DNA of 64,000 bases from Candidatus Limosilactobacillus intestinigallinarum (GTDB lineage Bacteria > Bacillota > Bacilli > Lactobacillales > Lactobacillaceae). The DNA lies in NCBI GenBank assembly GCA_019117285.1, contig DXAA01000003.1, forward strand, positions 53,243 through 117,242. Reading direction: 5' to 3'. The notes beneath the pieces are model-generated. The model was not told where the DNA came from. It made no database searches and saw only the letters and a program-made list of their open reading frames with translations. The position numbers and the translations under genes were made by a program. Positions 1-64,000 of the stretch are shown piece after piece; within the stretch, counting starts at the first letter, position 1; every line of letters starts with the position of its first letter.

Positions 1-507
1 CTCAACAATCTGGGCATCGGCTTTGATGCCGCGGTCATCAGCCAGGCCAACGGGCGGCGCAAGCGCCGGCGGCCCCTCTCACGTTTCGGCTACCTCCGTC
101 ACGCCCTCAGTGTCCTCTACGACCTGCAGCCATTCAACCTGATGGTCCAGCGGCAGAGCAGCCGGGAATTCTTCAAGAAGGCCTACATCGTGATCGTGGC
201 CAACCATCCATACATGAGTGGCCACTTGCAGGTCGCCCCGACCGCTAAGCTGACCGAGTCCTCACTGGACCTCGTCGTGGCCGAACGTAAAAACTGGCTG
301 ATCACCTTCTGGCAGGTTTGGCGGTTCATCCACGGCAAGCTGGCTGATTCCCATTTTGCCACCCACTACCATGGGCAGGACTTCCACTGCACGACCACCT
401 CACTGGAATTCGGTCAGGTGGATGGTGAACAGATCGGCAACCAGTTCATGGACCTACTGATCTCTACCGCCAGCTACCCGTTCTATCAACAAGCACTAAA
501 CAATTAA
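1..507 (+). CDS. Diacylglycerol kinase family lipid kinase, C-terminal part (5' truncated by window edge)
   Basis: Open frame from base 1 (LNNLGIGFDAAV...) to stop at 507; C-terminal LCB5/DAGK-like pattern. Confidence 0.8.
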   Translation, partial: LNNLGIGFDAAVISQANGRRKRRRPLSRFGYLRHALSVLYDLQPFNLMVQRQSSREFFKKAYIVIVANHPYMSGHLQVAPTAKLTESSLDLVVAERKNWLITFWQVWRFIHGKLADSHFATHYHGQDFHCTTTSLEFGQVDGEQIGNQFMDLLISTASYPFYQQALNN

Positions 508-563
508 GAAAATAAGCAAGGAAACGCGTCCTTAAAAGAACGTATTTTCTTGCCTACTTTCAA

Positions 564-600
564 AAAAAGCATTTGGACTTCAAATCCAAATGCTTTTTTA
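564..600. terminator. Rho-independent terminator
   Basis: aaaaagcatttgga-N7-tccaaatgcttttt hairpin with T tract. Confidence 0.8.
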
Positions 601-822
601 TTAATCTTCAGATGCTTCCATTGCCTCGAGGATGATCTGCAGGTTACTGCACTCCTCACGCAATGATTGCATCTCTTCACCGTTGGTTGGTTGGACGGTC
701 ACCGTCTGACCACTGTGGTCATCGACCGTCCCCTCATTCTGGCAGAGGGCGTCAAGCCGTGCCTGAGCCTGGTTCAATTCTTCTTCGATCTCATGTTTAT
801 TACTCACTTTAAACACTCCCAA
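601..822 (-). CDS. Small hypothetical protein (73 aa, Glu/Gln-rich)
   Basis: Complete ORF between terminator and adjacent gene; SD-like context. Confidence 0.55.
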   Translation of the reverse strand: MGVFKVSNKHEIEEELNQAQARLDALCQNEGTVDDHSGQTVTVQPTNGEEMQSLREECSNLQIILEAMEASED

Positions 823-947
823 TTTTCAGTTAGTAAATATTTAAAGCAATCAACAAATTGCATATAAACAAAATATCACGCTTGATCGAAAAAGTTAACC
901 CCTGCGAAGTTACACTTCTGTTACTTTATGGTGAAAATTTTCTAATG

Positions 948-2555
948 TTATTTAACCGTTCCGGCAAAGCTGGGCTCGAAGTATGGACTGATCGTGTAGG
1001 AAGCCACGTTGGTCCCGGGCTTAGCCGCCGCAACGAACTGGTTGTTACCGGTGTAGATAGCACAGTGGTAGGTTGACCCGTGCTGACCCCAGAAAAGGAT
1101 GTCCCCGGCTTGGGCCTGACTAACGGCATGCTGGTTGACGCAACTCTCCAAAGCCACCGTGTTGTGTGGTAACTGCTTACCCTCGGCATGGGCATAGACG
1201 TAATCAACCAGACCAGAGCAATCCATCCCGTTCAGTGAAGAACCACCCCAAACGTAAGGAACGCTGTTGGAGTTGGCAATCTTAACTGCCAGGCTGACCA
1301 CGGAACCGGAATTGAGGTTCTGACTGCCGTTACTTTGTGGTTGAGCAGAAACGGGGGTTGCGGCCTGACTCGTCTGGGCAGGAGCCTGACTGGCTGACTG
1401 TGGAGTGGCCGACTGGACAGCGCTAACCGGGGCCTGGGAAGTAGCCGACTGGACAGCGCTAACTGGCGCCTGGGAGGCAGCCGGTTGTGGCGTCGCAGAG
1501 GCACTCGTGGCCGTGGTCGTTACCGATGCATTCGTTGATACCGGTGCACTGGAAGCCGTGGCCACGGAGGTTGCCGTTGAAACTGGTGCGGCTGAGACGG
1601 CTCCGGTAGCCACCGCACTAGTCTGGCTGGTAGCAACCGGAGCCGCACTAGCACTACTGTTCGTGGCGGCAGCTAAGGCCATCCGATCAGTGGCACTGGC
1701 GCTAGCAACCGTGGTCGTCGCAGATGACGTGTTGGTAGACGTGGTGCTAGTAACATCGGTCGTACTATCAGCGGTGCTGGTGGCTGCTGTGTTGGTAGCA
1801 GTAGCCACGCTCGCTGGGTCACTGCTTGCTACCGTGGTGGTGTTCGTAGCCGTCTGATCAGCGGTACTGGTTACCGCCGTGCTAGTCGCCGTGGCACTCG
1901 TGGCCGTGCTGGTAGCCTCTGCACTGGTGACGTTGGCCACACTAGCAGTCGCACTGACCACCTGTTGTTGGTCGGCACTCGCCGATTGAACTGGCGTGGA
2001 AGTTGAGGTCTCAACCGGAGCCGCTTCTTGACTGGCTGCCGGGGCCACACTAGCAACCGGGGCCGCACTCGTCACAACCGCTTGGTTAGCAACCGGAGCG
2101 GTCGTGGTCGTCGTGACCGCCTGGCCATTGACAAACAGTTGTTGACCAATGTAGAGCTGGTCACTGGTTAAGCCGTTCCAGGCCATCAGGGTAGCCACGG
2201 AAACGTGGAAGTGTTGGGCAATTTTGCTTAAGGTATCACCAGGCTTGACGGTATAACGCCCGTTCTGGTCCACCTGCATGGTCGTGGTATCCTCACCAGG
2301 CAGGGTCAGCTGTTGGCCCGCATAGATCAGGTCAACACTGTCGCTGACCTTCTTAATGGCGTTGGCGTTAGCATTCTCCAGGGCAGCAACACTGGTTTGG
2401 TGCTGTTGAGCAATGTTCCAAACGGTGTCCCCGGCCTTAACAATAACGTGGTTAGCACTAGCAACCTGGGTGGATACTGCCAATGCCCCTAAGGTTCCGA
2501 TGGTCCCGGCCAGCACGTTGCGGACCGCTGAACGATGGTGTGATCGTTTTACCAT
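948..2555 (-). CDS. Secreted LysM (x2) - Ala/Ser/Thr-rich linker - NlpC/P60 endopeptidase
   Basis: Signal peptide, two LysM motifs (YTVKPGDTLSKIAQHF...), DCSGLVDYVY and YHCAIYTG catalytic motifs; start at MVKRSHHRSAV preferred to upstream M. Confidence 0.9.
   Translation of the reverse strand: MVKRSHHRSAVRNVLAGTIGTLGALAVSTQVASANHVIVKAGDTVWNIAQQHQTSVAALENANANAIKKVSDSVDLIYAGQQLTLPGEDTTTMQVDQNGRYTVKPGDTLSKIAQHFHVSVATLMAWNGLTSDQLYIGQQLFVNGQAVTTTTTAPVANQAVVTSAAPVASVAPAASQEAAPVETSTSTPVQSASADQQQVVSATASVANVTSAEATSTATSATATSTAVTSTADQTATNTTTVASSDPASVATATNTAATSTADSTTDVTSTTSTNTSSATTTVASASATDRMALAAATNSSASAAPVATSQTSAVATGAVSAAPVSTATSVATASSAPVSTNASVTTTATSASATPQPAASQAPVSAVQSATSQAPVSAVQSATPQSASQAPAQTSQAATPVSAQPQSNGSQNLNSGSVVSLAVKIANSNSVPYVWGGSSLNGMDCSGLVDYVYAHAEGKQLPHNTVALESCVNQHAVSQAQAGDILFWGQHGSTYHCAIYTGNNQFVAAAKPGTNVASYTISPYFEPSFAGTVK
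1405..1476. repeat. 36-bp tandem repeat (x2) in the AST-rich linker
   Basis: Two adjacent near-identical 36-nt copies (1405-1440, 1441-1476) encoding SQAPVSAVQSAT-like units. Confidence 0.8.
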
Positions 2556-2669
2556 AAGCAAAACTTCCTTCCTAAGAATGATTTTATACAAAAATTAATA
2601 TTTTAGTTAAACATACAATGTTAACTGTACCATTATTTTCCCCATTAGTATAGCGAACACCTGGTTTAT

Positions 2670-3998
2670 TTATGCATCAGCCAGGTGGCTAAACACCCGC
2701 CGATAATCAGCTGCCGTCACCATTCCGGCTGTTGTCCGCTGCTGTCGAACTAGCTTGCGCATGGTCGAACGATCGGCTAAGGCCACTTGCACCCGGTGAA
2801 TCAGCCTCTGATCCTCTTCTTTTGGAAATACATTTTCTGGAGTGACGTATTGGGGTTGGTGAAGGGTTGCCGTAAATCCCATAATCAGCATATTCTGCTC
2901 AAAGGCCTGCCGGACAACCCCGAGAACCTCATCCCCAGCGTTGATATCCAGCAGGATGTCGTCATTTGCCAGGGCGGCTTTAATCTGGGCAGGGCTAGCG
3001 TTGGGCGTGAGGGCCACGTTGGCGAAGCGGCGAACGGCCAACAACTTAGCCGACATGGCCGTCATCGCCATGATGTCAAAGTGCACATCTGGTAAGGCAT
3101 CGAGAATTGACGGCAGTTGTTCAACCTGATCGGAATTCGTTACGATCAACACCCGCGGTCGGCACTGGTTCTCCCGGATGGTCGGGTAGATCAGCCCCAG
3201 GTAGGCAAAGTCAACCTGGTCACTGGTCAGCTGGGGAGAATACTGTTGCCAATCTTGGTAACGCTGGAAAATAATGTGCTTCGTCCGGGTCGGTTTATTC
3301 ATCAAGGCCTGCATATTGGCTGGCAGGCCGCCCGTCAGTGGTTCTTGCCAAAACAGGGTGTCCGCCCCACGATCAGTAAGGCTCATCGATAGTTGGTAGG
3401 GCTCATTCAGGGTGTTATAGAGCACCCGATCAAGTCGATACCGCTGCCTGGCAAGATAGAAATGCCAAAAGTCATTCCGGCAGTTAAAACAGTAGCGTTG
3501 TCCATCGACATCCAAGATCAGGCTGCCAGTAATTAGGTTCTGGAAGGCATATTGGTGGCCAGTGGCGGTGAAGTACTTCTTCAGGACCGGCTGGCCATGG
3601 TCATAGATGGTCTGCGCGCAGCGATAGCCATATTGATTGTAGTGGTCAACCCATTGAAAGCCGCCGGCGGAGTCAAGCCACTGAACCGCCTTGACGAGGC
3701 GCCGGTTGTCGCGGTGAAGGTATTCGATGTTGGCCCGTTTAACACTCTCCTGATAGATCCCAGCAGCGTTCTGATCACCAACAATCCGCCAAAAACGCGG
3801 CACCGGCAGACGGTCAAAATACATTCCCGGACGACCCTGGTCAAAGTGGCCAAAGGTCTGCTGGGGTGAAGCCACTTCCGGCGGCAAGAAGCCGTCATCA
3901 TTCATCACAACGGTGGGCAGTTCAATGCCTGCGGTCTGTTGGGAATGCCAGAGATCCGCCGACCGCTGATCAAATCGTTCAAATAAGTTAATCATCAT
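2670..3998 (-). CDS. gtfB: GtfB-type accessory Sec/glycosylation chaperone of protein O-GlcNAc transferase
   Basis: 442 aa full-length; MINLFERFDQRSADLWHSQQTAG and downstream pattern typical of GtfB; overlaps gtfA stop. Confidence 0.85.
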   Translation of the reverse strand: MMINLFERFDQRSADLWHSQQTAGIELPTVVMNDDGFLPPEVASPQQTFGHFDQGRPGMYFDRLPVPRFWRIVGDQNAAGIYQESVKRANIEYLHRDNRRLVKAVQWLDSAGGFQWVDHYNQYGYRCAQTIYDHGQPVLKKYFTATGHQYAFQNLITGSLILDVDGQRYCFNCRNDFWHFYLARQRYRLDRVLYNTLNEPYQLSMSLTDRGADTLFWQEPLTGGLPANMQALMNKPTRTKHIIFQRYQDWQQYSPQLTSDQVDFAYLGLIYPTIRENQCRPRVLIVTNSDQVEQLPSILDALPDVHFDIMAMTAMSAKLLAVRRFANVALTPNASPAQIKAALANDDILLDINAGDEVLGVVRQAFEQNMLIMGFTATLHQPQYVTPENVFPKEEDQRLIHRVQVALADRSTMRKLVRQQRTTAGMVTAADYRRVFSHLADA

Positions 3999-5494
3999 CC
4001 AACCCTCCTAAGAATTGCTGCCATTGCCGGGCGACATTTTGGTCCAGATAAGGGGTCGCCAACTGGTAGGAATGCTGCCTAAAAGCCGCTAGTGAGTCCC
4101 GCTGGAAGAGCCGAATAATTCCCTGCGCCAGTTTTTGGACTTTCTCCTGGGCCGACCATGTCGCGGTGTACGGAATCAGATAGCCATTCTGACCATCATC
4201 AACCAGCGTCTGGTTCCCATATGGCACATCGAAGCCCACGACTGGCAGGCCAGAACCGATTGCTTCCAGCAGGCTGAGGCCAAATCCCTCCCCCGTCGAG
4301 GCCGACGCGTAGGCGGCGTACATGGTGTAGACCGTCGTCAAGTCCTGCTGGCCCTTCAAGTGAATATAATCGCTCGCCCCCGCCGCTTCAATCTGACTAG
4401 CGAGCTTGGCTTGCCCAGCTCCCTCACCATAGATATCAAGCGTGAGCCCGTCGCGCTAACACCACCGCCTGGATCAGCCAGTCCAGGTGTTTTTCCGGTG
4501 CCAACCGGGAAGCGGTAATCAGGGAAAACGGGCGCCGGGACCCCCGCGGATGGCGAAGCGTCGCCAGACTCCCTACGGGGATGACCGCTGTCTGGGGCCG
4601 ACAATGGTCAAATTCCAGCTGTTGGGTGACAAATCGTGATCGTTGCTGGTCCGTTGAAAAGAGAAAGCAGTCGATCGCGGCGGAATGATTAAACTGATAG
4701 TCATAGTATTCGTTCCAGAGGATGTTGCCATCATCGGTCGGCACATAGTGGTCGGCATGGATCGGGACCACCAGCTTAGCCGGCCCGTGGTTTTCCAGGA
4801 TCAGCTCACCATTTGCCAGCTGCTGGTCCTCATCCAGGCGATCCATCATGATCACGTCACCCTTTTGAAAACGCAGCCGCCGGAGCATCTCCCGATAGAG
4901 GTCATCCTTAGAGCAAACCACCTGATGGTCACTAAATTCAAAGCTCTCCCGGCCATTATTGAAGTGCTGGGTATAGGCCCGGCTACCGTCCTCATTGTAG
5001 AAGTCACGAGCAACAATGTAGTTCTGGTCTTTTCGGCCGTAATAGTACGTACTAGCGTAGCGGACGTACGAATAGGAATCATCCTGGATTAGCTTTCCTT
5101 GGTGAAAGTACAGCACCCGATCGATGGTCCCCTGCTGGCGGTCTACCACCCGCGCCTCGGCGGTCAGCTGGCCGGCAGTGTACTGGACCCGCTGGCCGTC
5201 ATCCAATACCGTCTTGGTAAAGCCCGGGGCGAGACGACGTTCAAACTGCCCCAGGCGGTAAGTGGTCGGCGCAATTTTGACGTCAGTAAAGAAATTGTAC
5301 AGCCAAATCACCTGGTCATCCGTCAGGCCAAGGTGACTGGTCAGGGTTTCCAAATTATTGGCTAGTAAAATATTGGAAAAGATAAACTTGGCGGGGATCC
5401 CCAACCGTTGCAGAATTTTGGCTCGGTATGCCTGAGCATATTCAATGCCGCTATTCGACCAACCGATCCCTAGGTTGATGTTATAAACTGTCAT
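3988..5494 (-). pseudogene. gtfA: GtfA-type protein O-glycosyltransferase, frameshifted into 5494-4436 (352 aa) and 4359-3988 plus upstream in-frame codons
   Basis: N-part ends ...LDWLIQAVVLARRAHA*; other frame continues LTLDIYGEGAGQAKLASQIEAAGASDYIHLKGQQDLTTVYTMYAAYASASTGEGFGLSLLEAIGSGLPVVG, i.e. the GT4 C-terminal half. Confidence 0.8.
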
Positions 5495-5567
5495 TTTATC
5501 CTCCTCACTGTGAATTGCTCGGCGATCAATGACCGAGCTTCTGGAAATGCAAAGTAATATTTAGGAC

Positions 5568-5604
5568 AAAAAGAAAGGCCACCGCCAAAATGACGATGGT
5601 CCTT
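5568..5604 (-). terminator. Imperfect hairpin terminator between adhesin and gtfA
   Basis: aaggaccatcg...cggtggccttt imperfect stem followed by T-rich tract on minus strand. Confidence 0.45.
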
Positions 5605-5725
5605 CCCCCTTGGCGCCAACAAACCTGATTAATATGTTTTCAAAAGGTAATTTTTATCTGAATACACGTAATTTAGGGGGTTACATAATTCAGTATCAGG
5701 ATCTATTTTTGCCAAGTTATTTTAT

Positions 5726-5800
5726 TTATTCATGACGTTTCTTTGCAGCACCGAGCAAACTCAGCGTAGCCAGAGCACTCAGACCACCGAGGGCGACAGC
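5726..5800 (-). other. In-frame continuation after adhesin stop: AVALGGLSALATLSLLGAAKKRHE* (LPXTG-type membrane segment plus charged tail)
   Basis: Codon-by-codon reading of minus strand after the TAA at 5803-5801 gives hydrophobic helix + KKRHE then TAA at 5728-5726. Confidence 0.9.
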
Positions 5801-8800
5801 TTAGGCGGCGTCGTCATTACCAGTCTGTGGCAAGGTGCTGTTGCTGCCGGCGGCGTTGGTGGTAGTGCCGTTATTAACGGCCCGGCTACCAGTCGTCACT
5901 ACCTGGCCGCTGTGGCCATTGCCACCGGTGTAGCTAGCAGTTGCCAGTCCACCTGGGGTGCCGGCCGTTTCAGCGCCGTAACCAGTAGTGGTAGGGCCAC
6001 CATTGTTAAGGTCGGCGTTGTTGCCAGTGAAGTCTTGATCGCTATTGGTCATGCCATTATCGCCTCCGTTAGCAATTCCACTATTATCAGTGGAACCACC
6101 GTTACCGTTGCTACCCTTGCTGTTACCGGCGTTGTCGGTGTTCTTCGTGTACGTTACGTAGGTATCAGTTCCAGGGTTGGTTGGAGTTGCCTGGTCGGTC
6201 GTGGCCGTGTAACCAGGAATCGTTGGCAGCTGTGGACTCAGCGCCTTGGTTGGATCGTTTGGATCATTCCGGTAGGTCGGCGTCGTGGCCCCAGTGATTG
6301 GCTTGCCATTGGCATCGACCGGGATTACCCGACCGAGTTTGTGATATTCGACCGTGTTCTCAATGTTTTGTTGAACAGCCGGTTGGCCAGCGATGGTCTT
6401 CTGCGTAGCGTAGTAGCCATCGACAACCGGAACCTTAACGTCCTGGTAACGCTTGATGTCAGGCATCCAGGCGGCGTCAGGATTCAGTACTTGGCCAGTG
6501 ACCTTATCAACCTTTACCGTCCGTGTCCAGTTAGAGGTCTGAACATTATCGTCCGCGATCTTATTACCGTTTGGATCAGTGAAGTGAACCGTAGCGGTGT
6601 AGGACTTGCTGTAGGTGTCCTTAGCTGGCCACTTAGCACCATTTGGATCGGCCGGATTGATCGGTGTCCCAGCCTGGTGCTGGTCGTTTGGCCCGTATTC
6701 CGCGGTCCCGTGCTTAACCGTGATCGTGTAACTATTCTTGTTAGGGTCACTGTTAAAGGTCGTATCGTTTGGAATATTGTTCTTGACGATCACGTAACCC
6801 TGGTCTTCTAGCGTCTTTTCGTCGGTCGTCGGGTCATAACCAAGCTTGGTGCCTGGCTTACCATTAACCGTGACGGTCTTAACTGGTTGGCCACCATTGT
6901 CTTGATCCGTGTAGGTAATGGTGATTGTGGTCTGGCCGTCATTAGGCGTTACCTGACTACCTTGACTCTGTTGTGAGTTGGAACCTTGGCTGCCTTGGCT
7001 TTGTTGCGAGTTCGAACCTTGTAAGCCTTGGCTGGTTTGACTCTGCTGTGAGTTAGAACCCTGACTGCCTTGGCTTTGCTGGGAGTTAGAACCCTGACTG
7101 CCTTGGCTTTGTTGTGAGTTGGAACCCTGACTGCCTTGGCTTTGTTGTGAGTTGGAACCCTGGCTACCTTGGCTTTGCTGTGAACCTTGGCTACCTTGAC
7201 TCTGCTGTGAGTTAGAGCCTTGACTGCCTTGACTTTGTTGCGAGTTGGAACCTTGGCTGCCTTGGCTTTGTTGCGAGTTGGAGCCTTGGGAGCCTTGGCT
7301 TTGCTGGGAGTTAGAACCCTGACTGCCTTGGCTTTGTTGTGAGTTGGAGCCTTGGCTGCCCTGGCTCTGCTGGGAGTTTGAACCTTGACTGCCTTGGCTT
7401 TGTTGTGAGTTTGAACCTTGGGAGCCCTGACTCTGTTGCGAGTTCGATCCTTGGCTGCCCTGACTCTGTTGTGAGTTTGAACCTTGACTGGTTTGACTCT
7501 GCTGTGAGTTCGAGCCTTGGCTGCCCTGACTCTGTTGCGAGTTGGAGCCTTGGCTGCCTTGACTCTGTTGTGAGTTAGAACCCTGGCTGCCTTGACTCTG
7601 CTGTGAGTTTGAACCTTGACTGCTTTGGCTTTGTTGTGAGTTGGAGCCTTGGCTGCCCTGACTCTGCTGGGAGTTAGAACCCTGACTACCTTGACTCTGT
7701 TGTGAGTTAGAACCCTGGCTGCCTTGACTCTGTTGTGAGTTAGAACCCTGACTGCCTTGGCTTTGTTGCGAGTTCGAGCCTTGGCTGCCTTGACTCTGTT
7801 GTGAGTTGGAGCCTTGTGAACCTTGACTCTGTTGTGAGTTGGAGTCTTGTGAACCTTGACTCTGTTGTGAATTGGAGCCTTGGGAGCCTTGGCTTTGTTG
7901 CGAGTTGGAGCCTTGTGAGCCTTGACTTTGTTGCGAGTTGGAACCTTGGCTGCCTTGGCTTTGCTGTGAGTTGGAGCCTTGGGAGCCTTGGCTTTGCTGG
8001 GAGTTAGAACCCTGACTGCCTTGGCTTTGTTGTGAGTTGGAACCTTGGGAGCCCTGACTCTGTTGCGAGTTCGATCCTTGGCTGCCCTGACTCTGTTGTG
8101 AGTTTGAACCTTGACTGGTTTGACTCTGCTGGGAGTTTGAACCTTGGGAGCCTTGGCTCTGCTGGGAGTTAGAACCCTGACTACCTTGGCTCTGTTGTGA
8201 GTTTGAACCTTGGCTGCCCTGACTCTGCTGGGAGTTTGATCCTTGGCTGCTCTGACTCTGTTGTGAATTAGAACCCTGGCTACCTTGTGAACCTTGGCTA
8301 TTGCTCAACAGGATCGTGTAGTTCTGTTGCGTGTAGACATCATGATCGAACATCTGTGGTGCCTTGGTATCGAAGTCATCCGAGATGACCCGGTAACCTT
8401 GGGCTCCTAAGACAACCAGTTCACCCTTGGTACTGTAAGCAATCGGGCTATTGGATTCGCCATAGATTGGACCAGAGGTCGCCAGTTGCTTACCAGTGTT
8501 GGCATCAACATAGGAGATCACGGCAACCTGTTCGTTCGTGTAACGAACATCGGTGTTCTGAATCGGGTCAGTTGGGGTGACGGTCGTGGATTGACCATCG
8601 GCTGGCCGGTATCCAGGAACTGCTGGAATTGCCTCGTTTGGTACCACCTTAGTCGGGTCGGTTGGATCCGTTGGGTACTGTGGTGTGGCGGCACCCTTGA
8701 TTGGGTTACCGTGCTGGTCAACTGGCACAATCTTGCCCGTCGGCTGGTAGACAACCGTGACCACAACGTCCTTGCTGTCGTGGGTCACCGTCTGACCCTT

Positions 8801-11800
8801 GACCAGCTTCGTGTTAGCCACGTAGCCATTCAGGGTTGGTACCGTGACATCTTGGTAGGTGTCACTGGTCTTATCCCAGGCCCCAGTGGTTGTCTTGCCA
8901 GTGGTTTCGTTCGTTACATCTGGTGTCCGGTTGAAGGTAATGGTCTGAACATTGTCTGGCAGAACCGTCTTGCCGGCCGCGTCGATGAAGTGAACGGTCT
9001 GCTTGATGTTGACGGTCTGGGCGTTCTTAGCCACCATGTTGTCCTTAACATAGTAGACATCCACCATCAGGTCACCAGAGTTGTAATCAAAGGTAACACC
9101 CTTCACGTTGGTGCCGTCAGCCTGGTCAGCTGGTGTGATCAGGGCAACATGTTCACCATCGATGGCTGGTGACGTAACTGCTGGCAGGCTTTCCTTGTCT
9201 GGAACCCAGTCCAGATGACCGATACCAGTGATCTTACCGTCCTTGTTGACGGAAACTAATTGGTGGGTGACTTTGTCGAAGTAGCCGGTGCCAACAAAGT
9301 TCATCGCGTCAGTCTTGTTGCCGACCAACTTGCCATCGGCGTTGATGTAGTTAATCGTCCGGGTAACCTTCCGCAGGAGATTCTCCCTCCCGTAGTTGTA
9401 GTCTGGCTGTGGCTGATTTGGCGTAACCGGCACAACCGTGTGGGTGAAGTGGATCGTGTAGGTCCGACCATCGTACTTCAGGTTCTGACCTTTGGTTGGG
9501 TCATTGACCAGCTGGTAACCACGGTTCTCGTAGTTCTGAATGGTGCTTGTGGTGTTGTAGTTGGCACTCTCACCCTCATTGCCGGCAAAGTGGTCAGCCT
9601 GGAGGGTGGTCCCATTAACATCATCAACGTAATCGACCGTCAGGTTCTTGATGTTGACGATTGGCGTGTAAACCACCGTCTCAATGTCATCGGGAGTCGT
9701 TGGCGTGATGCCCTTGACCTCCGGAACGCTCTCTTGGGATACCGTGTAGCCACTGATCTGCTTCGACGGTACGGCACCGAACGTGTTGTTCTGGTTGGTA
9801 TTCCAATTATCCGTGTTGGTTACCAGATCATGGCTCCCGGTGAAGGTAACGGTCTGAACCTGGTCACTGACCCCGGTCATCGGCGTCCCATCACTCTTGA
9901 TGTAACGGATGGTCCGCTTGACGGTCCGGTTCAGCGGTGTCGTGGCGTGGTTCAGGTAAATGTAGTAGACGTTGCCACGGTTGTTGTTGGCCTTGTCCGT
10001 GTAAGTGTAGGTCCTGTTGAAGCGGTAGGCGTTGGCTTCTTGGTTAAGCTTGCTTGCCGGCTGGTATTGGTAGTGAGCCGTGTAGACATAGTGGTTCAGA
10101 ATCGTTTCAGGGTCTTGACCGGCTGGGAAGCTGAAGTTGGAACCATAGTGACCCTTGTTGGTCTGCTTAGTCTCCAGGAGCTTGTAGCCGTTTGGTCCCT
10201 TGGCATCCTTGGTATCAGCGTCAAGAAATTGGACCTCACCCTGCTCGTCATCCCCTTGGTAGAAGACGTAGACGTTGCCAATTTGGTTCCGTTGTCCGGG
10301 ATAGGTAACTTCTATTTGGCCATTTTTTACATTATTCGGTGTTACGAACACGTCATTGCTTCCCTTAGTAATCGTGTGACCATTACCAAGTTGAGCTACG
10401 TTACCATTAACAGCTACTAAGTGATAGTGGGCAAAGTTTGATACATTAAGAGTTTGTTTAGTGTTCGGATCAGCATAACTAGTCTTACTAGTCAACTCCT
10501 TAGCCATTGGCAACCCTGTGTCAATGTTAAGATAATGAACATTGATACCGGCTTGATCAGTTATTGTTGACTTCGGAAGTGCTGGTGAAGCCTGATAAGA
10601 TGACCCCACGTTATTTCCTTGAGCATCTAGGGCTTGGATCTGTGCTGCGATATCTGGTGAGGCTTTAGTAGAATCGGTAACAGTTAAAGTTACCTGTGGT
10701 GTAACTAAAAATGCAGTGTTTTGTAACGCCCCACCATAGAATTTCTTAGTGTTAGCAAAAGCCTTTTGCGGGTCCTTATCTAAGGCAACCGTTTCAAGTG
10801 TTTTAGCACCAAAGTCAAAATTATCTTTGCTAAATTTAAGATCTGCATTAGGAATATGGAAAACTACTAAGTAAGACCCATCCTTCTTCTGGAAAGAATA
10901 TTCAACACCGGTAAAATTATCCTTATCCATCTGTGCAATAGTTAAGTCATTAGCAACTTGTTTAGGTGTGTAACCTATATCACCAACCTCAACGTTTTCG
11001 TCCCTTAATACACCATTACCGTCAACGCCAAAAAGAAATTTACATACAGCCGCTGCACTTAATTTAAGGCCGTATTTAGACTCAGGATCATCGACTCGCT
11101 CCAGCTGCCCAGTCTTAGTTACAGCATTAATTCGATAGAAAAACTTTTGGGTAGCCAAATTAACAGCACCTTTTTCCCCATGACTATTTACTAAGTCATT
11201 AAGAACTGATGCATTAGGGATTACTCGATTATAAGTGTAGTCATCTAAGCTAACCGTATTATGAGTAGCTACGTTAGCATAGTAATTTTCATGCATCGGA
11301 TAAGCTGGAAATGTATCTCGAGAGAAATTAAAGTTGTACTTACGTGGCTTACTATTAGCACCGGCAAATGTAACTGTTTCAGAATAAGGAAATTTTCCAG
11401 TTGCCAATGGTAAAAAAGTATCCTTAGGTGTTTGATAATTAAGTATCATGCCTGAAGCATTATCACCATTAGAAAATGTATTAAAGTGTCCAGTAACTTT
11501 ACCAATTAGTTGGGAATCTTCGGTAACCTTAATACCAAAAACCTGCTGACCATTATTATCAGGTAAGGTTAAAAATAAATTACCAAGAAGAGCACCATTA
11601 TCTAATTTTATTGGAGTCTCCCGGAGACTTAAAGGAACAACTTTACCATTAGAACTAGTATTAGTAATAGTTGCTAAGTTAATGGTATCTCCTTTTTTCA
11701 GCTCGCTGGCATCCTTAACGGTAAAGTTTCCTTGTACCTCGTACCCTACCCAGCTAGCAATAGTTATTTGGTTGTTCTCTGGAAGATCAGCAGTACTGTT

Positions 11801-12361
11801 TGCAGGTGATAGCTTAACTTCGCTCTGATCTGCCCAATACGTCTTTGCCTGAGTCTGATCATTGCTAGCCAGTGATTGATTAATTGCCGGTGTATTAGCA
11901 GCCGTAGTAGAACTCTTAACGTTCAATTGACTAGTAGCTTGATCCGCAGGTGCATTACTGGCCGCAGATGAACTAGCCAGCGTCGTCGTAGAGCTGCTGG
12001 TTGCCGGATTTTGACTTACTGCATTATTGGCCGATTGAGCGACTGTTGCAGACTGCGGCGTTGTGCTCGCAACTGCTGACTGAGGTGCTACGGACTGACT
12101 AGATGCCGTGGAAGCGCTGGCCTTCAGTACCGTCGTGTTCCCACTCTCAGCTGGGCTGACCGTTGCAACTTGGCCGCCATTATCAGCTGGTGCCGTGGCG
12201 GGTGCGGCCGTGTCCGCGTGGGCTACCGTGTTACCACCTAAATAAAAAGTCGTCCCCAACAGGACGGAGGTAACCCCGATGCCGAGCTTCCGCAGGCTCC
12301 AATGCTGGGCTTTGTCCGCCTGCAAAACATCTTTTAGATAACGATTATTCTTCGAAACCAT
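5801..12361 (-). CDS. YSIRK-signal Mub/MucBP-like adhesin with Ser/Gln/Gly/Asn repeat; ends right after LPQTGNDDAA
   Basis: WSLRKLGIGVTSVLLGTTFYLGG...AHA signal; several Mub-like modules (RYIKSDGTPM, INYINADGKLV, VHFIDAAGKTV, VISYVDANTGKQL, VHFTDPNGNKI); LPQTG near stop. Confidence 0.92.
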   Translation of the reverse strand: MVSKNNRYLKDVLQADKAQHWSLRKLGIGVTSVLLGTTFYLGGNTVAHADTAAPATAPADNGGQVATVSPAESGNTTVLKASASTASSQSVAPQSAVASTTPQSATVAQSANNAVSQNPATSSSTTTLASSSAASNAPADQATSQLNVKSSTTAANTPAINQSLASNDQTQAKTYWADQSEVKLSPANSTADLPENNQITIASWVGYEVQGNFTVKDASELKKGDTINLATITNTSSNGKVVPLSLRETPIKLDNGALLGNLFLTLPDNNGQQVFGIKVTEDSQLIGKVTGHFNTFSNGDNASGMILNYQTPKDTFLPLATGKFPYSETVTFAGANSKPRKYNFNFSRDTFPAYPMHENYYANVATHNTVSLDDYTYNRVIPNASVLNDLVNSHGEKGAVNLATQKFFYRINAVTKTGQLERVDDPESKYGLKLSAAAVCKFLFGVDGNGVLRDENVEVGDIGYTPKQVANDLTIAQMDKDNFTGVEYSFQKKDGSYLVVFHIPNADLKFSKDNFDFGAKTLETVALDKDPQKAFANTKKFYGGALQNTAFLVTPQVTLTVTDSTKASPDIAAQIQALDAQGNNVGSSYQASPALPKSTITDQAGINVHYLNIDTGLPMAKELTSKTSYADPNTKQTLNVSNFAHYHLVAVNGNVAQLGNGHTITKGSNDVFVTPNNVKNGQIEVTYPGQRNQIGNVYVFYQGDDEQGEVQFLDADTKDAKGPNGYKLLETKQTNKGHYGSNFSFPAGQDPETILNHYVYTAHYQYQPASKLNQEANAYRFNRTYTYTDKANNNRGNVYYIYLNHATTPLNRTVKRTIRYIKSDGTPMTGVSDQVQTVTFTGSHDLVTNTDNWNTNQNNTFGAVPSKQISGYTVSQESVPEVKGITPTTPDDIETVVYTPIVNIKNLTVDYVDDVNGTTLQADHFAGNEGESANYNTTSTIQNYENRGYQLVNDPTKGQNLKYDGRTYTIHFTHTVVPVTPNQPQPDYNYGRENLLRKVTRTINYINADGKLVGNKTDAMNFVGTGYFDKVTHQLVSVNKDGKITGIGHLDWVPDKESLPAVTSPAIDGEHVALITPADQADGTNVKGVTFDYNSGDLMVDVYYVKDNMVAKNAQTVNIKQTVHFIDAAGKTVLPDNVQTITFNRTPDVTNETTGKTTTGAWDKTSDTYQDVTVPTLNGYVANTKLVKGQTVTHDSKDVVVTVVYQPTGKIVPVDQHGNPIKGAATPQYPTDPTDPTKVVPNEAIPAVPGYRPADGQSTTVTPTDPIQNTDVRYTNEQVAVISYVDANTGKQLATSGPIYGESNSPIAYSTKGELVVLGAQGYRVISDDFDTKAPQMFDHDVYTQQNYTILLSNSQGSQGSQGSNSQQSQSSQGSNSQQSQGSQGSNSQQSQGSQGSNSQQSQGSQGSNSQQSQTSQGSNSQQSQGSQGSNSQQSQGSQGSNSQQSQGSQGSNSQQSQGSQGSNSQQSQGSQGSNSQQSQGSQGSNSQQSQGSQGSNSQQSQGSQDSNSQQSQGSQGSNSQQSQGSQGSNSQQSQGSQGSNSQQSQGSQGSNSQQSQGSQGSNSQQSQGSQGSNSQQSQSSQGSNSQQSQGSQGSNSQQSQGSQGSNSQQSQGSQGSNSQQSQTSQGSNSQQSQGSQGSNSQQSQGSQGSNSQQSQGSQGSNSQQSQGSQGSNSQQSQGSQGSNSQQSQGSQGSNSQQSQGSQGSNSQQSQGSQGSNSQQSQGSQGSQQSQGSQGSNSQQSQGSQGSNSQQSQGSQGSNSQQSQGSQGSNSQQSQTSQGLQGSNSQQSQGSQGSNSQQSQGSQVTPNDGQTTITITYTDQDNGGQPVKTVTVNGKPGTKLGYDPTTDEKTLEDQGYVIVKNNIPNDTTFNSDPNKNSYTITVKHGTAEYGPNDQHQAGTPINPADPNGAKWPAKDTYSKSYTATVHFTDPNGNKIADDNVQTSNWTRTVKVDKVTGQVLNPDAAWMPDIKRYQDVKVPVVDGYYATQKTIAGQPAVQQNIENTVEYHKLGRVIPVDANGKPITGATTPTYRNDPNDPTKALSPQLPTIPGYTATTDQATPTNPGTDTYVTYTKNTDNAGNSKGSNGNGGSTDNSGIANGGDNGMTNSDQDFTGNNADLNNGGPTTTGYGAETAGTPGGLATASYTGGNGHSGQVVTTGSRAVNNGTTTNAAGSNSTLPQTGNDDAA
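6953..8305 (-). repeat. 33-bp (11 aa, SQGSNSQQSQG) tandem repeat region of adhesin, about 40 units
   Basis: Direct reading of repeated GSNSQQSQGSQ units; variants with T, S, D, one shortened and one lengthened unit. Confidence 0.95.
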
Positions 12362-12489
12362 TTTGCATTTCTCCCCTCTGCAAGACTCGAACGGTCGTGC
12401 TCCCCCGCCACATCACCGAGTTAGTAGGGCCATTTCTCATATTCAATCTATCAAATAAGCTATAAATTGTTTTATAACTTTCAATCTTC

Positions 12490-12516
12490 ATTTTAGAAAA
12501 AAAAAAAAAATAGCAA
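12490..12516 (-). promoter_or_regulatory. Candidate adhesin promoter with T14 tract in the spacer
   Basis: Minus strand TTGCTA-T14-C-TAAAAT (15-nt spacer); tract 12497-12510; overlaps a hairpin 12509-12533, so a terminator is the alternative reading. Confidence 0.4.
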
Positions 12517-12679
12517 CTTTTTTCGTTACTATTTTTTTAATAAGTTACCCTTGATTAAACAGTAAAGGTCCGGCAAATGGTTAAGTGACGCTGGTTTCCA
12601 CCCCGCTCTTAGTCGACAACTGGCAGGAAAAATACTTTAGAACACATGATTTTTTTATCATATATAAGCAATTTGGCTA

Positions 12680-12716
12680 TAAAAAAGTCCCTTCCGATTT
12701 TGGAAGAGACTATTTT
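12680..12716 (-). terminator. Terminator downstream of asd
   Basis: agtctcttcc-aaaatc-ggaagggactttttt on minus strand. Confidence 0.8.
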
Positions 12717-12720
12717 TCGT

Positions 12721-13779
12721 TTAAAGCAGGCCATCCTTGACCAGGCACTCGGCGTTCTCGACCGTGTTCCAGGCGGCCCCCTTCAGGAGGTTATCGGCGA
12801 CCACCCACATGTTGAAGGAACCCGGGTTCTCCGCGTCCGCCCGCAGCCGGCCGACGAAGGTGTCGCGCTTGCCGACGGCGTTCAGCGGTTGCGGATAGAT
12901 CTGGTGGGCCGGATCATCCTGGAGAACGACGCCCGGGGCCCCCTGCAGGGCTTCCCGGAGCTGGTCGACGGTGACGGTCGGGTCATCGACCGTGAAGTAG
13001 ACCGATTCCCCATGGGCGATCGGCACGGGCACCCGGACACAAGTGGCGGTGACCTTGATGTCCTTGGCGTTCATATCGTTGAGCATGATCTTCTTGGTCT
13101 CGTGGATCATCTTCCATTCCTCGTGGGAGTAGCCATCGTCCTCGAAGATGTCAATCTGCGGCAGGAGGTTGAAGGCCAGCGGGTAGTGCTTCTTGTCCCC
13201 CTTGGTCGGCAGGATCTGGGCATCCCCCTGAATGTCCTTGCCATCCAGGTAGTCCTGGGCCTCCTGCTTCAGTTCGTTTAAGGCGGACTGCCCGGCCCCG
13301 GACGCCGCCTGGTAGGTGGAGACGATTACCTGCTTGAGGCCGAACGCCTTGCGGATCGGCTCCAGGGCAACGACCATCTGAATCGTTGAGCAGTTCGGGT
13401 TGGCGACGATCCCGTGATGGTGCTTCAGGGCGTCCTCGTTCACCTCAGGAACCACCAGCGGCACGTCCGGTTCCATCCGGAAGGCGCTGGTGTTGTCGAC
13501 ACAGACCGCCCCGCGCTTGACGGCCTCGGGCAGGAGCTTTTTAGAGACGCTGCCCCCGGCGGAGGAGAGGACCAGGTCAATCCCGTTAAAGGAGTCCGTG
13601 GTGGCCTCTTCGACCGTGATCGGCTGCCCCTTAAACTGAAGCTGCTTACCGGCGGACCGGCTGGAGGCCAAAAGCTTCAGGCTCTTGACCGGGATGGTGG
13701 ATTGTTCAAGCTGTTGGATCATCCGGGTACCCACCGCACCGGTGGCCCCTAAAATTGCGACATTGTATTCCTTACTCAT
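12721..13779 (-). CDS. asd: Aspartate-semialdehyde dehydrogenase
   Basis: 352 aa; [31 protein letters not shown] active-site motif. Confidence 0.95.
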
Positions 13780-13804
13780 ATAACGATTCTTCTTTCTGTC
13801 TGTG

Positions 13805-14584
13805 CTAAAGGATATTCTCGAGGCCGATCACCAACTGGTCCAGCTGGTCGACCTTGTCCAGGGCCACCTTGACCCCGCTCATGAACGACTGGCGGTCAAA
13901 GGAGTCCTGCCGGATGGTCAGGGCCTCGCCGGCACCCCCGAAGAGGACCTGCTCGTGGGCAATGTAGCCGGGCAGGCGGACGGAATGGATCTTGATTCCG
14001 TGATAGTCACCGCCGCGGACCCCGGCCAAGCTCTCCTGCTCATCGGGGTTGGTCTCGTGAGCATTGCGAACCTGGTCGATCAGCTTGGCCGTGCTCAGGG
14101 CGGTCCCGGACGGGGCGTCCTTCTTATCGGCGTGGTGCATCTCAATGATCTCGACGTCCGGGAAGTAGGCCGCCGCCTCCTTGGCAAACTTCATCAAGAG
14201 GACGGCCGACATCCCGAAGTTCGGCGCGATCAGGCCGCCCAACCCCTTCTCTTGGCTGAGTTTGACCAGTTCATCCTCTTGGTCATCGGTCAGGCCGGTC
14301 GTGCCAACGATCGGCCGCATCCCGTGTTGGAGGGCGAACTTGACGTTTTCGTAGACGGCGTCTGGCAGGGTGAAGTCGACCCAGACGTCGGCAACCCCAT
14401 CCTCAATCTCCGCCAGCTGATGGTAGACCTTGACTGATGGGTCCAGGTGGTACTGGGCCGCCTGGTCGGCCGCCAGATGGGGCGCCAGAACGGCGGTCAG
14501 CTGGCAGTTCGGCAGGGCGTTGACCAGGTCAACGGCCTTCTGCCCCATCGCTCCGGCGGCACCAGCAATTAAAACCTTCTTCAT
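13805..14584 (-). CDS. dapB: 4-hydroxy-tetrahydrodipicolinate reductase
   Basis: [36 protein letters not shown] motif. Confidence 0.95.
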
Positions 14585-14600
14585 GCTTGTCACCACCCTT

Positions 14601-15518
14601 TTACAAGTCCAGCGGCAGTTCCTGGGCACTCAGGGAGTTGGCCGGCAGGTCCAGGGCCGCCTCCAAGTTGCGCTTCTCCTCATCATTTAAGGAGAGGATC
14701 GGCAGCCGGCAGCCGCCCGCGGCCAGCCCCTGGGCATTCAGGACCGCCTTGACCGGTGACGGTGACGGGTACATGAAGAGGGCGGCCATCTTTGGCGTCA
14801 GCAGGCGTTGCAGCTGACCGGCCTTCTGGTAGTTACCGGCGTAGAGTTGATCGTACATCTGACGCATCTCCTTGACGTAGCAGTGGGAGGCCACGGAGAT
14901 GACCCCGTTAGCGCCGAGAACGCGGGCGGTCAGGGCCTGGGCGTCCTCACCGGTGAAGATGGCAAAGTCGTCCGCGGCGTGATCGATGATGTACTGCATT
15001 TCCTCCAGGGAGGCACACTGCTTGACCCCGGCGATGTTCGGGTGCTGGGACAGTTCCACGACGGTCTGGGCGTCCATCTTGACCCCGGTCCGGCCCGGAA
15101 TGTTATAGATGATGATCGGGATCTTGACCTCGTCGGCAACGGCGGTGAAGTGGGCGATCATCCCCCGCTGGTTCGGCTTGTTGTACGGTGGAACCACCAC
15201 CAGGGCGTAGTCGATCCCGTCAATGGCAGCGACCTCGTTGGTGAAGTCGATCGTCTCCTGGGTGTTGTTGGACCCGGTCCCGGCAATCACGGGCACCCGG
15301 CCGTCGATGATCTGGCCGAAGTGCTGGTAGAGGGCGATCTTCTCGTCGTGGGAAAGGGTCGGCGTCTCACCGGTGGTCCCACCGATGACGAAGCCGTTGC
15401 TGCCCCCGGCCAGGAGGTGCTCGGTCAACTTCTTGAGGCTGGCAAAGTTGATGTGGTTGTCGCCGTCAAACGGGGTCACGATTGCAGTCAATAAATCAGC
15501 GTCTTGTAATGTTGTCAT
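14601..15518 (-). CDS. dapA: 4-hydroxy-tetrahydrodipicolinate synthase
   Basis: [35 protein letters not shown] motifs. Confidence 0.95.
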
Positions 15519-15533
15519 CTTTTCATCCTCCAA

Positions 15534-16682
15534 TTAATTCTCTTGCATCCGGTAGTTCAGGAAACCGGTAATGGCGTCAACACCCTTTTGGATGGCGTCC
15601 TCCTTGGGCGTCAGGGTAGCGGAGTGCAGCTGGGAGTCGTCGTCGACCCCCAGCCAGAACATCGTCCCCGGGAACTGGGCCAGCAGGTAGCCGAAGTCCT
15701 CCCCGGTCATCGCTGGGGCGGTCTCGATGAAGTCAACGGCCGGGTTCTGCTGCATGTAGTCGATGAAGCGCCGGGTCAGGGCCGGGTTGTTCTCGACCGG
15801 CCAGTAGCCGCCCTGGTTGAGCCCCAGGTCGACGTCCAGGCCGAAGCTGGCGGCGATCCCGTCACAGACGGCCTGCAGGCGGTGGTCGATGTGCTCGATC
15901 ATCTCCTGGGTGAGGCCGCGGATCGTCCCCTCAATCCGGGTGTGGCCCGCAATGACGTTGCGGATCGTCCCGCCATGAATCTTACCCAGGGTGATCACCC
16001 CGCTGGCGATCGGGTCGATGCTCCGGGAGATGATCGTCTGGACCTGCATGATCAGGCTGGCCGCCGCGACCACGGTGTCGTTGGCGTCCTGGGGATAGGC
16101 CGCGTGACCGCCCTTCCCGTTGATGTCGATGTTGACCTCGGTCGTCCCAGCGAACAAGGTCCCCATCCGGCAGCCGATCGCCCCGGCAGGTAGGTCGGGG
16201 TTATCGTGGAGGCCGTAGAACTCATCCGGCCGCCACCGACCGCTGAAGATGCCGGCCTCGTAGGCCCGCTTGCCACCGTAATCGCTCTCCTCCGCCGGTT
16301 GGAAGAAGAAGAGCAGGTTGTCCTTGGGTTGGTGGTCACTGAAGTAGCTCAGCACCCCCAGGGCGACGGTCATGTGGATGTCGTGCCCGCAGGCGTGCAT
16401 GACACCCGGGTGGTGGGAGGCAAAGGGCAGGCCCGTCTGCTCTTCCACCGGCAGGGCATCGATGTCGGTCCGGTAGCCGATCGTCCGCGTCGGCTGGCGA
16501 CCGTGGACCAGGACCAGGATCGCCGTCGGCAGCTCCTTCGGCACCCGGATTTCCAGGTTGGCCTGGTCCAATTTTCGGATCACTTCTAATAGGTAGTCAT
16601 GGGTTTGGTATTCGTGCAGGGCCAGCTCCGGAATCTCGTGGAGGTGGCGCCGCACGTGAATCAGTTGTTCTTCCGTTAGCAT
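15534..16682 (-). CDS. N-acetyldiaminopimelate deacetylase (M20 family)
   Basis: LIHVRRHLHEIPELALHEYQT, HACGHDIHMT motifs; position within DAP operon. Confidence 0.88.
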   Translation of the reverse strand: MLTEEQLIHVRRHLHEIPELALHEYQTHDYLLEVIRKLDQANLEIRVPKELPTAILVLVHGRQPTRTIGYRTDIDALPVEEQTGLPFASHHPGVMHACGHDIHMTVALGVLSYFSDHQPKDNLLFFFQPAEESDYGGKRAYEAGIFSGRWRPDEFYGLHDNPDLPAGAIGCRMGTLFAGTTEVNIDINGKGGHAAYPQDANDTVVAAASLIMQVQTIISRSIDPIASGVITLGKIHGGTIRNVIAGHTRIEGTIRGLTQEMIEHIDHRLQAVCDGIAASFGLDVDLGLNQGGYWPVENNPALTRRFIDYMQQNPAVDFIETAPAMTGEDFGYLLAQFPGTMFWLGVDDDSQLHSATLTPKEDAIQKGVDAITGFLNYRMQEN

Positions 16683-16692
16683 CTGCTCACCC

Positions 16693-17403
16693 CTACAGCT
16701 TTCTGAGGTCGTCTTCCAGGGCCGTCTTGCTCTCCGTCTGTTGGTCAACGTTCTTGATGAACTTGGCCGGGACCCCGGCGACCATGGTGTGCGGTGCGAC
16801 GTCATGGGTGACGATCGCCCCGGCGGCCACCACGGCGCCCTCACCGACATGGACACCCTCGATCACCACGGCGTTGGCCCCGATCAGGACGTTGTCATCG
16901 ATCCGCACCGGCTGGGCGGAGGCAGGTTCCACCACCCCGGCCAGGACGGTGCCGGCGCCGATGTGGCAGTGCTTGCCGACGATCGCCCGGCCACCGAGGA
17001 TGGCGCCCATGTCGATCATCGAGTCGGCCCCGATCTCGGCCCCGATGTTGATCGTGGCCCCCATCATGATGACGGCGTTGTCACCGATCAGGACCTTGTC
17101 ACGGATGATCGCCCCGGGTTCAATCCGGGCGTTGATCCCCTTCAGGTCCAGCAACGGAACGGCGGAGTTGCGGGCATCGTTTTCGATGTGGTAGTCGGCG
17201 ATCCGGTCCTCAGCCTGGTCGAGGAAGGGTTTGACGTCCGCCCAGTCGCCAAAGATAACCCCGCTATGGGCCTCGGTGAAGTGCTGGATCCCCTCGGGGA
17301 AGGCCAGGTCCGCCAGGTCCCCACGCAGGTAGACCTTAACTGGGGTCTTCTTGGGGGCGTTACCGATGTAGTTAATGATCGTCTGTGCGTCTAATTTTGC
17401 CAT
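16693..17403 (-). CDS. dapH: 2,3,4,5-tetrahydropyridine-2,6-dicarboxylate N-acetyltransferase
   Basis: Left-handed beta-helix hexapeptides ([34 protein letters not shown]...). Confidence 0.92.
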
Positions 17404-17439
17404 GTTGCTAACCTCTTTCTACATATTTATAGGGAATCA

Positions 17440-18753
17440 TCATTGTTGTTCATATGGCCGGTCCAGGTGCACCAGGTCCGCGTAGCTTTCGCGTTCAATC
17501 ACCAGCTGGTCATGGCCATCCTCGGCGAAGACCACCGCCGGCCGCGGGTTGCGGTTATAGTTGGAAGCCATCGAGTAGCCGTACGCCCCGGTATCCAGCA
17601 TCGCCAGCACGTCGCCGGGCTTGGTGGCTGGCAGCCCCTGGTCCTGACTCAGGATATCGCCGGACTCACAGTACTTGCCAGCCAGGCGGACGTGTTCCTT
17701 GATCGGGGCGTGGGGGTCGTTGGCCAGCACCGTCTCATATTGGGCTTGGTAGAGGGCCGGCCGGATGTTGTCGCCCATCCCCCCGTCGACGGTCACGTAG
17801 GGTTTCAACCCCGGGACGTCCTTGCGGGAACCGACCGTGTAGAGGTTGTAGCCCGCGGGACCGACGATCGACCGGCCGGGCTCAATCCAGATGGCCGGCA
17901 GGTCCAGGTTGGTCTTGGCCACCGCCGTCTTGATCGCCTTGATGATGGCATCGACGAACTCTTCCGGCATCAGGGGGTGGTCAGCGCTGACATAGCGAAT
18001 CCCGAAGCCGCCACCGACGTTGATGATCCGCGCCTGGTAACCGTACTTGTCCTGCCAGTGGCTGGCCACCGCGACCAGCTTGTCGGCCACCCCTTCGAAG
18101 CCGGCCAGCTCAAAGATCTGCGACCCGATGTGGGCGTGCAGACCCTCCATTTCCATCCGGGGGTTGGCCAGGACCCGTTCCAGGGCCTTGTCCGCCTGGC
18201 CGGATGCCAGGTCGAAGCCGAACTTGCTGTCAACCTGCCCGGTCTGGATGTACTTGTTGGTGTGGGCGGCAATCCCCGGGGTGATCCGGAGCATCACCTT
18301 GATGTGGGCATCGTTTTCCTCCAGGAGCCGAGATAAGAGGTCGATCTCGTGGAAGTTGTCCAGCATGATCACCCCCACCTGATGGTGGATCGCCATCGTC
18401 AGCTCACTAGCGGACTTGTTATTACCATGGAAGCTGACCCGGTCCATCGGGAAGCCGGCCTGAAGTGCCGTGTAGAGTTCCCCACCGGAAACCACGTCGA
18501 TGTGGGCCCCTTCCGCCGCGGCCACCTGAAACATGGCGATGGCGGCGAAGGCCTTGCTGGCGTAGCTGACCGCGTAGTCCACCTGGTTGGCTTCAAAGAC
18601 CTTCTTGAAGCGGCGGATCTGGTCGCGGATCCGGCTGACGTCATAGACCACCAGCGGGGTGCCGTACTTGTGGGCCAGTTCAATCGTGTCGCAACCACCG
18701 ATCGTCAGGTGACCGGCGGCGTTAATCTCTTGCTCAGTTAATTGCTCATTCAT
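17440..18753 (-). CDS. lysA: Diaminopimelate decarboxylase
   Basis: DYAVSYASKAF PLP-Lys motif, HAHIGSQI, CESGDIL; start MNEQLTEQ. Confidence 0.95.
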   Translation of the reverse strand: MNEQLTEQEINAAGHLTIGGCDTIELAHKYGTPLVVYDVSRIRDQIRRFKKVFEANQVDYAVSYASKAFAAIAMFQVAAAEGAHIDVVSGGELYTALQAGFPMDRVSFHGNNKSASELTMAIHHQVGVIMLDNFHEIDLLSRLLEENDAHIKVMLRITPGIAAHTNKYIQTGQVDSKFGFDLASGQADKALERVLANPRMEMEGLHAHIGSQIFELAGFEGVADKLVAVASHWQDKYGYQARIINVGGGFGIRYVSADHPLMPEEFVDAIIKAIKTAVAKTNLDLPAIWIEPGRSIVGPAGYNLYTVGSRKDVPGLKPYVTVDGGMGDNIRPALYQAQYETVLANDPHAPIKEHVRLAGKYCESGDILSQDQGLPATKPGDVLAMLDTGAYGYSMASNYNRNPRPAVVFAEDGHDQLVIERESYADLVHLDRPYEQQ

Positions 18754-18794
18754 CTTGTTCCCTCCTGTGCTGTTCATGGCGGGGAGTCGACCGA

Positions 18795-18831
18795 TAAAAA
18801 AATCCACTGTCTGCGCAAACAAACAGTGGAT
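18795..18831 (-). terminator. Terminator of lysine riboswitch (expression platform)
   Basis: atccactgt...acagtggat hairpin followed by T7 on minus strand. Confidence 0.85.
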
Positions 18832-18834
18832 CCC

Positions 18835-19045
18835 ATTGATTATCCATTTAATCTGTCGATAGCGCAACGCAGGCTCCTATTTGTCCTGCGACAGTCCGTG
18901 ACCTATTCGACCACGCCCCAGCAAACCCAGTCGTGCCTGGCTGGGCGCTTCGGCAGCCGCCCTGTTCACCGCCCATCAATGCTTGGCATCACTCCGGTCG
19001 GTTACTGGTGTTGGCTGCGCCTCTTCGATTTATGTTTCTAGCTTA
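18835..19045 (-). promoter_or_regulatory. Lysine riboswitch (L-box) upstream of lysA operon
   Basis: Minus strand contains GAGGCGCagcc...AGTAAccgac...GCCGAAGcgccc...GGCACgaCTGGG...ACTGTCGCAGG in L-box order, then a terminator. Confidence 0.88.
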
Positions 19046-19243
19046 TAACAAATTATGAGAAAGTCAATAGGCTAGATTAATTTTTATCAGTTTAATTTAA
19101 TTCATTATATGAGGTAAAACGTTTATTTAACGCTGGAACGGAATAATTATGCTTGCTTATTTTAAGTTCCATGTTAGAATTCGATTAAAATACGTCGGCG
19201 ATAATGAGGATCATTAATTATCGCCCAAAGGAGTTTGAGAAAG

Positions 19244-20602
19244 ATGAAAGTAGTTAAGTTTGGTGGCAGCTCCCTGGCCGACGGGGATGGTTTCGCCCAG
19301 GCAATCAAGATTATCACGGATGATCCCGAGCGACGGGTGATCGTCACCTCCGCCCCCGGCAAGCGGCACGCCGGTGACATCAAGGTGACCGACCTCCTGA
19401 TCAAGTACGCCCAGCTGGTGATCAAGGGCCAGCCCAGCGATGATGTCCTCCAGCAGATCGGCGACCGTTACCGGGCCATCGCCAACCACTTCCACCTGCC
19501 GGAAGAGCAGTTGACCCCCATCCTCGACCGCCTGCGGGACCTGCCCAATGGAGACTACCCGAACAACCACTACCTCCTGGCCGCCTTCAAGGCCCATGGC
19601 GAACGGTCTAATGCCCAGCTGATGGCCCTGGTTCTCAACCACCTGGGCTACGAGGCCCGCTTCGTCACCCCGACGACCGCGGGAATCCGGGTATCCGGGA
19701 CGCCCAACAACGCCAGCGTGATTCCCGAGACCTACAGCCTGCTGGACCAGTTCACGGCCAAGCAGAGTGAGCTCCTGGTCTTTCCGGGCTTCTACGGCAT
19801 CACCCTGGCCGGCCATATCGCCACCTTCTCCCGGGGCGGCTCTGACATCACCGGGGCAATCCTGGCCCGGGGACTGCACGCCGATTTGTACGAGAACTTC
19901 ACTGACGTCGACGCCATCTACGCGGCCAATCCTGGGGTGGTCGACCACCCCCAGCCAATCCGCAAGATGACCTACCGCGAGATGCGGGAGCTCTCCTACG
20001 CCGGCTTCTCGGTCTTCCATGACGAGGCCCTGATTCCAGCCATCGAGGGGAACGTGCCAATCAACGTCAAGAACACCCACCACCCCGAGAAGCCCGGCAC
20101 CCTGATCGTCCCCGACAAGGACTTCCAGCCGAGCGACATTGTCACCGGGATCGTCAGTGGCAAGCACTTCGCGGCCCTCTACCTCCACAAATACCTGCTC
20201 AACAAGCAGACCGGTTTCACCCTGCGGATCCTGGAGATCCTGGCCAAGCACCACGTCCCTTACGAGCACATGCCGTCCGGGATTGACGACATCACCATCA
20301 TCCTGGACCGGAACCTGGTTGACGACCAGCTGATCGACACCATCTCCAACGAGATCCAGGAGGCGGTTAACCCCGACCGGCTCGAGTGGTTCAATAACTA
20401 CGCCATCACCATGGTCGTCGGCGAGGGGATGCGCAACCGAATTGGGGTGATCAACGATATCCTGGCCCCCCTGGCCCACAATCACATCGCCGTCCCGATG
20501 ATCAACCAGGGGGCCTCCCGGATTTCAATCATGATCGGCACCTACGACCAGGACGCCGACAACGCCGTCCGGGCTATCTACCACCGTTTCTTCGCCAACT
20601 AA
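19244..20602 (+). CDS. Aspartate kinase
   Basis: MKVVKFGGSSLADG; ACT-like C-terminus; 453 aa. Confidence 0.95.
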   Translation: MKVVKFGGSSLADGDGFAQAIKIITDDPERRVIVTSAPGKRHAGDIKVTDLLIKYAQLVIKGQPSDDVLQQIGDRYRAIANHFHLPEEQLTPILDRLRDLPNGDYPNNHYLLAAFKAHGERSNAQLMALVLNHLGYEARFVTPTTAGIRVSGTPNNASVIPETYSLLDQFTAKQSELLVFPGFYGITLAGHIATFSRGGSDITGAILARGLHADLYENFTDVDAIYAANPGVVDHPQPIRKMTYREMRELSYAGFSVFHDEALIPAIEGNVPINVKNTHHPEKPGTLIVPDKDFQPSDIVTGIVSGKHFAALYLHKYLLNKQTGFTLRILEILAKHHVPYEHMPSGIDDITIILDRNLVDDQLIDTISNEIQEAVNPDRLEWFNNYAITMVVGEGMRNRIGVINDILAPLAHNHIAVPMINQGASRISIMIGTYDQDADNAVRAIYHRFFAN

Positions 20603-20614
20603 GGAGGAATTTCC

Positions 20615-21616
20615 ATGCCAACCCTACTCAAAGTCCATGGTTCCCAGAACCAGTTCTTCATCCTTGACCAGACAACCCTTGATCAGCCGTTGACCGACCC
20701 CGAACTCCGTCAGCTGACCCGCCAGCTCACCAACCCTCAGACAGGCCTGCTGGGCGGTGCCGACGGGGTCCTGGTGGTCGACCAGCCCTTCCGACCGGGC
20801 GCCCAGGCTCAGATGCGGGTGATCAACGCCGACGGCAGCGAGGCCACGATGTGCGGCAACGGGCTGCGGACAGTGGCCCGCTACGTCGCCCAGCGTGACC
20901 ACCGTGACCAGTTCAAGGTCGACACCAAGGACGCCAGTCTCCGGGTCCGCAAGCAGGATGACCTGGCCCCCGGCGTTCCGGCCTTTGCCGTCGAGATTTC
21001 CCCGGTCCGCTTTGCCAAGGACGCCCTGCCCTTTGACAACCTGGGCCATGACCGTCTACTCGACACCCCCGCGCCGGAGATCTGGCCCCGCCTGCGTTTC
21101 AGTGCGCTTGCGGTGCCCAACCCCCACCTGATCAGCTTCGTCGACCGGCCGGCCCTCCAGGATGACGTCCTCGGTGTGATCGGCCGCCGATTAAACGGGA
21201 AGAACCCCTACTTCAGCGACGGGGTCAACGTCAACTTCGCCCACATTCTCGGGCCTAACCGGCTCTTCGTCCGCACCTATGAGCGCGGGGTGGGCTTCAC
21301 CAACGCCTGCGGGACCGGGATGTCGGCCACCAGCCTGGCCTTCGTCCTCCTCCACCCGGAGGCCGCCGACTTCGACCAGCCGATCGAGGTCTTCAACCCG
21401 GGTGGCAAGGTCCGTACGATCGTCCACTTCCAGGACCAGGAATACTGGATTGAGCTGATCGGTAACGCCACCTTCACCCACGAGATCACGGTAGACGAAA
21501 CCGCCCTCCACCAGGCCGCGGTCCGCGCTGACGCGTGTCAGATCACGGCCACCGGTGAGCAGGCAGCCTACCAGGCCTTCGTCGACCAGCTGCCCCAGCT
21601 GGGTCTCATTGACTAG
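20615..21616 (+). CDS. dapF: Diaminopimelate epimerase
   Basis: MCGNGLRTVARYV and NACGTGMSAT catalytic Cys motifs. Confidence 0.95.
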   Translation: MPTLLKVHGSQNQFFILDQTTLDQPLTDPELRQLTRQLTNPQTGLLGGADGVLVVDQPFRPGAQAQMRVINADGSEATMCGNGLRTVARYVAQRDHRDQFKVDTKDASLRVRKQDDLAPGVPAFAVEISPVRFAKDALPFDNLGHDRLLDTPAPEIWPRLRFSALAVPNPHLISFVDRPALQDDVLGVIGRRLNGKNPYFSDGVNVNFAHILGPNRLFVRTYERGVGFTNACGTGMSATSLAFVLLHPEAADFDQPIEVFNPGGKVRTIVHFQDQEYWIELIGNATFTHEITVDETALHQAAVRADACQITATGEQAAYQAFVDQLPQLGLID

Positions 21617-21626
21617 GAAATACGAA

Positions 21627-21662
21627 AAGCGGCAGGAGAAGAATTTCCTTCTCCTGCCGCTT
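21627..21662. terminator. Convergent terminator dapF / GNAT gene
   Basis: aagcggcaggagaa...ttctcctgccgctt hairpin. Confidence 0.85.
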
Positions 21663-21669
21663 ATTATGT

Positions 21670-22158
21670 TTATAGGTCTTTTACTAGGCTGTACCAGGTC
21701 TCGTTGGCATGGGTGGAATCCGACACCCGGGCCTTGTGAAAGCCGTGGTGCTCATAGAAGGGAACGTTTTTAGCCAGCGAATCCAGCGACATCGTCAGCC
21801 GATGGGCCGCCCGGGCCTCCTGTTCAAGGGCGGCCAGCAGCTGACCGCCGATGCCATGGCCACGGTAGGCGGGATCCGTGGCAATCGACAGGACCAACTG
21901 GTGTCCGCCGCGGGGCAGGTTGGTCGGGGTATGGGTATACATGTCATCGGTCACGAATGGTTCCGCAACCGCCGGGCCAACGATGAAGCCTACGACCCGA
22001 CCGGCCATCCTGGCGACCAGGAAGGTCTCCCTGAGACGATTAATCCGCTCCCGAAAGGCCGCCGGGGTGCCCGCCTCGGCCGCACTGAAACCCAGGCGCT
22101 CGATCTTGACGACGGCGGCGAGGTCACCGGGCTGGACATGTTCAATCTGGATCTGCAT
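21670..22158 (-). CDS. GNAT family N-acetyltransferase
   Basis: SIATDPAYRGHGIGGQLLAALEQEARA acetyl-CoA motif. Confidence 0.88.
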   Translation of the reverse strand: MQIQIEHVQPGDLAAVVKIERLGFSAAEAGTPAAFRERINRLRETFLVARMAGRVVGFIVGPAVAEPFVTDDMYTHTPTNLPRGGHQLVLSIATDPAYRGHGIGGQLLAALEQEARAAHRLTMSLDSLAKNVPFYEHHGFHKARVSDSTHANETWYSLVKDL

Positions 22159-22186
22159 TGTATTCCCTCCTTCAATAGGTCTCATT

Positions 22187-22241
22187 AAAATAAGCGGCGT
22201 TAGCTGAAATTGGTAAGATTTCACCTAACGCCGCTTATTTT
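22187..22241. terminator. Long palindromic hairpin, likely prs terminator
   Basis: 17-bp stem, C-C mismatch, 6-bp stem, 7-nt loop; T-rich tail. Confidence 0.75.
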
Positions 22242-22259
22242 GGTTGCTTATGCCAATCA

Positions 22260-23237
22260 TTACTTGCGGTTAAACAGGGTATCGATGGACTGGTGGTTGT
22301 GGATGCGGACCATCGCCTCGGCCAGCAGGTCGGCGACGGACAGGCGAACCAGCTTACTGAAGCACTTCTCCTCTGGCAACTGGATGGTGTCCGTGACGAT
22401 CATCTTTTCCAGGCCGGAGTTCTCCAAGGTGTTAACGGCGTCCCCGGAGAGCACGGCATGGGTGGCGATCCCGAAGATCCGCTTAGCCCCAAACTTTTGC
22501 AGGGCGGCGGCGGACAGCTTCATCCGGACCCCGGTGTCGACGATATCGTCGACCACCAGGGCGGTCCGACCCTGGACGTCCCCGATGACGTATTCGGGAA
22601 CCGCCTGACTGGTCCGTTCCCGGACCTCATCCGCCCGGTTGTCGACAATGGCGATCGGGGCCTTGATGTGCTCGGCAAACTTCCGGGCCAGGCTCACCCC
22701 GGCGTGGTCAGGAGAAACCACAACGACGTCATCCCCGGTCAGGCCGTGTTGCTCACAGTAGCTGGCGAACAGGCTGGTGGCCTGCAGGTGGTCCACTGGA
22801 ATGTCGAAGAAGCCCTGAACCTGAGCGGCGTGCAGGTCGATGGTGACCAGCCGGTCGATCTGATCCATTTCCAGGAGGTTGGCGATCAGCTTAGCCGTGA
22901 TTGGTTCCCGACTCCGGGCCTTCCGATCCTGACGGGCATAGCCGTAGTATGGCATCACCACGTTGATCTTCTCCGCACTGGCCCGCCGCAGAGCGTCGAC
23001 CATGATCAAGAGCTCCATCAGGTTGGTGTTAACCGGGTCCGAGACGGACTGGATCACGTAAACTTCGCAACCCCGGACACTCTCGTCAATCGTGATCTTA
23101 ATCTCCCCGTCAGCGAAGTGGCTGATGGAGGCCTTGCTCAGTGGCAACCCAATCCGGTTGGCAATGCTCTCAGCCAGGGGCCGGTTTGAGTTCAAGGCAA
23201 ACAGGCGGACGTTATCAGCGTTTTTAATCTGCGTCAT
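22260..23237 (-). CDS. prs: Ribose-phosphate pyrophosphokinase
   Basis: PYYGYARQDRKARSREPITAKL, VVDDIVDTG motifs. Confidence 0.95.
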   Translation of the reverse strand: MTQIKNADNVRLFALNSNRPLAESIANRIGLPLSKASISHFADGEIKITIDESVRGCEVYVIQSVSDPVNTNLMELLIMVDALRRASAEKINVVMPYYGYARQDRKARSREPITAKLIANLLEMDQIDRLVTIDLHAAQVQGFFDIPVDHLQATSLFASYCEQHGLTGDDVVVVSPDHAGVSLARKFAEHIKAPIAIVDNRADEVRERTSQAVPEYVIGDVQGRTALVVDDIVDTGVRMKLSAAALQKFGAKRIFGIATHAVLSGDAVNTLENSGLEKMIVTDTIQLPEEKCFSKLVRLSVADLLAEAMVRIHNHQSIDTLFNRK

Positions 23238-23322
23238 GTTTCTGTGCTCCTTTTAAGTCAATGCAAAAATCCACCTTCATTATCGCAACAAATGAATGGT
23301 TGATCAAGTTAAATTTAGGTTA

Positions 23323-25860
23323 CTAGCAGTTGTCGGGGGTGATCCCGGCCATCCCGATCATCGGGTCGACCTCCTGGCCCTCGATCATCGCCGCCGTCAG
23401 GATGGTTGGCTGGTCGGGCGTGACCGGGGCCGGTGAAGATGGAGTTGGCGTGCCCGCCCCGGCAGTCGACGACGAGTGGTCACTGCTGGCGGACATGGCA
23501 TCCTCCTGGGGGGAACGCGACCCGGACGATGATGGCGTGCCCGGCTTGTCCAATGGCGACTTCAGCTGGTCGTGGCGTTGCCAAACCGTTGCCAACCGCT
23601 GCGGCAGGGACGTCTGCCGGTTCTCCCCGGTATGCTGGGTGGCCATCACCAGGGCGGCTGGTTCGCCGATCAGGACCAGCTTCTTGGCCGCCCGGGTCAC
23701 TGCCGTGTAGACCAGGTTCCGCTGGAGCATCCGGCTGAACTGCCGGACCAGGGGCAGGAGGACCATCTTGAACTGGCTCCCCTGGGCCTTGTGGATCGAG
23801 ATGCAGTAGGCCAGGCGGATCTGCGGCCATTCCTGCCGACCGTAGTTGACCTCATTGCCATCGAAGTCAATCGTGATCGTGTCGGTCCGCTTACCACCCT
23901 TCTTGGCCCTGGTCTCGACCGCCGTGATCCGGCCGATGTCACCGTTGAAGACGTTATTCTCCGGGCTGTTGACCAGCTGGAGAACCTTGTCCCCCACCCG
24001 GAAGGTCTGGCCGCGGAACTCAACCTCCTGCTTCCCCTTGGCCGGCGGGTTGTAGGCCTGCTGGGCCAAGAGATTGAGGTTGTCCACCCCGGCCTGGCCA
24101 CGGTACATTGGGGCCAGGATCTGGACGTCGGTAGCGGTGTAGCCCCGCTTGGCCGACAGGGCAATGATCTGGTTGATGATGCTGGGTACCTGGGGGGCGT
24201 GGCACTTGATGAAGGACCGGTCCGGCAGGCGGTTGGTCAGGTCGGCCGGTAGATGGCCCTCCTTGATGGCGTGGGCCAGCGGGATAATGGTCGAATCGGC
24301 CGATTGCCGATGGATATTGGTCAGCTCGACCCGGGGAATCGCCGGGAAGCTGAGCAGGTCGTGGAAGACCTGGCCAGGACTAACTGAGGGCAGCTGGTCC
24401 TTATCGCCGACCAGGACGACGTGCATGGCGGTCGGGATCGCCTGAACGAGGGTCTTGAAGAGGAGGGTGTCGACCATCGACATCTCGTCGATGATCAAGA
24501 GCGACCCCTTGATGTCCCGGGCGTTCATGTCGGTTGGGACCTCCCGCCCGTTCAAGCCCAACATCCGGTGAATGGTGCTGGCCGGCAGGTCGGTGGCCTC
24601 GCTCATCCGCTTGGCGGCCCGGCCGGTCGGGGCGGCGAGCAGGACCGGGAAGGCGTTGTCCTTGTACTCGTCCAGGTCCAGGGAAATCTGGTGCAGTCGG
24701 GCATAAGCGGCTACGATCCCCTTGATGATCGTGGTCTTACCGGTCCCTGGTCCCCCGGTCAGCAGCATCACCTTGTGGTTGAGGGCCGTCTTGATGGCCT
24801 CCTCCTGGACCGGGTCGTACTTGATCCCGGTCTGGACACTGACCTTACGGACGGTCTCGTCAACCGTCGCCTGGTCGAGCTTCTCCTCGGGCGCATTCAT
24901 CAGCCGGTGCAGGTGATCGGCAATCTGCCACTCCGCCTTGTAGAGGGCCGCCGGGTAGATCCGCTGCTCCTCGTAGTTGATGGCGTCCTTTTTCTCCAGG
25001 CTCACGATCTGGTCTGAGATGGTGGGAACGGCCACCTGCCCCGTCCCATTCTCGTTGAGGAGGCGAACAGTCTGGGCCAACAAGGGCCGGGTGCTGGTAT
25101 AGGTATCCCCGGTGGCCATCGTCAGGTCATCGAGACTCTGAAAGATCGCCGCCGTGATCCGCCGGGGGTCATCGGGGGCGATCTTCAGCTGGGTGGCTAC
25201 CTGGTCGGCCCGTTTGAAGCTGATCCCATCGATGTCCTGGGCCAGCTTGTAGGGATTCTCCTGGATCACGTGGAGGGTCTCGTCACCATACTTGTCGAAG
25301 ATGGTGCTGCTAAGGTTGCTCCCAAAGCCCAGGTCATTCAAGCCGATGATAATCTGGTCCATCCCCTGACTGGCCTGAAGGTTTTCGATGATCGTCTGCT
25401 TGACCCCGTGGCGGAGGGTGATGGCATCCAGCACGTGGGGGTCACGGTTGATCTTGGCGATGGCGTCCGTGCCCAGGGTGTCGACGATCTTCTCGGCTGT
25501 CTTCTTGCCGACCCCGCTGAACTGTTTGCCGGACAGGAAGTCGATCAGCCCCTCCCGACTGGACGGCTGGTTGACGTGGTAGGACTGGGCCTGAAACTGG
25601 CGGCCGTAGCGCGGGTGGTCAACCAGCTGTCCCTCGAAGCGGTAGGTCTGGTCGTCACTGAGGTCACCGAAGCTCCCGGTGACGGTGATCTCGGTCTCGT
25701 TCCAATCGAAGTTGGCCTCCTCCACCGAGACGATCAGGACCTTGTAGAAGGAGTCCGGACTGGTGAAGATCTCCGACTGCACCTGACCAACAAAAAAAGA
25801 CGGCTCCGTCGGCGTCTTAAACAAATCCATTTCAGCAGCCATTGAAGTCATCCTTTCCAA
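23323..25860 (-). CDS. recD2: RecD2-type ATP-dependent DNA helicase
   Basis: 845 aa; LTGGPGTGKTTIIKG Walker A, LIIDEMSMVD Walker B, SIHKAQGSQF. Confidence 0.92.
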   Translation of the reverse strand: MERMTSMAAEMDLFKTPTEPSFFVGQVQSEIFTSPDSFYKVLIVSVEEANFDWNETEITVTGSFGDLSDDQTYRFEGQLVDHPRYGRQFQAQSYHVNQPSSREGLIDFLSGKQFSGVGKKTAEKIVDTLGTDAIAKINRDPHVLDAITLRHGVKQTIIENLQASQGMDQIIIGLNDLGFGSNLSSTIFDKYGDETLHVIQENPYKLAQDIDGISFKRADQVATQLKIAPDDPRRITAAIFQSLDDLTMATGDTYTSTRPLLAQTVRLLNENGTGQVAVPTISDQIVSLEKKDAINYEEQRIYPAALYKAEWQIADHLHRLMNAPEEKLDQATVDETVRKVSVQTGIKYDPVQEEAIKTALNHKVMLLTGGPGTGKTTIIKGIVAAYARLHQISLDLDEYKDNAFPVLLAAPTGRAAKRMSEATDLPASTIHRMLGLNGREVPTDMNARDIKGSLLIIDEMSMVDTLLFKTLVQAIPTAMHVVLVGDKDQLPSVSPGQVFHDLLSFPAIPRVELTNIHRQSADSTIIPLAHAIKEGHLPADLTNRLPDRSFIKCHAPQVPSIINQIIALSAKRGYTATDVQILAPMYRGQAGVDNLNLLAQQAYNPPAKGKQEVEFRGQTFRVGDKVLQLVNSPENNVFNGDIGRITAVETRAKKGGKRTDTITIDFDGNEVNYGRQEWPQIRLAYCISIHKAQGSQFKMVLLPLVRQFSRMLQRNLVYTAVTRAAKKLVLIGEPAALVMATQHTGENRQTSLPQRLATVWQRHDQLKSPLDKPGTPSSSGSRSPQEDAMSASSDHSSSTAGAGTPTPSSPAPVTPDQPTILTAAMIEGQEVDPMIGMAGITPDNC

Positions 25861-25866
25861 ATGGTA

Positions 25867-26550
25867 TCAGTTATTTTTGCCCTGGGTCTTCTGCAGGGTC
25901 TTTTCGATGTCGGCCAGGCGCTGTTCACTCTTCTGGTAGTAGTTGAGGTCCAGCTGCTTGGCCTGGGCGAGGTAGTCCTTGTAGGGCTCGCCGAGGACCA
26001 TGGCGACGATTCCCCGGTTGAACTGGGTGTCGGCCCGGCCCGGGTGCCGCTTCAGGATTGCATCGTAGTATTCCTTGGCCTTGGTGAACTCACCGAGGGC
26101 CAGGAGGGAATCACCGATCACCTGGTTGATGGCCGGGTCCTCACGGCGCAGTTCGTGGGCGGTCAGTCCATAGGCGACCGCCTGCTTGTGCTGCCCCTTC
26201 TTCATGTAGCTCTGGGCCAGCATCAGGTAGGCATCCGCCTTGAGCTTGTCCTCTGCAATCTTGTTGTAGAGTTCGATGGCCCGGTTAACCTTGCCAACCT
26301 CGTAGTAGAGGTTTCCCAGCCCGTAGTTCAACAGGTCCTGGGCATCCCGGTCGTTCTTGGCCTCGAAGATCCCCAGCGCCTTCATGAACAGTTCCTCGGC
26401 CTGGGTGTAGTCATTCAGCCGGGTCAAGAGGGACCCTAGGTCGTAGTAGTTGTTAACCTTGTCCGGGTGCTCATCGATTGCCTGGATCAGCTTGTGAACC
26501 AGCTTCTCCGTTTCCTTCTTCTTTTCTTCACGAAAATCCTTTTCTGCCAT
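25867..26550 (-). CDS. Tetratricopeptide repeat protein
   Basis: Multiple TPR-like units; start MAEKDFREEKKK. Confidence 0.85.
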   Translation of the reverse strand: MAEKDFREEKKKETEKLVHKLIQAIDEHPDKVNNYYDLGSLLTRLNDYTQAEELFMKALGIFEAKNDRDAQDLLNYGLGNLYYEVGKVNRAIELYNKIAEDKLKADAYLMLAQSYMKKGQHKQAVAYGLTAHELRREDPAINQVIGDSLLALGEFTKAKEYYDAILKRHPGRADTQFNRGIVAMVLGEPYKDYLAQAKQLDLNYYQKSEQRLADIEKTLQKTQGKNN

Positions 26551-26563
26551 TGTCTTCACCCCT

Positions 26564-27220
26564 TTAAATTGTGTCCGTCGGGTCAACCTTGGTCTTGTGC
26601 AGGTATGAGGTATCATTCCACTGCTCAAGTTGGAAGTGCTCTGCATCGTCAGTCTGCAGGATGGTGGTTGAGGTGTTGCTCAGCCCGCCCCGGTCCTTCA
26701 GATGGGCCATCGGGGTTCCCACCAGCGCGTTGATGGTGGCGTTGAGAGCCGCCCCGTGGGAGACAACCACGATGTTCTTGCCGGGGTTGTGCCGGCAGAA
26801 CTCCTTGATGGCGGACCCGACCCGGTCGATGACCTCTTGGAAGCTCTCACTCTCGATCAGCTTAGCGTCATACTTGTCGGGGTGGTGACGGAAGTTATGG
26901 AGGGCTTCCGGCCACTTGGCCTCCACATCAGCGAAGTGCATCCCCTCCATCTTCCCTAGGTTGAACTCCCGGAGACGGCTGTCGATGGTCAATGGGATCG
27001 GCCGGTTGAGGTGGTCAATCAGCTTCTGGGCCGTTACCCGCGCCCGCTTCAGGGGACTGGCGTAGACGTGCGCAATCGGCACCGCCTCCAGTGACTTGGC
27101 GAGCTGGGCAATCTCATGATAACTGCTGGCCAAGAGCGGTGAGTCACCGTGGGCCCCCTGGTAGCGGGATTGCAGATTCCATTCAGTTTTTCCATGACGG
27201 ATTAAATAAACTTTTGTCAT
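26564..27220 (-). CDS. Histidine phosphatase family protein
   Basis: VYLIRHGKTEWN motif. Confidence 0.9.
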   Translation of the reverse strand: MTKVYLIRHGKTEWNLQSRYQGAHGDSPLLASSYHEIAQLAKSLEAVPIAHVYASPLKRARVTAQKLIDHLNRPIPLTIDSRLREFNLGKMEGMHFADVEAKWPEALHNFRHHPDKYDAKLIESESFQEVIDRVGSAIKEFCRHNPGKNIVVVSHGAALNATINALVGTPMAHLKDRGGLSNTSTTILQTDDAEHFQLEQWNDTSYLHKTKVDPTDTI

Positions 27221-27287
27221 TACTTATCGCAGACCTTTTTATTTAATATTCTACCAGAGAATCGGCCATTTGTTCATCACGTCCTTA

Positions 27288-27324
27288 AAAAAATAACCGA
27301 AGCCAGCCGAAACTGACTTCAGTT
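27288..27324 (-). terminator. Terminator of mnmA
   Basis: ataactgaagtcag...ctggcttcggttat hairpin with T7. Confidence 0.75.
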
Positions 27325-27330
27325 ATGTGC

Positions 27331-28467
<1,137 letters not shown>

Positions 28468-28572
28468 TTACATCACCATCATTTCAAATAGATTCTGGAA
28501 TAATCTACGATTGAAGGTCGCATGCATCCAGTATGAACCATTGTACCAAATGATCCCCGGCCCTGCACAGAT

Positions 28573-28914
28573 TTAATTCTTCACCAGGACGTGGCGATCA
28601 AGCATCTCGTTTAGGATGTAGTGGTACTGCTCGACGAACTCGGCCGACCGGGGATGGGTAAAGATGTTGACCTTGCGCATCCCGTTACCGGAGAGGGTCT
28701 CCATCTTGAAGCCGGTCAGGTCGGCAGCGATCAGGATCCGCAGCCGGGCCACCGGGTTGAAGGGGTTGTCGGTGTCCAGGCTCCCCTTGTACTCGAAGTT
28801 ACCCCGCTTGGTCTGTTCAAAGCCCAGGTCTAAGAGGGCGTACTTCTTGATATCATCACTGATGGAATAGGTGTCAGCATCCCCCTGAATTTGTACACTC
28901 TTGGTAAACTGCAT
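28573..28914 (-). CDS. DUF1831-like protein
   Basis: 113 aa; conserved position between mnmA and cysteine desulfurase in lactobacilli. Confidence 0.7.
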   Translation of the reverse strand: MQFTKSVQIQGDADTYSISDDIKKYALLDLGFEQTKRGNFEYKGSLDTDNPFNPVARLRILIAADLTGFKMETLSGNGMRKVNIFTHPRSAEFVEQYHYILNEMLDRHVLVKN

Positions 28915-30083
28915 CAGTCGGCCCCCTCTTCCTTAACCTGCTTGAGCTTGGCCACGATCTTGACGATGGCGGCGATCAACTTGTCGATGTCTTCGTCGGT
29001 GTTCATCGCCCCGAAGCTGATCCGGATGGACTGGCTGATCCGCGGGCTGTCCGGCCCGTACATCGCCGTCAACACGTGGGATGGTTCGATGCTGCCGGCC
29101 GTGCAGGCGGAACCACCGGAGACGGCGATTCCGGCCAGGTCAAGGTCGGTCTGCATGACGTAGGTTGAGATCCCCTTGAACCAGATGCTGAGGACGTGGT
29201 TCAGGCCGTTCGGGTCGAGCTTACCGTTGACCGCAAAGTCAATGTGGTTGTCGCGCAGGCCCTGGACGATCTTCTGCTTGAAGTGGTAGTAACGCTCCTG
29301 GCGCCGCTGCTTTTCGGCCGGGGAATCGAGTTCGACCGCCTTGGCAAAGGCCGCGATGGCCGGCACGTTTTCGGTCCCGGCCCGGCGCTTGGTCTCCTGG
29401 TCACCGCCCTTGATGAAGCTCGGGAAGCTGATTCCATCACGCCGGTAGAGGAAGCCGATCATCTTCGGTCCGTTGAGCTTGTGGGCCGACGTCGACAGCA
29501 TGTCGATGTGGTCGCGCTTGACGTCGATCGGCAACAGGCCGTACGCCTGGACGGCATCGGTGTGGAACCAGGCCTGGTGGTCCTTTAAGATTTCCCCGAT
29601 CTCGTGGATCGGCATCCGGCTGCCGACCTCGTTGTTCCCAGTCATGATGGTGACCAGGATGGTATCATCCCGCAGGGCGGCCTTGAAGTCGTCCAGCGAG
29701 ATCTCCCCGTTCTCGTCCACTGGTAGGTAGGTGACCTCAAAACCGTGTTGCTCCAGGAAGTGCAGGGGCTTTAGGACTGCCTCGTGCTCGATCGCCGTGG
29801 TGATGATGTGCTTGCCCAATTGCTGCCGGGTCAGGGCCGTCTGGATGATGGCGGTGTTATCGCTCTCGGTCCCCCCACTGGTGAAGATGATCTCGTTGTC
29901 ATCCGCGTTGATGCTCTGGGCAATCAGGTGCCGGCTGTTCTCCATCACCAGCTTGGAGTGACGCCCGTAGGAGTAGCCGGTCGAGGCGTTCCCCCAGGAG
30001 TCCTCCATCTCCTTGGTCATCGTGGCGATTACCTCCGGGGCCATCGGGGTGGTGGCCGCGTTATCTAAGTAAACCTCACTCAC
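28914..30083 (-). CDS. Cysteine desulfurase (NifS/IscS family)
   Basis: VYLDNAATTPM, STSAHKLNGPKMIGFLY PLP motif. Confidence 0.95.
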   Translation of the reverse strand: MSEVYLDNAATTPMAPEVIATMTKEMEDSWGNASTGYSYGRHSKLVMENSRHLIAQSINADDNEIIFTSGGTESDNTAIIQTALTRQQLGKHIITTAIEHEAVLKPLHFLEQHGFEVTYLPVDENGEISLDDFKAALRDDTILVTIMTGNNEVGSRMPIHEIGEILKDHQAWFHTDAVQAYGLLPIDVKRDHIDMLSTSAHKLNGPKMIGFLYRRDGISFPSFIKGGDQETKRRAGTENVPAIAAFAKAVELDSPAEKQRRQERYYHFKQKIVQGLRDNHIDFAVNGKLDPNGLNHVLSIWFKGISTYVMQTDLDLAGIAVSGGSACTAGSIEPSHVLTAMYGPDSPRISQSIRISFGAMNTDEDIDKLIAAIVKIVAKLKQVKEEGAD

Positions 30084-30101
30084 TACAATTCATCCTTTCC
30101 C

Positions 30102-30803
30102 TTACTTGTTCAGGTCCGCAAACAGCTGCAGGAGCATGTTGGCCGACCGCTTACCAGCCTCGATGATGAACTCGTCGAAGCTGACGCCAGCATCCTCGTT
30201 CCCGGTATCGGACATGGCCCGGACGACCACGTATGGCACGTCATGATCGGTGGCCACTTGACCGACCGCGGCCCCCTCCATCTCACTCGACAGGGCTTCG
30301 GGGAAGTAGTGGAGGATCTGGTCGATGGCGTCCTGGCTGGCGATGAACTGGTCACCAGAGACGATCAGGCCACGCTTGATGTTCAACCCGGTCTGCTCAC
30401 CGGCCTTCTCCAGGGCCTTTCCCCACTTCTCAGAGGCCTTGAAGCGCGGCTGCTTGCCCGGCAGCTGGCCATAAACGTAGTCAAAGGCCCGGGCGTCAAC
30501 GTCGTGGTAGGCCGTCTCACTGGAGATGACCACGTCCCCGACGTGCAGGCCCTGACCGATCCCTCCGGCGGAACCGGAGTTGATCACCACGTCGACGTTG
30601 AAGTCGGTGATCAGGTGTTCCGTGGTGATCCCGGCCTCGACCTTACCGATTCCGGACTCCACCAGGACGACCTGCTGGTTGCTGATCTTCCCCTGAAGGT
30701 AGTCCTTACCACCGATCGTCTCCACCTGCTTATCGGAGAGCCGGGCGGTCAGTTCCTTGATTTCTTCTGGCATTGCACAAATAATTCCAAATTTCATTTT
30801 CAT
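30102..30803 (-). CDS. mtnN: 5'-methylthioadenosine/S-adenosylhomocysteine nucleosidase
   Basis: FGIICAMPEEIKEL, NSGSAGGIG, SSEMEGAAVGQV. Confidence 0.93.
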   Translation of the reverse strand: MKMKFGIICAMPEEIKELTARLSDKQVETIGGKDYLQGKISNQQVVLVESGIGKVEAGITTEHLITDFNVDVVINSGSAGGIGQGLHVGDVVISSETAYHDVDARAFDYVYGQLPGKQPRFKASEKWGKALEKAGEQTGLNIKRGLIVSGDQFIASQDAIDQILHYFPEALSSEMEGAAVGQVATDHDVPYVVVRAMSDTGNEDAGVSFDEFIIEAGKRSANMLLQLFADLNK

Positions 30804-30808
30804 TCTCC

Positions 30809-31096
30809 TTATCCAACATAAAAGAGGATTAAATATACGATGATGATTGCGACCACGAGGGCCACGATGGCAATATTCAGGCGTCGTTTCAGCCGCCGTA
30901 CCTTCGCTTCCCGGATCTCGTCCGCCCGTTCATCCGCAAAATCGCGGCGGCGCATCTCGGGCGTGACCGGGGCTTCCGCGGTCGGGTCAGGGCGCTGCTG
31001 GCGCTGGGCTTCCTGCTGTTGCCGGTACTGCTGCCGGGACAGGAAGGGCTCCGCGGTCGGCTGGCCGTCACGCGGGCTGGTCGGCTGGTTATTCAT
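30809..31096 (-). CDS. Small single-TM hypothetical protein
   Basis: 95 aa, charged N-terminus, C-terminal TM helix. Confidence 0.75.
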   Translation of the reverse strand: MNNQPTSPRDGQPTAEPFLSRQQYRQQQEAQRQQRPDPTAEAPVTPEMRRRDFADERADEIREAKVRRLKRRLNIAIVALVVAIIIVYLILFYVG

Positions 31097-31640
31097 GGTC
31101 CTTCATTCCCCGCCAATAGTAGATCGCCATGATCGTCTTGGCGTCCTCAATCTCACCCCGGTCGATCATTGCCAGGGCCTCGTCCAGGCTGACCGTTTGC
31201 AGGGCCAGCTGTTCGTCCTGGTCCTGGGGCAGCTCGTGATCGACTTTCTTCAGGCCCCGGGCCAGGTAGAGGGTCATGTACTCATCCATGCAGCCTACCG
31301 AGCTGTAGAAGGATGAGATCTTCTCCAGGTCGGTAGCCTGGTAGCGGGTCTCCTCGTTTAACTCCCGCTTGGCAGCGTGCACCGCGTTGTCCGCATCCCG
31401 GTCATCCAGCTTGCCAGCCGGAATCTCCAGGGTGGTCTTGGCGATCGGGGCGCGCCACTGTTTCTCCAGGATCATCTTGTCATCACTCGTCAGCGCCAGG
31501 ATTGCGATGGCCGGTGCGTGGTGAACAATCTCCCGCTGGGCCACGTTGCCCTGGGGGGTCTTGACCTGCTGAACCTCAACATCGATCAGGTGACCGTGGA
31601 AAACGGTCTTGCTGGCGATTGGCTTCTCTTCAAAATCCAT
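31089..31640 (-). CDS. NUDIX hydrolase, ADP-ribose pyrophosphatase-like
   Basis: AAKRELNEETRYQA Nudix-box. Confidence 0.9.
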   Translation of the reverse strand: MDFEEKPIASKTVFHGHLIDVEVQQVKTPQGNVAQREIVHHAPAIAILALTSDDKMILEKQWRAPIAKTTLEIPAGKLDDRDADNAVHAAKRELNEETRYQATDLEKISSFYSSVGCMDEYMTLYLARGLKKVDHELPQDQDEQLALQTVSLDEALAMIDRGEIEDAKTIMAIYYWRGMKDHE

Positions 31641-31855
31641 TAGAATTCCTCCTTCGCTAGGATGCGGACGTGGGCCGCCTGGGGCCCCTTCTTTCCCTGG
31701 ACGATCACCAGGGAAACCCGTTGCCCTGGGTGCAGGACCCGGCGGTGGGTCCCCTCGATTCCGCTGTAGTGGACGAAGATCTCGCCCTCGTGGGGAACCG
31801 TGATGAAGCCCCACCCCTTCTGCTCATCGAAACTCTTTACTTTGCCTTCAAGCAT
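31640..31855 (-). CDS. Cold-shock domain protein
   Basis: MLEGKVKSFDEQKGWGFITVPHEGEIFVHYSGIEG. Confidence 0.88.
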   Translation of the reverse strand: MLEGKVKSFDEQKGWGFITVPHEGEIFVHYSGIEGTHRRVLHPGQRVSLVIVQGKKGPQAAHVRILAKEEF

Positions 31856-31883
31856 TTTTTCACCTACTAAATTTATCAAACTA

Positions 31884-31918
31884 AAAATACCAAGCGACAC
31901 AGTCACTTGGTATTTTAC
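31884..31918 (-). terminator. Terminator downstream of ileS
   Basis: aaaataccaagtgactgtgtcgcttggtattttt hairpin on minus strand. Confidence 0.8.
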
Positions 31919-31976
31919 ACCGCTCATAAATAATTGTCATGAATCGGCAATCAGCGGCTGGATTTTACGCGTTTCT

Positions 31977-34772
31977 TTACTTTTCCAGGCCCTCGTCGAC
32001 CGTCTCAGGGAAGTTGTCCCGCACGATCTTGGCACACCGCGCACAGAGGGTTGGGTATGCACTGTCGCTGCCGACATCTTCCTTGACCATCCGGCAACGG
32101 GCACAGGTTTCACCAGGAGCTGGGCTGACCTTGACGGCAACCCCGTCGTTGAACTGGTCGGCATCATCCGGGGCCTCGTCCAACGGGTGGACGTGGAGGG
32201 CGGAAACGCCGAGCAGGAGCTGGACGTTGGCACCCAGGCTATCCAACAGGGCGGCCTGGTGATCGTTCAGGTAGAGGTCGGCTTGGGCCTCCAGGGACTT
32301 CCCAATCATCTTGGCGTTCCGGGCCTCTTCCAGGCTCTTCAGGACGTGGGAACGAACCTCCATGAAGTCGCTCCACTTGTCCAGCAGGTCGCCTTCGTTG
32401 GCAAAGGTCTGGACATCCGGAATCTCGGTCAGCTGAACGAATTCTTCTGGTTCGTCCATGTAGCCCCAGACCTCTTCCGTGGTGTGCGGCAGGATTGGGG
32501 TCAACAGCTTGACCAGGGTCAGCAGGATCTGGTAGAAGACCGTCTGCATCGACCGCCGGACGTGGGAGTCAGCCGGTTCGATGTAGAGGACGTCCTTGGC
32601 CACGTTCATGTAGAAGGCCGACAGGTCGTTGTTGACGAAGTTGATCAACAGCTTGTAGGCGTCCAGGAAGTCATACTGGTCGAAGTCGTCCCGCATCTGC
32701 TTGAGGAAGTGGTTCAGCTTAACCAGCATGTACTGGTCAACGGCCTCGAGCTTCTCGTAGGAAACCGTGTTCTCGGCCGGCTTGAAATCGGCGGTGTTGG
32801 CCAGCAGGAAGCGGAAGGTGTTCCGCAGCTTCCGGTAGGCCTCGGAGATCTGTTGGAAGGTCCCCATGGAGACCCGGACATCGGCCGAGGTGTCGGCGGA
32901 CATTACCCAGAGCCGGATGATCTCGGCCCCCATCTGCTTGACCACCTTGTTCGGGTCGATGACGTTCCCCATCGACTTACTCATCTTCTTACCCTTCTTG
33001 TCCAGGGTGAAACCTTGGGAGATGATGCTCTTGTATGGGGCGTGACCGGAGCAGACCACACTGGTGATCAGACTGGAGTTGAACCAACCACGGTATTGGT
33101 CAGACCCTTCCAGGTACATGTCGGCTGGGTAGGTCAGGTAGTCCCGTTCTGCCAGAACCCCCTGGTGGGAGGAACCGGAGTCGAACCAGACGTCCATGAT
33201 GTCTGTCTCCTTGGTGAACTTCCCGTGTGGGGAGTGTTCATTGGTGTAGCCCTCTGGCAGGAGGTCCTTGGCATCGCGGTCAAACCAGACGTTGGAGCCG
33301 TACTTGGCGAAGAGGTCGGCGACGTGGTTGATCGTCTCCTCTTCCATGATTGGCGTGCCATCCTCGGCGTAGAAGATTGGCAGTGGCACACCCCAGACCC
33401 GTTGCCGGGAGATGACCCAGTCGCCCCGGTCCTTGATCATGTTACGCAGCCGGACCTTCCCCCATGCCGGGTGGTACTCAACGTCTTCGAGGGCGTCAAG
33501 GATGTCCTGACGCATCTTCTCGATGGAGACAAACCATTGGTCAGTGGCCCGGAAGATGATCGGCTTCTTGGTCCGCCAGTCAAATGGATAGGAGTGCTTG
33601 AGCGGTTCTTCCAGCAGGAGGGCGTGGTTATCTTCCAGCTTCTGCAGGGAGATGTCGTCGGCCTTCTGGTAGAAGACCCCGTCGAAGTCGGCCCCGTTCT
33701 CCTTGGTCAGAACCCCCTGGTCGTTGATCGGGGCGAAGATCGGCAGGTCGTACTTCTTACCGAAGTTGTAGTCATCGTCACCATAACCAGGGGCGGTGTG
33801 AACCAGACCAGTCCCGGTATCGGCGGTAACGTAGTCGGCGTTGCCCACCAGCAATTCCCGATCGAGGTACGGGTGTTGGGTGGTCATGCCTTCCATTTCG
33901 GCACCAGAAAGGTGGTCAACGACCTCATAGTCGTCCCAGCCCAGCTTTTCGGCCAGGTTGCCTAACAGCTCGGTACCCACGACGTACTTACGGTCGTCAC
34001 CGGCCGGCTTAACAACGGAGTAGTCGAACTTCGGGTTGACGGCCACCGCCTCAGATGCGGGCACCGTCCACGGGGTCGTCGTCCAAACAACTAGGTAAGT
34101 ATTGTCGTCCAGGCGATCCTTGCCGTCCTTGACCTGTTCAACAAAGAAGGCCGTCTTGGCTACGACATCGTGGTATTCAACCTCGGCCTCGGCCAGGGCA
34201 GACTCGGATGACCATGACCAGTAGACTGGCTTCTTAGCCTGGTAGAGCAGCCCCTTCTTGGCAAATTCGCCGAAGACCCGAATCTGGGCTGCCTCGAATT
34301 CCTTATCCAGGGTCAGGTATGGGTGGTCCCATTCACCGCTGACGCCCAGCCGCTTGAAGTCGGTCCGCTGCTTGTCAACTTGTTCCAGGGCGTACTTGCG
34401 ACAGAGGTCCCGGAACTCGGAGGTGGACATCTTCTTCCGGTCGTAACCGGACTTGGTCAGTTGGTGTTCAATCGGCAGACCATGGGTATCCCAACCGGGA
34501 ACGTATGGAGCCCGGTAGCCGGTCATCGACTTGTAACGGACGATGAAGTCCTTAGAGATCTTGTTCATGGCGTGGCCAATGTGAATGTTCCCGTTGGCGT
34601 ACGGGGGGCCATCGTGGAGGACAAATGACGGCTTGCCCTCATTCAACTTTTGCCGTAATTGATAAACCTTATTCTCTTCCCAAAGTTGTTCACGTTGGGC
34701 TTCAGTAACCGGTAACTTCCCACGCATGGGGAACTTGGTCCGGCCGATGTTCAGTGTGTCTTTCACACGCAT
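31977..34772 (-). CDS. ileS: Isoleucyl-tRNA synthetase
   Basis: [25 protein letters not shown]-terminal Zn Cys cluster. Confidence 0.97.
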
Positions 34773-34810
34773 CGCAATTACCCCTTTCTGTTATGCAAAT
34801 TGGTCACCTT

Positions 34811-35050
34811 AATAAAAAAAGCTCCATCCCAATTGGGACGAAGCTAAACGTGGTACCACCCAGATTCAAGGTCAGAATTGACCTCCTCAAGTCATTGGGT
34901 AACGGTAATGAACCGGGCGGGTTTACTGGATTTCAGCCCACTACTCAGAGATGATCAGTCATCGCTACTGAATGCCAATCTTGCACCACCCATTGGCTCG
35001 CTGAATTCAGTCCTTGCGATCACAATTCTCCTCAACGTTTTTATTAAAGC
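34811..35050 (-). promoter_or_regulatory. T-box leader of ileS
   Basis: Minus strand TGGGTGGTACCACGTT (34847-34862) followed by terminator agcttcgtcccaattgggatggagcttttttt. Confidence 0.9.
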
Positions 35051-35071
35051 GCCTTTGATTCAAGCGTTGAC

Positions 35072-35803
35072 CTAGTTGTTGGATGAGCTGTCATCATCCG
35101 GGAAGACAACCACCGTCTGTCCAGCATCGGCGGCTGAAGACTGGTCATCAGCGTCGGATGCCTCAACGGCCGGCTGGTCAGCCGCCGTCGCATCAGCAAC
35201 GACATCAACACTTGAACTAGTTGTTGACGATTCTACACTGTCGTCGGAATGCTTGTCAAGCGATGCTCCCAAGATCTTCTGAATTTCATCATACTTATCC
35301 GTACTGTCGGTGGCCAGGAGCTTATCCCATTCGTCACTCTTGACAACCTCAAGCTGGGATTCCAGCATAACCTGGAGCCGTTGCCGGAAGATCCGGGTCT
35401 GCTTCTTGAGGTCGTTGGTCTCCGTGGTCAACTTCCGGGTATCCTCCGCGCTCGTCTCGATGACCTGGTTAGACTTTTCATTAGCCTCGGAGACGATGTC
35501 AGTAGCCTGCTTTTGGGCCTCGCGGATCATGATGTCCGCCTCACGCTTAGCGTTCGTCTTGACCTTGTCCGCTGCTTCCTGGGCAACCAGGATGGACTTG
35601 TTCAGGGAATCCTTCAGTTCCGTGAAGTACTTCAGCTTTTCCTCGTCGGCCTTGACGGCTTCCTGAAGGGCGTTGTTCTTCTCAGTCAGTTCCTGGACCG
35701 TCTGTGAGACCTCCTGGATAAACGCCTTTACCTCTTCCTGGTTGTATCCCCGCATCTTCGTCGAGAAATCCTGATTGTTGATTTGATCAATTGTTAACCC
35801 CAT
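35072..35803 (-). CDS. divIVA: DivIVA cell-division protein
   Basis: MGLTIDQINNQDFSTKMRGYNQEEVKAF. Confidence 0.93.
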   Translation of the reverse strand: MGLTIDQINNQDFSTKMRGYNQEEVKAFIQEVSQTVQELTEKNNALQEAVKADEEKLKYFTELKDSLNKSILVAQEAADKVKTNAKREADIMIREAQKQATDIVSEANEKSNQVIETSAEDTRKLTTETNDLKKQTRIFRQRLQVMLESQLEVVKSDEWDKLLATDSTDKYDEIQKILGASLDKHSDDSVESSTTSSSVDVVADATAADQPAVEASDADDQSSAADAGQTVVVFPDDDSSSNN

Positions 35804-35824
35804 TTTATTTCCTCCAAATCCAAT

Positions 35825-36610
35825 TTATGCCCGGACAACGGACATGCTTATCTTGTACTTCTGTTTCCTGGTTTTACCACCAAGCGCGTCGATCCGCAGC
35901 CGCCCCGCATGCCGCACTGACAATAGGTCGTGGGCCACAATTGGGTAATCAGGCCGGTCCATTTCCTCCCAATTCAGGCGGACCAGTCCCCGCTCAATTA
36001 ACTGTTTGGCCCGGTTACGCGAGTAGTTAAAACCCGCCGCCACAACGGCGTCAAGCCGCAGTGACGAGATGGTCGTCGTCAGTGGTTCCCAATCCTCAAC
36101 CGGCGTTAACACCGCTGCCAGATCGCTCGGCAACCACTTTACCTTTACCTTCCCGACGTGCTGGACCTCCCGCCGCAGGAAGGCCGCCATCTCCTTGGTC
36201 ACCACGACCTGCCAGCGCTGGCCATCCGTGATGATATCGCCAAACGACTCACGGGTAAGGCCCTCACCGATCAAGGTCCCCATGATCTGCCGGTGATGGA
36301 GCTCGGCAAACTTGGTTGGGTAGTCAACCGTCAGCAGCTGCAGGTCGAAGTCGTCGGCCGTGGGCTGGTAATAGGATGGATAGAAGAGCAGCCGTTGCAT
36401 CTCGGCATTCGACCAGCCGCCCATGCTCGCCACCTTGACCTCATCCATTCGGTTAGCTAGGGTCTGGGCGATGTAACGCTGGCGCGGGTTTAGGAAGGCG
36501 GTCAAAACGGGGCGGTATTCTCCCGCCGCCGTCGCCAACCAATCGTTGACCTGGTCAATCAGTGGGGCCTCTTCCGGACGAAAGTGTTGTTTAATATTTT
36601 GATTATCCAC
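35825..36610 (-). CDS. YlmH-like RNA-binding S4 protein
   Basis: S4-like NYSRNRAKQLIERGLVRLNW; dcw position. Confidence 0.9.
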   Translation of the reverse strand: MDNQNIKQHFRPEEAPLIDQVNDWLATAAGEYRPVLTAFLNPRQRYIAQTLANRMDEVKVASMGGWSNAEMQRLLFYPSYYQPTADDFDLQLLTVDYPTKFAELHHRQIMGTLIGEGLTRESFGDIITDGQRWQVVVTKEMAAFLRREVQHVGKVKVKWLPSDLAAVLTPVEDWEPLTTTISSLRLDAVVAAGFNYSRNRAKQLIERGLVRLNWEEMDRPDYPIVAHDLLSVRHAGRLRIDALGGKTRKQKYKISMSVVRA

Positions 36611-36625
36611 GATTACAATTACCTA

Positions 36626-36895
36626 CTAAATTAGATGTGCCAAGAAGGCCAACCCATCCTGCACGAGGTACAGGACGATAATTGCCACCACCGGCGAAAA
36701 GCTGATGCCCCCCAGCGGTGGGATGAAGTCAAACCAGTGCATGTAGGGCTCCACCAGCCGATCGATAATTTCCCCCAACCGGGTCCCCCGTGAAATTGGG
36801 AACCATGACAACAGGCACCAGACCACAATCACCAGGATGTAGGCGTTGATCAGCCAGTTCAGGCACCATATCAGATATGCAAACATTGTCGCCAC
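36626..36895 (-). CDS. YggT family membrane protein
   Basis: Two TM segments; WFPISRGTRLGEIIDRLVEPYM. Confidence 0.88.
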   Translation of the reverse strand: MATMFAYLIWCLNWLINAYILVIVVWCLLSWFPISRGTRLGEIIDRLVEPYMHWFDFIPPLGGISFSPVVAIIVLYLVQDGLAFLAHLI

Positions 36896-36898
36896 TCC

Positions 36899-37318
36899 TT
36901 AGTTTGGAAGATTTCCATTGTCCATCTTCAAACCATCAGACAGGTTACCGGAAACCTCATAGTTCTTTGGCGTGCACAAGAAGATCTCCTTACCAATCCG
37001 CTTGATGCCACCATCAATCGCAAAGGTTGCCCCGTTTAGGAAGTCGACAACCCGCTTGGCGTTCTTATCATCCATCTGGGTGAAGTTGACGATCACTGCC
37101 CGCCCATCCAACAGCTGGGTCGCAATCTGACGGACATCGGCATACAGCCGTGGTTCATACAGGTTAATCTGACTGAGCCGGTTTTCCTGCTTAGCCTGGT
37201 GAATGGAAACGACGTTGTTGCGCCGACCGGTTTGTTGAGTTGGAGCCTCATCGTCGTAATATTCATCCTGGGCGACGTCATCATCGCCGAACAGGCTCTT
37301 AAAAAGGTTCGCTGCCAT
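36899..37318 (-). CDS. sepF: Cell division protein SepF
   Basis: VVSIHQAKQ..., [26 protein letters not shown]. Confidence 0.93.
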
Positions 37319-37383
37319 ATTAATTCCTCCTTTATTCCGCAGAATATACTAAAACGGGTGCAATTAAATCGCCCCCGTTAATC

Positions 37384-38646
37384 CTATTTGCGTCGGTTCT
37401 TAAAGAAAGGTGGGGTCGACAGGTTGTCGTCATCACTATCGTCAGAACTGGCGGTATCATCATTGAAAACGTTGAATTCCGGCTTGGAAACGTGTGAGAA
37501 GTCGTTCGTCGCGGCTGATTCTGGCTGGGCCGTCGTGTTTCCTGCCGTCGGATCACTCCAGTTATCAAATGGATCCTTGGCCGGAGCCGGTTCCGTTGGT
37601 TGAGTCGGGGCCGCACTCTGCGGTGCACTGTTCTGCACCATGTGGGCCTGTGCTTGTTGCGCTGGGGCCGGGTTGGCAGCCTTCTTCTTGTCAATTCCCG
37701 TGGCGATCACGGTTACCCGAACCTCGTCACCCATCTTTTCGTTGAGGGACATCCCGAAGGCAATATCAACATCGGTACCGGCCGCCTGCCGAATGACGTC
37801 CGAAGCCTCCTGGGCCTCAAACATGGACAGGTCCTTGCCACCGGTGATATCCATCAGCACGTGCTGAGCACCATTGATGGAAACTTCCAACAGTGGTGAG
37901 GAAATGGCCTTCTTGGTGGCCTCGGTAGCCCGGTTCTCGCCGGTGGAGTTACCAACCCCCATCAGGGCCGCCCCCTGGTTGGACATCAGGGTCTTAATGT
38001 CGGCAAAGTCCAGGTTGATGTAACCTGGCGTCACAATCAGGTCAGAGATCCCTTGGACACCCTGCCGCAGGACGTTGTCGGCCTCCTTGAAGGCTTCCAT
38101 CATTGGCGTCTTCTTGTCGATCATTTCCAGCAAGCGGTTGTTAGCCACAATGATCAACGTGTCGACGTTGGCCTTAAGGTCTTCGAGACCCTCCGTAGCG
38201 AATTTTGAGCGCCGCGGGCCTTCGAAGGAGAATGGCCGGGTGACGACCCCAACTGTCAGGGCACCACTGTCCTTGGCGATCTTGGCGATGACCGGTGCCG
38301 CACCGGTCCCGGTTCCACCACCCATTCCGGCGGTGATGAAGACCATGTCGGCACCCTCAAGCGCCTTTTGGATCTGCTCTTCACTTTCCTGAGCGGCCTT
38401 TTCGCCAACCTCAGGGTTCGAACCAGCACCCAATCCCTTGGTCAACTTAGGACCCAATTGAATCTTAGTCTGGGCCTGTGATGCGTTCAGGGCCTGCAGG
38501 TCGGTGTTGGCTACAATAAAGTCAACCCCCTGCACCTTTTCACTGATCATCCGGTTGACGGCGTTACCACCACCGCCACCGACACCAATTACCTTAATCC
38601 GTGCACCGGCAAATTCGTTTTCCATTGTGTTTGTTTCGTTGTCCAT
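37384..38646 (-). CDS. ftsZ: Cell division protein FtsZ
   Basis: [15 protein letters not shown] tubulin signature. Confidence 0.97.
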
Positions 38647-38667
38647 ACAGCTGTTCCTCCGTGAAAA

Positions 38668-40035
38668 TTAATCGAATAAGTTGTTAAACATACTCTTAAA
38701 GCGATTGCCAATCGAGTGGCTCTTATTCTTCTTTGCGCGTGCCGGCTTCTTCTCCACCGGCTGTTCATGATTGTTTGTTTGTACAGGTGTATTGGTCCAC
38801 TGCTCTTTATTAGGCTGTGGCTGACGTGTCTTCGCCTTGACCTCATGCGGGCTGCTAATCAGATCAGTCTGTTGCAATGTCTGCTTGATCAGACGGTCCA
38901 CATCGGTCAACTGACTCTCGTACATCGTCAGGGCCAAGGCCAGTGAATAGCGAGGGTATCGAACCCCCATCTGTTCAGGCTGGTAAACCTTGACACTTTC
39001 CTTGAAGTACTGTTGAGCCAGTTGAGCGATCCCTGGCAATGAGGCACCACCCCCGACCAGGACCACCCCGCCGGGTAGCCGCGGTGCGTGAATGGCACGC
39101 AACCGCTGCTGACTCCGCTGGAAGATCTGCCGGACCCGGGCCTCAATGATCTCAGCCAGGTATTCCTCAGAGAACTGCTGAGGGGTATTCTCCCCAACAA
39201 CTGGAACGTCCACCTGCGCATCGGGCTTGGTCAACGTCGCCATGGCATACCCATGGTCGAGCTTCAGGCGCTCAGCGTTACGCAATGAGGTGTTGAGAAC
39301 CGTCGAGATGTCCTTGGTGACGTACTGGCCACCCTCGGGATCAACAAAGGTGTACTTGAGCTGGTGATCATGAATGATACTGGTCGTCGTCTGACCACCA
39401 CCAAGATCAATCACCACTGTCCCGAAGTCCTGCTCACCATCATTGAGGAGGGTAAAGCCGGTGGCGATTGGCGCAATTACAAAATCACGAATTCCATAGC
39501 CGGCCTGTTGGACCGCCTTCTTCGTGTTATGAATAATAGTTTTAGGTCCGGTGTAGAGGGTTCCCTTCATCTCGAGACGGACACCAACCATCCCCCGGGG
39601 GTCCTTAATCCCGTTGAACCCATCCACCGTGAACTCAGTCGGCATCAGGTCCAGCACGGCCAGTTCCGGCGAAATGCTCTGGGTCAGTGTTTCCTTGGCA
39701 ACGTCAATCACGTCACGATCAGTAATCTCCCGTGACTGGCCCTGCGAAGCGATCGTAATTGAACCATGGACCCGTTCCATCTGCAAGTAGTTTGCTGGTA
39801 ATCCCACAACAACGTTCTTAATATCGATATTGGACTTCGCCTCGGCCTGCTTAACAGCTTGAGAAATTGCACGAGCGGTTTTATCGATATCAACAATCAC
39901 ACCACGATTGAGGCCCGCTGAAGGTACAACACCAACGCTAATTACCTTCAGTTGCCCCTTTACATTTTCACAGACCATTGCCTTGATCGAGGTGGTTCCA
40001 ATATCTAATCCAACATAAACTTCTGAATTATTCAT
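38668..40035 (-). CDS. ftsA: Cell division protein FtsA
   Basis: VYVGLDIGTTSIKAMV; actin-like ATPase. Confidence 0.96.
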   Translation of the reverse strand: MNNSEVYVGLDIGTTSIKAMVCENVKGQLKVISVGVVPSAGLNRGVIVDIDKTARAISQAVKQAEAKSNIDIKNVVVGLPANYLQMERVHGSITIASQGQSREITDRDVIDVAKETLTQSISPELAVLDLMPTEFTVDGFNGIKDPRGMVGVRLEMKGTLYTGPKTIIHNTKKAVQQAGYGIRDFVIAPIATGFTLLNDGEQDFGTVVIDLGGGQTTTSIIHDHQLKYTFVDPEGGQYVTKDISTVLNTSLRNAERLKLDHGYAMATLTKPDAQVDVPVVGENTPQQFSEEYLAEIIEARVRQIFQRSQQRLRAIHAPRLPGGVVLVGGGASLPGIAQLAQQYFKESVKVYQPEQMGVRYPRYSLALALTMYESQLTDVDRLIKQTLQQTDLISSPHEVKAKTRQPQPNKEQWTNTPVQTNNHEQPVEKKPARAKKNKSHSIGNRFKSMFNNLFD

Positions 40036-40163
40036 TTGGTCGGAACCCTCCTAAAACTATTACACTAAATTATTTTTTTCGTAATTTAATATTGACCTAA
40101 TAAAGATTTTACCACAGTTAAACCCACTCTCAAATGGATTGTTATCAGCTTTTTCAAAATTTA

Positions 40164-41006
40164 TCACTTATCCGCTGAGCCATAATCATAGGAAAAGGCC
40201 CCCACCTGAAGGTCAATAATCCCATTCTTCTTCATGCTGGCCGCAATCCCCGGATAGTAGGCCATCTTCTCACCAACCGTGTTTTTGTTCGCCAGGACGG
40301 TGTTCCCGTCACGCATGTATAAAACGATTCGGTTGGGCATCAGCTTGGTCGGTTGATAAGCCACTGCAGAAATGCCGGTACGGATTGCCGGCTTCAACTT
40401 GCCAATCTGCCGGGCCACCAGTTTAAGGTCGGCCCGGTGACCGTCGAACTGCCGATAATCGGTGCCCGTACTGTGCGCACTCGTTGCCTGGAGGTGACCA
40501 TCAGCCAGGACCGCGTATTCCTGCTTGCCAAGTTTAGCTGTCCCAATCAGTGGGTTTTCCCGGACCGTGACCGTCATACTCTGGGGACCGGTCATCTTAA
40601 TCTTAGCACTGGCGATCCGGGGTTGGCTCACCCGGGCGGCCTGGCAAAGTCGTCCCTGGTCGAGGTAGACCCCCCAGATGAACCGCCCTGGATAGACCTT
40701 GACCGCCTTCTCCACACTGGCCGTCGTCAGGTCCTTGTTACCAACCACCTTGACGGTCCGCAGTTTGCTCAACGGCGAGATGATGTAGGCCATCAGGAGG
40801 AGGACGAATCCAAACAGCAAGACCAGCTTGAATACCCGCTCACCATTTTTCCGATAGTGGTGATGACGCAGACGCGGAAGTTTCTTGCTAATGTGTTTCT
40901 TAGTCGGCTGCTGGGCCTGCTGGTGGGCGCGACGGCTTCGTTCCTCCAGTTCCGCCAGTCGCTTGGCATAGCGCTGGTGTTCTGAAACATAATGATCCCT
41001 CGGCAT
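40164..41006 (-). CDS. divIB: Cell division protein DivIB/FtsQ
   Basis: TM + POTRA-like region; dcw position. Confidence 0.9.
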   Translation of the reverse strand: MPRDHYVSEHQRYAKRLAELEERSRRAHQQAQQPTKKHISKKLPRLRHHHYRKNGERVFKLVLLFGFVLLLMAYIISPLSKLRTVKVVGNKDLTTASVEKAVKVYPGRFIWGVYLDQGRLCQAARVSQPRIASAKIKMTGPQSMTVTVRENPLIGTAKLGKQEYAVLADGHLQATSAHSTGTDYRQFDGHRADLKLVARQIGKLKPAIRTGISAVAYQPTKLMPNRIVLYMRDGNTVLANKNTVGEKMAYYPGIAASMKKNGIIDLQVGAFSYDYGSADK

Positions 41007-41028
41007 CTTTCGCCGCCCTCCTTATTTG

Positions 41029-42132
41029 CTAGTGGTGTTCATCAATTGCCTTGTGCAGGACCTTGATCAGGCGGTCCGCCGCATCGGGCCGGCCCATCTT
41101 CTTGGATGCGGCCGACATCTTCGCCCGCAAATCATCGTTTTCCATGATCCGGTCCGCCTGCAGGAGGAGTGCCTTGGCATCCAACTTATCCTCAGTAATC
41201 ATTGCGGCCGCGTTGTTCTTGACCAAGGCCTGGGCGTTCTTCACCTGGTGGTTAGCCGTGACGTATGGACTCGGAATCAGAATCGTCGGGACACCCAGTG
41301 CAGTGACCTCGGCAATGGTCGTCGCCCCTGCTCGGGAAACCAGGGCCGCTACCCGCGGCATCTTGGCCGGCATGTCCTTGATGTATGGCACTACCTTGAC
41401 GTTGGCACCAATCTTGGTGTCACCCAGCGCCGCTTTGACATGGTCATAACGCTTCTGCCCAGTGGCAAAAATCACCTGGTAGTCACGCTTGTTAAATTCA
41501 GGAATAGCATCCACGACCGCCTGATTAATCTTCGGGGCCCCTTGACTACCACCAAAGATCATCAGGGTTGGTACGTCGTCCTTCAGTCCGTAACTGGTCC
41601 AGGAGAAGTCGCTATCGGCCTGGGCCGCTACCTGCTGGGCCCGCGGATTACCGACCATCGTCACCTTGTCAGCCGGGAACTGGTTGCGGGCAGCTTCAAA
41701 GGCAATCGCAATCTGGTCAACGTAGCGGCTGAGGAACTTGTTGGTAACCCCAACCACACTGTTTTGTTCATGAATAACCGTTGGAACGTGGTGCTTAGCC
41801 GCTGCGTACAGGACCGCCCCACTTACGTAGCCCCCCGTGCCGAGGACCACGTCGGGCTTGAAGTCCCGAATAATTTTCTTGGCGTGGTGGACGGAATGGA
41901 GGAACAGGTAGATGGTCTTAACATTGTCCAGGGAGAGGGACCGCTTGAAGCCCTGCATGTGCATGGTCTCCAGTTTAATGCCCGCATCCGGGACAATCTT
42001 GTTCTCCAGCCCACGGGTAGTACCGACGTAAAGGACCTCTGTGTCGGGTTCAACCTGCTTCAGTCGTTCAATTAGGGCCAGTGCCGGATAGATGTGACCA
42101 CCGGTACCCCCACCAGATACAAGTAAACGCAT
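41029..42132 (-). CDS. murG: MurG UDP-GlcNAc transferase
   Basis: [21 protein letters not shown]. Confidence 0.97.
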
Positions 42133-42134
42133 TT

Positions 42135-43508
42135 TTACTTCTCCTTTTGATTCGTTAATTTTTCAACTGCTTCGATGAACCGGTCACCACGCACCTCAAA
42201 GCTTGGGAACTGGTCCCAACTGGCATTGGCCGGTGACAGCAGAATTACATCACCGGGTTCGCTAACCTTCCAGGCCGCAGGAACCGCCGTGATGGCGTTC
42301 TCACTTTCCAGGATCGTCGGAATGCCGGCCTGCTCAGCGGCATCCTTCATCTTATCCTTGCACTGACCAAAGACGATAATCGCCTTGACGTGCTTCTTGA
42401 AGTACGGTACCAGGCGTTCAAAGGTGTAACCCCGGTCCAACCCCCCGGCGAGGAGGATTACCGGCCGGTCAAACCCCTGCAGGGCCACCTCGGTCGCCTC
42501 AATGTCGGTTGACTTGGAGTCGTTGTAGAAGAGGCGGTCCTTATATTCCATGACGTATTGGAGACGGTGCCGGACCCCACCAAAGGTCGTCAGGACACTG
42601 ATGATGTCGTCGTTTGATACCCCACTGAGCTTAGCTGCCGCGATGGCTGCCAGGGCGTTTTCAACATTCTGGGGACCGATCAGGCGGATATCACTGGCCT
42701 TCATGATTTGTTCACCACGCCAGCAGATCATGCCGTCCTCTTCATAGGCCCCGTCATGACTCTTGTTCAGCCGGGAGAATGGGACAATGGTGGCCTGGGA
42801 ACGCCGGGCAATCTCTTGCCATTCATCACGATCCCAGTTCATGATCAGGAAGTCATCCTTGGTCTGATTCCGGGTGATGTTGAGCTTAGCATTGATGTAA
42901 TTTTCCCGGGTCTTGTGGTAATCCAGGTGGTTAGAGAAGATGTTCGTAATGATAGCGATGTGGGGGTGAATAGTCGGGCAACCGAGCAGCTGGAAGCTGG
43001 ATAATTCGGTGACGAGGGTATCGTCGGGTCCCATTCCCTCAGCTACCTTGCTGAAGGACACCCCGATGTTTCCCGCATACTTAACGTTATGACTGGAGCT
43101 CTTGGCCAGCATCAGCTGGGTCAGGGTCGTGGTGGTCGTCTTCCCGTTACTCCCGGTGACGCTAACCAGGTGACCGTCAAAGATCTCCCAACCGAGTTCG
43201 GCCTCGGTGATGATTGGCGTCTTTTGAGCGACAAACTTAGCAACCAGCGGGTTATCGTACGGGATCCCCGGGTTCTTGACAACCAGGTCAAAGCCCTCAT
43301 TCGCCAGGCTAACCGGGTTGGAGCCAGTGATGACCTTGATCCCATCGGCTTCCAGGTCGGCAACCACCTGCGGATCCTTTGGGTTCTTCATGTCGTTGGC
43401 CGTTACCGTTGCGCCCAGCTTGACAAGCAGGTGGGCAGCGTTAATGCCGCTGATTCCAAAGCCCATTACCAGAACCTTTTTGCCTTGATACTTACTAATC
43501 TTCTTCAT
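42135..43508 (-). CDS. murD: UDP-N-acetylmuramoylalanine-D-glutamate ligase
   Basis: [13 protein letters not shown]; Mur ligase C-domain. Confidence 0.97.
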
Positions 43509-43535
43509 TGGATGTTTCCCTCTCTCAATCTAAAA

Positions 43536-44507
43536 TTAACCTGCAATTAAAATCCAACTTACGGCGATGATGGCGCCGATCAAACCAACAATCCAGAAGA
43601 CAATGTCGATCTTCCATTCACTCCAACCGCACAGTTCGAAGTGGTGGTGGATCGGGCTCATCTTGAAGATCCGTTTACCGGTCAGTTTGAAGGATGCCAC
43701 CTGGAGCATCACACTGGCCGTCTCACAGACGTAGACAATTCCGATGACCAGCAGTGACCACTCATGGTGTAACAACAGGGAAACCGCCGCCAGGGAAGCC
43801 CCGATGGCCAGGGATCCCATATCCCCCATGAAGATCTTAGCCGGTTTGTGGTTGTACGGGAAGAAGCCGACCAGCGTCCCGATCATGGCCAGGCAGAACA
43901 GGGCAATCTCGGGATAGCCGGGCTGGTTGAGGTTAACCAGGGCGATGATCAGGTAGGCGATAAACGAAATGATCGACAGACCACTGACCAGGCCATCGAG
44001 GCCATCCGTCAGGTTAACCGCGTTGGAGAAACCGACAATCCAGAAAATGATGAACAGGCCGTACCACCAACCAATTTGGCTGGTTCCAAAGCCCATCTGG
44101 AAGCCTTCGTGTTGGTAGATGACCGTGAAGATCATCGCTGCCACAACCTGGCAGAGGGCCTTTTGCCATGCCTTAAAGCCCTCGTTCTGGTGGTGAAAAA
44201 TCTTAATACTGTCGTCCCACATCCCGATCAGACCATAGACGACCAGGATAAAGAGCAGGGCCCAGAGGGTGTTGGAAATAAGTCCCCGCCAGGCGGCCAC
44301 CCAGAGGATGGTGATTACTGCCGAAACGATGAAGAGCAGGCCCCCCATGGTGGGAGTCCCGGCCTTCTTAGCATGCCAGGTTGGTCCTTCCTTTCGGATC
44401 TGCTGGCCCTCCTTCTTGGCCCGGAAATACCGAATTAGTGATGGCATCAGGAAAAAGGTAATCGCGAACGCACTGATTACCGTTAGAATAGCTGTCAATA
44501 AATTCAT
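43536..44507 (-). CDS. mraY: Phospho-MurNAc-pentapeptide transferase
   Basis: [41 protein letters not shown]. Confidence 0.97.
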
Positions 44508-44519
44508 AGTGTCCTCCAA

Positions 44520-46673
44520 TTAGTTTTTAGATTTATATTTAACAACCAGGGTTTGATTCTTCGTGATGGTGGTGTTGGCCTTGATGCTCTGGGAATCAAC
44601 GTAACCATCCCCCTGCTCACTGAGCTGCAGGTGCAGCATTGAGGCCAGGGCATCAACATCTGCCGAACTCCATCCCGTCAGATCTGGCATCTTCACACGA
44701 CCACCAGTGTACAGGATGATCCGCTGGTTAGCCAATACCTGTTGGTCGGCGGTAAGTGACTGCTGCTTAACGGTCTTGCCACTACCAACCATGACCACCT
44801 GCAAATGACGGCGACCCAGGTCATTGCCGGCCGCCTGACTACTGCGCCCAACCACGGATGGCACGGTGACCATGCTGTGCGTGGCCTTCTCCGTGACGTT
44901 CCGCCGGTTGAGCAGCATCTTCATTGTCGGGTTAAAGACCTCGGCGATCTGGTCAGATGGCTGCGGGTTGACGTTTTGTGGCTGACGCAGGGTAATGTAG
45001 ATGATGTACTGCGGGTTCTTGGCTGGTGCCATCCCCACCATTGAGTAGAGGTAGTTAGTATCACCATTACTATAACCGTTGGCGCCACCAATCTGGGCCG
45101 TCCCGGTCTTGGCAGCGATCCGATGACCTTTGATCTGATAAGCGTGACCCAGGCCCTTCTGATCATAGACAACCCCCTGCATCAGGTCAAGGACCTTATG
45201 AGCGGTTTGGGCCTTGATCGGGTGGCCAACCACCGTCGGCTTGACCCGCTTGACGACCTGACCATCACTGTTGGTTACCTTGGAAACAAAGTAGGGCCGC
45301 ATCATCTTACCATGGTTGGCGACCGCCGTGAACGCCTGCATCATCTGCATCACATTCACCGTGATCCCCTGTCCAAAGGCGGTGTTGGCCTGTTCCAAGA
45401 TTCCCTTGAACTGGGTGAACCCGGTCACCTCATTGCCCATCCCGACGACGTTGACCCGTTTCAAGAGGCCAAAGCGCTTGATGTACTTGTACCAGGTATC
45501 AGCCCCCATACTCTGTTCGAGGTGGGCAAAGCCGACGTTACTGGACAGGTCGAAGGCATCCTTGTAAGTAATCACCCCCCAGCCACCAGATGACCAGTCG
45601 GTGATCTTGCCGCCCCCCATCGCCCAGGTTCCGGAGTTAAAGGTTCCGTTAGGGTCAAAGTGGCCGGAATCAATGGCCGCACTCAAGGCCAGGACCTTCA
45701 TCGTTGAACCAGGTTCGTAGGCGTCCTGGACCAGCATGTTACGCCAGACCGGATTCTTCTTGGAGCGCAGGGTTGGCCGCTGGGTAGCCGCAATGATCTT
45801 ACCGGTCTTGGCCTCCATCACGACAGCCGTCATCGCATTGGCCCGTGAGTGCTCATAGACCTTACCAACCTTGTTTTCCAGGAAGTGCTGTACCTGAGGA
45901 TCAAGGGTGGTCTGGATATCATCACCGTTGACCGCCTTCTTGGTTGTCGACTTAGAATTGGCCAGCTGGTAGCCATAAACATCCTGCTTATCCTGCCGAA
46001 TCCCATTGACACCGGTCAACTGCTTGTTGAAGTAGCCTTCCAGGCCGAGCTGGCCAACCAGGGTCGTGCCCCCGGGGACCTTCGCATCGGTCTTCGGGTT
46101 CGCCATCCCGATTAGTTGGGAGGCAAATTCACCCTCCGGATACTGCCGGGCCGGGGTGGCCACAAAGTTAATTCCGGGTAGATGATGGCTCTTGATCTTC
46201 TGCATGGTGGCCACGGACAGGTGGCTGCCGGCTGCCCCAAACTCGACCTGATAGGTCTGCCGATTGGTGGTCAAGATCTTCTCAATCTTGGCCGGTGACA
46301 GGTTGATGTACTGGGCCAACACCTTAGCGGTTTTCTTCTTATTCGTCACATAGAGCGGTTTACCACTATTTGAGCGCTGATTACGGTCAACCACGGCATA
46401 GAGGGTGTATTTACTGGTGTCACTGGCCAGGGCATTATGCTGAGCATCATAGATGGTCCCCCGCTTGGCCTGAATTACCTGCCGTTGGGTGTAGATCTGT
46501 TCCGCCTTCGATTGGAGGTTAACGTGTTGAACGTCCTTATTAATTGCAATATACGCAAAACGAACGATAAACAAGGTGAATAACGCAACCGTGATCATGA
46601 ACAACCATTTACCGAATGTTCCACGGTTTTTATTATTCAGCTTATTTCTCGTTCGTCGTGGCATCTTATTCAT
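44520..46673 (-). CDS. Penicillin-binding protein 2X-like transpeptidase with PASTA domains
   Basis: EPGSTMKVLAL (SxxK), KTGTAQ, C-terminal PASTA. Confidence 0.94.
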   Translation of the reverse strand: MNKMPRRTRNKLNNKNRGTFGKWLFMITVALFTLFIVRFAYIAINKDVQHVNLQSKAEQIYTQRQVIQAKRGTIYDAQHNALASDTSKYTLYAVVDRNQRSNSGKPLYVTNKKKTAKVLAQYINLSPAKIEKILTTNRQTYQVEFGAAGSHLSVATMQKIKSHHLPGINFVATPARQYPEGEFASQLIGMANPKTDAKVPGGTTLVGQLGLEGYFNKQLTGVNGIRQDKQDVYGYQLANSKSTTKKAVNGDDIQTTLDPQVQHFLENKVGKVYEHSRANAMTAVVMEAKTGKIIAATQRPTLRSKKNPVWRNMLVQDAYEPGSTMKVLALSAAIDSGHFDPNGTFNSGTWAMGGGKITDWSSGGWGVITYKDAFDLSSNVGFAHLEQSMGADTWYKYIKRFGLLKRVNVVGMGNEVTGFTQFKGILEQANTAFGQGITVNVMQMMQAFTAVANHGKMMRPYFVSKVTNSDGQVVKRVKPTVVGHPIKAQTAHKVLDLMQGVVYDQKGLGHAYQIKGHRIAAKTGTAQIGGANGYSNGDTNYLYSMVGMAPAKNPQYIIYITLRQPQNVNPQPSDQIAEVFNPTMKMLLNRRNVTEKATHSMVTVPSVVGRSSQAAGNDLGRRHLQVVMVGSGKTVKQQSLTADQQVLANQRIILYTGGRVKMPDLTGWSSADVDALASMLHLQLSEQGDGYVDSQSIKANTTITKNQTLVVKYKSKN

Positions 46674-47041
46674 TATTTATCAATGTTCCTTACATTTGAA
46701 ATTTTATCAGTCAAGCCATACTTATGCGCAGCGGCCTTGAGATTGGTCTGGCTGGTCAGCTCGGCAATCTCCTGGTGGGCGCTGGTATTAGAATTTTTCA
46801 CCCGGGTAATCTGATTCTGTAAGTCCTGCAAATGGTGCTGACGACTATTCATCGTCACCTTCGTCGATAAGAGGGTAATGACCAAAAAAAGGGTCACAAT
46901 ACTGCCGACAAGTACTAATGAACGTTCAAAGGGCGACCAGGTCACCTTGGCCACGCCAACTGGCTGCGCCTTAGGAGCCCGTCCCGTTTTTGCCTGTTCA
47001 TTTGATAATTTTCGTGCAGTATTTGAAACCACTTTGACCAC
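46673..47041 (-). CDS. ftsL: Cell division protein FtsL
   Basis: Single-TM coiled-coil protein between rsmH and pbp. Confidence 0.88.
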   Translation of the reverse strand: MVKVVSNTARKLSNEQAKTGRAPKAQPVGVAKVTWSPFERSLVLVGSIVTLFLVITLLSTKVTMNSRQHHLQDLQNQITRVKNSNTSAHQEIAELTSQTNLKAAAHKYGLTDKISNVRNIDK

Positions 47042-47049
47042 TCTTTCCT

Positions 47050-47997
47050 TTATTTGACTTTTTCAATGATCCGCAATTTTGCGCTGTGTGCTCGATGATT
47101 ATTGGCTAATTCGTGAGCACTAGGAAGAATCGGCTTCTTATTTACTAATTTAAAATGGGGTTCCATGCCGGCGGGAATTACCGGAAGTCCCTGTGGTAGG
47201 TCGGCACTCAATGACGTCTTTTCCCGAAACATCGTCTTCACCAGGCGGTCTTCCAGGGACTGAAAAGTGATCACACTGATCCGACCGTGAACGTTTAACA
47301 GCTCCAGGGCCTGTTCGAGTGATTCCTCCAGGGCCCCCAGTTCGTCGTTGACCGCAATCCGGATGGCTTGAAAACTTTTTTTGGCCGGGTGCCCACCATG
47401 GCGCCGGGCCGCCGCTGGAATGGCCTCCTTGATGACGTCAACCAGTTCGAAGGTAGTCCGGATCGGTTGGTGTGACCGGCGTTGTTCGATCTTCCGGGCG
47501 ATCTGCTTGGCAAAGCGTTCTTCGCCATAACGGTAAAGAATCTTAACCAGGCGTTCATAGGGCCACTCGTTGACCACTTCCATCGCCGACAATGACTGAT
47601 CCTGGTTCATTCGCATGTCCAATGGTGCGTCATGTTGGTAGCTAAAGCCCCGAGCGCCATCATCGAATTGTGGCGACGAAACCCCGAGGTCATAGACAAT
47701 CCCATCAATACTGGTAACCCCCTGGCTGTTCAGAGCAGCCTTGAGGTGGCGAAAGTTATCCTCCACCAGGGTTAATTTTCCCGCCGCCAACGCCGGCGCC
47801 AGGTGCTCCTGGTTGTACTCAATGGCGGTCTTGTCCTGATCAAACGAATAAAGGTGGCCGGTGGTCAATTGTTTGAGAATCTCACCAGAATGACCACCAC
47901 CACCAAGGGTTGCATCAACATAAGTACCAGTTGGTTGCAGATTTAGTCCTGCTACGGCCTCGTGTAGTAAAACCGTTACGTGCTTAAATTCTGCCAT
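47050..47997 (-). CDS. rsmH: 16S rRNA (cytosine(1402)-N4)-methyltransferase
   Basis: [22 protein letters not shown]. Confidence 0.96.
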
Positions 47998-48012
47998 CAA
48001 CTTGCACTCCTT

Positions 48013-48435
48013 TTAAAAATCAATGTTTAAATCTTCAGCAATTTCATCAAAGTTATCCGCAATATTGGCGTTGTAGTCATCCCAGCGGTCCCGGTCCCAA
48101 ATCTCGAGCCGGTTGGAGACACCAATCACCATGCACTTTTTCGTCAACTTGGCATACTGACATAGCGGATCCGGGATGTTAATCCGTCCCTGCTTATCAA
48201 TCCCACAGACCGTCGCGGCAGAATAGAGGAAGCGGACAAACGCCCGGGCATCCCGCTTGGTCAGCGGTAACGCCTTTAGTTTCTTCTCTAATAACTGCCA
48301 TTCCGCCATCGGATAGCCAAAAAGGCACCCGTCTAAACCCCGGGTGACTACAAACTGCTTACCAAGCTGGTCGCGGAATTTGGCTGGGATGATTAGCCGT
48401 TGTTTGGCGTCAAGCGTGTGCTGGTATTCGCCCAT
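48013..48435 (-). CDS. mraZ: MraZ transcriptional regulator
   Basis: [25 protein letters not shown]. Confidence 0.95.
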
Positions 48436-48460
48436 CAGCAAGCCAATCATCCCCCTTTGA

Positions 48461-48505
48461 CCACTTTATAGGACAAGTCTACCACAATCCCCCACTTCCC
48501 ACCAC
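48461..48505 (-). promoter_or_regulatory. Candidate MraZ operator (GTGG direct repeats)
   Basis: CCAC on plus strand at 48482, 48492, 48502 (10-bp spacing) plus 48461. Confidence 0.6.
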
Positions 48506-48529
48506 GGGTTTTCAAAATTTTGTTATAAT

Positions 48530-48563
48530 AAAAAAATGACGGAAATTGTTTAATTTCCGTCAC
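48530..48563 (-). terminator. Terminator of DUF3397-like gene
   Basis: gacggaaat-taaaca-atttccgtc then T7 on minus strand. Confidence 0.8.
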
Positions 48564-48593
48564 CTTATTTAATGGATGTTAATTATTAATTTA

Positions 48594-48947
48594 TTAAATT
48601 AATGGTAATCCCCCACTGAATAATGAACCGATAAACACGATGACCGCATAAGTCACTGACCAACGCCAGAAAACGGGCCAGTAACGACGATAAATGAACT
48701 CGTGGTTATGAATCAACTGAACGAAGATCAACCCCAGGGCTAACAGCATCCAGAGGGCCATCGGGTAGGCAAACCAGTATGGTCCCAGGTTGACGATGCT
48801 CAGCACCCAAAGGACCAGCACCCAGCCATAACGACAGAGGCGTCGCACCCGTGATCCCCGATTGATTCGCCGTGCCAAGAAGGTTAGCCCCCACAGTAAG
48901 AGGATAACCACGAGCTCCATTAAGATATGATGATAGTCAACCAACAC
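48594..48947 (-). CDS. DUF3397-like integral membrane protein
   Basis: 117 aa, several TM helices; upstream of mraZ. Confidence 0.7.
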   Translation of the reverse strand: MLVDYHHILMELVVILLLWGLTFLARRINRGSRVRRLCRYGWVLVLWVLSIVNLGPYWFAYPMALWMLLALGLIFVQLIHNHEFIYRRYWPVFWRWSVTYAVIVFIGSLFSGGLPLI

Positions 48948-49073
48948 TTTTCCCTAGCCACCTTAAAGTTAATTGTCCTAAGTCTATCATATTTTTGGCA
49001 TTCCGTTTGAAAGCAAGTGGTGAAATGCGGTACACTACTAGAAGTTAATGATCGTGAAAGGCGGTTAACAATT

Positions 49074-49193
49074 ATGCAACGAAAGAAGAAGACACGTTTC
49101 CAGAAGATCACCATGGTCGCCATCTGGCTGATGCTGATTGCGATGCTGGGATCACTGATCTTCAGTGCGGTCGCCGCATTGAACCTCATCTAA
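49074..49193 (+). CDS. 39-aa single-TM protein (DUF4044-like), absent from the supplied ORF track
   Basis: ATG...TAA reads MQRKKKTRFQKITMVAIWLMLIAMLGSLIFSAVAALNLI; SD-like gaaaggcgg upstream. Confidence 0.75.
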   Translation: MQRKKKTRFQKITMVAIWLMLIAMLGSLIFSAVAALNLI

Positions 49194-49202
49194 GTCCAAA
49201 AT

Positions 49203-49242
49203 AAAAGAAGCGGTAGTGCAAATTGCACTACCGCTTCTTTTA
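49203..49242. terminator. Convergent terminator
   Basis: aaaagaagcggtagtgcaa-a-ttgcactaccgcttctttt. Confidence 0.88.
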
Positions 49243-51549
49243 TTTTTGCTCCGCTTGATCAGGTTTCTTGTAGACCTCCCGCGGTTTGGAGCCGTTGGCC
49301 GGACTGATGTAGCCCCGCTGGGCCATATCATCGATAATCCGGGCTGCCCGGTTATAACCAATGCGGAAGCGCCGTTGGATCAGCGAGGTCGAAGCCCGCT
49401 GTTCCTGGACCACAAAGTCAAGGGCCTCCTTGAAGAGAGGATCCTCGTCCTCCTTTTCGTCCTCTGCAGCCATCTCGGCATCACTGACCACCATCTGCTG
49501 ATCATACTCAGCGGGCCGCTCCTGTTTGATGAAGCCAACCACCGCCTCGACGTCCTGGTCGGAGATAAAGGCCCCCTGGACCCGAACCGGCTTATTCTGG
49601 TCGATCGGCTCAAACAGCATGTCCCCACGGCCGAGCAGTTTCTCGGCCCCGTTGGCGTCCAGGATGGTTCGCGAATCCACCCCGCTGGAAACCGCGAAGG
49701 CAATCCGGGACGGCACGTTGGCCTTGATCAGACCGGTGATGACGTCGACAGACGGCCGCTGGGTCGCCAGGATCATGTGAATTCCAGCCGCCCGGCCCAT
49801 CTGAGCAATCCGGACAATGGCGTCCTCAACATCGTTGGAAACCGTCATCATCAGGTCCGCCAGCTCATCGACAACCACCAGGACCAGGGGCAAGGACGGC
49901 TGCTGGTCATCGGGATGGGCCGTATTTTGTTGCTGAACCAGGTGATTATACCCCTTGAGGTTACGGACCCCAAACTTGGCAAACAACTCGTAGCGTCGTT
50001 CCATCTCCGCCACGACCTTGGCCAGGGCCCGGGCCGCCTTCTTAGGTTCAGAAACCACTGGACTAAGTAGGTGGGGAATATCATTGTAGACGCTCAACTC
50101 AACCTTCTTCGGGTCGATCAGCAGCATTTTCACCTGGTGGGGTTTGGCTTTGAGCAGGATGCTGGTCAGGATGACGTTGATGGCCACCGATTTCCCACTC
50201 CCGGTCGCCCCGGCGATCAGAAGGTGGGGCATCTTAGTCAAGTCGGCCATCTCAACATCGCCGGTGACGGTTCGGCCGAGGGGTACGTTCATCGGGTTAT
50301 CATCCTGGGGCGCCGCCTCAAACATGTCACGGAAGCCAACCGTGGCCACCTGCTGGTTGGGCACCTCAATCCCGATCAGGGACTTACCAGGAATTGGCGC
50401 CTCGATCCGGATGTCCTTGGCAGCCAGAGCCAGGGCCAGGTCATCCGCCAGGTGAGTGATGCGACTGACCTTAACCCCCACGGCCGGCCGTAGCTCATAC
50501 TTGGTGACGGACGGCCCCAGGTTGACGTTTTCAACCGTTGCATCGACGTTGAAGGACTTCAGGGTCTTCTGCAGGAGCTGGGTGTTCTTCTTGATGTTCT
50601 TGAGATCGGCTTGCTGGTCGGTCGCCTTGACCTTGCTCAACAGGGTCAATGGCGGCAGCTGGTAATCCTTATCGGCCTGAGCTGTGACGCCGGCCATGGA
50701 AAGCTCAGCCTGCTCACCAGCTACCGCACTGTCTGGCGCCGCACTCTCCTGATGGTCACTGGCCACCGTAATCTTGGGTTCGACCACCGGTGTCGGCGTC
50801 TGTGATGATGGTGTCGGGGCCGCTGATGGCGGTGTTGCCTCCTCATCATCTTTGAAGAAGTCCTGAACCTTCTTACCCAACGATGGCCCGGCGCTGGCCG
50901 TGGCAGGGGCAGTCACGCCAGGCTGCTTCATCTTGGCCGACAACTCCTGACCACCAGTGTGCAGCACCCCCAGCAGCCGTTGGACCAGTCGGCCACAAAG
51001 CCGGAGGAAGTCGCGCCATGGCAGGGCAAAGAAGATCACTACCCCACTGACCATCAGCAACCAGGCAAAGATGGCGGTTCCGACACGGTCAACTAAGACA
51101 TCACAGGCCGCATACAGGTAGGCCCCCAGCATTCCACCACCGATTGGCAGGGTGCTGTCCCCGTTGAGTACTGCCTTACTCAGGTTGCTCCAGGTCACCG
51201 CCGGAATCTTGGCATGGACGTTTAGTTGGTTCATCATCAAAACATGCAACCAGATCAAGAGGCCCAGGTAACAGACCACGAATCCGGCGATGCGCCGCGG
51301 ACTAAAGTGCAGCCAGCGGGCATAGAGGGCAAAGCCAAGGCCGTACAAGAGGACAACCAACATCAATACCGGGTAGCTGGCCCCAACCAGGAGCTTGAAG
51401 AGCCCCTGGATGACGGCCCCCAGGGCCCCCAGATTAAACAGGCCCACCAGGACCAATAGAATCACCGCAATCCCCGCCAGGTTATTGGCCAGCCGGTGTT
51501 GTTTAGCATTCGAACGCCGCCGCTTACGTGTTTTCTTTCGCTGTGCCAT
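49240..51549 (-). CDS. ftsK: FtsK/SpoIIIE DNA translocase
   Basis: LIAGATGSGKSVAINV Walker A, C-terminal gamma domain; 4 TM. Confidence 0.95.
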   Translation of the reverse strand: MAQRKKTRKRRRSNAKQHRLANNLAGIAVILLVLVGLFNLGALGAVIQGLFKLLVGASYPVLMLVVLLYGLGFALYARWLHFSPRRIAGFVVCYLGLLIWLHVLMMNQLNVHAKIPAVTWSNLSKAVLNGDSTLPIGGGMLGAYLYAACDVLVDRVGTAIFAWLLMVSGVVIFFALPWRDFLRLCGRLVQRLLGVLHTGGQELSAKMKQPGVTAPATASAGPSLGKKVQDFFKDDEEATPPSAAPTPSSQTPTPVVEPKITVASDHQESAAPDSAVAGEQAELSMAGVTAQADKDYQLPPLTLLSKVKATDQQADLKNIKKNTQLLQKTLKSFNVDATVENVNLGPSVTKYELRPAVGVKVSRITHLADDLALALAAKDIRIEAPIPGKSLIGIEVPNQQVATVGFRDMFEAAPQDDNPMNVPLGRTVTGDVEMADLTKMPHLLIAGATGSGKSVAINVILTSILLKAKPHQVKMLLIDPKKVELSVYNDIPHLLSPVVSEPKKAARALAKVVAEMERRYELFAKFGVRNLKGYNHLVQQQNTAHPDDQQPSLPLVLVVVDELADLMMTVSNDVEDAIVRIAQMGRAAGIHMILATQRPSVDVITGLIKANVPSRIAFAVSSGVDSRTILDANGAEKLLGRGDMLFEPIDQNKPVRVQGAFISDQDVEAVVGFIKQERPAEYDQQMVVSDAEMAAEDEKEDEDPLFKEALDFVVQEQRASTSLIQRRFRIGYNRAARIIDDMAQRGYISPANGSKPREVYKKPDQAEQK

Positions 51550-51563
51550 ACGCCCTCCCCTCG

Positions 51564-52073
51564 CTACTTCAGCTTATCAAAGTGATAGGTGTGTACGCGG
51601 GCCAGTCCGGGAAAACTCTGCTGGCGCAGGGCCTCGTAGATGACAATGGCGGCACTGTTTGAAAGGTTAAGGGCCCGGATATTGTTGTCGTTTTGCGGGA
51701 TCCGAATGGCATTTTCCGGATAGCGCCGCATGAACTGTTCGGGTAGGCCGGTTGTCTCCTTACCAAACAGGAAGTAATGGTCACCCGCACTGGTGTAGTC
51801 CACGTCGGTGTAATCACGACTGGCGAATTTGGAGACCAGGTACAACTTGCTGATATCTGGTACACTGGCCACGAATTCCTGCAGGTCATCGTGGTAGGTA
51901 ATCTTGACCTTGTCCCAGTAGTCCAGGCCGGCTCGCTTCATATGCTTGTCATCGGTAGAAAAGCCGAGGGGCCGGATCAGGTGCAGTTCCGTGTTGGTCC
52001 CGGCACAGGTCCGGGCAATGTTACCCGTGTTGGCGGGAAAAAGTGGTTCAAACAATACGATATGATTGGTCAT
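51564..52073 (-). CDS. trmL: tRNA (cytidine(34)-2'-O)-methyltransferase (SPOUT)
   Basis: HIVLFEPLFPANTGNIARTCAGT, FLFGKETTGLP. Confidence 0.93.
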   Translation of the reverse strand: MTNHIVLFEPLFPANTGNIARTCAGTNTELHLIRPLGFSTDDKHMKRAGLDYWDKVKITYHDDLQEFVASVPDISKLYLVSKFASRDYTDVDYTSAGDHYFLFGKETTGLPEQFMRRYPENAIRIPQNDNNIRALNLSNSAAIVIYEALRQQSFPGLARVHTYHFDKLK

Positions 52074-52098
52074 TGTAAAAACTCCTCAAATATATAAA

Positions 52099-52194
52099 AA
52101 AAGCAGGGTCTCGGTGTGGGCACGGCGAAACGCTGCTTTAATGAAGTACTATTTGGCAGTTACCAACGAATCGGTTCGATGTCAACTGCCAAAT
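52099..52194 (-). promoter_or_regulatory. Structured leader upstream of trmL: hairpin then terminator-like hairpin
   Basis: 11-bp stem 52151-52161/52184-52194; aaagcag...ctgcttttttt hairpin ~25 nt before trmL ATG. Confidence 0.55.
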
Positions 52195-52246
52195 GATTTC
52201 TCGTATGATACTTTAGCATCATTTAGTCGTTTGTGCAAACATTTTG

Positions 52247-53101
52247 TTAAGATTTTTTAGCAATCAATAGGGAAACATCAACGGTTACCGTCCGCAGTCC
52301 CGTCAGCTCGGCGTCCGTTAGCTGCTTGGCACCCCGTCCCCAGTGCAACGGCGTCATCTCGACCAGGCTCGCCTGCATTCCCGCCGGCAGGTCAAACCGG
52401 TAGCGAACCCGGTGAACCTGACAGTCCGGGTAGTGCTGGGCAAACAGGTCCATGACCCGGGAATTATCGTAACGGGCATGCTGGTCAGCCTGGTCATAGA
52501 GGAGCTGGCGCAGTTCGGTCAGGTAGTCGGCGTTGGGGATCACCTTGATCAAGGTGCCACCGGGGGCCAGGACCCGATTAAACTCCGCATAGTCCGACGG
52601 TGAGAATAATTCCACAATTGCGTCGAAGGTCCGATCGTTGAATGGCAGCTGCCGAAGGTCGGCCACACAGAAGAAGGCGTTCAGCGCCAGTTGGGTGGCC
52701 AGGGTCACCCCAGCCTTGGAGATGTCAAAGCCCACCAGACAGTCACCCTGCTGGGAACGCAGGGCTGCCAGCTGGGCAAGCGGGGTCCCCTCACCGGTCC
52801 CAACGTCCAGGATCTTTAAGGGATGCGGGGGCAACAGTTCGGCGACCTGCTGAATGATCGGCCTGAAGAGCCCCGCATCCAGGAGCTTTCGCCGGGCCAG
52901 GAACATCTTCCGCCCGTATTCCGTATCCGCGGCCCCCTTCAGGAAGTGGAGATAGCCATGCTTGTTGAAGTCGATCTGGTGACCCTGACCACAGACGATG
53001 CTGTTCCCCGTCAGCTGAGCAAAGGGCTCCTGGCAGGTTGGACACCGGAAGAGGTTTAGGTGCCGATCGACAAACTGCCGCTGTTTTTCGATTTTCTTCA
53101 C
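52247..53101 (-). CDS. RlmA-type 23S rRNA guanine-N1 methyltransferase
   Basis: Zn motif CPTCQEPF...CGQGHQIDFNKHGYLHFL; SAM motif LDVGTGEGTPL. Confidence 0.9.
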   Translation of the reverse strand: MKKIEKQRQFVDRHLNLFRCPTCQEPFAQLTGNSIVCGQGHQIDFNKHGYLHFLKGAADTEYGRKMFLARRKLLDAGLFRPIIQQVAELLPPHPLKILDVGTGEGTPLAQLAALRSQQGDCLVGFDISKAGVTLATQLALNAFFCVADLRQLPFNDRTFDAIVELFSPSDYAEFNRVLAPGGTLIKVIPNADYLTELRQLLYDQADQHARYDNSRVMDLFAQHYPDCQVHRVRYRFDLPAGMQASLVEMTPLHWGRGAKQLTDAELTGLRTVTVDVSLLIAKKS

Positions 53102-53200
53102 GTTGATCCGTCCTTTTCGTTTTTTCTCAATATTAATAGTTTACCATAGCCATAATTTTGCTATCATATAAGTAAGCATTTTCAAAGGAGGAATCCCATC

Positions 53201-54229
53201 GTGGAAGAGAATTTTCTAATCGGAACCTATACTAAGAAGGACAGCAAGGGGGTCTACGCCGTCACCCTTGATGACGACGCTGGTAAATTGACCAACGTCC
53301 GGCTGGCCATTCCATCACAGAAGCCGGCCTACCTGCAAGTCGGTGGTGCCGACCGCGTCTACGCCATCAAGCAGATCGATGACCAGGGCGGGGTCGCTTC
53401 CTACTCCCTGCAAGATGACAATGCCAAGATGCTCAGCAAGGTGCTCGCCGCTGGTGCCCCACCGGCCTATGTTGGCCTCGACAAGGAACGGCACCTGCTC
53501 TACAGTGCCAACTACCACACCGCCAAGGTTGACGTCTTCAAGATCAACGAAGACGGGACCCTGACCCAGACCGATTCCGTTACTCACCAGGGTGCCACCG
53601 GCCCGCGGCCAGAACAAGAAGCCCCGCACGTTCACTTCGCCGACCTGACCCCCGATAAGCGTCTGGTCGTCTGTGACCTCGGCATGGATCTGATCGTGGT
53701 CTACGATGTCTCCGCTGATGGTAAGCTAACCGCCGTTTCCCGCTACAAGTGTGAGGACGGTTTTGGTACCCGTCATATCGCCTTCCACCCGAATGGCAAG
53801 TACGCTTACGTTCTCGGTGAATTGTCCAGCAAGCTGGAGGTCCTCAAGTACAATGCCACTGACGCCAGCTTCACCCACGTCCAGACGGTCAAGACGATCC
53901 CAGATGACTGGACTGCCCACAACGGGGCCGCGGCGATCCGCTTCTCCAGTGATGGTAAGTTCATCTACACCTCCAACCGGGGTGAAAACACGATTGCTGT
54001 CTTCGCGGTTCAGCCGGACTTCACCGTCAAGCACATCCAGTCCATCTCAACTGAAGGGGACTTCCCACGGGACTTCAACCTCAGCAAGGATGAATCATAC
54101 CTGCTGGCTTCCAACCAGAACTCCTACAACCTCACCCTCTACAAACGGGATGCGGCAACCGGTAAGCTGACCCTCCTGCAAAAGGACGTGGCCTGCCCAG
54201 AACCAGTCTGCGTCATGAAGTGGAAGTAA
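53201..54229 (+). CDS. Lactonase family (6-phosphogluconolactonase-like) beta-propeller
   Basis: FLIGTYTKKDSKGVY, HFADLTPDKRLVVCDLGMD, KFIYTSNRGENTIAVF. Confidence 0.9.
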   Translation: MEENFLIGTYTKKDSKGVYAVTLDDDAGKLTNVRLAIPSQKPAYLQVGGADRVYAIKQIDDQGGVASYSLQDDNAKMLSKVLAAGAPPAYVGLDKERHLLYSANYHTAKVDVFKINEDGTLTQTDSVTHQGATGPRPEQEAPHVHFADLTPDKRLVVCDLGMDLIVVYDVSADGKLTAVSRYKCEDGFGTRHIAFHPNGKYAYVLGELSSKLEVLKYNATDASFTHVQTVKTIPDDWTAHNGAAAIRFSSDGKFIYTSNRGENTIAVFAVQPDFTVKHIQSISTEGDFPRDFNLSKDESYLLASNQNSYNLTLYKRDAATGKLTLLQKDVACPEPVCVMKWK

Positions 54230-54249
54230 TTGAAGTTAACTGAACAACA

Positions 54250-54284
54250 AAAGGTCGATGATTTCTCATCATCGACCTTTTTCT
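54250..54284. terminator. Convergent terminator
   Basis: aaaaggtcgatgatttctcatcatcgaccttttt. Confidence 0.88.
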
Positions 54285-55186
54285 TATGGTTCCGTTAGTT
54301 TTAATGCCGCGATGGCCGCCCGCATGTCATCCGGCAGGGGCGCGGTCACCGTGATGTTGGCGCCCTTAAATGGGCTGTAGAACTGTAGCCAGTAGCAGTG
54401 CAGGGCCTGGCGGGCAATGAGTGCTGATCCCTGTCCATACATCTCGTCCCCCAGGAGCGGGTGACCGAGGTAGCTAAAGTGGACCCGGATCTGATGGGTC
54501 CGCCCGGTGTGCAGGCGGATTTTGGCCAACGAACCCTGCGCGTTTTTATCTTGGACCCAGTACTCGGTAACCGAAGCCTTGCCTCCCGTACCGACCATCC
54601 GTTGGACGAACGACGCCGGATCCCGCATGATCGGGGCATCGATGTAGCCGTGGCTAGCCTTCAATGGCCCCTGGACCAGGGCCAGGTAGTTCTTCTTGAC
54701 TTGGTGGCGTTTCAGCTGACGGTCGAGGACGGCGTGGGCAAAGCGGTGCTTGGGAAAGATCACCAGTCCACTGGTGTCCTTATCCAGCCGGGTCGCCACG
54801 TGGATCACCTGATTCTCGTATTCCTGTTGTTGGTAGTAGGCCTTGACCCGGTTGACTAGACTGTCGGGAACGGGCACGTGGTGGGCCGGGACGGTGGCCA
54901 CCCCGGCCGGCTTGTTCAGGATCAGGAAGTCCCGATCTTCGTAGACAATCTGAATTGGGGCCGGATAGGCGACCACATGATCGTTACCCGCTTCAGGGGG
55001 CAGGACCAGGGTAAAGTGATCACCGGGGTGGACCAGGTCAACCGCCCACTTCTCCTCGCCGTTGACCAACATCTTGCCGCCGTGGTAGATAGCCACCTTC
55101 ATCAGGGAACTGGTGACCCCTTCCATCCGTAACGCCGAGCGGAGGCGCCGCGGGACTGCCTGTTGGTATTTCCAGGTAAATTCCAT
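54284..55186 (-). CDS. RluA family pseudouridine synthase
   Basis: HVATRLDKDTSGLVIF, GRTHQIRVHFSYLGHPLLGD. Confidence 0.95.
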   Translation of the reverse strand: MEFTWKYQQAVPRRLRSALRMEGVTSSLMKVAIYHGGKMLVNGEEKWAVDLVHPGDHFTLVLPPEAGNDHVVAYPAPIQIVYEDRDFLILNKPAGVATVPAHHVPVPDSLVNRVKAYYQQQEYENQVIHVATRLDKDTSGLVIFPKHRFAHAVLDRQLKRHQVKKNYLALVQGPLKASHGYIDAPIMRDPASFVQRMVGTGGKASVTEYWVQDKNAQGSLAKIRLHTGRTHQIRVHFSYLGHPLLGDEMYGQGSALIARQALHCYWLQFYSPFKGANITVTAPLPDDMRAAIAALKLTEP

Positions 55187-56001
55187 CACCGCGCCTCGCC
55201 AATAAAGGAATCCTTGACCCGATTCCAGAAGTTATTGTGCCGGTAGCGGGCAAAGTTGATCTTCTGGTCGGAAACCTGGTAGTCCAGCTCCATCAGGTAG
55301 CGCTGGCCCTTCTTGTTCTTCAGCATGAGCTGGTCACGGTCACAGGTCAGCACGTGATCATTGGTGTCCCGCAGCCGCAGCATCAGCTTGGTATCGGCAC
55401 CAAAGATGATTGGTGAACCCAGGGTCCGGAAGACCCGGTTGTTCAAAGAGGCCATCTCGGCCAACTGAAAGCCAACACTGTGCGGGTCCATGATTGCTCC
55501 ACCAACCGACTTGTTATAAGCGGTGGACCCGGTCGGCGTTGAGATGCACAGACCATCCCCCCGGAAGTTCTCAAAGAGCTGGTTGTTGATGTAGACGTCA
55601 CAAACCATCGTCTTGGTGATGTTTCGGATTGTCGATTCGTTCAGGGCGATGAAATGGTCAACCACCCCATCGGAATAAACCGCCCGCATGTCCAACAGCG
55701 GATAGGAGACCGATTGACCACTGTCGCGAACCAGGCTGTCGACCAAGTCGTCAATCTCGAAGTTGCGCCAGTCGGTATAGAAACCCAGATGACCGGTGTG
55801 GATCCCAACGAAGCGGACCCGGTCAAGTTGCTTCTGGTAGTGGTGGAAGGCCGACAGCAGGGTCCCGTCCCCACCGATCGTGACGACGACATCAGGCTTC
55901 TGTTGGTCATATACCAACCCGGCCTTCTCCATCTCCGCCCGCAATAGCTTGGTAACCCGCTGGGACTCGGCCGTCTCATTATTATAAATCGCTACTTTCA
56001 T
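55186..56001 (-). CDS. nadK: NAD kinase
   Basis: [30 protein letters not shown]. Confidence 0.95.
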
Positions 56002-56659
56002 TTTGCTGTTGATTCTCCTTATCCTGCTCGTCATCCTTGGTCAACGTCCGCTGGGAGAAGAGGGTCTGGGCTTCCTTGATTTCCTCACGAATCTCTGACA
56101 TTTCCTTGTCCAGACGGAAGGCCGCCTCGGCCGCCCGTTGCAGCCGGGCCGACAGCTCCTCAGGGAAGGCGCCCTGGTACTTGTAGTTCAAGGAGTGTTC
56201 AATCGTGGCCCAGAAGTTCATCGCCAGGGTCCGCACCTGAATCTCGGCCAGGATCTTCTTCTCCCCCGTCACCAGCTGGACCGGGTACTCGATCACAATG
56301 TGGTAGGACCGGTACCCACTCGGTTTGACGTTGGTGACGTAATCACGTTCCTCGAGAATGGTCATGTCACTGCGCTGTCGCAGCAGGTCCACCACCACGT
56401 AGATATCCTCGACGAACTGGCACATGATCCGCAGGCCAGCGATGTCCTGCATATCCTGCTCTAGCCGGTCTTCTTGAACGTGGCGCCGCACCATCTTCTC
56501 CTTGATGCTGTCGACGGGTTTAACCCGTCCGGTGACGAACTCGATCGGCGAGTGTTCGCCCTGTTCCTGGTACTGCTTACGCATGCCCCGCAGCTTTACC
56601 TTTAATTCGTTGACGGCCTGTTGATATGGCAATAAGAAGTGCTGCCAATTTTCAATCAT
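55982..56659 (-). CDS. relQ: GTP pyrophosphokinase, small alarmone synthetase (RelQ/YjbM)
   Basis: [43 protein letters not shown]. Confidence 0.93.
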
Positions 56660-56811
56660 ATTAAAGCCTCCTGTTAAATCTGCATATTATTTTAGCATAC
56701 TTTAATGGGCAGGTGGGTTTGATGCGGTTTCCTTTACAAGGAGCGTTTTTTTTGCCACAATTGAAAATGTTCACAATACATTAAGGCTTTTATTGATCGG
56801 AGGAGCAATTG

Positions 56812-57444
56812 ATGCTTGAGATTCATTTATTTGTCAACCCCTTGGGGATGCGTTGTTTCCGCTGTGAAAATGACGTTTTACGGGTAGATCATGAACTGAA
56901 TACCAAAATTAATTATCAATTTGTCCCGCTGTTTAACATGCAGACAATTAACGATACTCTGCGGCTATACGGACTCAACTGTCGTGACCTGACCGTTCGC
57001 CAGCACGTCGCCGACACCATCTTCCAGGTCATTTTGGACTACAAGGCAGCCCTCTTCCAGGGACGCAAGCGGGGACGTTGCTACCTGCTTCGCCTCCAGG
57101 ACGCCATCGTTAAGAACCAGGTTGATTACTCTCGTCAGCTGGCGCACCAGGTGGCCCAGCAGGCTGGCTTGGACCTGGAGATGTTCATGGAGGACCGCCA
57201 ATCGAAACTCGCTCGACAAGCCTTTCAGGAGGATCAACAGATGGCGGCTGAATTAGGGGTCACCCAGACGGCCACCGCGGTGGTCTTTGATACCGACCAG
57301 ACGGACTATGGCTATCTGATCGCCAACTTCGACTATGAGACCCTCATCCAGGCCTTTCGGGAAAATAAACTCGACCACCGACAGAGTGCCGCCCAGTTTG
57401 CGGCCCAGTTCCACCGGCCGGCCCTGAAAATCGTCCAGAAATAA
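56812..57444 (+). CDS. DsbA-fold SpxH/YjbH-like ClpXP adaptor
   Basis: LEIHLFVNPLGMRCFRCE; divergent from relQ-nadK. Confidence 0.82.
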   Translation: MLEIHLFVNPLGMRCFRCENDVLRVDHELNTKINYQFVPLFNMQTINDTLRLYGLNCRDLTVRQHVADTIFQVILDYKAALFQGRKRGRCYLLRLQDAIVKNQVDYSRQLAHQVAQQAGLDLEMFMEDRQSKLARQAFQEDQQMAAELGVTQTATAVVFDTDQTDYGYLIANFDYETLIQAFRENKLDHRQSAAQFAAQFHRPALKIVQK

Positions 57445-57451
57445 ATCAATA

Positions 57452-57490
57452 CTAAAAAAGTGATCAGAAAATTTCTGATCACTTTTTTAA
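57452..57490. terminator. Convergent terminator
   Basis: aaaaaagtgatcagaaa-atttctgatcactttttt. Confidence 0.88.
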
Positions 57491-58872
57491 TACTGCAATT
57501 TTGCCGCCCCGAAGGCCATCTTGACCAGCTTGCCTAACAGGACGGTTGCCTCCTTCATGGCGATCGCCGCCATCTGCTCGTTGGCCTTAGTCAGCCCTGC
57601 CTGGGGCGCCGCTGGATCAACTTCCTGATCCGTGGTCCGCTGGATGTGACGAGTGGCGGCCACCACTTGCTGTTCGTAGGCCTCGACCGCCGATTTGGCT
57701 TGGGCATAATGGGCATCCCCGATGGCCGCAATGGTATGGGTCAACCAGTACATGTTGTCGGGCGCAAAGTCGACAGGCGTGTCGCGGTAACTGGCCGGCG
57801 TGTCGTCAACATTAGCATAGAATGGCACCACCGTATTGAAGGCGTTCGGCCCAAAGGCAAGCCAGTGGACCCCGGCAATGGCCGCGGGGACGTTGTTCCG
57901 AATCTGGAGAATGTGCAGCTCCAAGTTCCGGTTGAGGGCAATCGACCGGTATGGGACTTGGTCGTGTTCGTAGGGGTCAAATGACGTTCCCTGATAATGA
58001 GAGCTCATTACCCGTTTGATTTCCTCGATGGACAGCTTGTGTCGTGGATGACAGATGAAGGGCAGGTCTTGGTCGGTCGGCTGGCCAGTCGGCTCGACAC
58101 TCAATTGCTGCTGAACATACCAGGCCCGCGGGTTATTGTAACGGGTATCCGTAACTGTTTGACTACCGGAGATCTGACGGAGGTTATAATGCCCATCCAA
58201 GGACGGATTGAGACGGTTGTCATCGATCAGGTCCTTAAGGTCAGCTGAACAGGTGGTCATCGCAGACGTGAAGTCAAAGTCGGCGATGTTCAGCCGATTA
58301 GGGGCGATCACGAAGGCGTCATCCGGAATCCGTACGGCAGCCCAGTGATGGCCACCGGTCGTCTCCATGTACCAGACCTCGTCATGGTCACCGAACGCGA
58401 TGGCGTTTGCTTCATAGGTCCCGTACTGTTCGATCAACTGGCCCAGCCGCCGGACCCCCTCACGTGCCGTCTTGATGTATGGCAGGACCAAGGTCACGAA
58501 ATCTTCCTCACCGATTCCATCAGTAGAATTGTATGGATCGATCCCCAGGATCCGTGAATTGGTCGTGATCGTCTCGGTCCCGGTCATGGTAACGTTGTGC
58601 TGGTTGATTCCGCCAGCAGCAAAAACCCCTGCGGAGCTATCGGCATCCGACGTCGAAGTGTAACCGACCGGGTTGGCGGGCAGGTCAATCTTGAAGGCGG
58701 TTGTTTTACTCTCATAATGTCGTGGCCGATCAGCTGACTTGACATAGACAAAGCGTTGCGGATCAAAGGCATTACCGTAGTCCTCCTCCCGGCAGACAAT
58801 CGTCGAGCCATCCAGGGTGGCCTTCTTCCCTACCAGGAGCGTCGTACAAGTATGTTTTTCTATTATCTTCAT
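57487..58872 (-). CDS. C69 family dipeptidase
   Basis: CTTLLVGKKATLDGSTIVCREED N-terminal Cys nucleophile. Confidence 0.92.
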   Translation of the reverse strand: MKIIEKHTCTTLLVGKKATLDGSTIVCREEDYGNAFDPQRFVYVKSADRPRHYESKTTAFKIDLPANPVGYTSTSDADSSAGVFAAGGINQHNVTMTGTETITTNSRILGIDPYNSTDGIGEEDFVTLVLPYIKTAREGVRRLGQLIEQYGTYEANAIAFGDHDEVWYMETTGGHHWAAVRIPDDAFVIAPNRLNIADFDFTSAMTTCSADLKDLIDDNRLNPSLDGHYNLRQISGSQTVTDTRYNNPRAWYVQQQLSVEPTGQPTDQDLPFICHPRHKLSIEEIKRVMSSHYQGTSFDPYEHDQVPYRSIALNRNLELHILQIRNNVPAAIAGVHWLAFGPNAFNTVVPFYANVDDTPASYRDTPVDFAPDNMYWLTHTIAAIGDAHYAQAKSAVEAYEQQVVAATRHIQRTTDQEVDPAAPQAGLTKANEQMAAIAMKEATVLLGKLVKMAFGAAKLQY

Positions 58873-58883
58873 CCCCTTTTCTT

Positions 58884-59951
58884 TTATTTTAATGCACCTG
58901 GTGGTAAAAGCCCACCTCGGGCAAGCAGGTTTAACTTTTCCTGGACATTGGTAAACCACCGAGGATACTGAAAAAGTAGGTAGCCACCGGGACAGGCGAG
59001 CAGGATCCGCATGGCTAGTAAATCATGGGTCAGGGCAGCCAAAAGTGCCTGCCGGAGGGCACCACCGTCAATACATCCGAAGCCCAACCAGTGCTTGGCT
59101 GCCGTCGCCTTCAGCCATGCTTGCCATGCCGTTTTCGACCAGTAATAGAAGATGGGAAGACCAATAAGGCCCTCGATGACCCGGATCCGCCACATGATGA
59201 CCGGCTCGTCCAAGACAGGCCAGGTCGGCACGGTGTCATGGCAGACCAGGGGACAGGCCGCCAGTGGTCGATGTTCCGGTAGGTCGGCCAGCAGCTGACG
59301 AGCGGCCATTGCGCCATACCCATATTGAAGATTGGCAAGATGGTGGATCTGGGTTTTGATCACCATCAACCGGCTCATTCCCGTTCCGCGGATAAAAGAA
59401 CACCAAACAAAGTCACGTCTAACCACCAGGTGACCCAAGCGGGTGTCCCAAAAGAGCAAGCCGGGCCGGCCACCGACCCACTGGGTAAACTGGGCCACCT
59501 TTCCCCGTTGCAGTCGGCGCCGCTGGTAGGGCGCACCAAGTAGCCAGTGAACGGCAATTCCACATTGCCGATAGCCCGCATTCCGTTCCCGAAGGCGGTG
59601 AAGACTCAATGGACTACACTGAAACTCGATGGCTACCCGCTGGTCACCATCAGTTAACAGTAAATCTGGCCGCTGAGCAATCTGTGCCAGGTAGACCTCC
59701 AGGGCCACCGACCGTCCCTGCTGACGATACCACTGGAACAACTGGCGCTTGCCGAGCAGATGTTCCGTCGTCTCCCCCTCACTGAGCTGGCACTGACTAC
59801 CGGGCCGGTGGGCAAAGTGGGCGATCTTGTGCTGTCCCCGCCGCAGGATTACGGGCTCATGACAGCCCGGACAGCAATAGCCAGTTCGCCCCGTCGCTTC
59901 GTCGGCGAAAACCAATTGACCATCCTTCATCGCCACCAACATCGTTGTCAC
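58884..59951 (-). CDS. coiA: CoiA-like competence protein
   Basis: CCPGCHEPVILRRGQHKIAHFAH, ETTEHLLGKRQLF, RPDLLLTDG, IEFQCSPLS nuclease-like motifs. Confidence 0.88.
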   Translation of the reverse strand: MTTMLVAMKDGQLVFADEATGRTGYCCPGCHEPVILRRGQHKIAHFAHRPGSQCQLSEGETTEHLLGKRQLFQWYRQQGRSVALEVYLAQIAQRPDLLLTDGDQRVAIEFQCSPLSLHRLRERNAGYRQCGIAVHWLLGAPYQRRRLQRGKVAQFTQWVGGRPGLLFWDTRLGHLVVRRDFVWCSFIRGTGMSRLMVIKTQIHHLANLQYGYGAMAARQLLADLPEHRPLAACPLVCHDTVPTWPVLDEPVIMWRIRVIEGLIGLPIFYYWSKTAWQAWLKATAAKHWLGFGCIDGGALRQALLAALTHDLLAMRILLACPGGYLLFQYPRWFTNVQEKLNLLARGGLLPPGALK

Positions 59952-59979
59952 CCCCTACCCTATAAGTACGGAAGGCAAA

Positions 59980-60014
59980 GAAAAAAGCGTGAGACAAATC
60001 ATCTCACGCTTTTG
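59980..60014 (-). terminator. Terminator of mecA
   Basis: aaaagcgtgaga-tgatttg-tctcacgctttttt on minus strand. Confidence 0.82.
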
Positions 60015-60015
60015 G

Positions 60016-60708
60016 TTAATTGAAGTAGTGACGAATGGTGTGCAGGGCCGAGACCGCCATCAGCTTCTTACCATGCTCACTCAGGTAAACCGGTGTCACC
60101 GCGGTTGGGTTACCGTACTCATAGGCGAGCGCCAGGCTATCCTTCACCAGAGCATCGTTTTCAACCGGTTGGAAGTACTGCAGGGTCAGGTAGTACTTAC
60201 CATCATACTTATAAAGCTCACTGACGGTATCGTCATCCTCGGCGATCCGGGCGAAATCAATCAGATCCTCAAAGGAGTTGAAGACAACAACCCGCCAACT
60301 GTTCGCTTGATGAGGCTCCGCAGTGTTATCCTGCGCTGGTTGCGTCGGCTGTGGTTGAGCACTGTCCGGCGTCTGCCCCTGACGTGCCGATGCTGAACGC
60401 GCCAGGTTCTGCTTGATGTATCGGGCGATCTGCTCGTTGTTGGCCGCCTGCCCGCCGTCAGGAGCATTGGGGTCGTTCTTGCTGATGAATAATTCAAGGC
60501 CATTCTCCGTCGGCATTACCTGGAAGGTCACCGAGTCGTTATTCTGAAACTGGTGCTCGGTGTCGACCTCACGTAAGATGCTGTAAAAGAAATCCTCAAT
60601 CTGCTGGTGGTCCCCCAGGAGATCAAGAATGGTAATTCCCCGGGCACTTAAATCATTATTATCAATCAAGACGCGAATCGTATTTTTGTTAATGTGTTCC
60701 ATTTCCAT
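60016..60708 (-). CDS. mecA: Adaptor protein MecA
   Basis: MEMEHINKNTIRVLIDNNDLSARGITILDLLGD. Confidence 0.95.
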   Translation of the reverse strand: MEMEHINKNTIRVLIDNNDLSARGITILDLLGDHQQIEDFFYSILREVDTEHQFQNNDSVTFQVMPTENGLELFISKNDPNAPDGGQAANNEQIARYIKQNLARSASARQGQTPDSAQPQPTQPAQDNTAEPHQANSWRVVVFNSFEDLIDFARIAEDDDTVSELYKYDGKYYLTLQYFQPVENDALVKDSLALAYEYGNPTAVTPVYLSEHGKKLMAVSALHTIRHYFN

Positions 60709-60786
60709 TGGCAGCACCCCCTCGATTCGCCATTTAAATCATTAATTACTATTTTAAAGCCTTTCTCATAAAAGTAAAGCTAAAAG

Positions 60787-60817
60787 AAAAGGGAAGCGAC
60801 CTCCCGCTTCCCTTTTC
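60787..60817 (-). terminator. Terminator of spx
   Basis: aaaagggaagcg-acctcc-cgcttcccttttc. Confidence 0.8.
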
Positions 60818-60821
60818 AGCC

Positions 60822-61223
60822 TTAGATTAAATCTGCCTTCCGTTGGGCCTCAGCAAGCTCAAAGGCCCGAACCTTACGTGGCAGGAACCGCCGAATCTCA
60901 TCTTCATTGTAACCAACTTGAAGTCGCTTATCATCCATGATGATTGGCCGCCGCAGCAGGCCCGGATTCTTACTGATCAGATCAAAGAGTTGTTTCATCG
61001 GCAGTTCATTTAAGTCCAAGTTTAGCTTCTTGTAAGCCTTGGATCGTTTTGAGATAATATCCTCGGTTCCATTTTCCGTCATCCGTAAGATATTCTTTAT
61101 CTCATCAAGTGATAACGGTTCAGAAAAAATATTTCGTTCCTTAAATGGAATGTTGTGTTCCTGCAGCCAGGCACGAGCCTTGCGGCAAGAGGTACAACTT
61201 GGAGACGTGTAGAGAGTAACCAT
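60822..61223 (-). CDS. spx: Spx transcriptional regulator
   Basis: [33 protein letters not shown] (CxxC). Confidence 0.95.
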
Positions 61224-61439
61224 TAAATAAAAGCCTCCTTAGAACTTAGTAACGACAACATTCATTAATACAACTAATATTATACTATCTTCTAGCAGGC
61301 GATAAAAGGGATTCCGGCAAATTTATTAACTTTTTGTAAGTAAATTTACCTTTCTTTAATTATTGACTACTTCTCGCCATTTTTTTAGCTAAACTGTACT
61401 ATAATAATAGAGTATACATTGAATTAGGAGGGATCTTCG

Positions 61440-61934
61440 TTGTTAACTAAAGTTAGTTTTACATTTGGTTCACACCAAATCTTAGAAGATATCATTAAGA
61501 ATAACCCTGACCGCCAGTTTAAGTTGGTACAGGCATCGACGCACAGTAATAAGCTGGCCCTCTTCGACCTGTCCGGCCAAGATCCGGTCTTCAAGTCTCC
61601 AGTTACCCTAAACGTGTTGGAATCATCACTGAACGCTAGTTTGAATGGCGTACTGTATTACCAATCATTCCAGGTCAATGGTGATCGGCAAAAGTTGCTC
61701 TATAACAGTCTAGAGAAGATCGTCGACGATGCGCCAAGCATTGCCAATGGTGTTCTGATGACCTCAGTTGCTAACCACAACGAAAGTTCTACCCTAGTTC
61801 TGCTAACGTCATGGAACGACTTTGAAGATTTAACCGCTTGGCGGGAAAGTGATTCGTTTAAGTCATTGACTAACTTCACGACCATGGGATCCGATAACTA
61901 CTACTACGACGAAATCTATCGTCCCGTACGTTAA
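61440..61934 (+). CDS. ABM-superfamily monooxygenase-like protein, TTG start
   Basis: aggaggg SD then TTG at 61440; C-terminal SWNDFEDLTAWRESDSFKSLT ABM pattern. Confidence 0.7.
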   Translation: MLTKVSFTFGSHQILEDIIKNNPDRQFKLVQASTHSNKLALFDLSGQDPVFKSPVTLNVLESSLNASLNGVLYYQSFQVNGDRQKLLYNSLEKIVDDAPSIANGVLMTSVANHNESSTLVLLTSWNDFEDLTAWRESDSFKSLTNFTTMGSDNYYYDEIYRPVR

Positions 61935-61993
61935 TATCCATCCAGCAATCATCAATAGACGATCAAGTTTTTTGATCGTTTTTTATTTTTAAA

Positions 61994-62025
61994 AATAAAA
62001 AGCCAGGTGCAATTACACCTGACCT
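61994..62025 (-). terminator. Terminator of the tRNA array
   Basis: gtcaggtgtaattgcacctggctttttatt on minus strand. Confidence 0.8.
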
Positions 62026-62032
62026 AAGCTAC

Positions 62033-62106
62033 GGTCCGTACGAGACTCGAACTCGTGATCTCATCCGTGACAGGGATGCGTCCTAAACCAACTAGACCAA
62101 CGGACC
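62033..62106 (-). tRNA. tRNA-Asp (GTC) copy 1
   Basis: Cloverleaf; loop CTGTCAC. Confidence 0.93.
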
Positions 62107-62112
62107 AAAAAT

Positions 62113-62185
<73 letters not shown>

Positions 62186-62196
62186 ATAATGAAAAG

Positions 62197-62268
62197 TGAC
62201 CCGTGCGGGATTTGAACCCACGATACCAGCGTGAAAGGCTGGTGTCTTAACCACTTGACTAACGGGTC
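62197..62268 (-). tRNA. tRNA-Glu (TTC)
   Basis: Cloverleaf; loop CTTTCAC. Confidence 0.93.
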
Positions 62269-62274
62269 ATTAAC

Positions 62275-62362
62275 GGAGAATGAGGGATTCGAACCCTCGC
62301 GCCGCTTTCGCGACCTACACCCTTAGCAGGGGCGCCTCTTCAGCCAACTTGAGTAATTCTCC
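62275..62362 (-). tRNA. tRNA-Ser (GCT)
   Basis: Long variable arm; loop CTGCTAA. Confidence 0.93.
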
Positions 62363-62366
62363 ATAA

Positions 62367-62441
<75 letters not shown>

Positions 62442-62445
62442 ATAA

Positions 62446-62516
62446 AGCGGGTAACGAGAATCGAACTCGCGACAACAGCTTGGAAGGCTGTGGTTTTACC
62501 ACTAAACTATACCCGC
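62446..62516 (-). tRNA. tRNA-Gly (TCC)
   Basis: Cloverleaf; anticodon TCC. Confidence 0.93.
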
Positions 62517-62534
62517 AATATTATTTACTTGTAA

Positions 62535-62607
62535 TGGCGCGGGACGGAATCGAACCGCCGACACACGGAGCTTCAATCCGTTGCTCTACCAACTGAGCTA
62601 CCGAGCC
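62535..62607 (-). tRNA. tRNA-Phe (GAA), T4-C69 acceptor mismatch
   Basis: GGCTCGG / CCGCGCC acceptor; loop TTGAAGC. Confidence 0.9.
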
Positions 62608-62617
62608 AAACTGAAGC

Positions 62618-62691
62618 GGTCCGTACGAGACTCGAACTCGTGATCTCATCCGTGACAGGGATGCGTCCTAAACCAACTAGACCAACGGACC
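62618..62691 (-). tRNA. tRNA-Asp (GTC) copy 2
   Basis: Identical to copy 1. Confidence 0.93.
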
Positions 62692-62696
62692 AAAAT

Positions 62697-62769
<73 letters not shown>

Positions 62770-62779
62770 ATAATAAGAA

Positions 62780-62866
62780 GGAGGATGAGGGATTCGAACC
62801 CTCGCGTCGCTCTCACGGCCTAGCGGTTTTCAAGACCGCCCCCTTCAGCCACTTGGGTAATCCTCC
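62780..62866 (-). tRNA. tRNA-Ser (TGA)
   Basis: Long variable arm; loop CTTGAAA. Confidence 0.93.
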
Positions 62867-62897
62867 ATAATATGAATGTGTTCACCAAAACAATTGA

Positions 62898-62971
62898 TGG
62901 ACCTTGTAGGACTCGAACCTACGACCGGGCGGTTATGAGCCGCTTGCTCTAACCAACTGAGCTAAAGGTCC
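62898..62971 (-). tRNA. CAT-anticodon tRNA resembling tRNA-Ile2 (lysidine type)
   Basis: GGACCTTTAGCTCAG...CTCATAA...; distinct from the elongator Met next to it. Confidence 0.8.
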
Positions 62972-62987
62972 AAAACAGCCAGGTAAA

Positions 62988-63061
62988 TCGCGGCGGGGGG
63001 GATCGAACCCTCGACCTCCCGGGTATGAACCGGACGCTCTAGCCAGCTGAGCTACACCGCG
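62988..63061 (-). tRNA. tRNA-Met (CAT, elongator)
   Basis: CGCGGTGTAGCTCAGCTGGCTAGAGCG...TTCATAC. Confidence 0.88.
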
Positions 63062-63084
63062 AAAACTAATATTAAATTAGTAAG

Positions 63085-63158
63085 TCGGGAAAACAGGATT
63101 CGAACCTGCGACCCCCTGGTCCCAAACCAGGTGCTCTACCAAGCTGAGCTATTTCCCG
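63085..63158 (-). tRNA. tRNA-Pro (TGG)
   Basis: Cloverleaf; loop TTTGGGA. Confidence 0.93.
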
Positions 63159-63165
63159 AAAAAAG

Positions 63166-63239
63166 TGCACCCAGAAGGAGTCGAACCTTCAACCTTCTGA
63201 TTCGTAGTCAGACACTCTATCCAATTGCGCTATGGGTGC
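63166..63239 (-). tRNA. tRNA-Arg (ACG)
   Basis: Cloverleaf; loop CTACGAA. Confidence 0.93.
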
Positions 63240-63247
63240 ATAATAAG

Positions 63248-63333
63248 TGCCGAGGACCGGGATCGAACCGGTACGGTTATCACTAACCGCGGGATTTTAA
63301 GTCCCGTGCGTCTGCCAATTCCGCCACCCCGGC
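63248..63333 (-). tRNA. tRNA-Leu (TAA)
   Basis: Long variable arm; loop CTTAAAA. Confidence 0.93.
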
Positions 63334-63349
63334 ATTATAGAACTGGCAA

Positions 63350-63421
63350 AGCGGAAGACGGGATTCGAACCCGCGACCCCCACCATGGCAAGGTGATGTT
63401 CTACCACTGAACTACTTCCGC
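63350..63421 (-). tRNA. tRNA-Gly (GCC)
   Basis: Cloverleaf; loop TTGCCAT. Confidence 0.93.
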
Positions 63422-63429
63422 ATATTTAG

Positions 63430-63502
63430 TGCCGACTAGAGGATTCGAACCTCCGACCCCCTGTTTACAAGACAGATGCTCTGCCAACTGAGCTAAGTCG
63501 GC
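63430..63502 (-). tRNA. tRNA-Thr (TGT)
   Basis: Cloverleaf; loop CTTGTAA. Confidence 0.93.
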
Positions 63503-63546
63503 ATGGACAACACATTCATTATACCAAACCGATAGCTGTTTGGCAA

Positions 63547-63619
63547 TGAGCCGTGTGGGGATCGAACCCACGACCCTCTGATTAAAAGTCAGATGCTCTA
63601 CCAACTGAGCTAACGGCTC
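63547..63619 (-). tRNA. tRNA-Lys (TTT)
   Basis: Cloverleaf; loop CTTTTAA. Confidence 0.93.
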
Positions 63620-63621
63620 AA

Positions 63622-63694
63622 TGGAGGATACAGGGCTCGAACCTGTGACCCTCTGCTTGTAAGGCAGACGCTCTCCCAACTGAGCTAATCCTCC
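63622..63694 (-). tRNA. tRNA-Val (TAC)
   Basis: Cloverleaf; loop CTTACAA. Confidence 0.93.
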
Positions 63695-63701
63695 AAAAAC
63701 C

Positions 63702-63819
63702 GCGTGGCAACGTCCTATCCTCGCAGGGAGCGATCCCCCAACTACTTTCGGCGTGTTGAAGCTTAACTTCTGTGTTCGGCATGGGAACAGGTGTATCCTT
63801 CAAGCCATCATCACCACAC
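63702..63819 (-). rRNA. rrf: 5S ribosomal RNA
   Basis: Characteristic 5S sequence between 23S and tRNA-Val. Confidence 0.93.
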
Positions 63820-63897
63820 TACCCTCTTCGGGTGAGAGCTTGTGCTCTCAAAACTAAACAATATCTAATCCCACCAACAAACCTAACCGCTTTGCTT

Positions 63898-64000
63898 GGT
63901 TAAGTCCTCGACCGATTAGTAATGGTCCGCTCCATGCATCGCTGCACTTCCACTTCCATCCTATCTACCACATCATCTCTGTGGGGTCTTACTTCCATAA
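63898..64000 (-). rRNA. rrl: 23S ribosomal RNA, 3' end (partial)
   Basis: ggttaagtcctcgaccgattagtaatggtccgctccatgcatcgctgcactt = complement of 23S 3' region. Confidence 0.93.

Follow-up and report, generated by a model that had tools for sequence, protein, structure and literature searches.

Probable recent loss of the cell-wall anchor from a giant serine-rich adhesin in a decaying adhesin-gtfA-gtfB locus of Candidatus Limosilactobacillus intestinigallinarum

The adhesin, its orphaned anchor and the adjoining gtfA and gtfB

A gene for a giant adhesin adjoins gtfA and gtfB on the minus strand of a 64,000-nucleotide stretch of the Candidatus Limosilactobacillus intestinigallinarum genome (contig DXAA01000003.1, positions 53,243 to 117,242), referred to here as the window (Table 1). 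The source assembly is a draft in 17 contigs with a completeness of 66.87%. The open reading frame of the adhesin agrees with the length of 2186 aa given in a preliminary description of this DNA. The export signal of LPXTG surface proteins is present in the form of a YSIRK motif, with both PF04650 and TIGR01168 above their cut-offs. Three stretches of MucBP_2 (PF17965) and four of Muc_B2 (PF17966) lie within the protein, together with a repeat region composed of 36% Ser, 36% Gln and 17% Gly. An antisense open reading frame (5732..6811, plus strand) lies opposite the adhesin coding sequence.

Table 1. Positions in the window of the adhesin, its anchor and the neighbouring genes
Feature	Coordinates	Strand	Evidence
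Adhesin open reading frame, 2186 aa	5801..12361	-	ATG to premature TAA; Muc_B2, MucBP_2, YSIRK_signal (Pfam)
YSIRK-type signal peptide motif, residues 16-41	12239..12316	-	PF04650 26 bits (cut-off 20); TIGR01168 28.1 bits (cut-off 20.2)
Top-scoring MucBP_2 mucin-binding domain, residues 906-974	9440..9646	-	PF17965, 100.5 bits
Top-scoring Muc_B2 domain, residues 1111-1208	8738..9031	-	PF17966, 196.2 bits
Ser/Gln-rich repeat region, ~450 residues, SQQSQGSQGSN type	6953..8302	-	Composition
LPQTG sortase motif	5819..5833	-	Direct reading
In-frame TAA	5801..5803	-	Sense codon opposite in syntenic orthologue, one-codon gap nearby in alignment
Orphaned anchor: hydrophobic helix with KKRHE tail (24 codons) and the original TAA (5726-5728)	5726..5800	-	Reading, PF00746, TIGR01167, orthologue
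Hairpin resembling a terminator, with T-rich tail, in the adhesin-gtfA interval	5579..5599	-	Consensus match only
gtfA 5' part, 352 aa open reading frame	4436..5494	-	TIGR02918 positions 1-346 of 500; deletion brings its stop into frame
gtfA 11-base deletion, approximate junction	4446..4452	-	Comparison with gtfA loci of 20 relatives
gtfA 3' part, other frame	3988..4446	-	TIGR02918 positions 351-498
gtfB, glycosylation chaperone, full length	2670..3998	-	TIGR02919 450.2 bits (cut-off 338.3)

Sortase substrates are held in the membrane by a hydrophobic helix and a charged tail that follow the LPXTG motif. The preliminary description had claimed that the adhesin runs through LPQTGNDDAA into a TAA and that the anchor continues in frame beyond it, and the minus strand at 5726-5833 matches that quotation letter for letter, translating as LPQTGNDDAA, a stop, AVALGGLSALATLSLLGAAKKRHE and a further stop. 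The premature TAA stands ten codons past the start of LPQTG and ~1.1 kb from the repeats, where the sequence is unique. LPQTGNDDAA is the C-terminus of the protein as read, and in the translated product the motif is followed by neither the helix nor the positive tail. With the stop entered as X, the tail read across it scores 23.7 bits for Gram_pos_anchor (PF00746, Pfam, cut-off 20) and 28.5 bits for LPXTG_anchor (TIGR01167, NCBIfam, cut-off 15.9), and 20 of the 24 residues beyond the stop are shared with the anchor in the syntenic orthologue described below. The in-frame anchor past the TAA is therefore real, a chance reading being excluded by the two families and by the identity to the orthologue. 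Among the matches listed in genus-wide searches for LPXTG anchors, none of the others contained an internal stop.

A further lesion, absent from the preliminary description, lies in the adjoining gtfA. The interval from RLAxEKH to LDIYG spans 31 residues in the gtfA loci of all 20 relatives compared; the window gene has 82 bases here against 93, so that 11 are missing. Compared with its orthologue, gtfA has pN 0.16 and pS 0.68 beyond the deletion and pN 0.12 and pS 0.70 before it. In other lactobacilli, GtfA and GtfB act together to prime glycan on serine-rich repeats (PMC6973325). The linkage suggests that the pair acts on the adjoining adhesin, where GtfA would be expected to start O-glycosylation. 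A sequence similar to the hairpin between adhesin and gtfA stands at the same place of the orthologous locus; shuffled sequence would be expected to give at least as many terminator-like sites as the region contains, and the hairpin thus counts as a consensus match only.

Comparison with the orthologous locus

A search for relatives with the C-terminal 299 residues of the adhesin alone returned none, and the aligned middle region returned two related species. The nearest relatives of the adhesin in the public collection were found in Limosilactobacillus kribbianus and in a MAG labelled 'uncultured Lactobacillus sp.' (SRR15732360_bin.36), which gives the same matches as the sister MAG described next. 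One syntenic orthologue was obtained, from a sister Limosilactobacillus MAG (G002) in which the gene order is the same and the locus is divided over two contigs, broken within the repeats. Contig C32 holds dapA, dapB, asd and the N-terminal part of the adhesin, and contig C110 holds its C-terminal part, gtfA, gtfB and an NlpC/P60 gene, so that the orthologous adhesin is flanked by dap genes and asd upstream and by gtfA, gtfB and NlpC/P60 downstream. Since the intergenic stretch 3' of the adhesin is also alike in the sister MAG, this is taken as the orthologous place. Both gtfA and gtfB are whole there.

The C-terminus of the sister adhesin reads LPQTGNEAQEAIALGGLSALATLGMVGAAKKRHE and is stop-free. 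The preliminary description had proposed an alignment of orthologous adhesins as a check, and the alignment gave a stop-free syntenic orthologue that has a near-identical anchor (n=1). Because this orthologue reads through to its anchor, the anchor would most simply be ancestral and the TAA derived, a polarity taken from a single orthologue. Over the 24 codons beyond the stop, the two genes are separated by 15.0 synonymous and 4.0 nonsynonymous differences (pS 0.77, pN 0.08). As these differences are mostly synonymous, purifying selection acted on the tail over most of the time since the two genes diverged. Taken alone, the preservation of the tail fits a recent stop and readthrough alike.

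Related adhesins, housekeeping genes and the secretion system

Lesions also exist in other adhesins of this kind. The orthologous adhesin of the sister MAG carries its own 1-base frameshift near codon 468 (L052, about 3090-3110, minus strand), with the rest open; its anchor is whole, as are gtfA and gtfB. In a second giant adhesin (~2650 aa), encoded in the same genome as the window, codon 11 is a TAA. Limosilactobacillus kribbianus (G058, contigs C14 and C24; L055 and L056) contains two related giant adhesins with single in-frame stops, a TGA and a TAA, in their N-terminal parts. In a search with the adhesin N-terminal region across the genus, stops fell within about fourteen of the matches listed. 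The TAA of the second giant adhesin lies at L058 4688-4726 (G000:C12, about 114687-114725, plus strand); two codons after it stands an ATG, and translation from there could still include the YSIRK signal. The same locus (12995-14326, plus strand) also encodes a 443-aa YSIRK protein with LPGKV instead of LPXTG in its C-terminal anchor, followed by a hydrophobic stretch and a basic tail.

The housekeeping genes of the window present a different picture. About 22 of them look full length and span their families, including dapA, dapB, dapH, an M20 peptidase gene, asd, lysA, dapF, prs and recD2, as well as mnmA, a cysteine desulfurase gene, ileS, ftsA, ftsZ, murD, murG, the gene for PBP2X and ftsK. 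Because these genes span their families, generally poor sequence is argued against. At the contig end (window 62031-63818, minus strand), 19 tRNA genes follow 5S rRNA and the end of 23S rRNA.

The class of the adhesin was also considered. A serine-rich repeat region of the length seen in Table 1, with 36% Ser, and gtfA and gtfB adjoining the adhesin (gtfB whole, gtfA broken) are both features of accessory Sec glycoproteins. However, the first 120 residues of the adhesin contain no KxYKxGKxW-type signal peptide and have the YSIRK type instead. One SecA-family match was found in the incomplete draft genome of the window and one in each of two adhesin-bearing relatives; two were found in each of two other species, one of them beside gtfA in each case. 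The single match is probably the housekeeping SecA, and a distinct SecA2 was recognised neither in the incomplete draft nor in the two adhesin-bearing relatives. The adhesin was accordingly not filed as an accessory Sec serine-rich glycoprotein, since the repeats and gtfAB fit that class, the signal peptide does not, and no distinct SecA2 was recognised. In the window's own genome, the sister MAG and L. kribbianus, GtfA/GtfB genes adjoin a YSIRK-type adhesin and no SecA2 can be recognised close by; a glyco-adhesin module independent of accessory Sec is possible.

The incomplete draft gave no match to the sortase family PF04203, of which two relatives have one each. The neighbouring gene htpX is missing from the draft too, so the sortase region was probably not assembled. 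A missing sortase as the cause of relaxed selection on the anchor was rejected as uninformative, because the gene next to the relative's sortase is also missing from the draft.

Origin of the premature stop and its meaning

The locus is best explained by a recent nonsense mutation, which very probably cut the anchor off a giant Muc_B2/MucBP_2 serine-rich adhesin within a decaying adhesin-gtfA-gtfB locus. The preliminary description had left three options: a recent lesion, readthrough giving anchored and released forms, or a base-call error. The recent lesion has been strengthened by the stop-free orthologue, the synonymous changes in the tail and the deletion in gtfA; readthrough has gained no support, and a base-call error has become less likely. 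Both lesions would be recent and fixed in the strain. Preservation beyond a lesion is most simply read as a sign that the lesion is young, because the 3' part of gtfA, which lies past a deletion that stop readthrough could not span, is also preserved.

An error of sequencing or consensus, or a mixture of strains in the draft, would mean that the living strain has a sense codon at this place and an anchored adhesin. The draft is incomplete and in 17 contigs, the adhesin gene is long and repeat-rich, and a stop-free orthologue would be expected just as much if the window sequence were wrong at this place. The stop itself, however, lies in unique sequence well away from the repeats, the housekeeping genes of the window look intact, and gtfA close by is separately affected by a deletion of 11 bases, atypical for a base-call error. 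An error is therefore unlikely, though it keeps an appreciable chance. Partial readthrough of the UAA, by which one gene would give an adhesin that is largely released and to a small extent wall-anchored, draws on the codons past the stop, which still encode a good anchor and differ from the orthologue mostly at synonymous sites. The stop is not conserved, however, and the orthologue lacks it at the same place. The stop and the sequence after it, 75 bases in all, show no stronger folding than shuffled sequences (z -0.34). The 19 tRNAs encoded in the window, which are only part of the genome's set, include no UAA-reading anticodon, and UAA is in general the least leaky stop in bacteria. In addition, gtfA is preserved past a deletion whose frame stop readthrough could not mend. 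Readthrough is thus highly improbable.

Selection for the release of the adhesin would make the stop adaptive. In favour of this, the lesion falls at the one point where the anchor is lost and every adhesive domain kept, and a published comment holds that anchorless serine-rich repeat proteins (SRRPs) may still be exported and functional (PMC6973325). However, gtfA is broken too, and related adhesins are hit at other points (around codon 468, within the signal region, in mid-protein), which looks like general decay. An adaptive stop accordingly has very little probability. Ordinary disuse of the adhesin locus is the most likely reading, ahead of a new way of making two forms of one protein.

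Under the nonsense mutation, the adhesin, if expressed, would leave the cell by way of its YSIRK signal peptide. Translation would end ten codons after the start of LPQTG, and the helix and charged tail would be missing. The protein would keep LPQTG yet would not be held in the membrane for sortase, and established sortase biology implies that it would be released rather than linked to the wall, provided that it is expressed. With gtfA broken, its product would leave the repeats of the adhesin unprimed. The adhesin may thus be made, released and left without its glycosylation. It is otherwise open over its 2186 codons, and the stop alone need not abolish every function.

Anchorless pseudo-adhesins have already been documented in lactobacilli, and the present case is one more example. 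A review treats the genes of anchorless SRRPs and pseudo-SRRPs of lactobacilli and streptococci as probable pseudogenes from which a secreted protein might still be made (PMC6973325). The window adhesin resembles them as a serine-rich adhesin with export signal and domains kept and only the LPXTG anchor missing; unlike them, it has a YSIRK signal instead of KxYKxGKxW, has no SecA2/SecY2 cluster beside it, and keeps LPQTG, with only the helix and tail cut off. In pig Limosilactobacillus reuteri, MucBP-LPXTG pseudogenes exist in one lineage and intact homologues in others, and the authors suggest loss during host adaptation (PMC4667477). That case concerns another adhesin in another species, whereas here the stop lies right at the anchor and the glycosyltransferase is also broken. 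Premature stops in FnBPA and FnBPB of Staphylococcus aureus Newman remove the anchor and leave the adhesins unattached to the wall (PMC3419684). The likeness is that of a point lesion removing the anchor, but the FnBP truncation falls before the LPXTG motif, and host and ligand differ (PMC3419684). Pneumococcal NanA was set aside as a parallel because the paper found contained no description of an anchorless form. InlA of Listeria monocytogenes is an LPXTG protein. Natural premature stop alleles of inlA are on record as well (PMC5131979); unlike the window adhesin, this is a pathogen invasin with many known alleles surveyed over many isolates.

The locus also carries a caution: in-frame coding past a stop should not be taken as evidence of readthrough, since the deletion-broken gtfA is about as well preserved downstream of its lesion. 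That the anchor and the priming glycosyltransferase were both lost suggests that selection has relaxed across the glyco-adhesin module as a whole.
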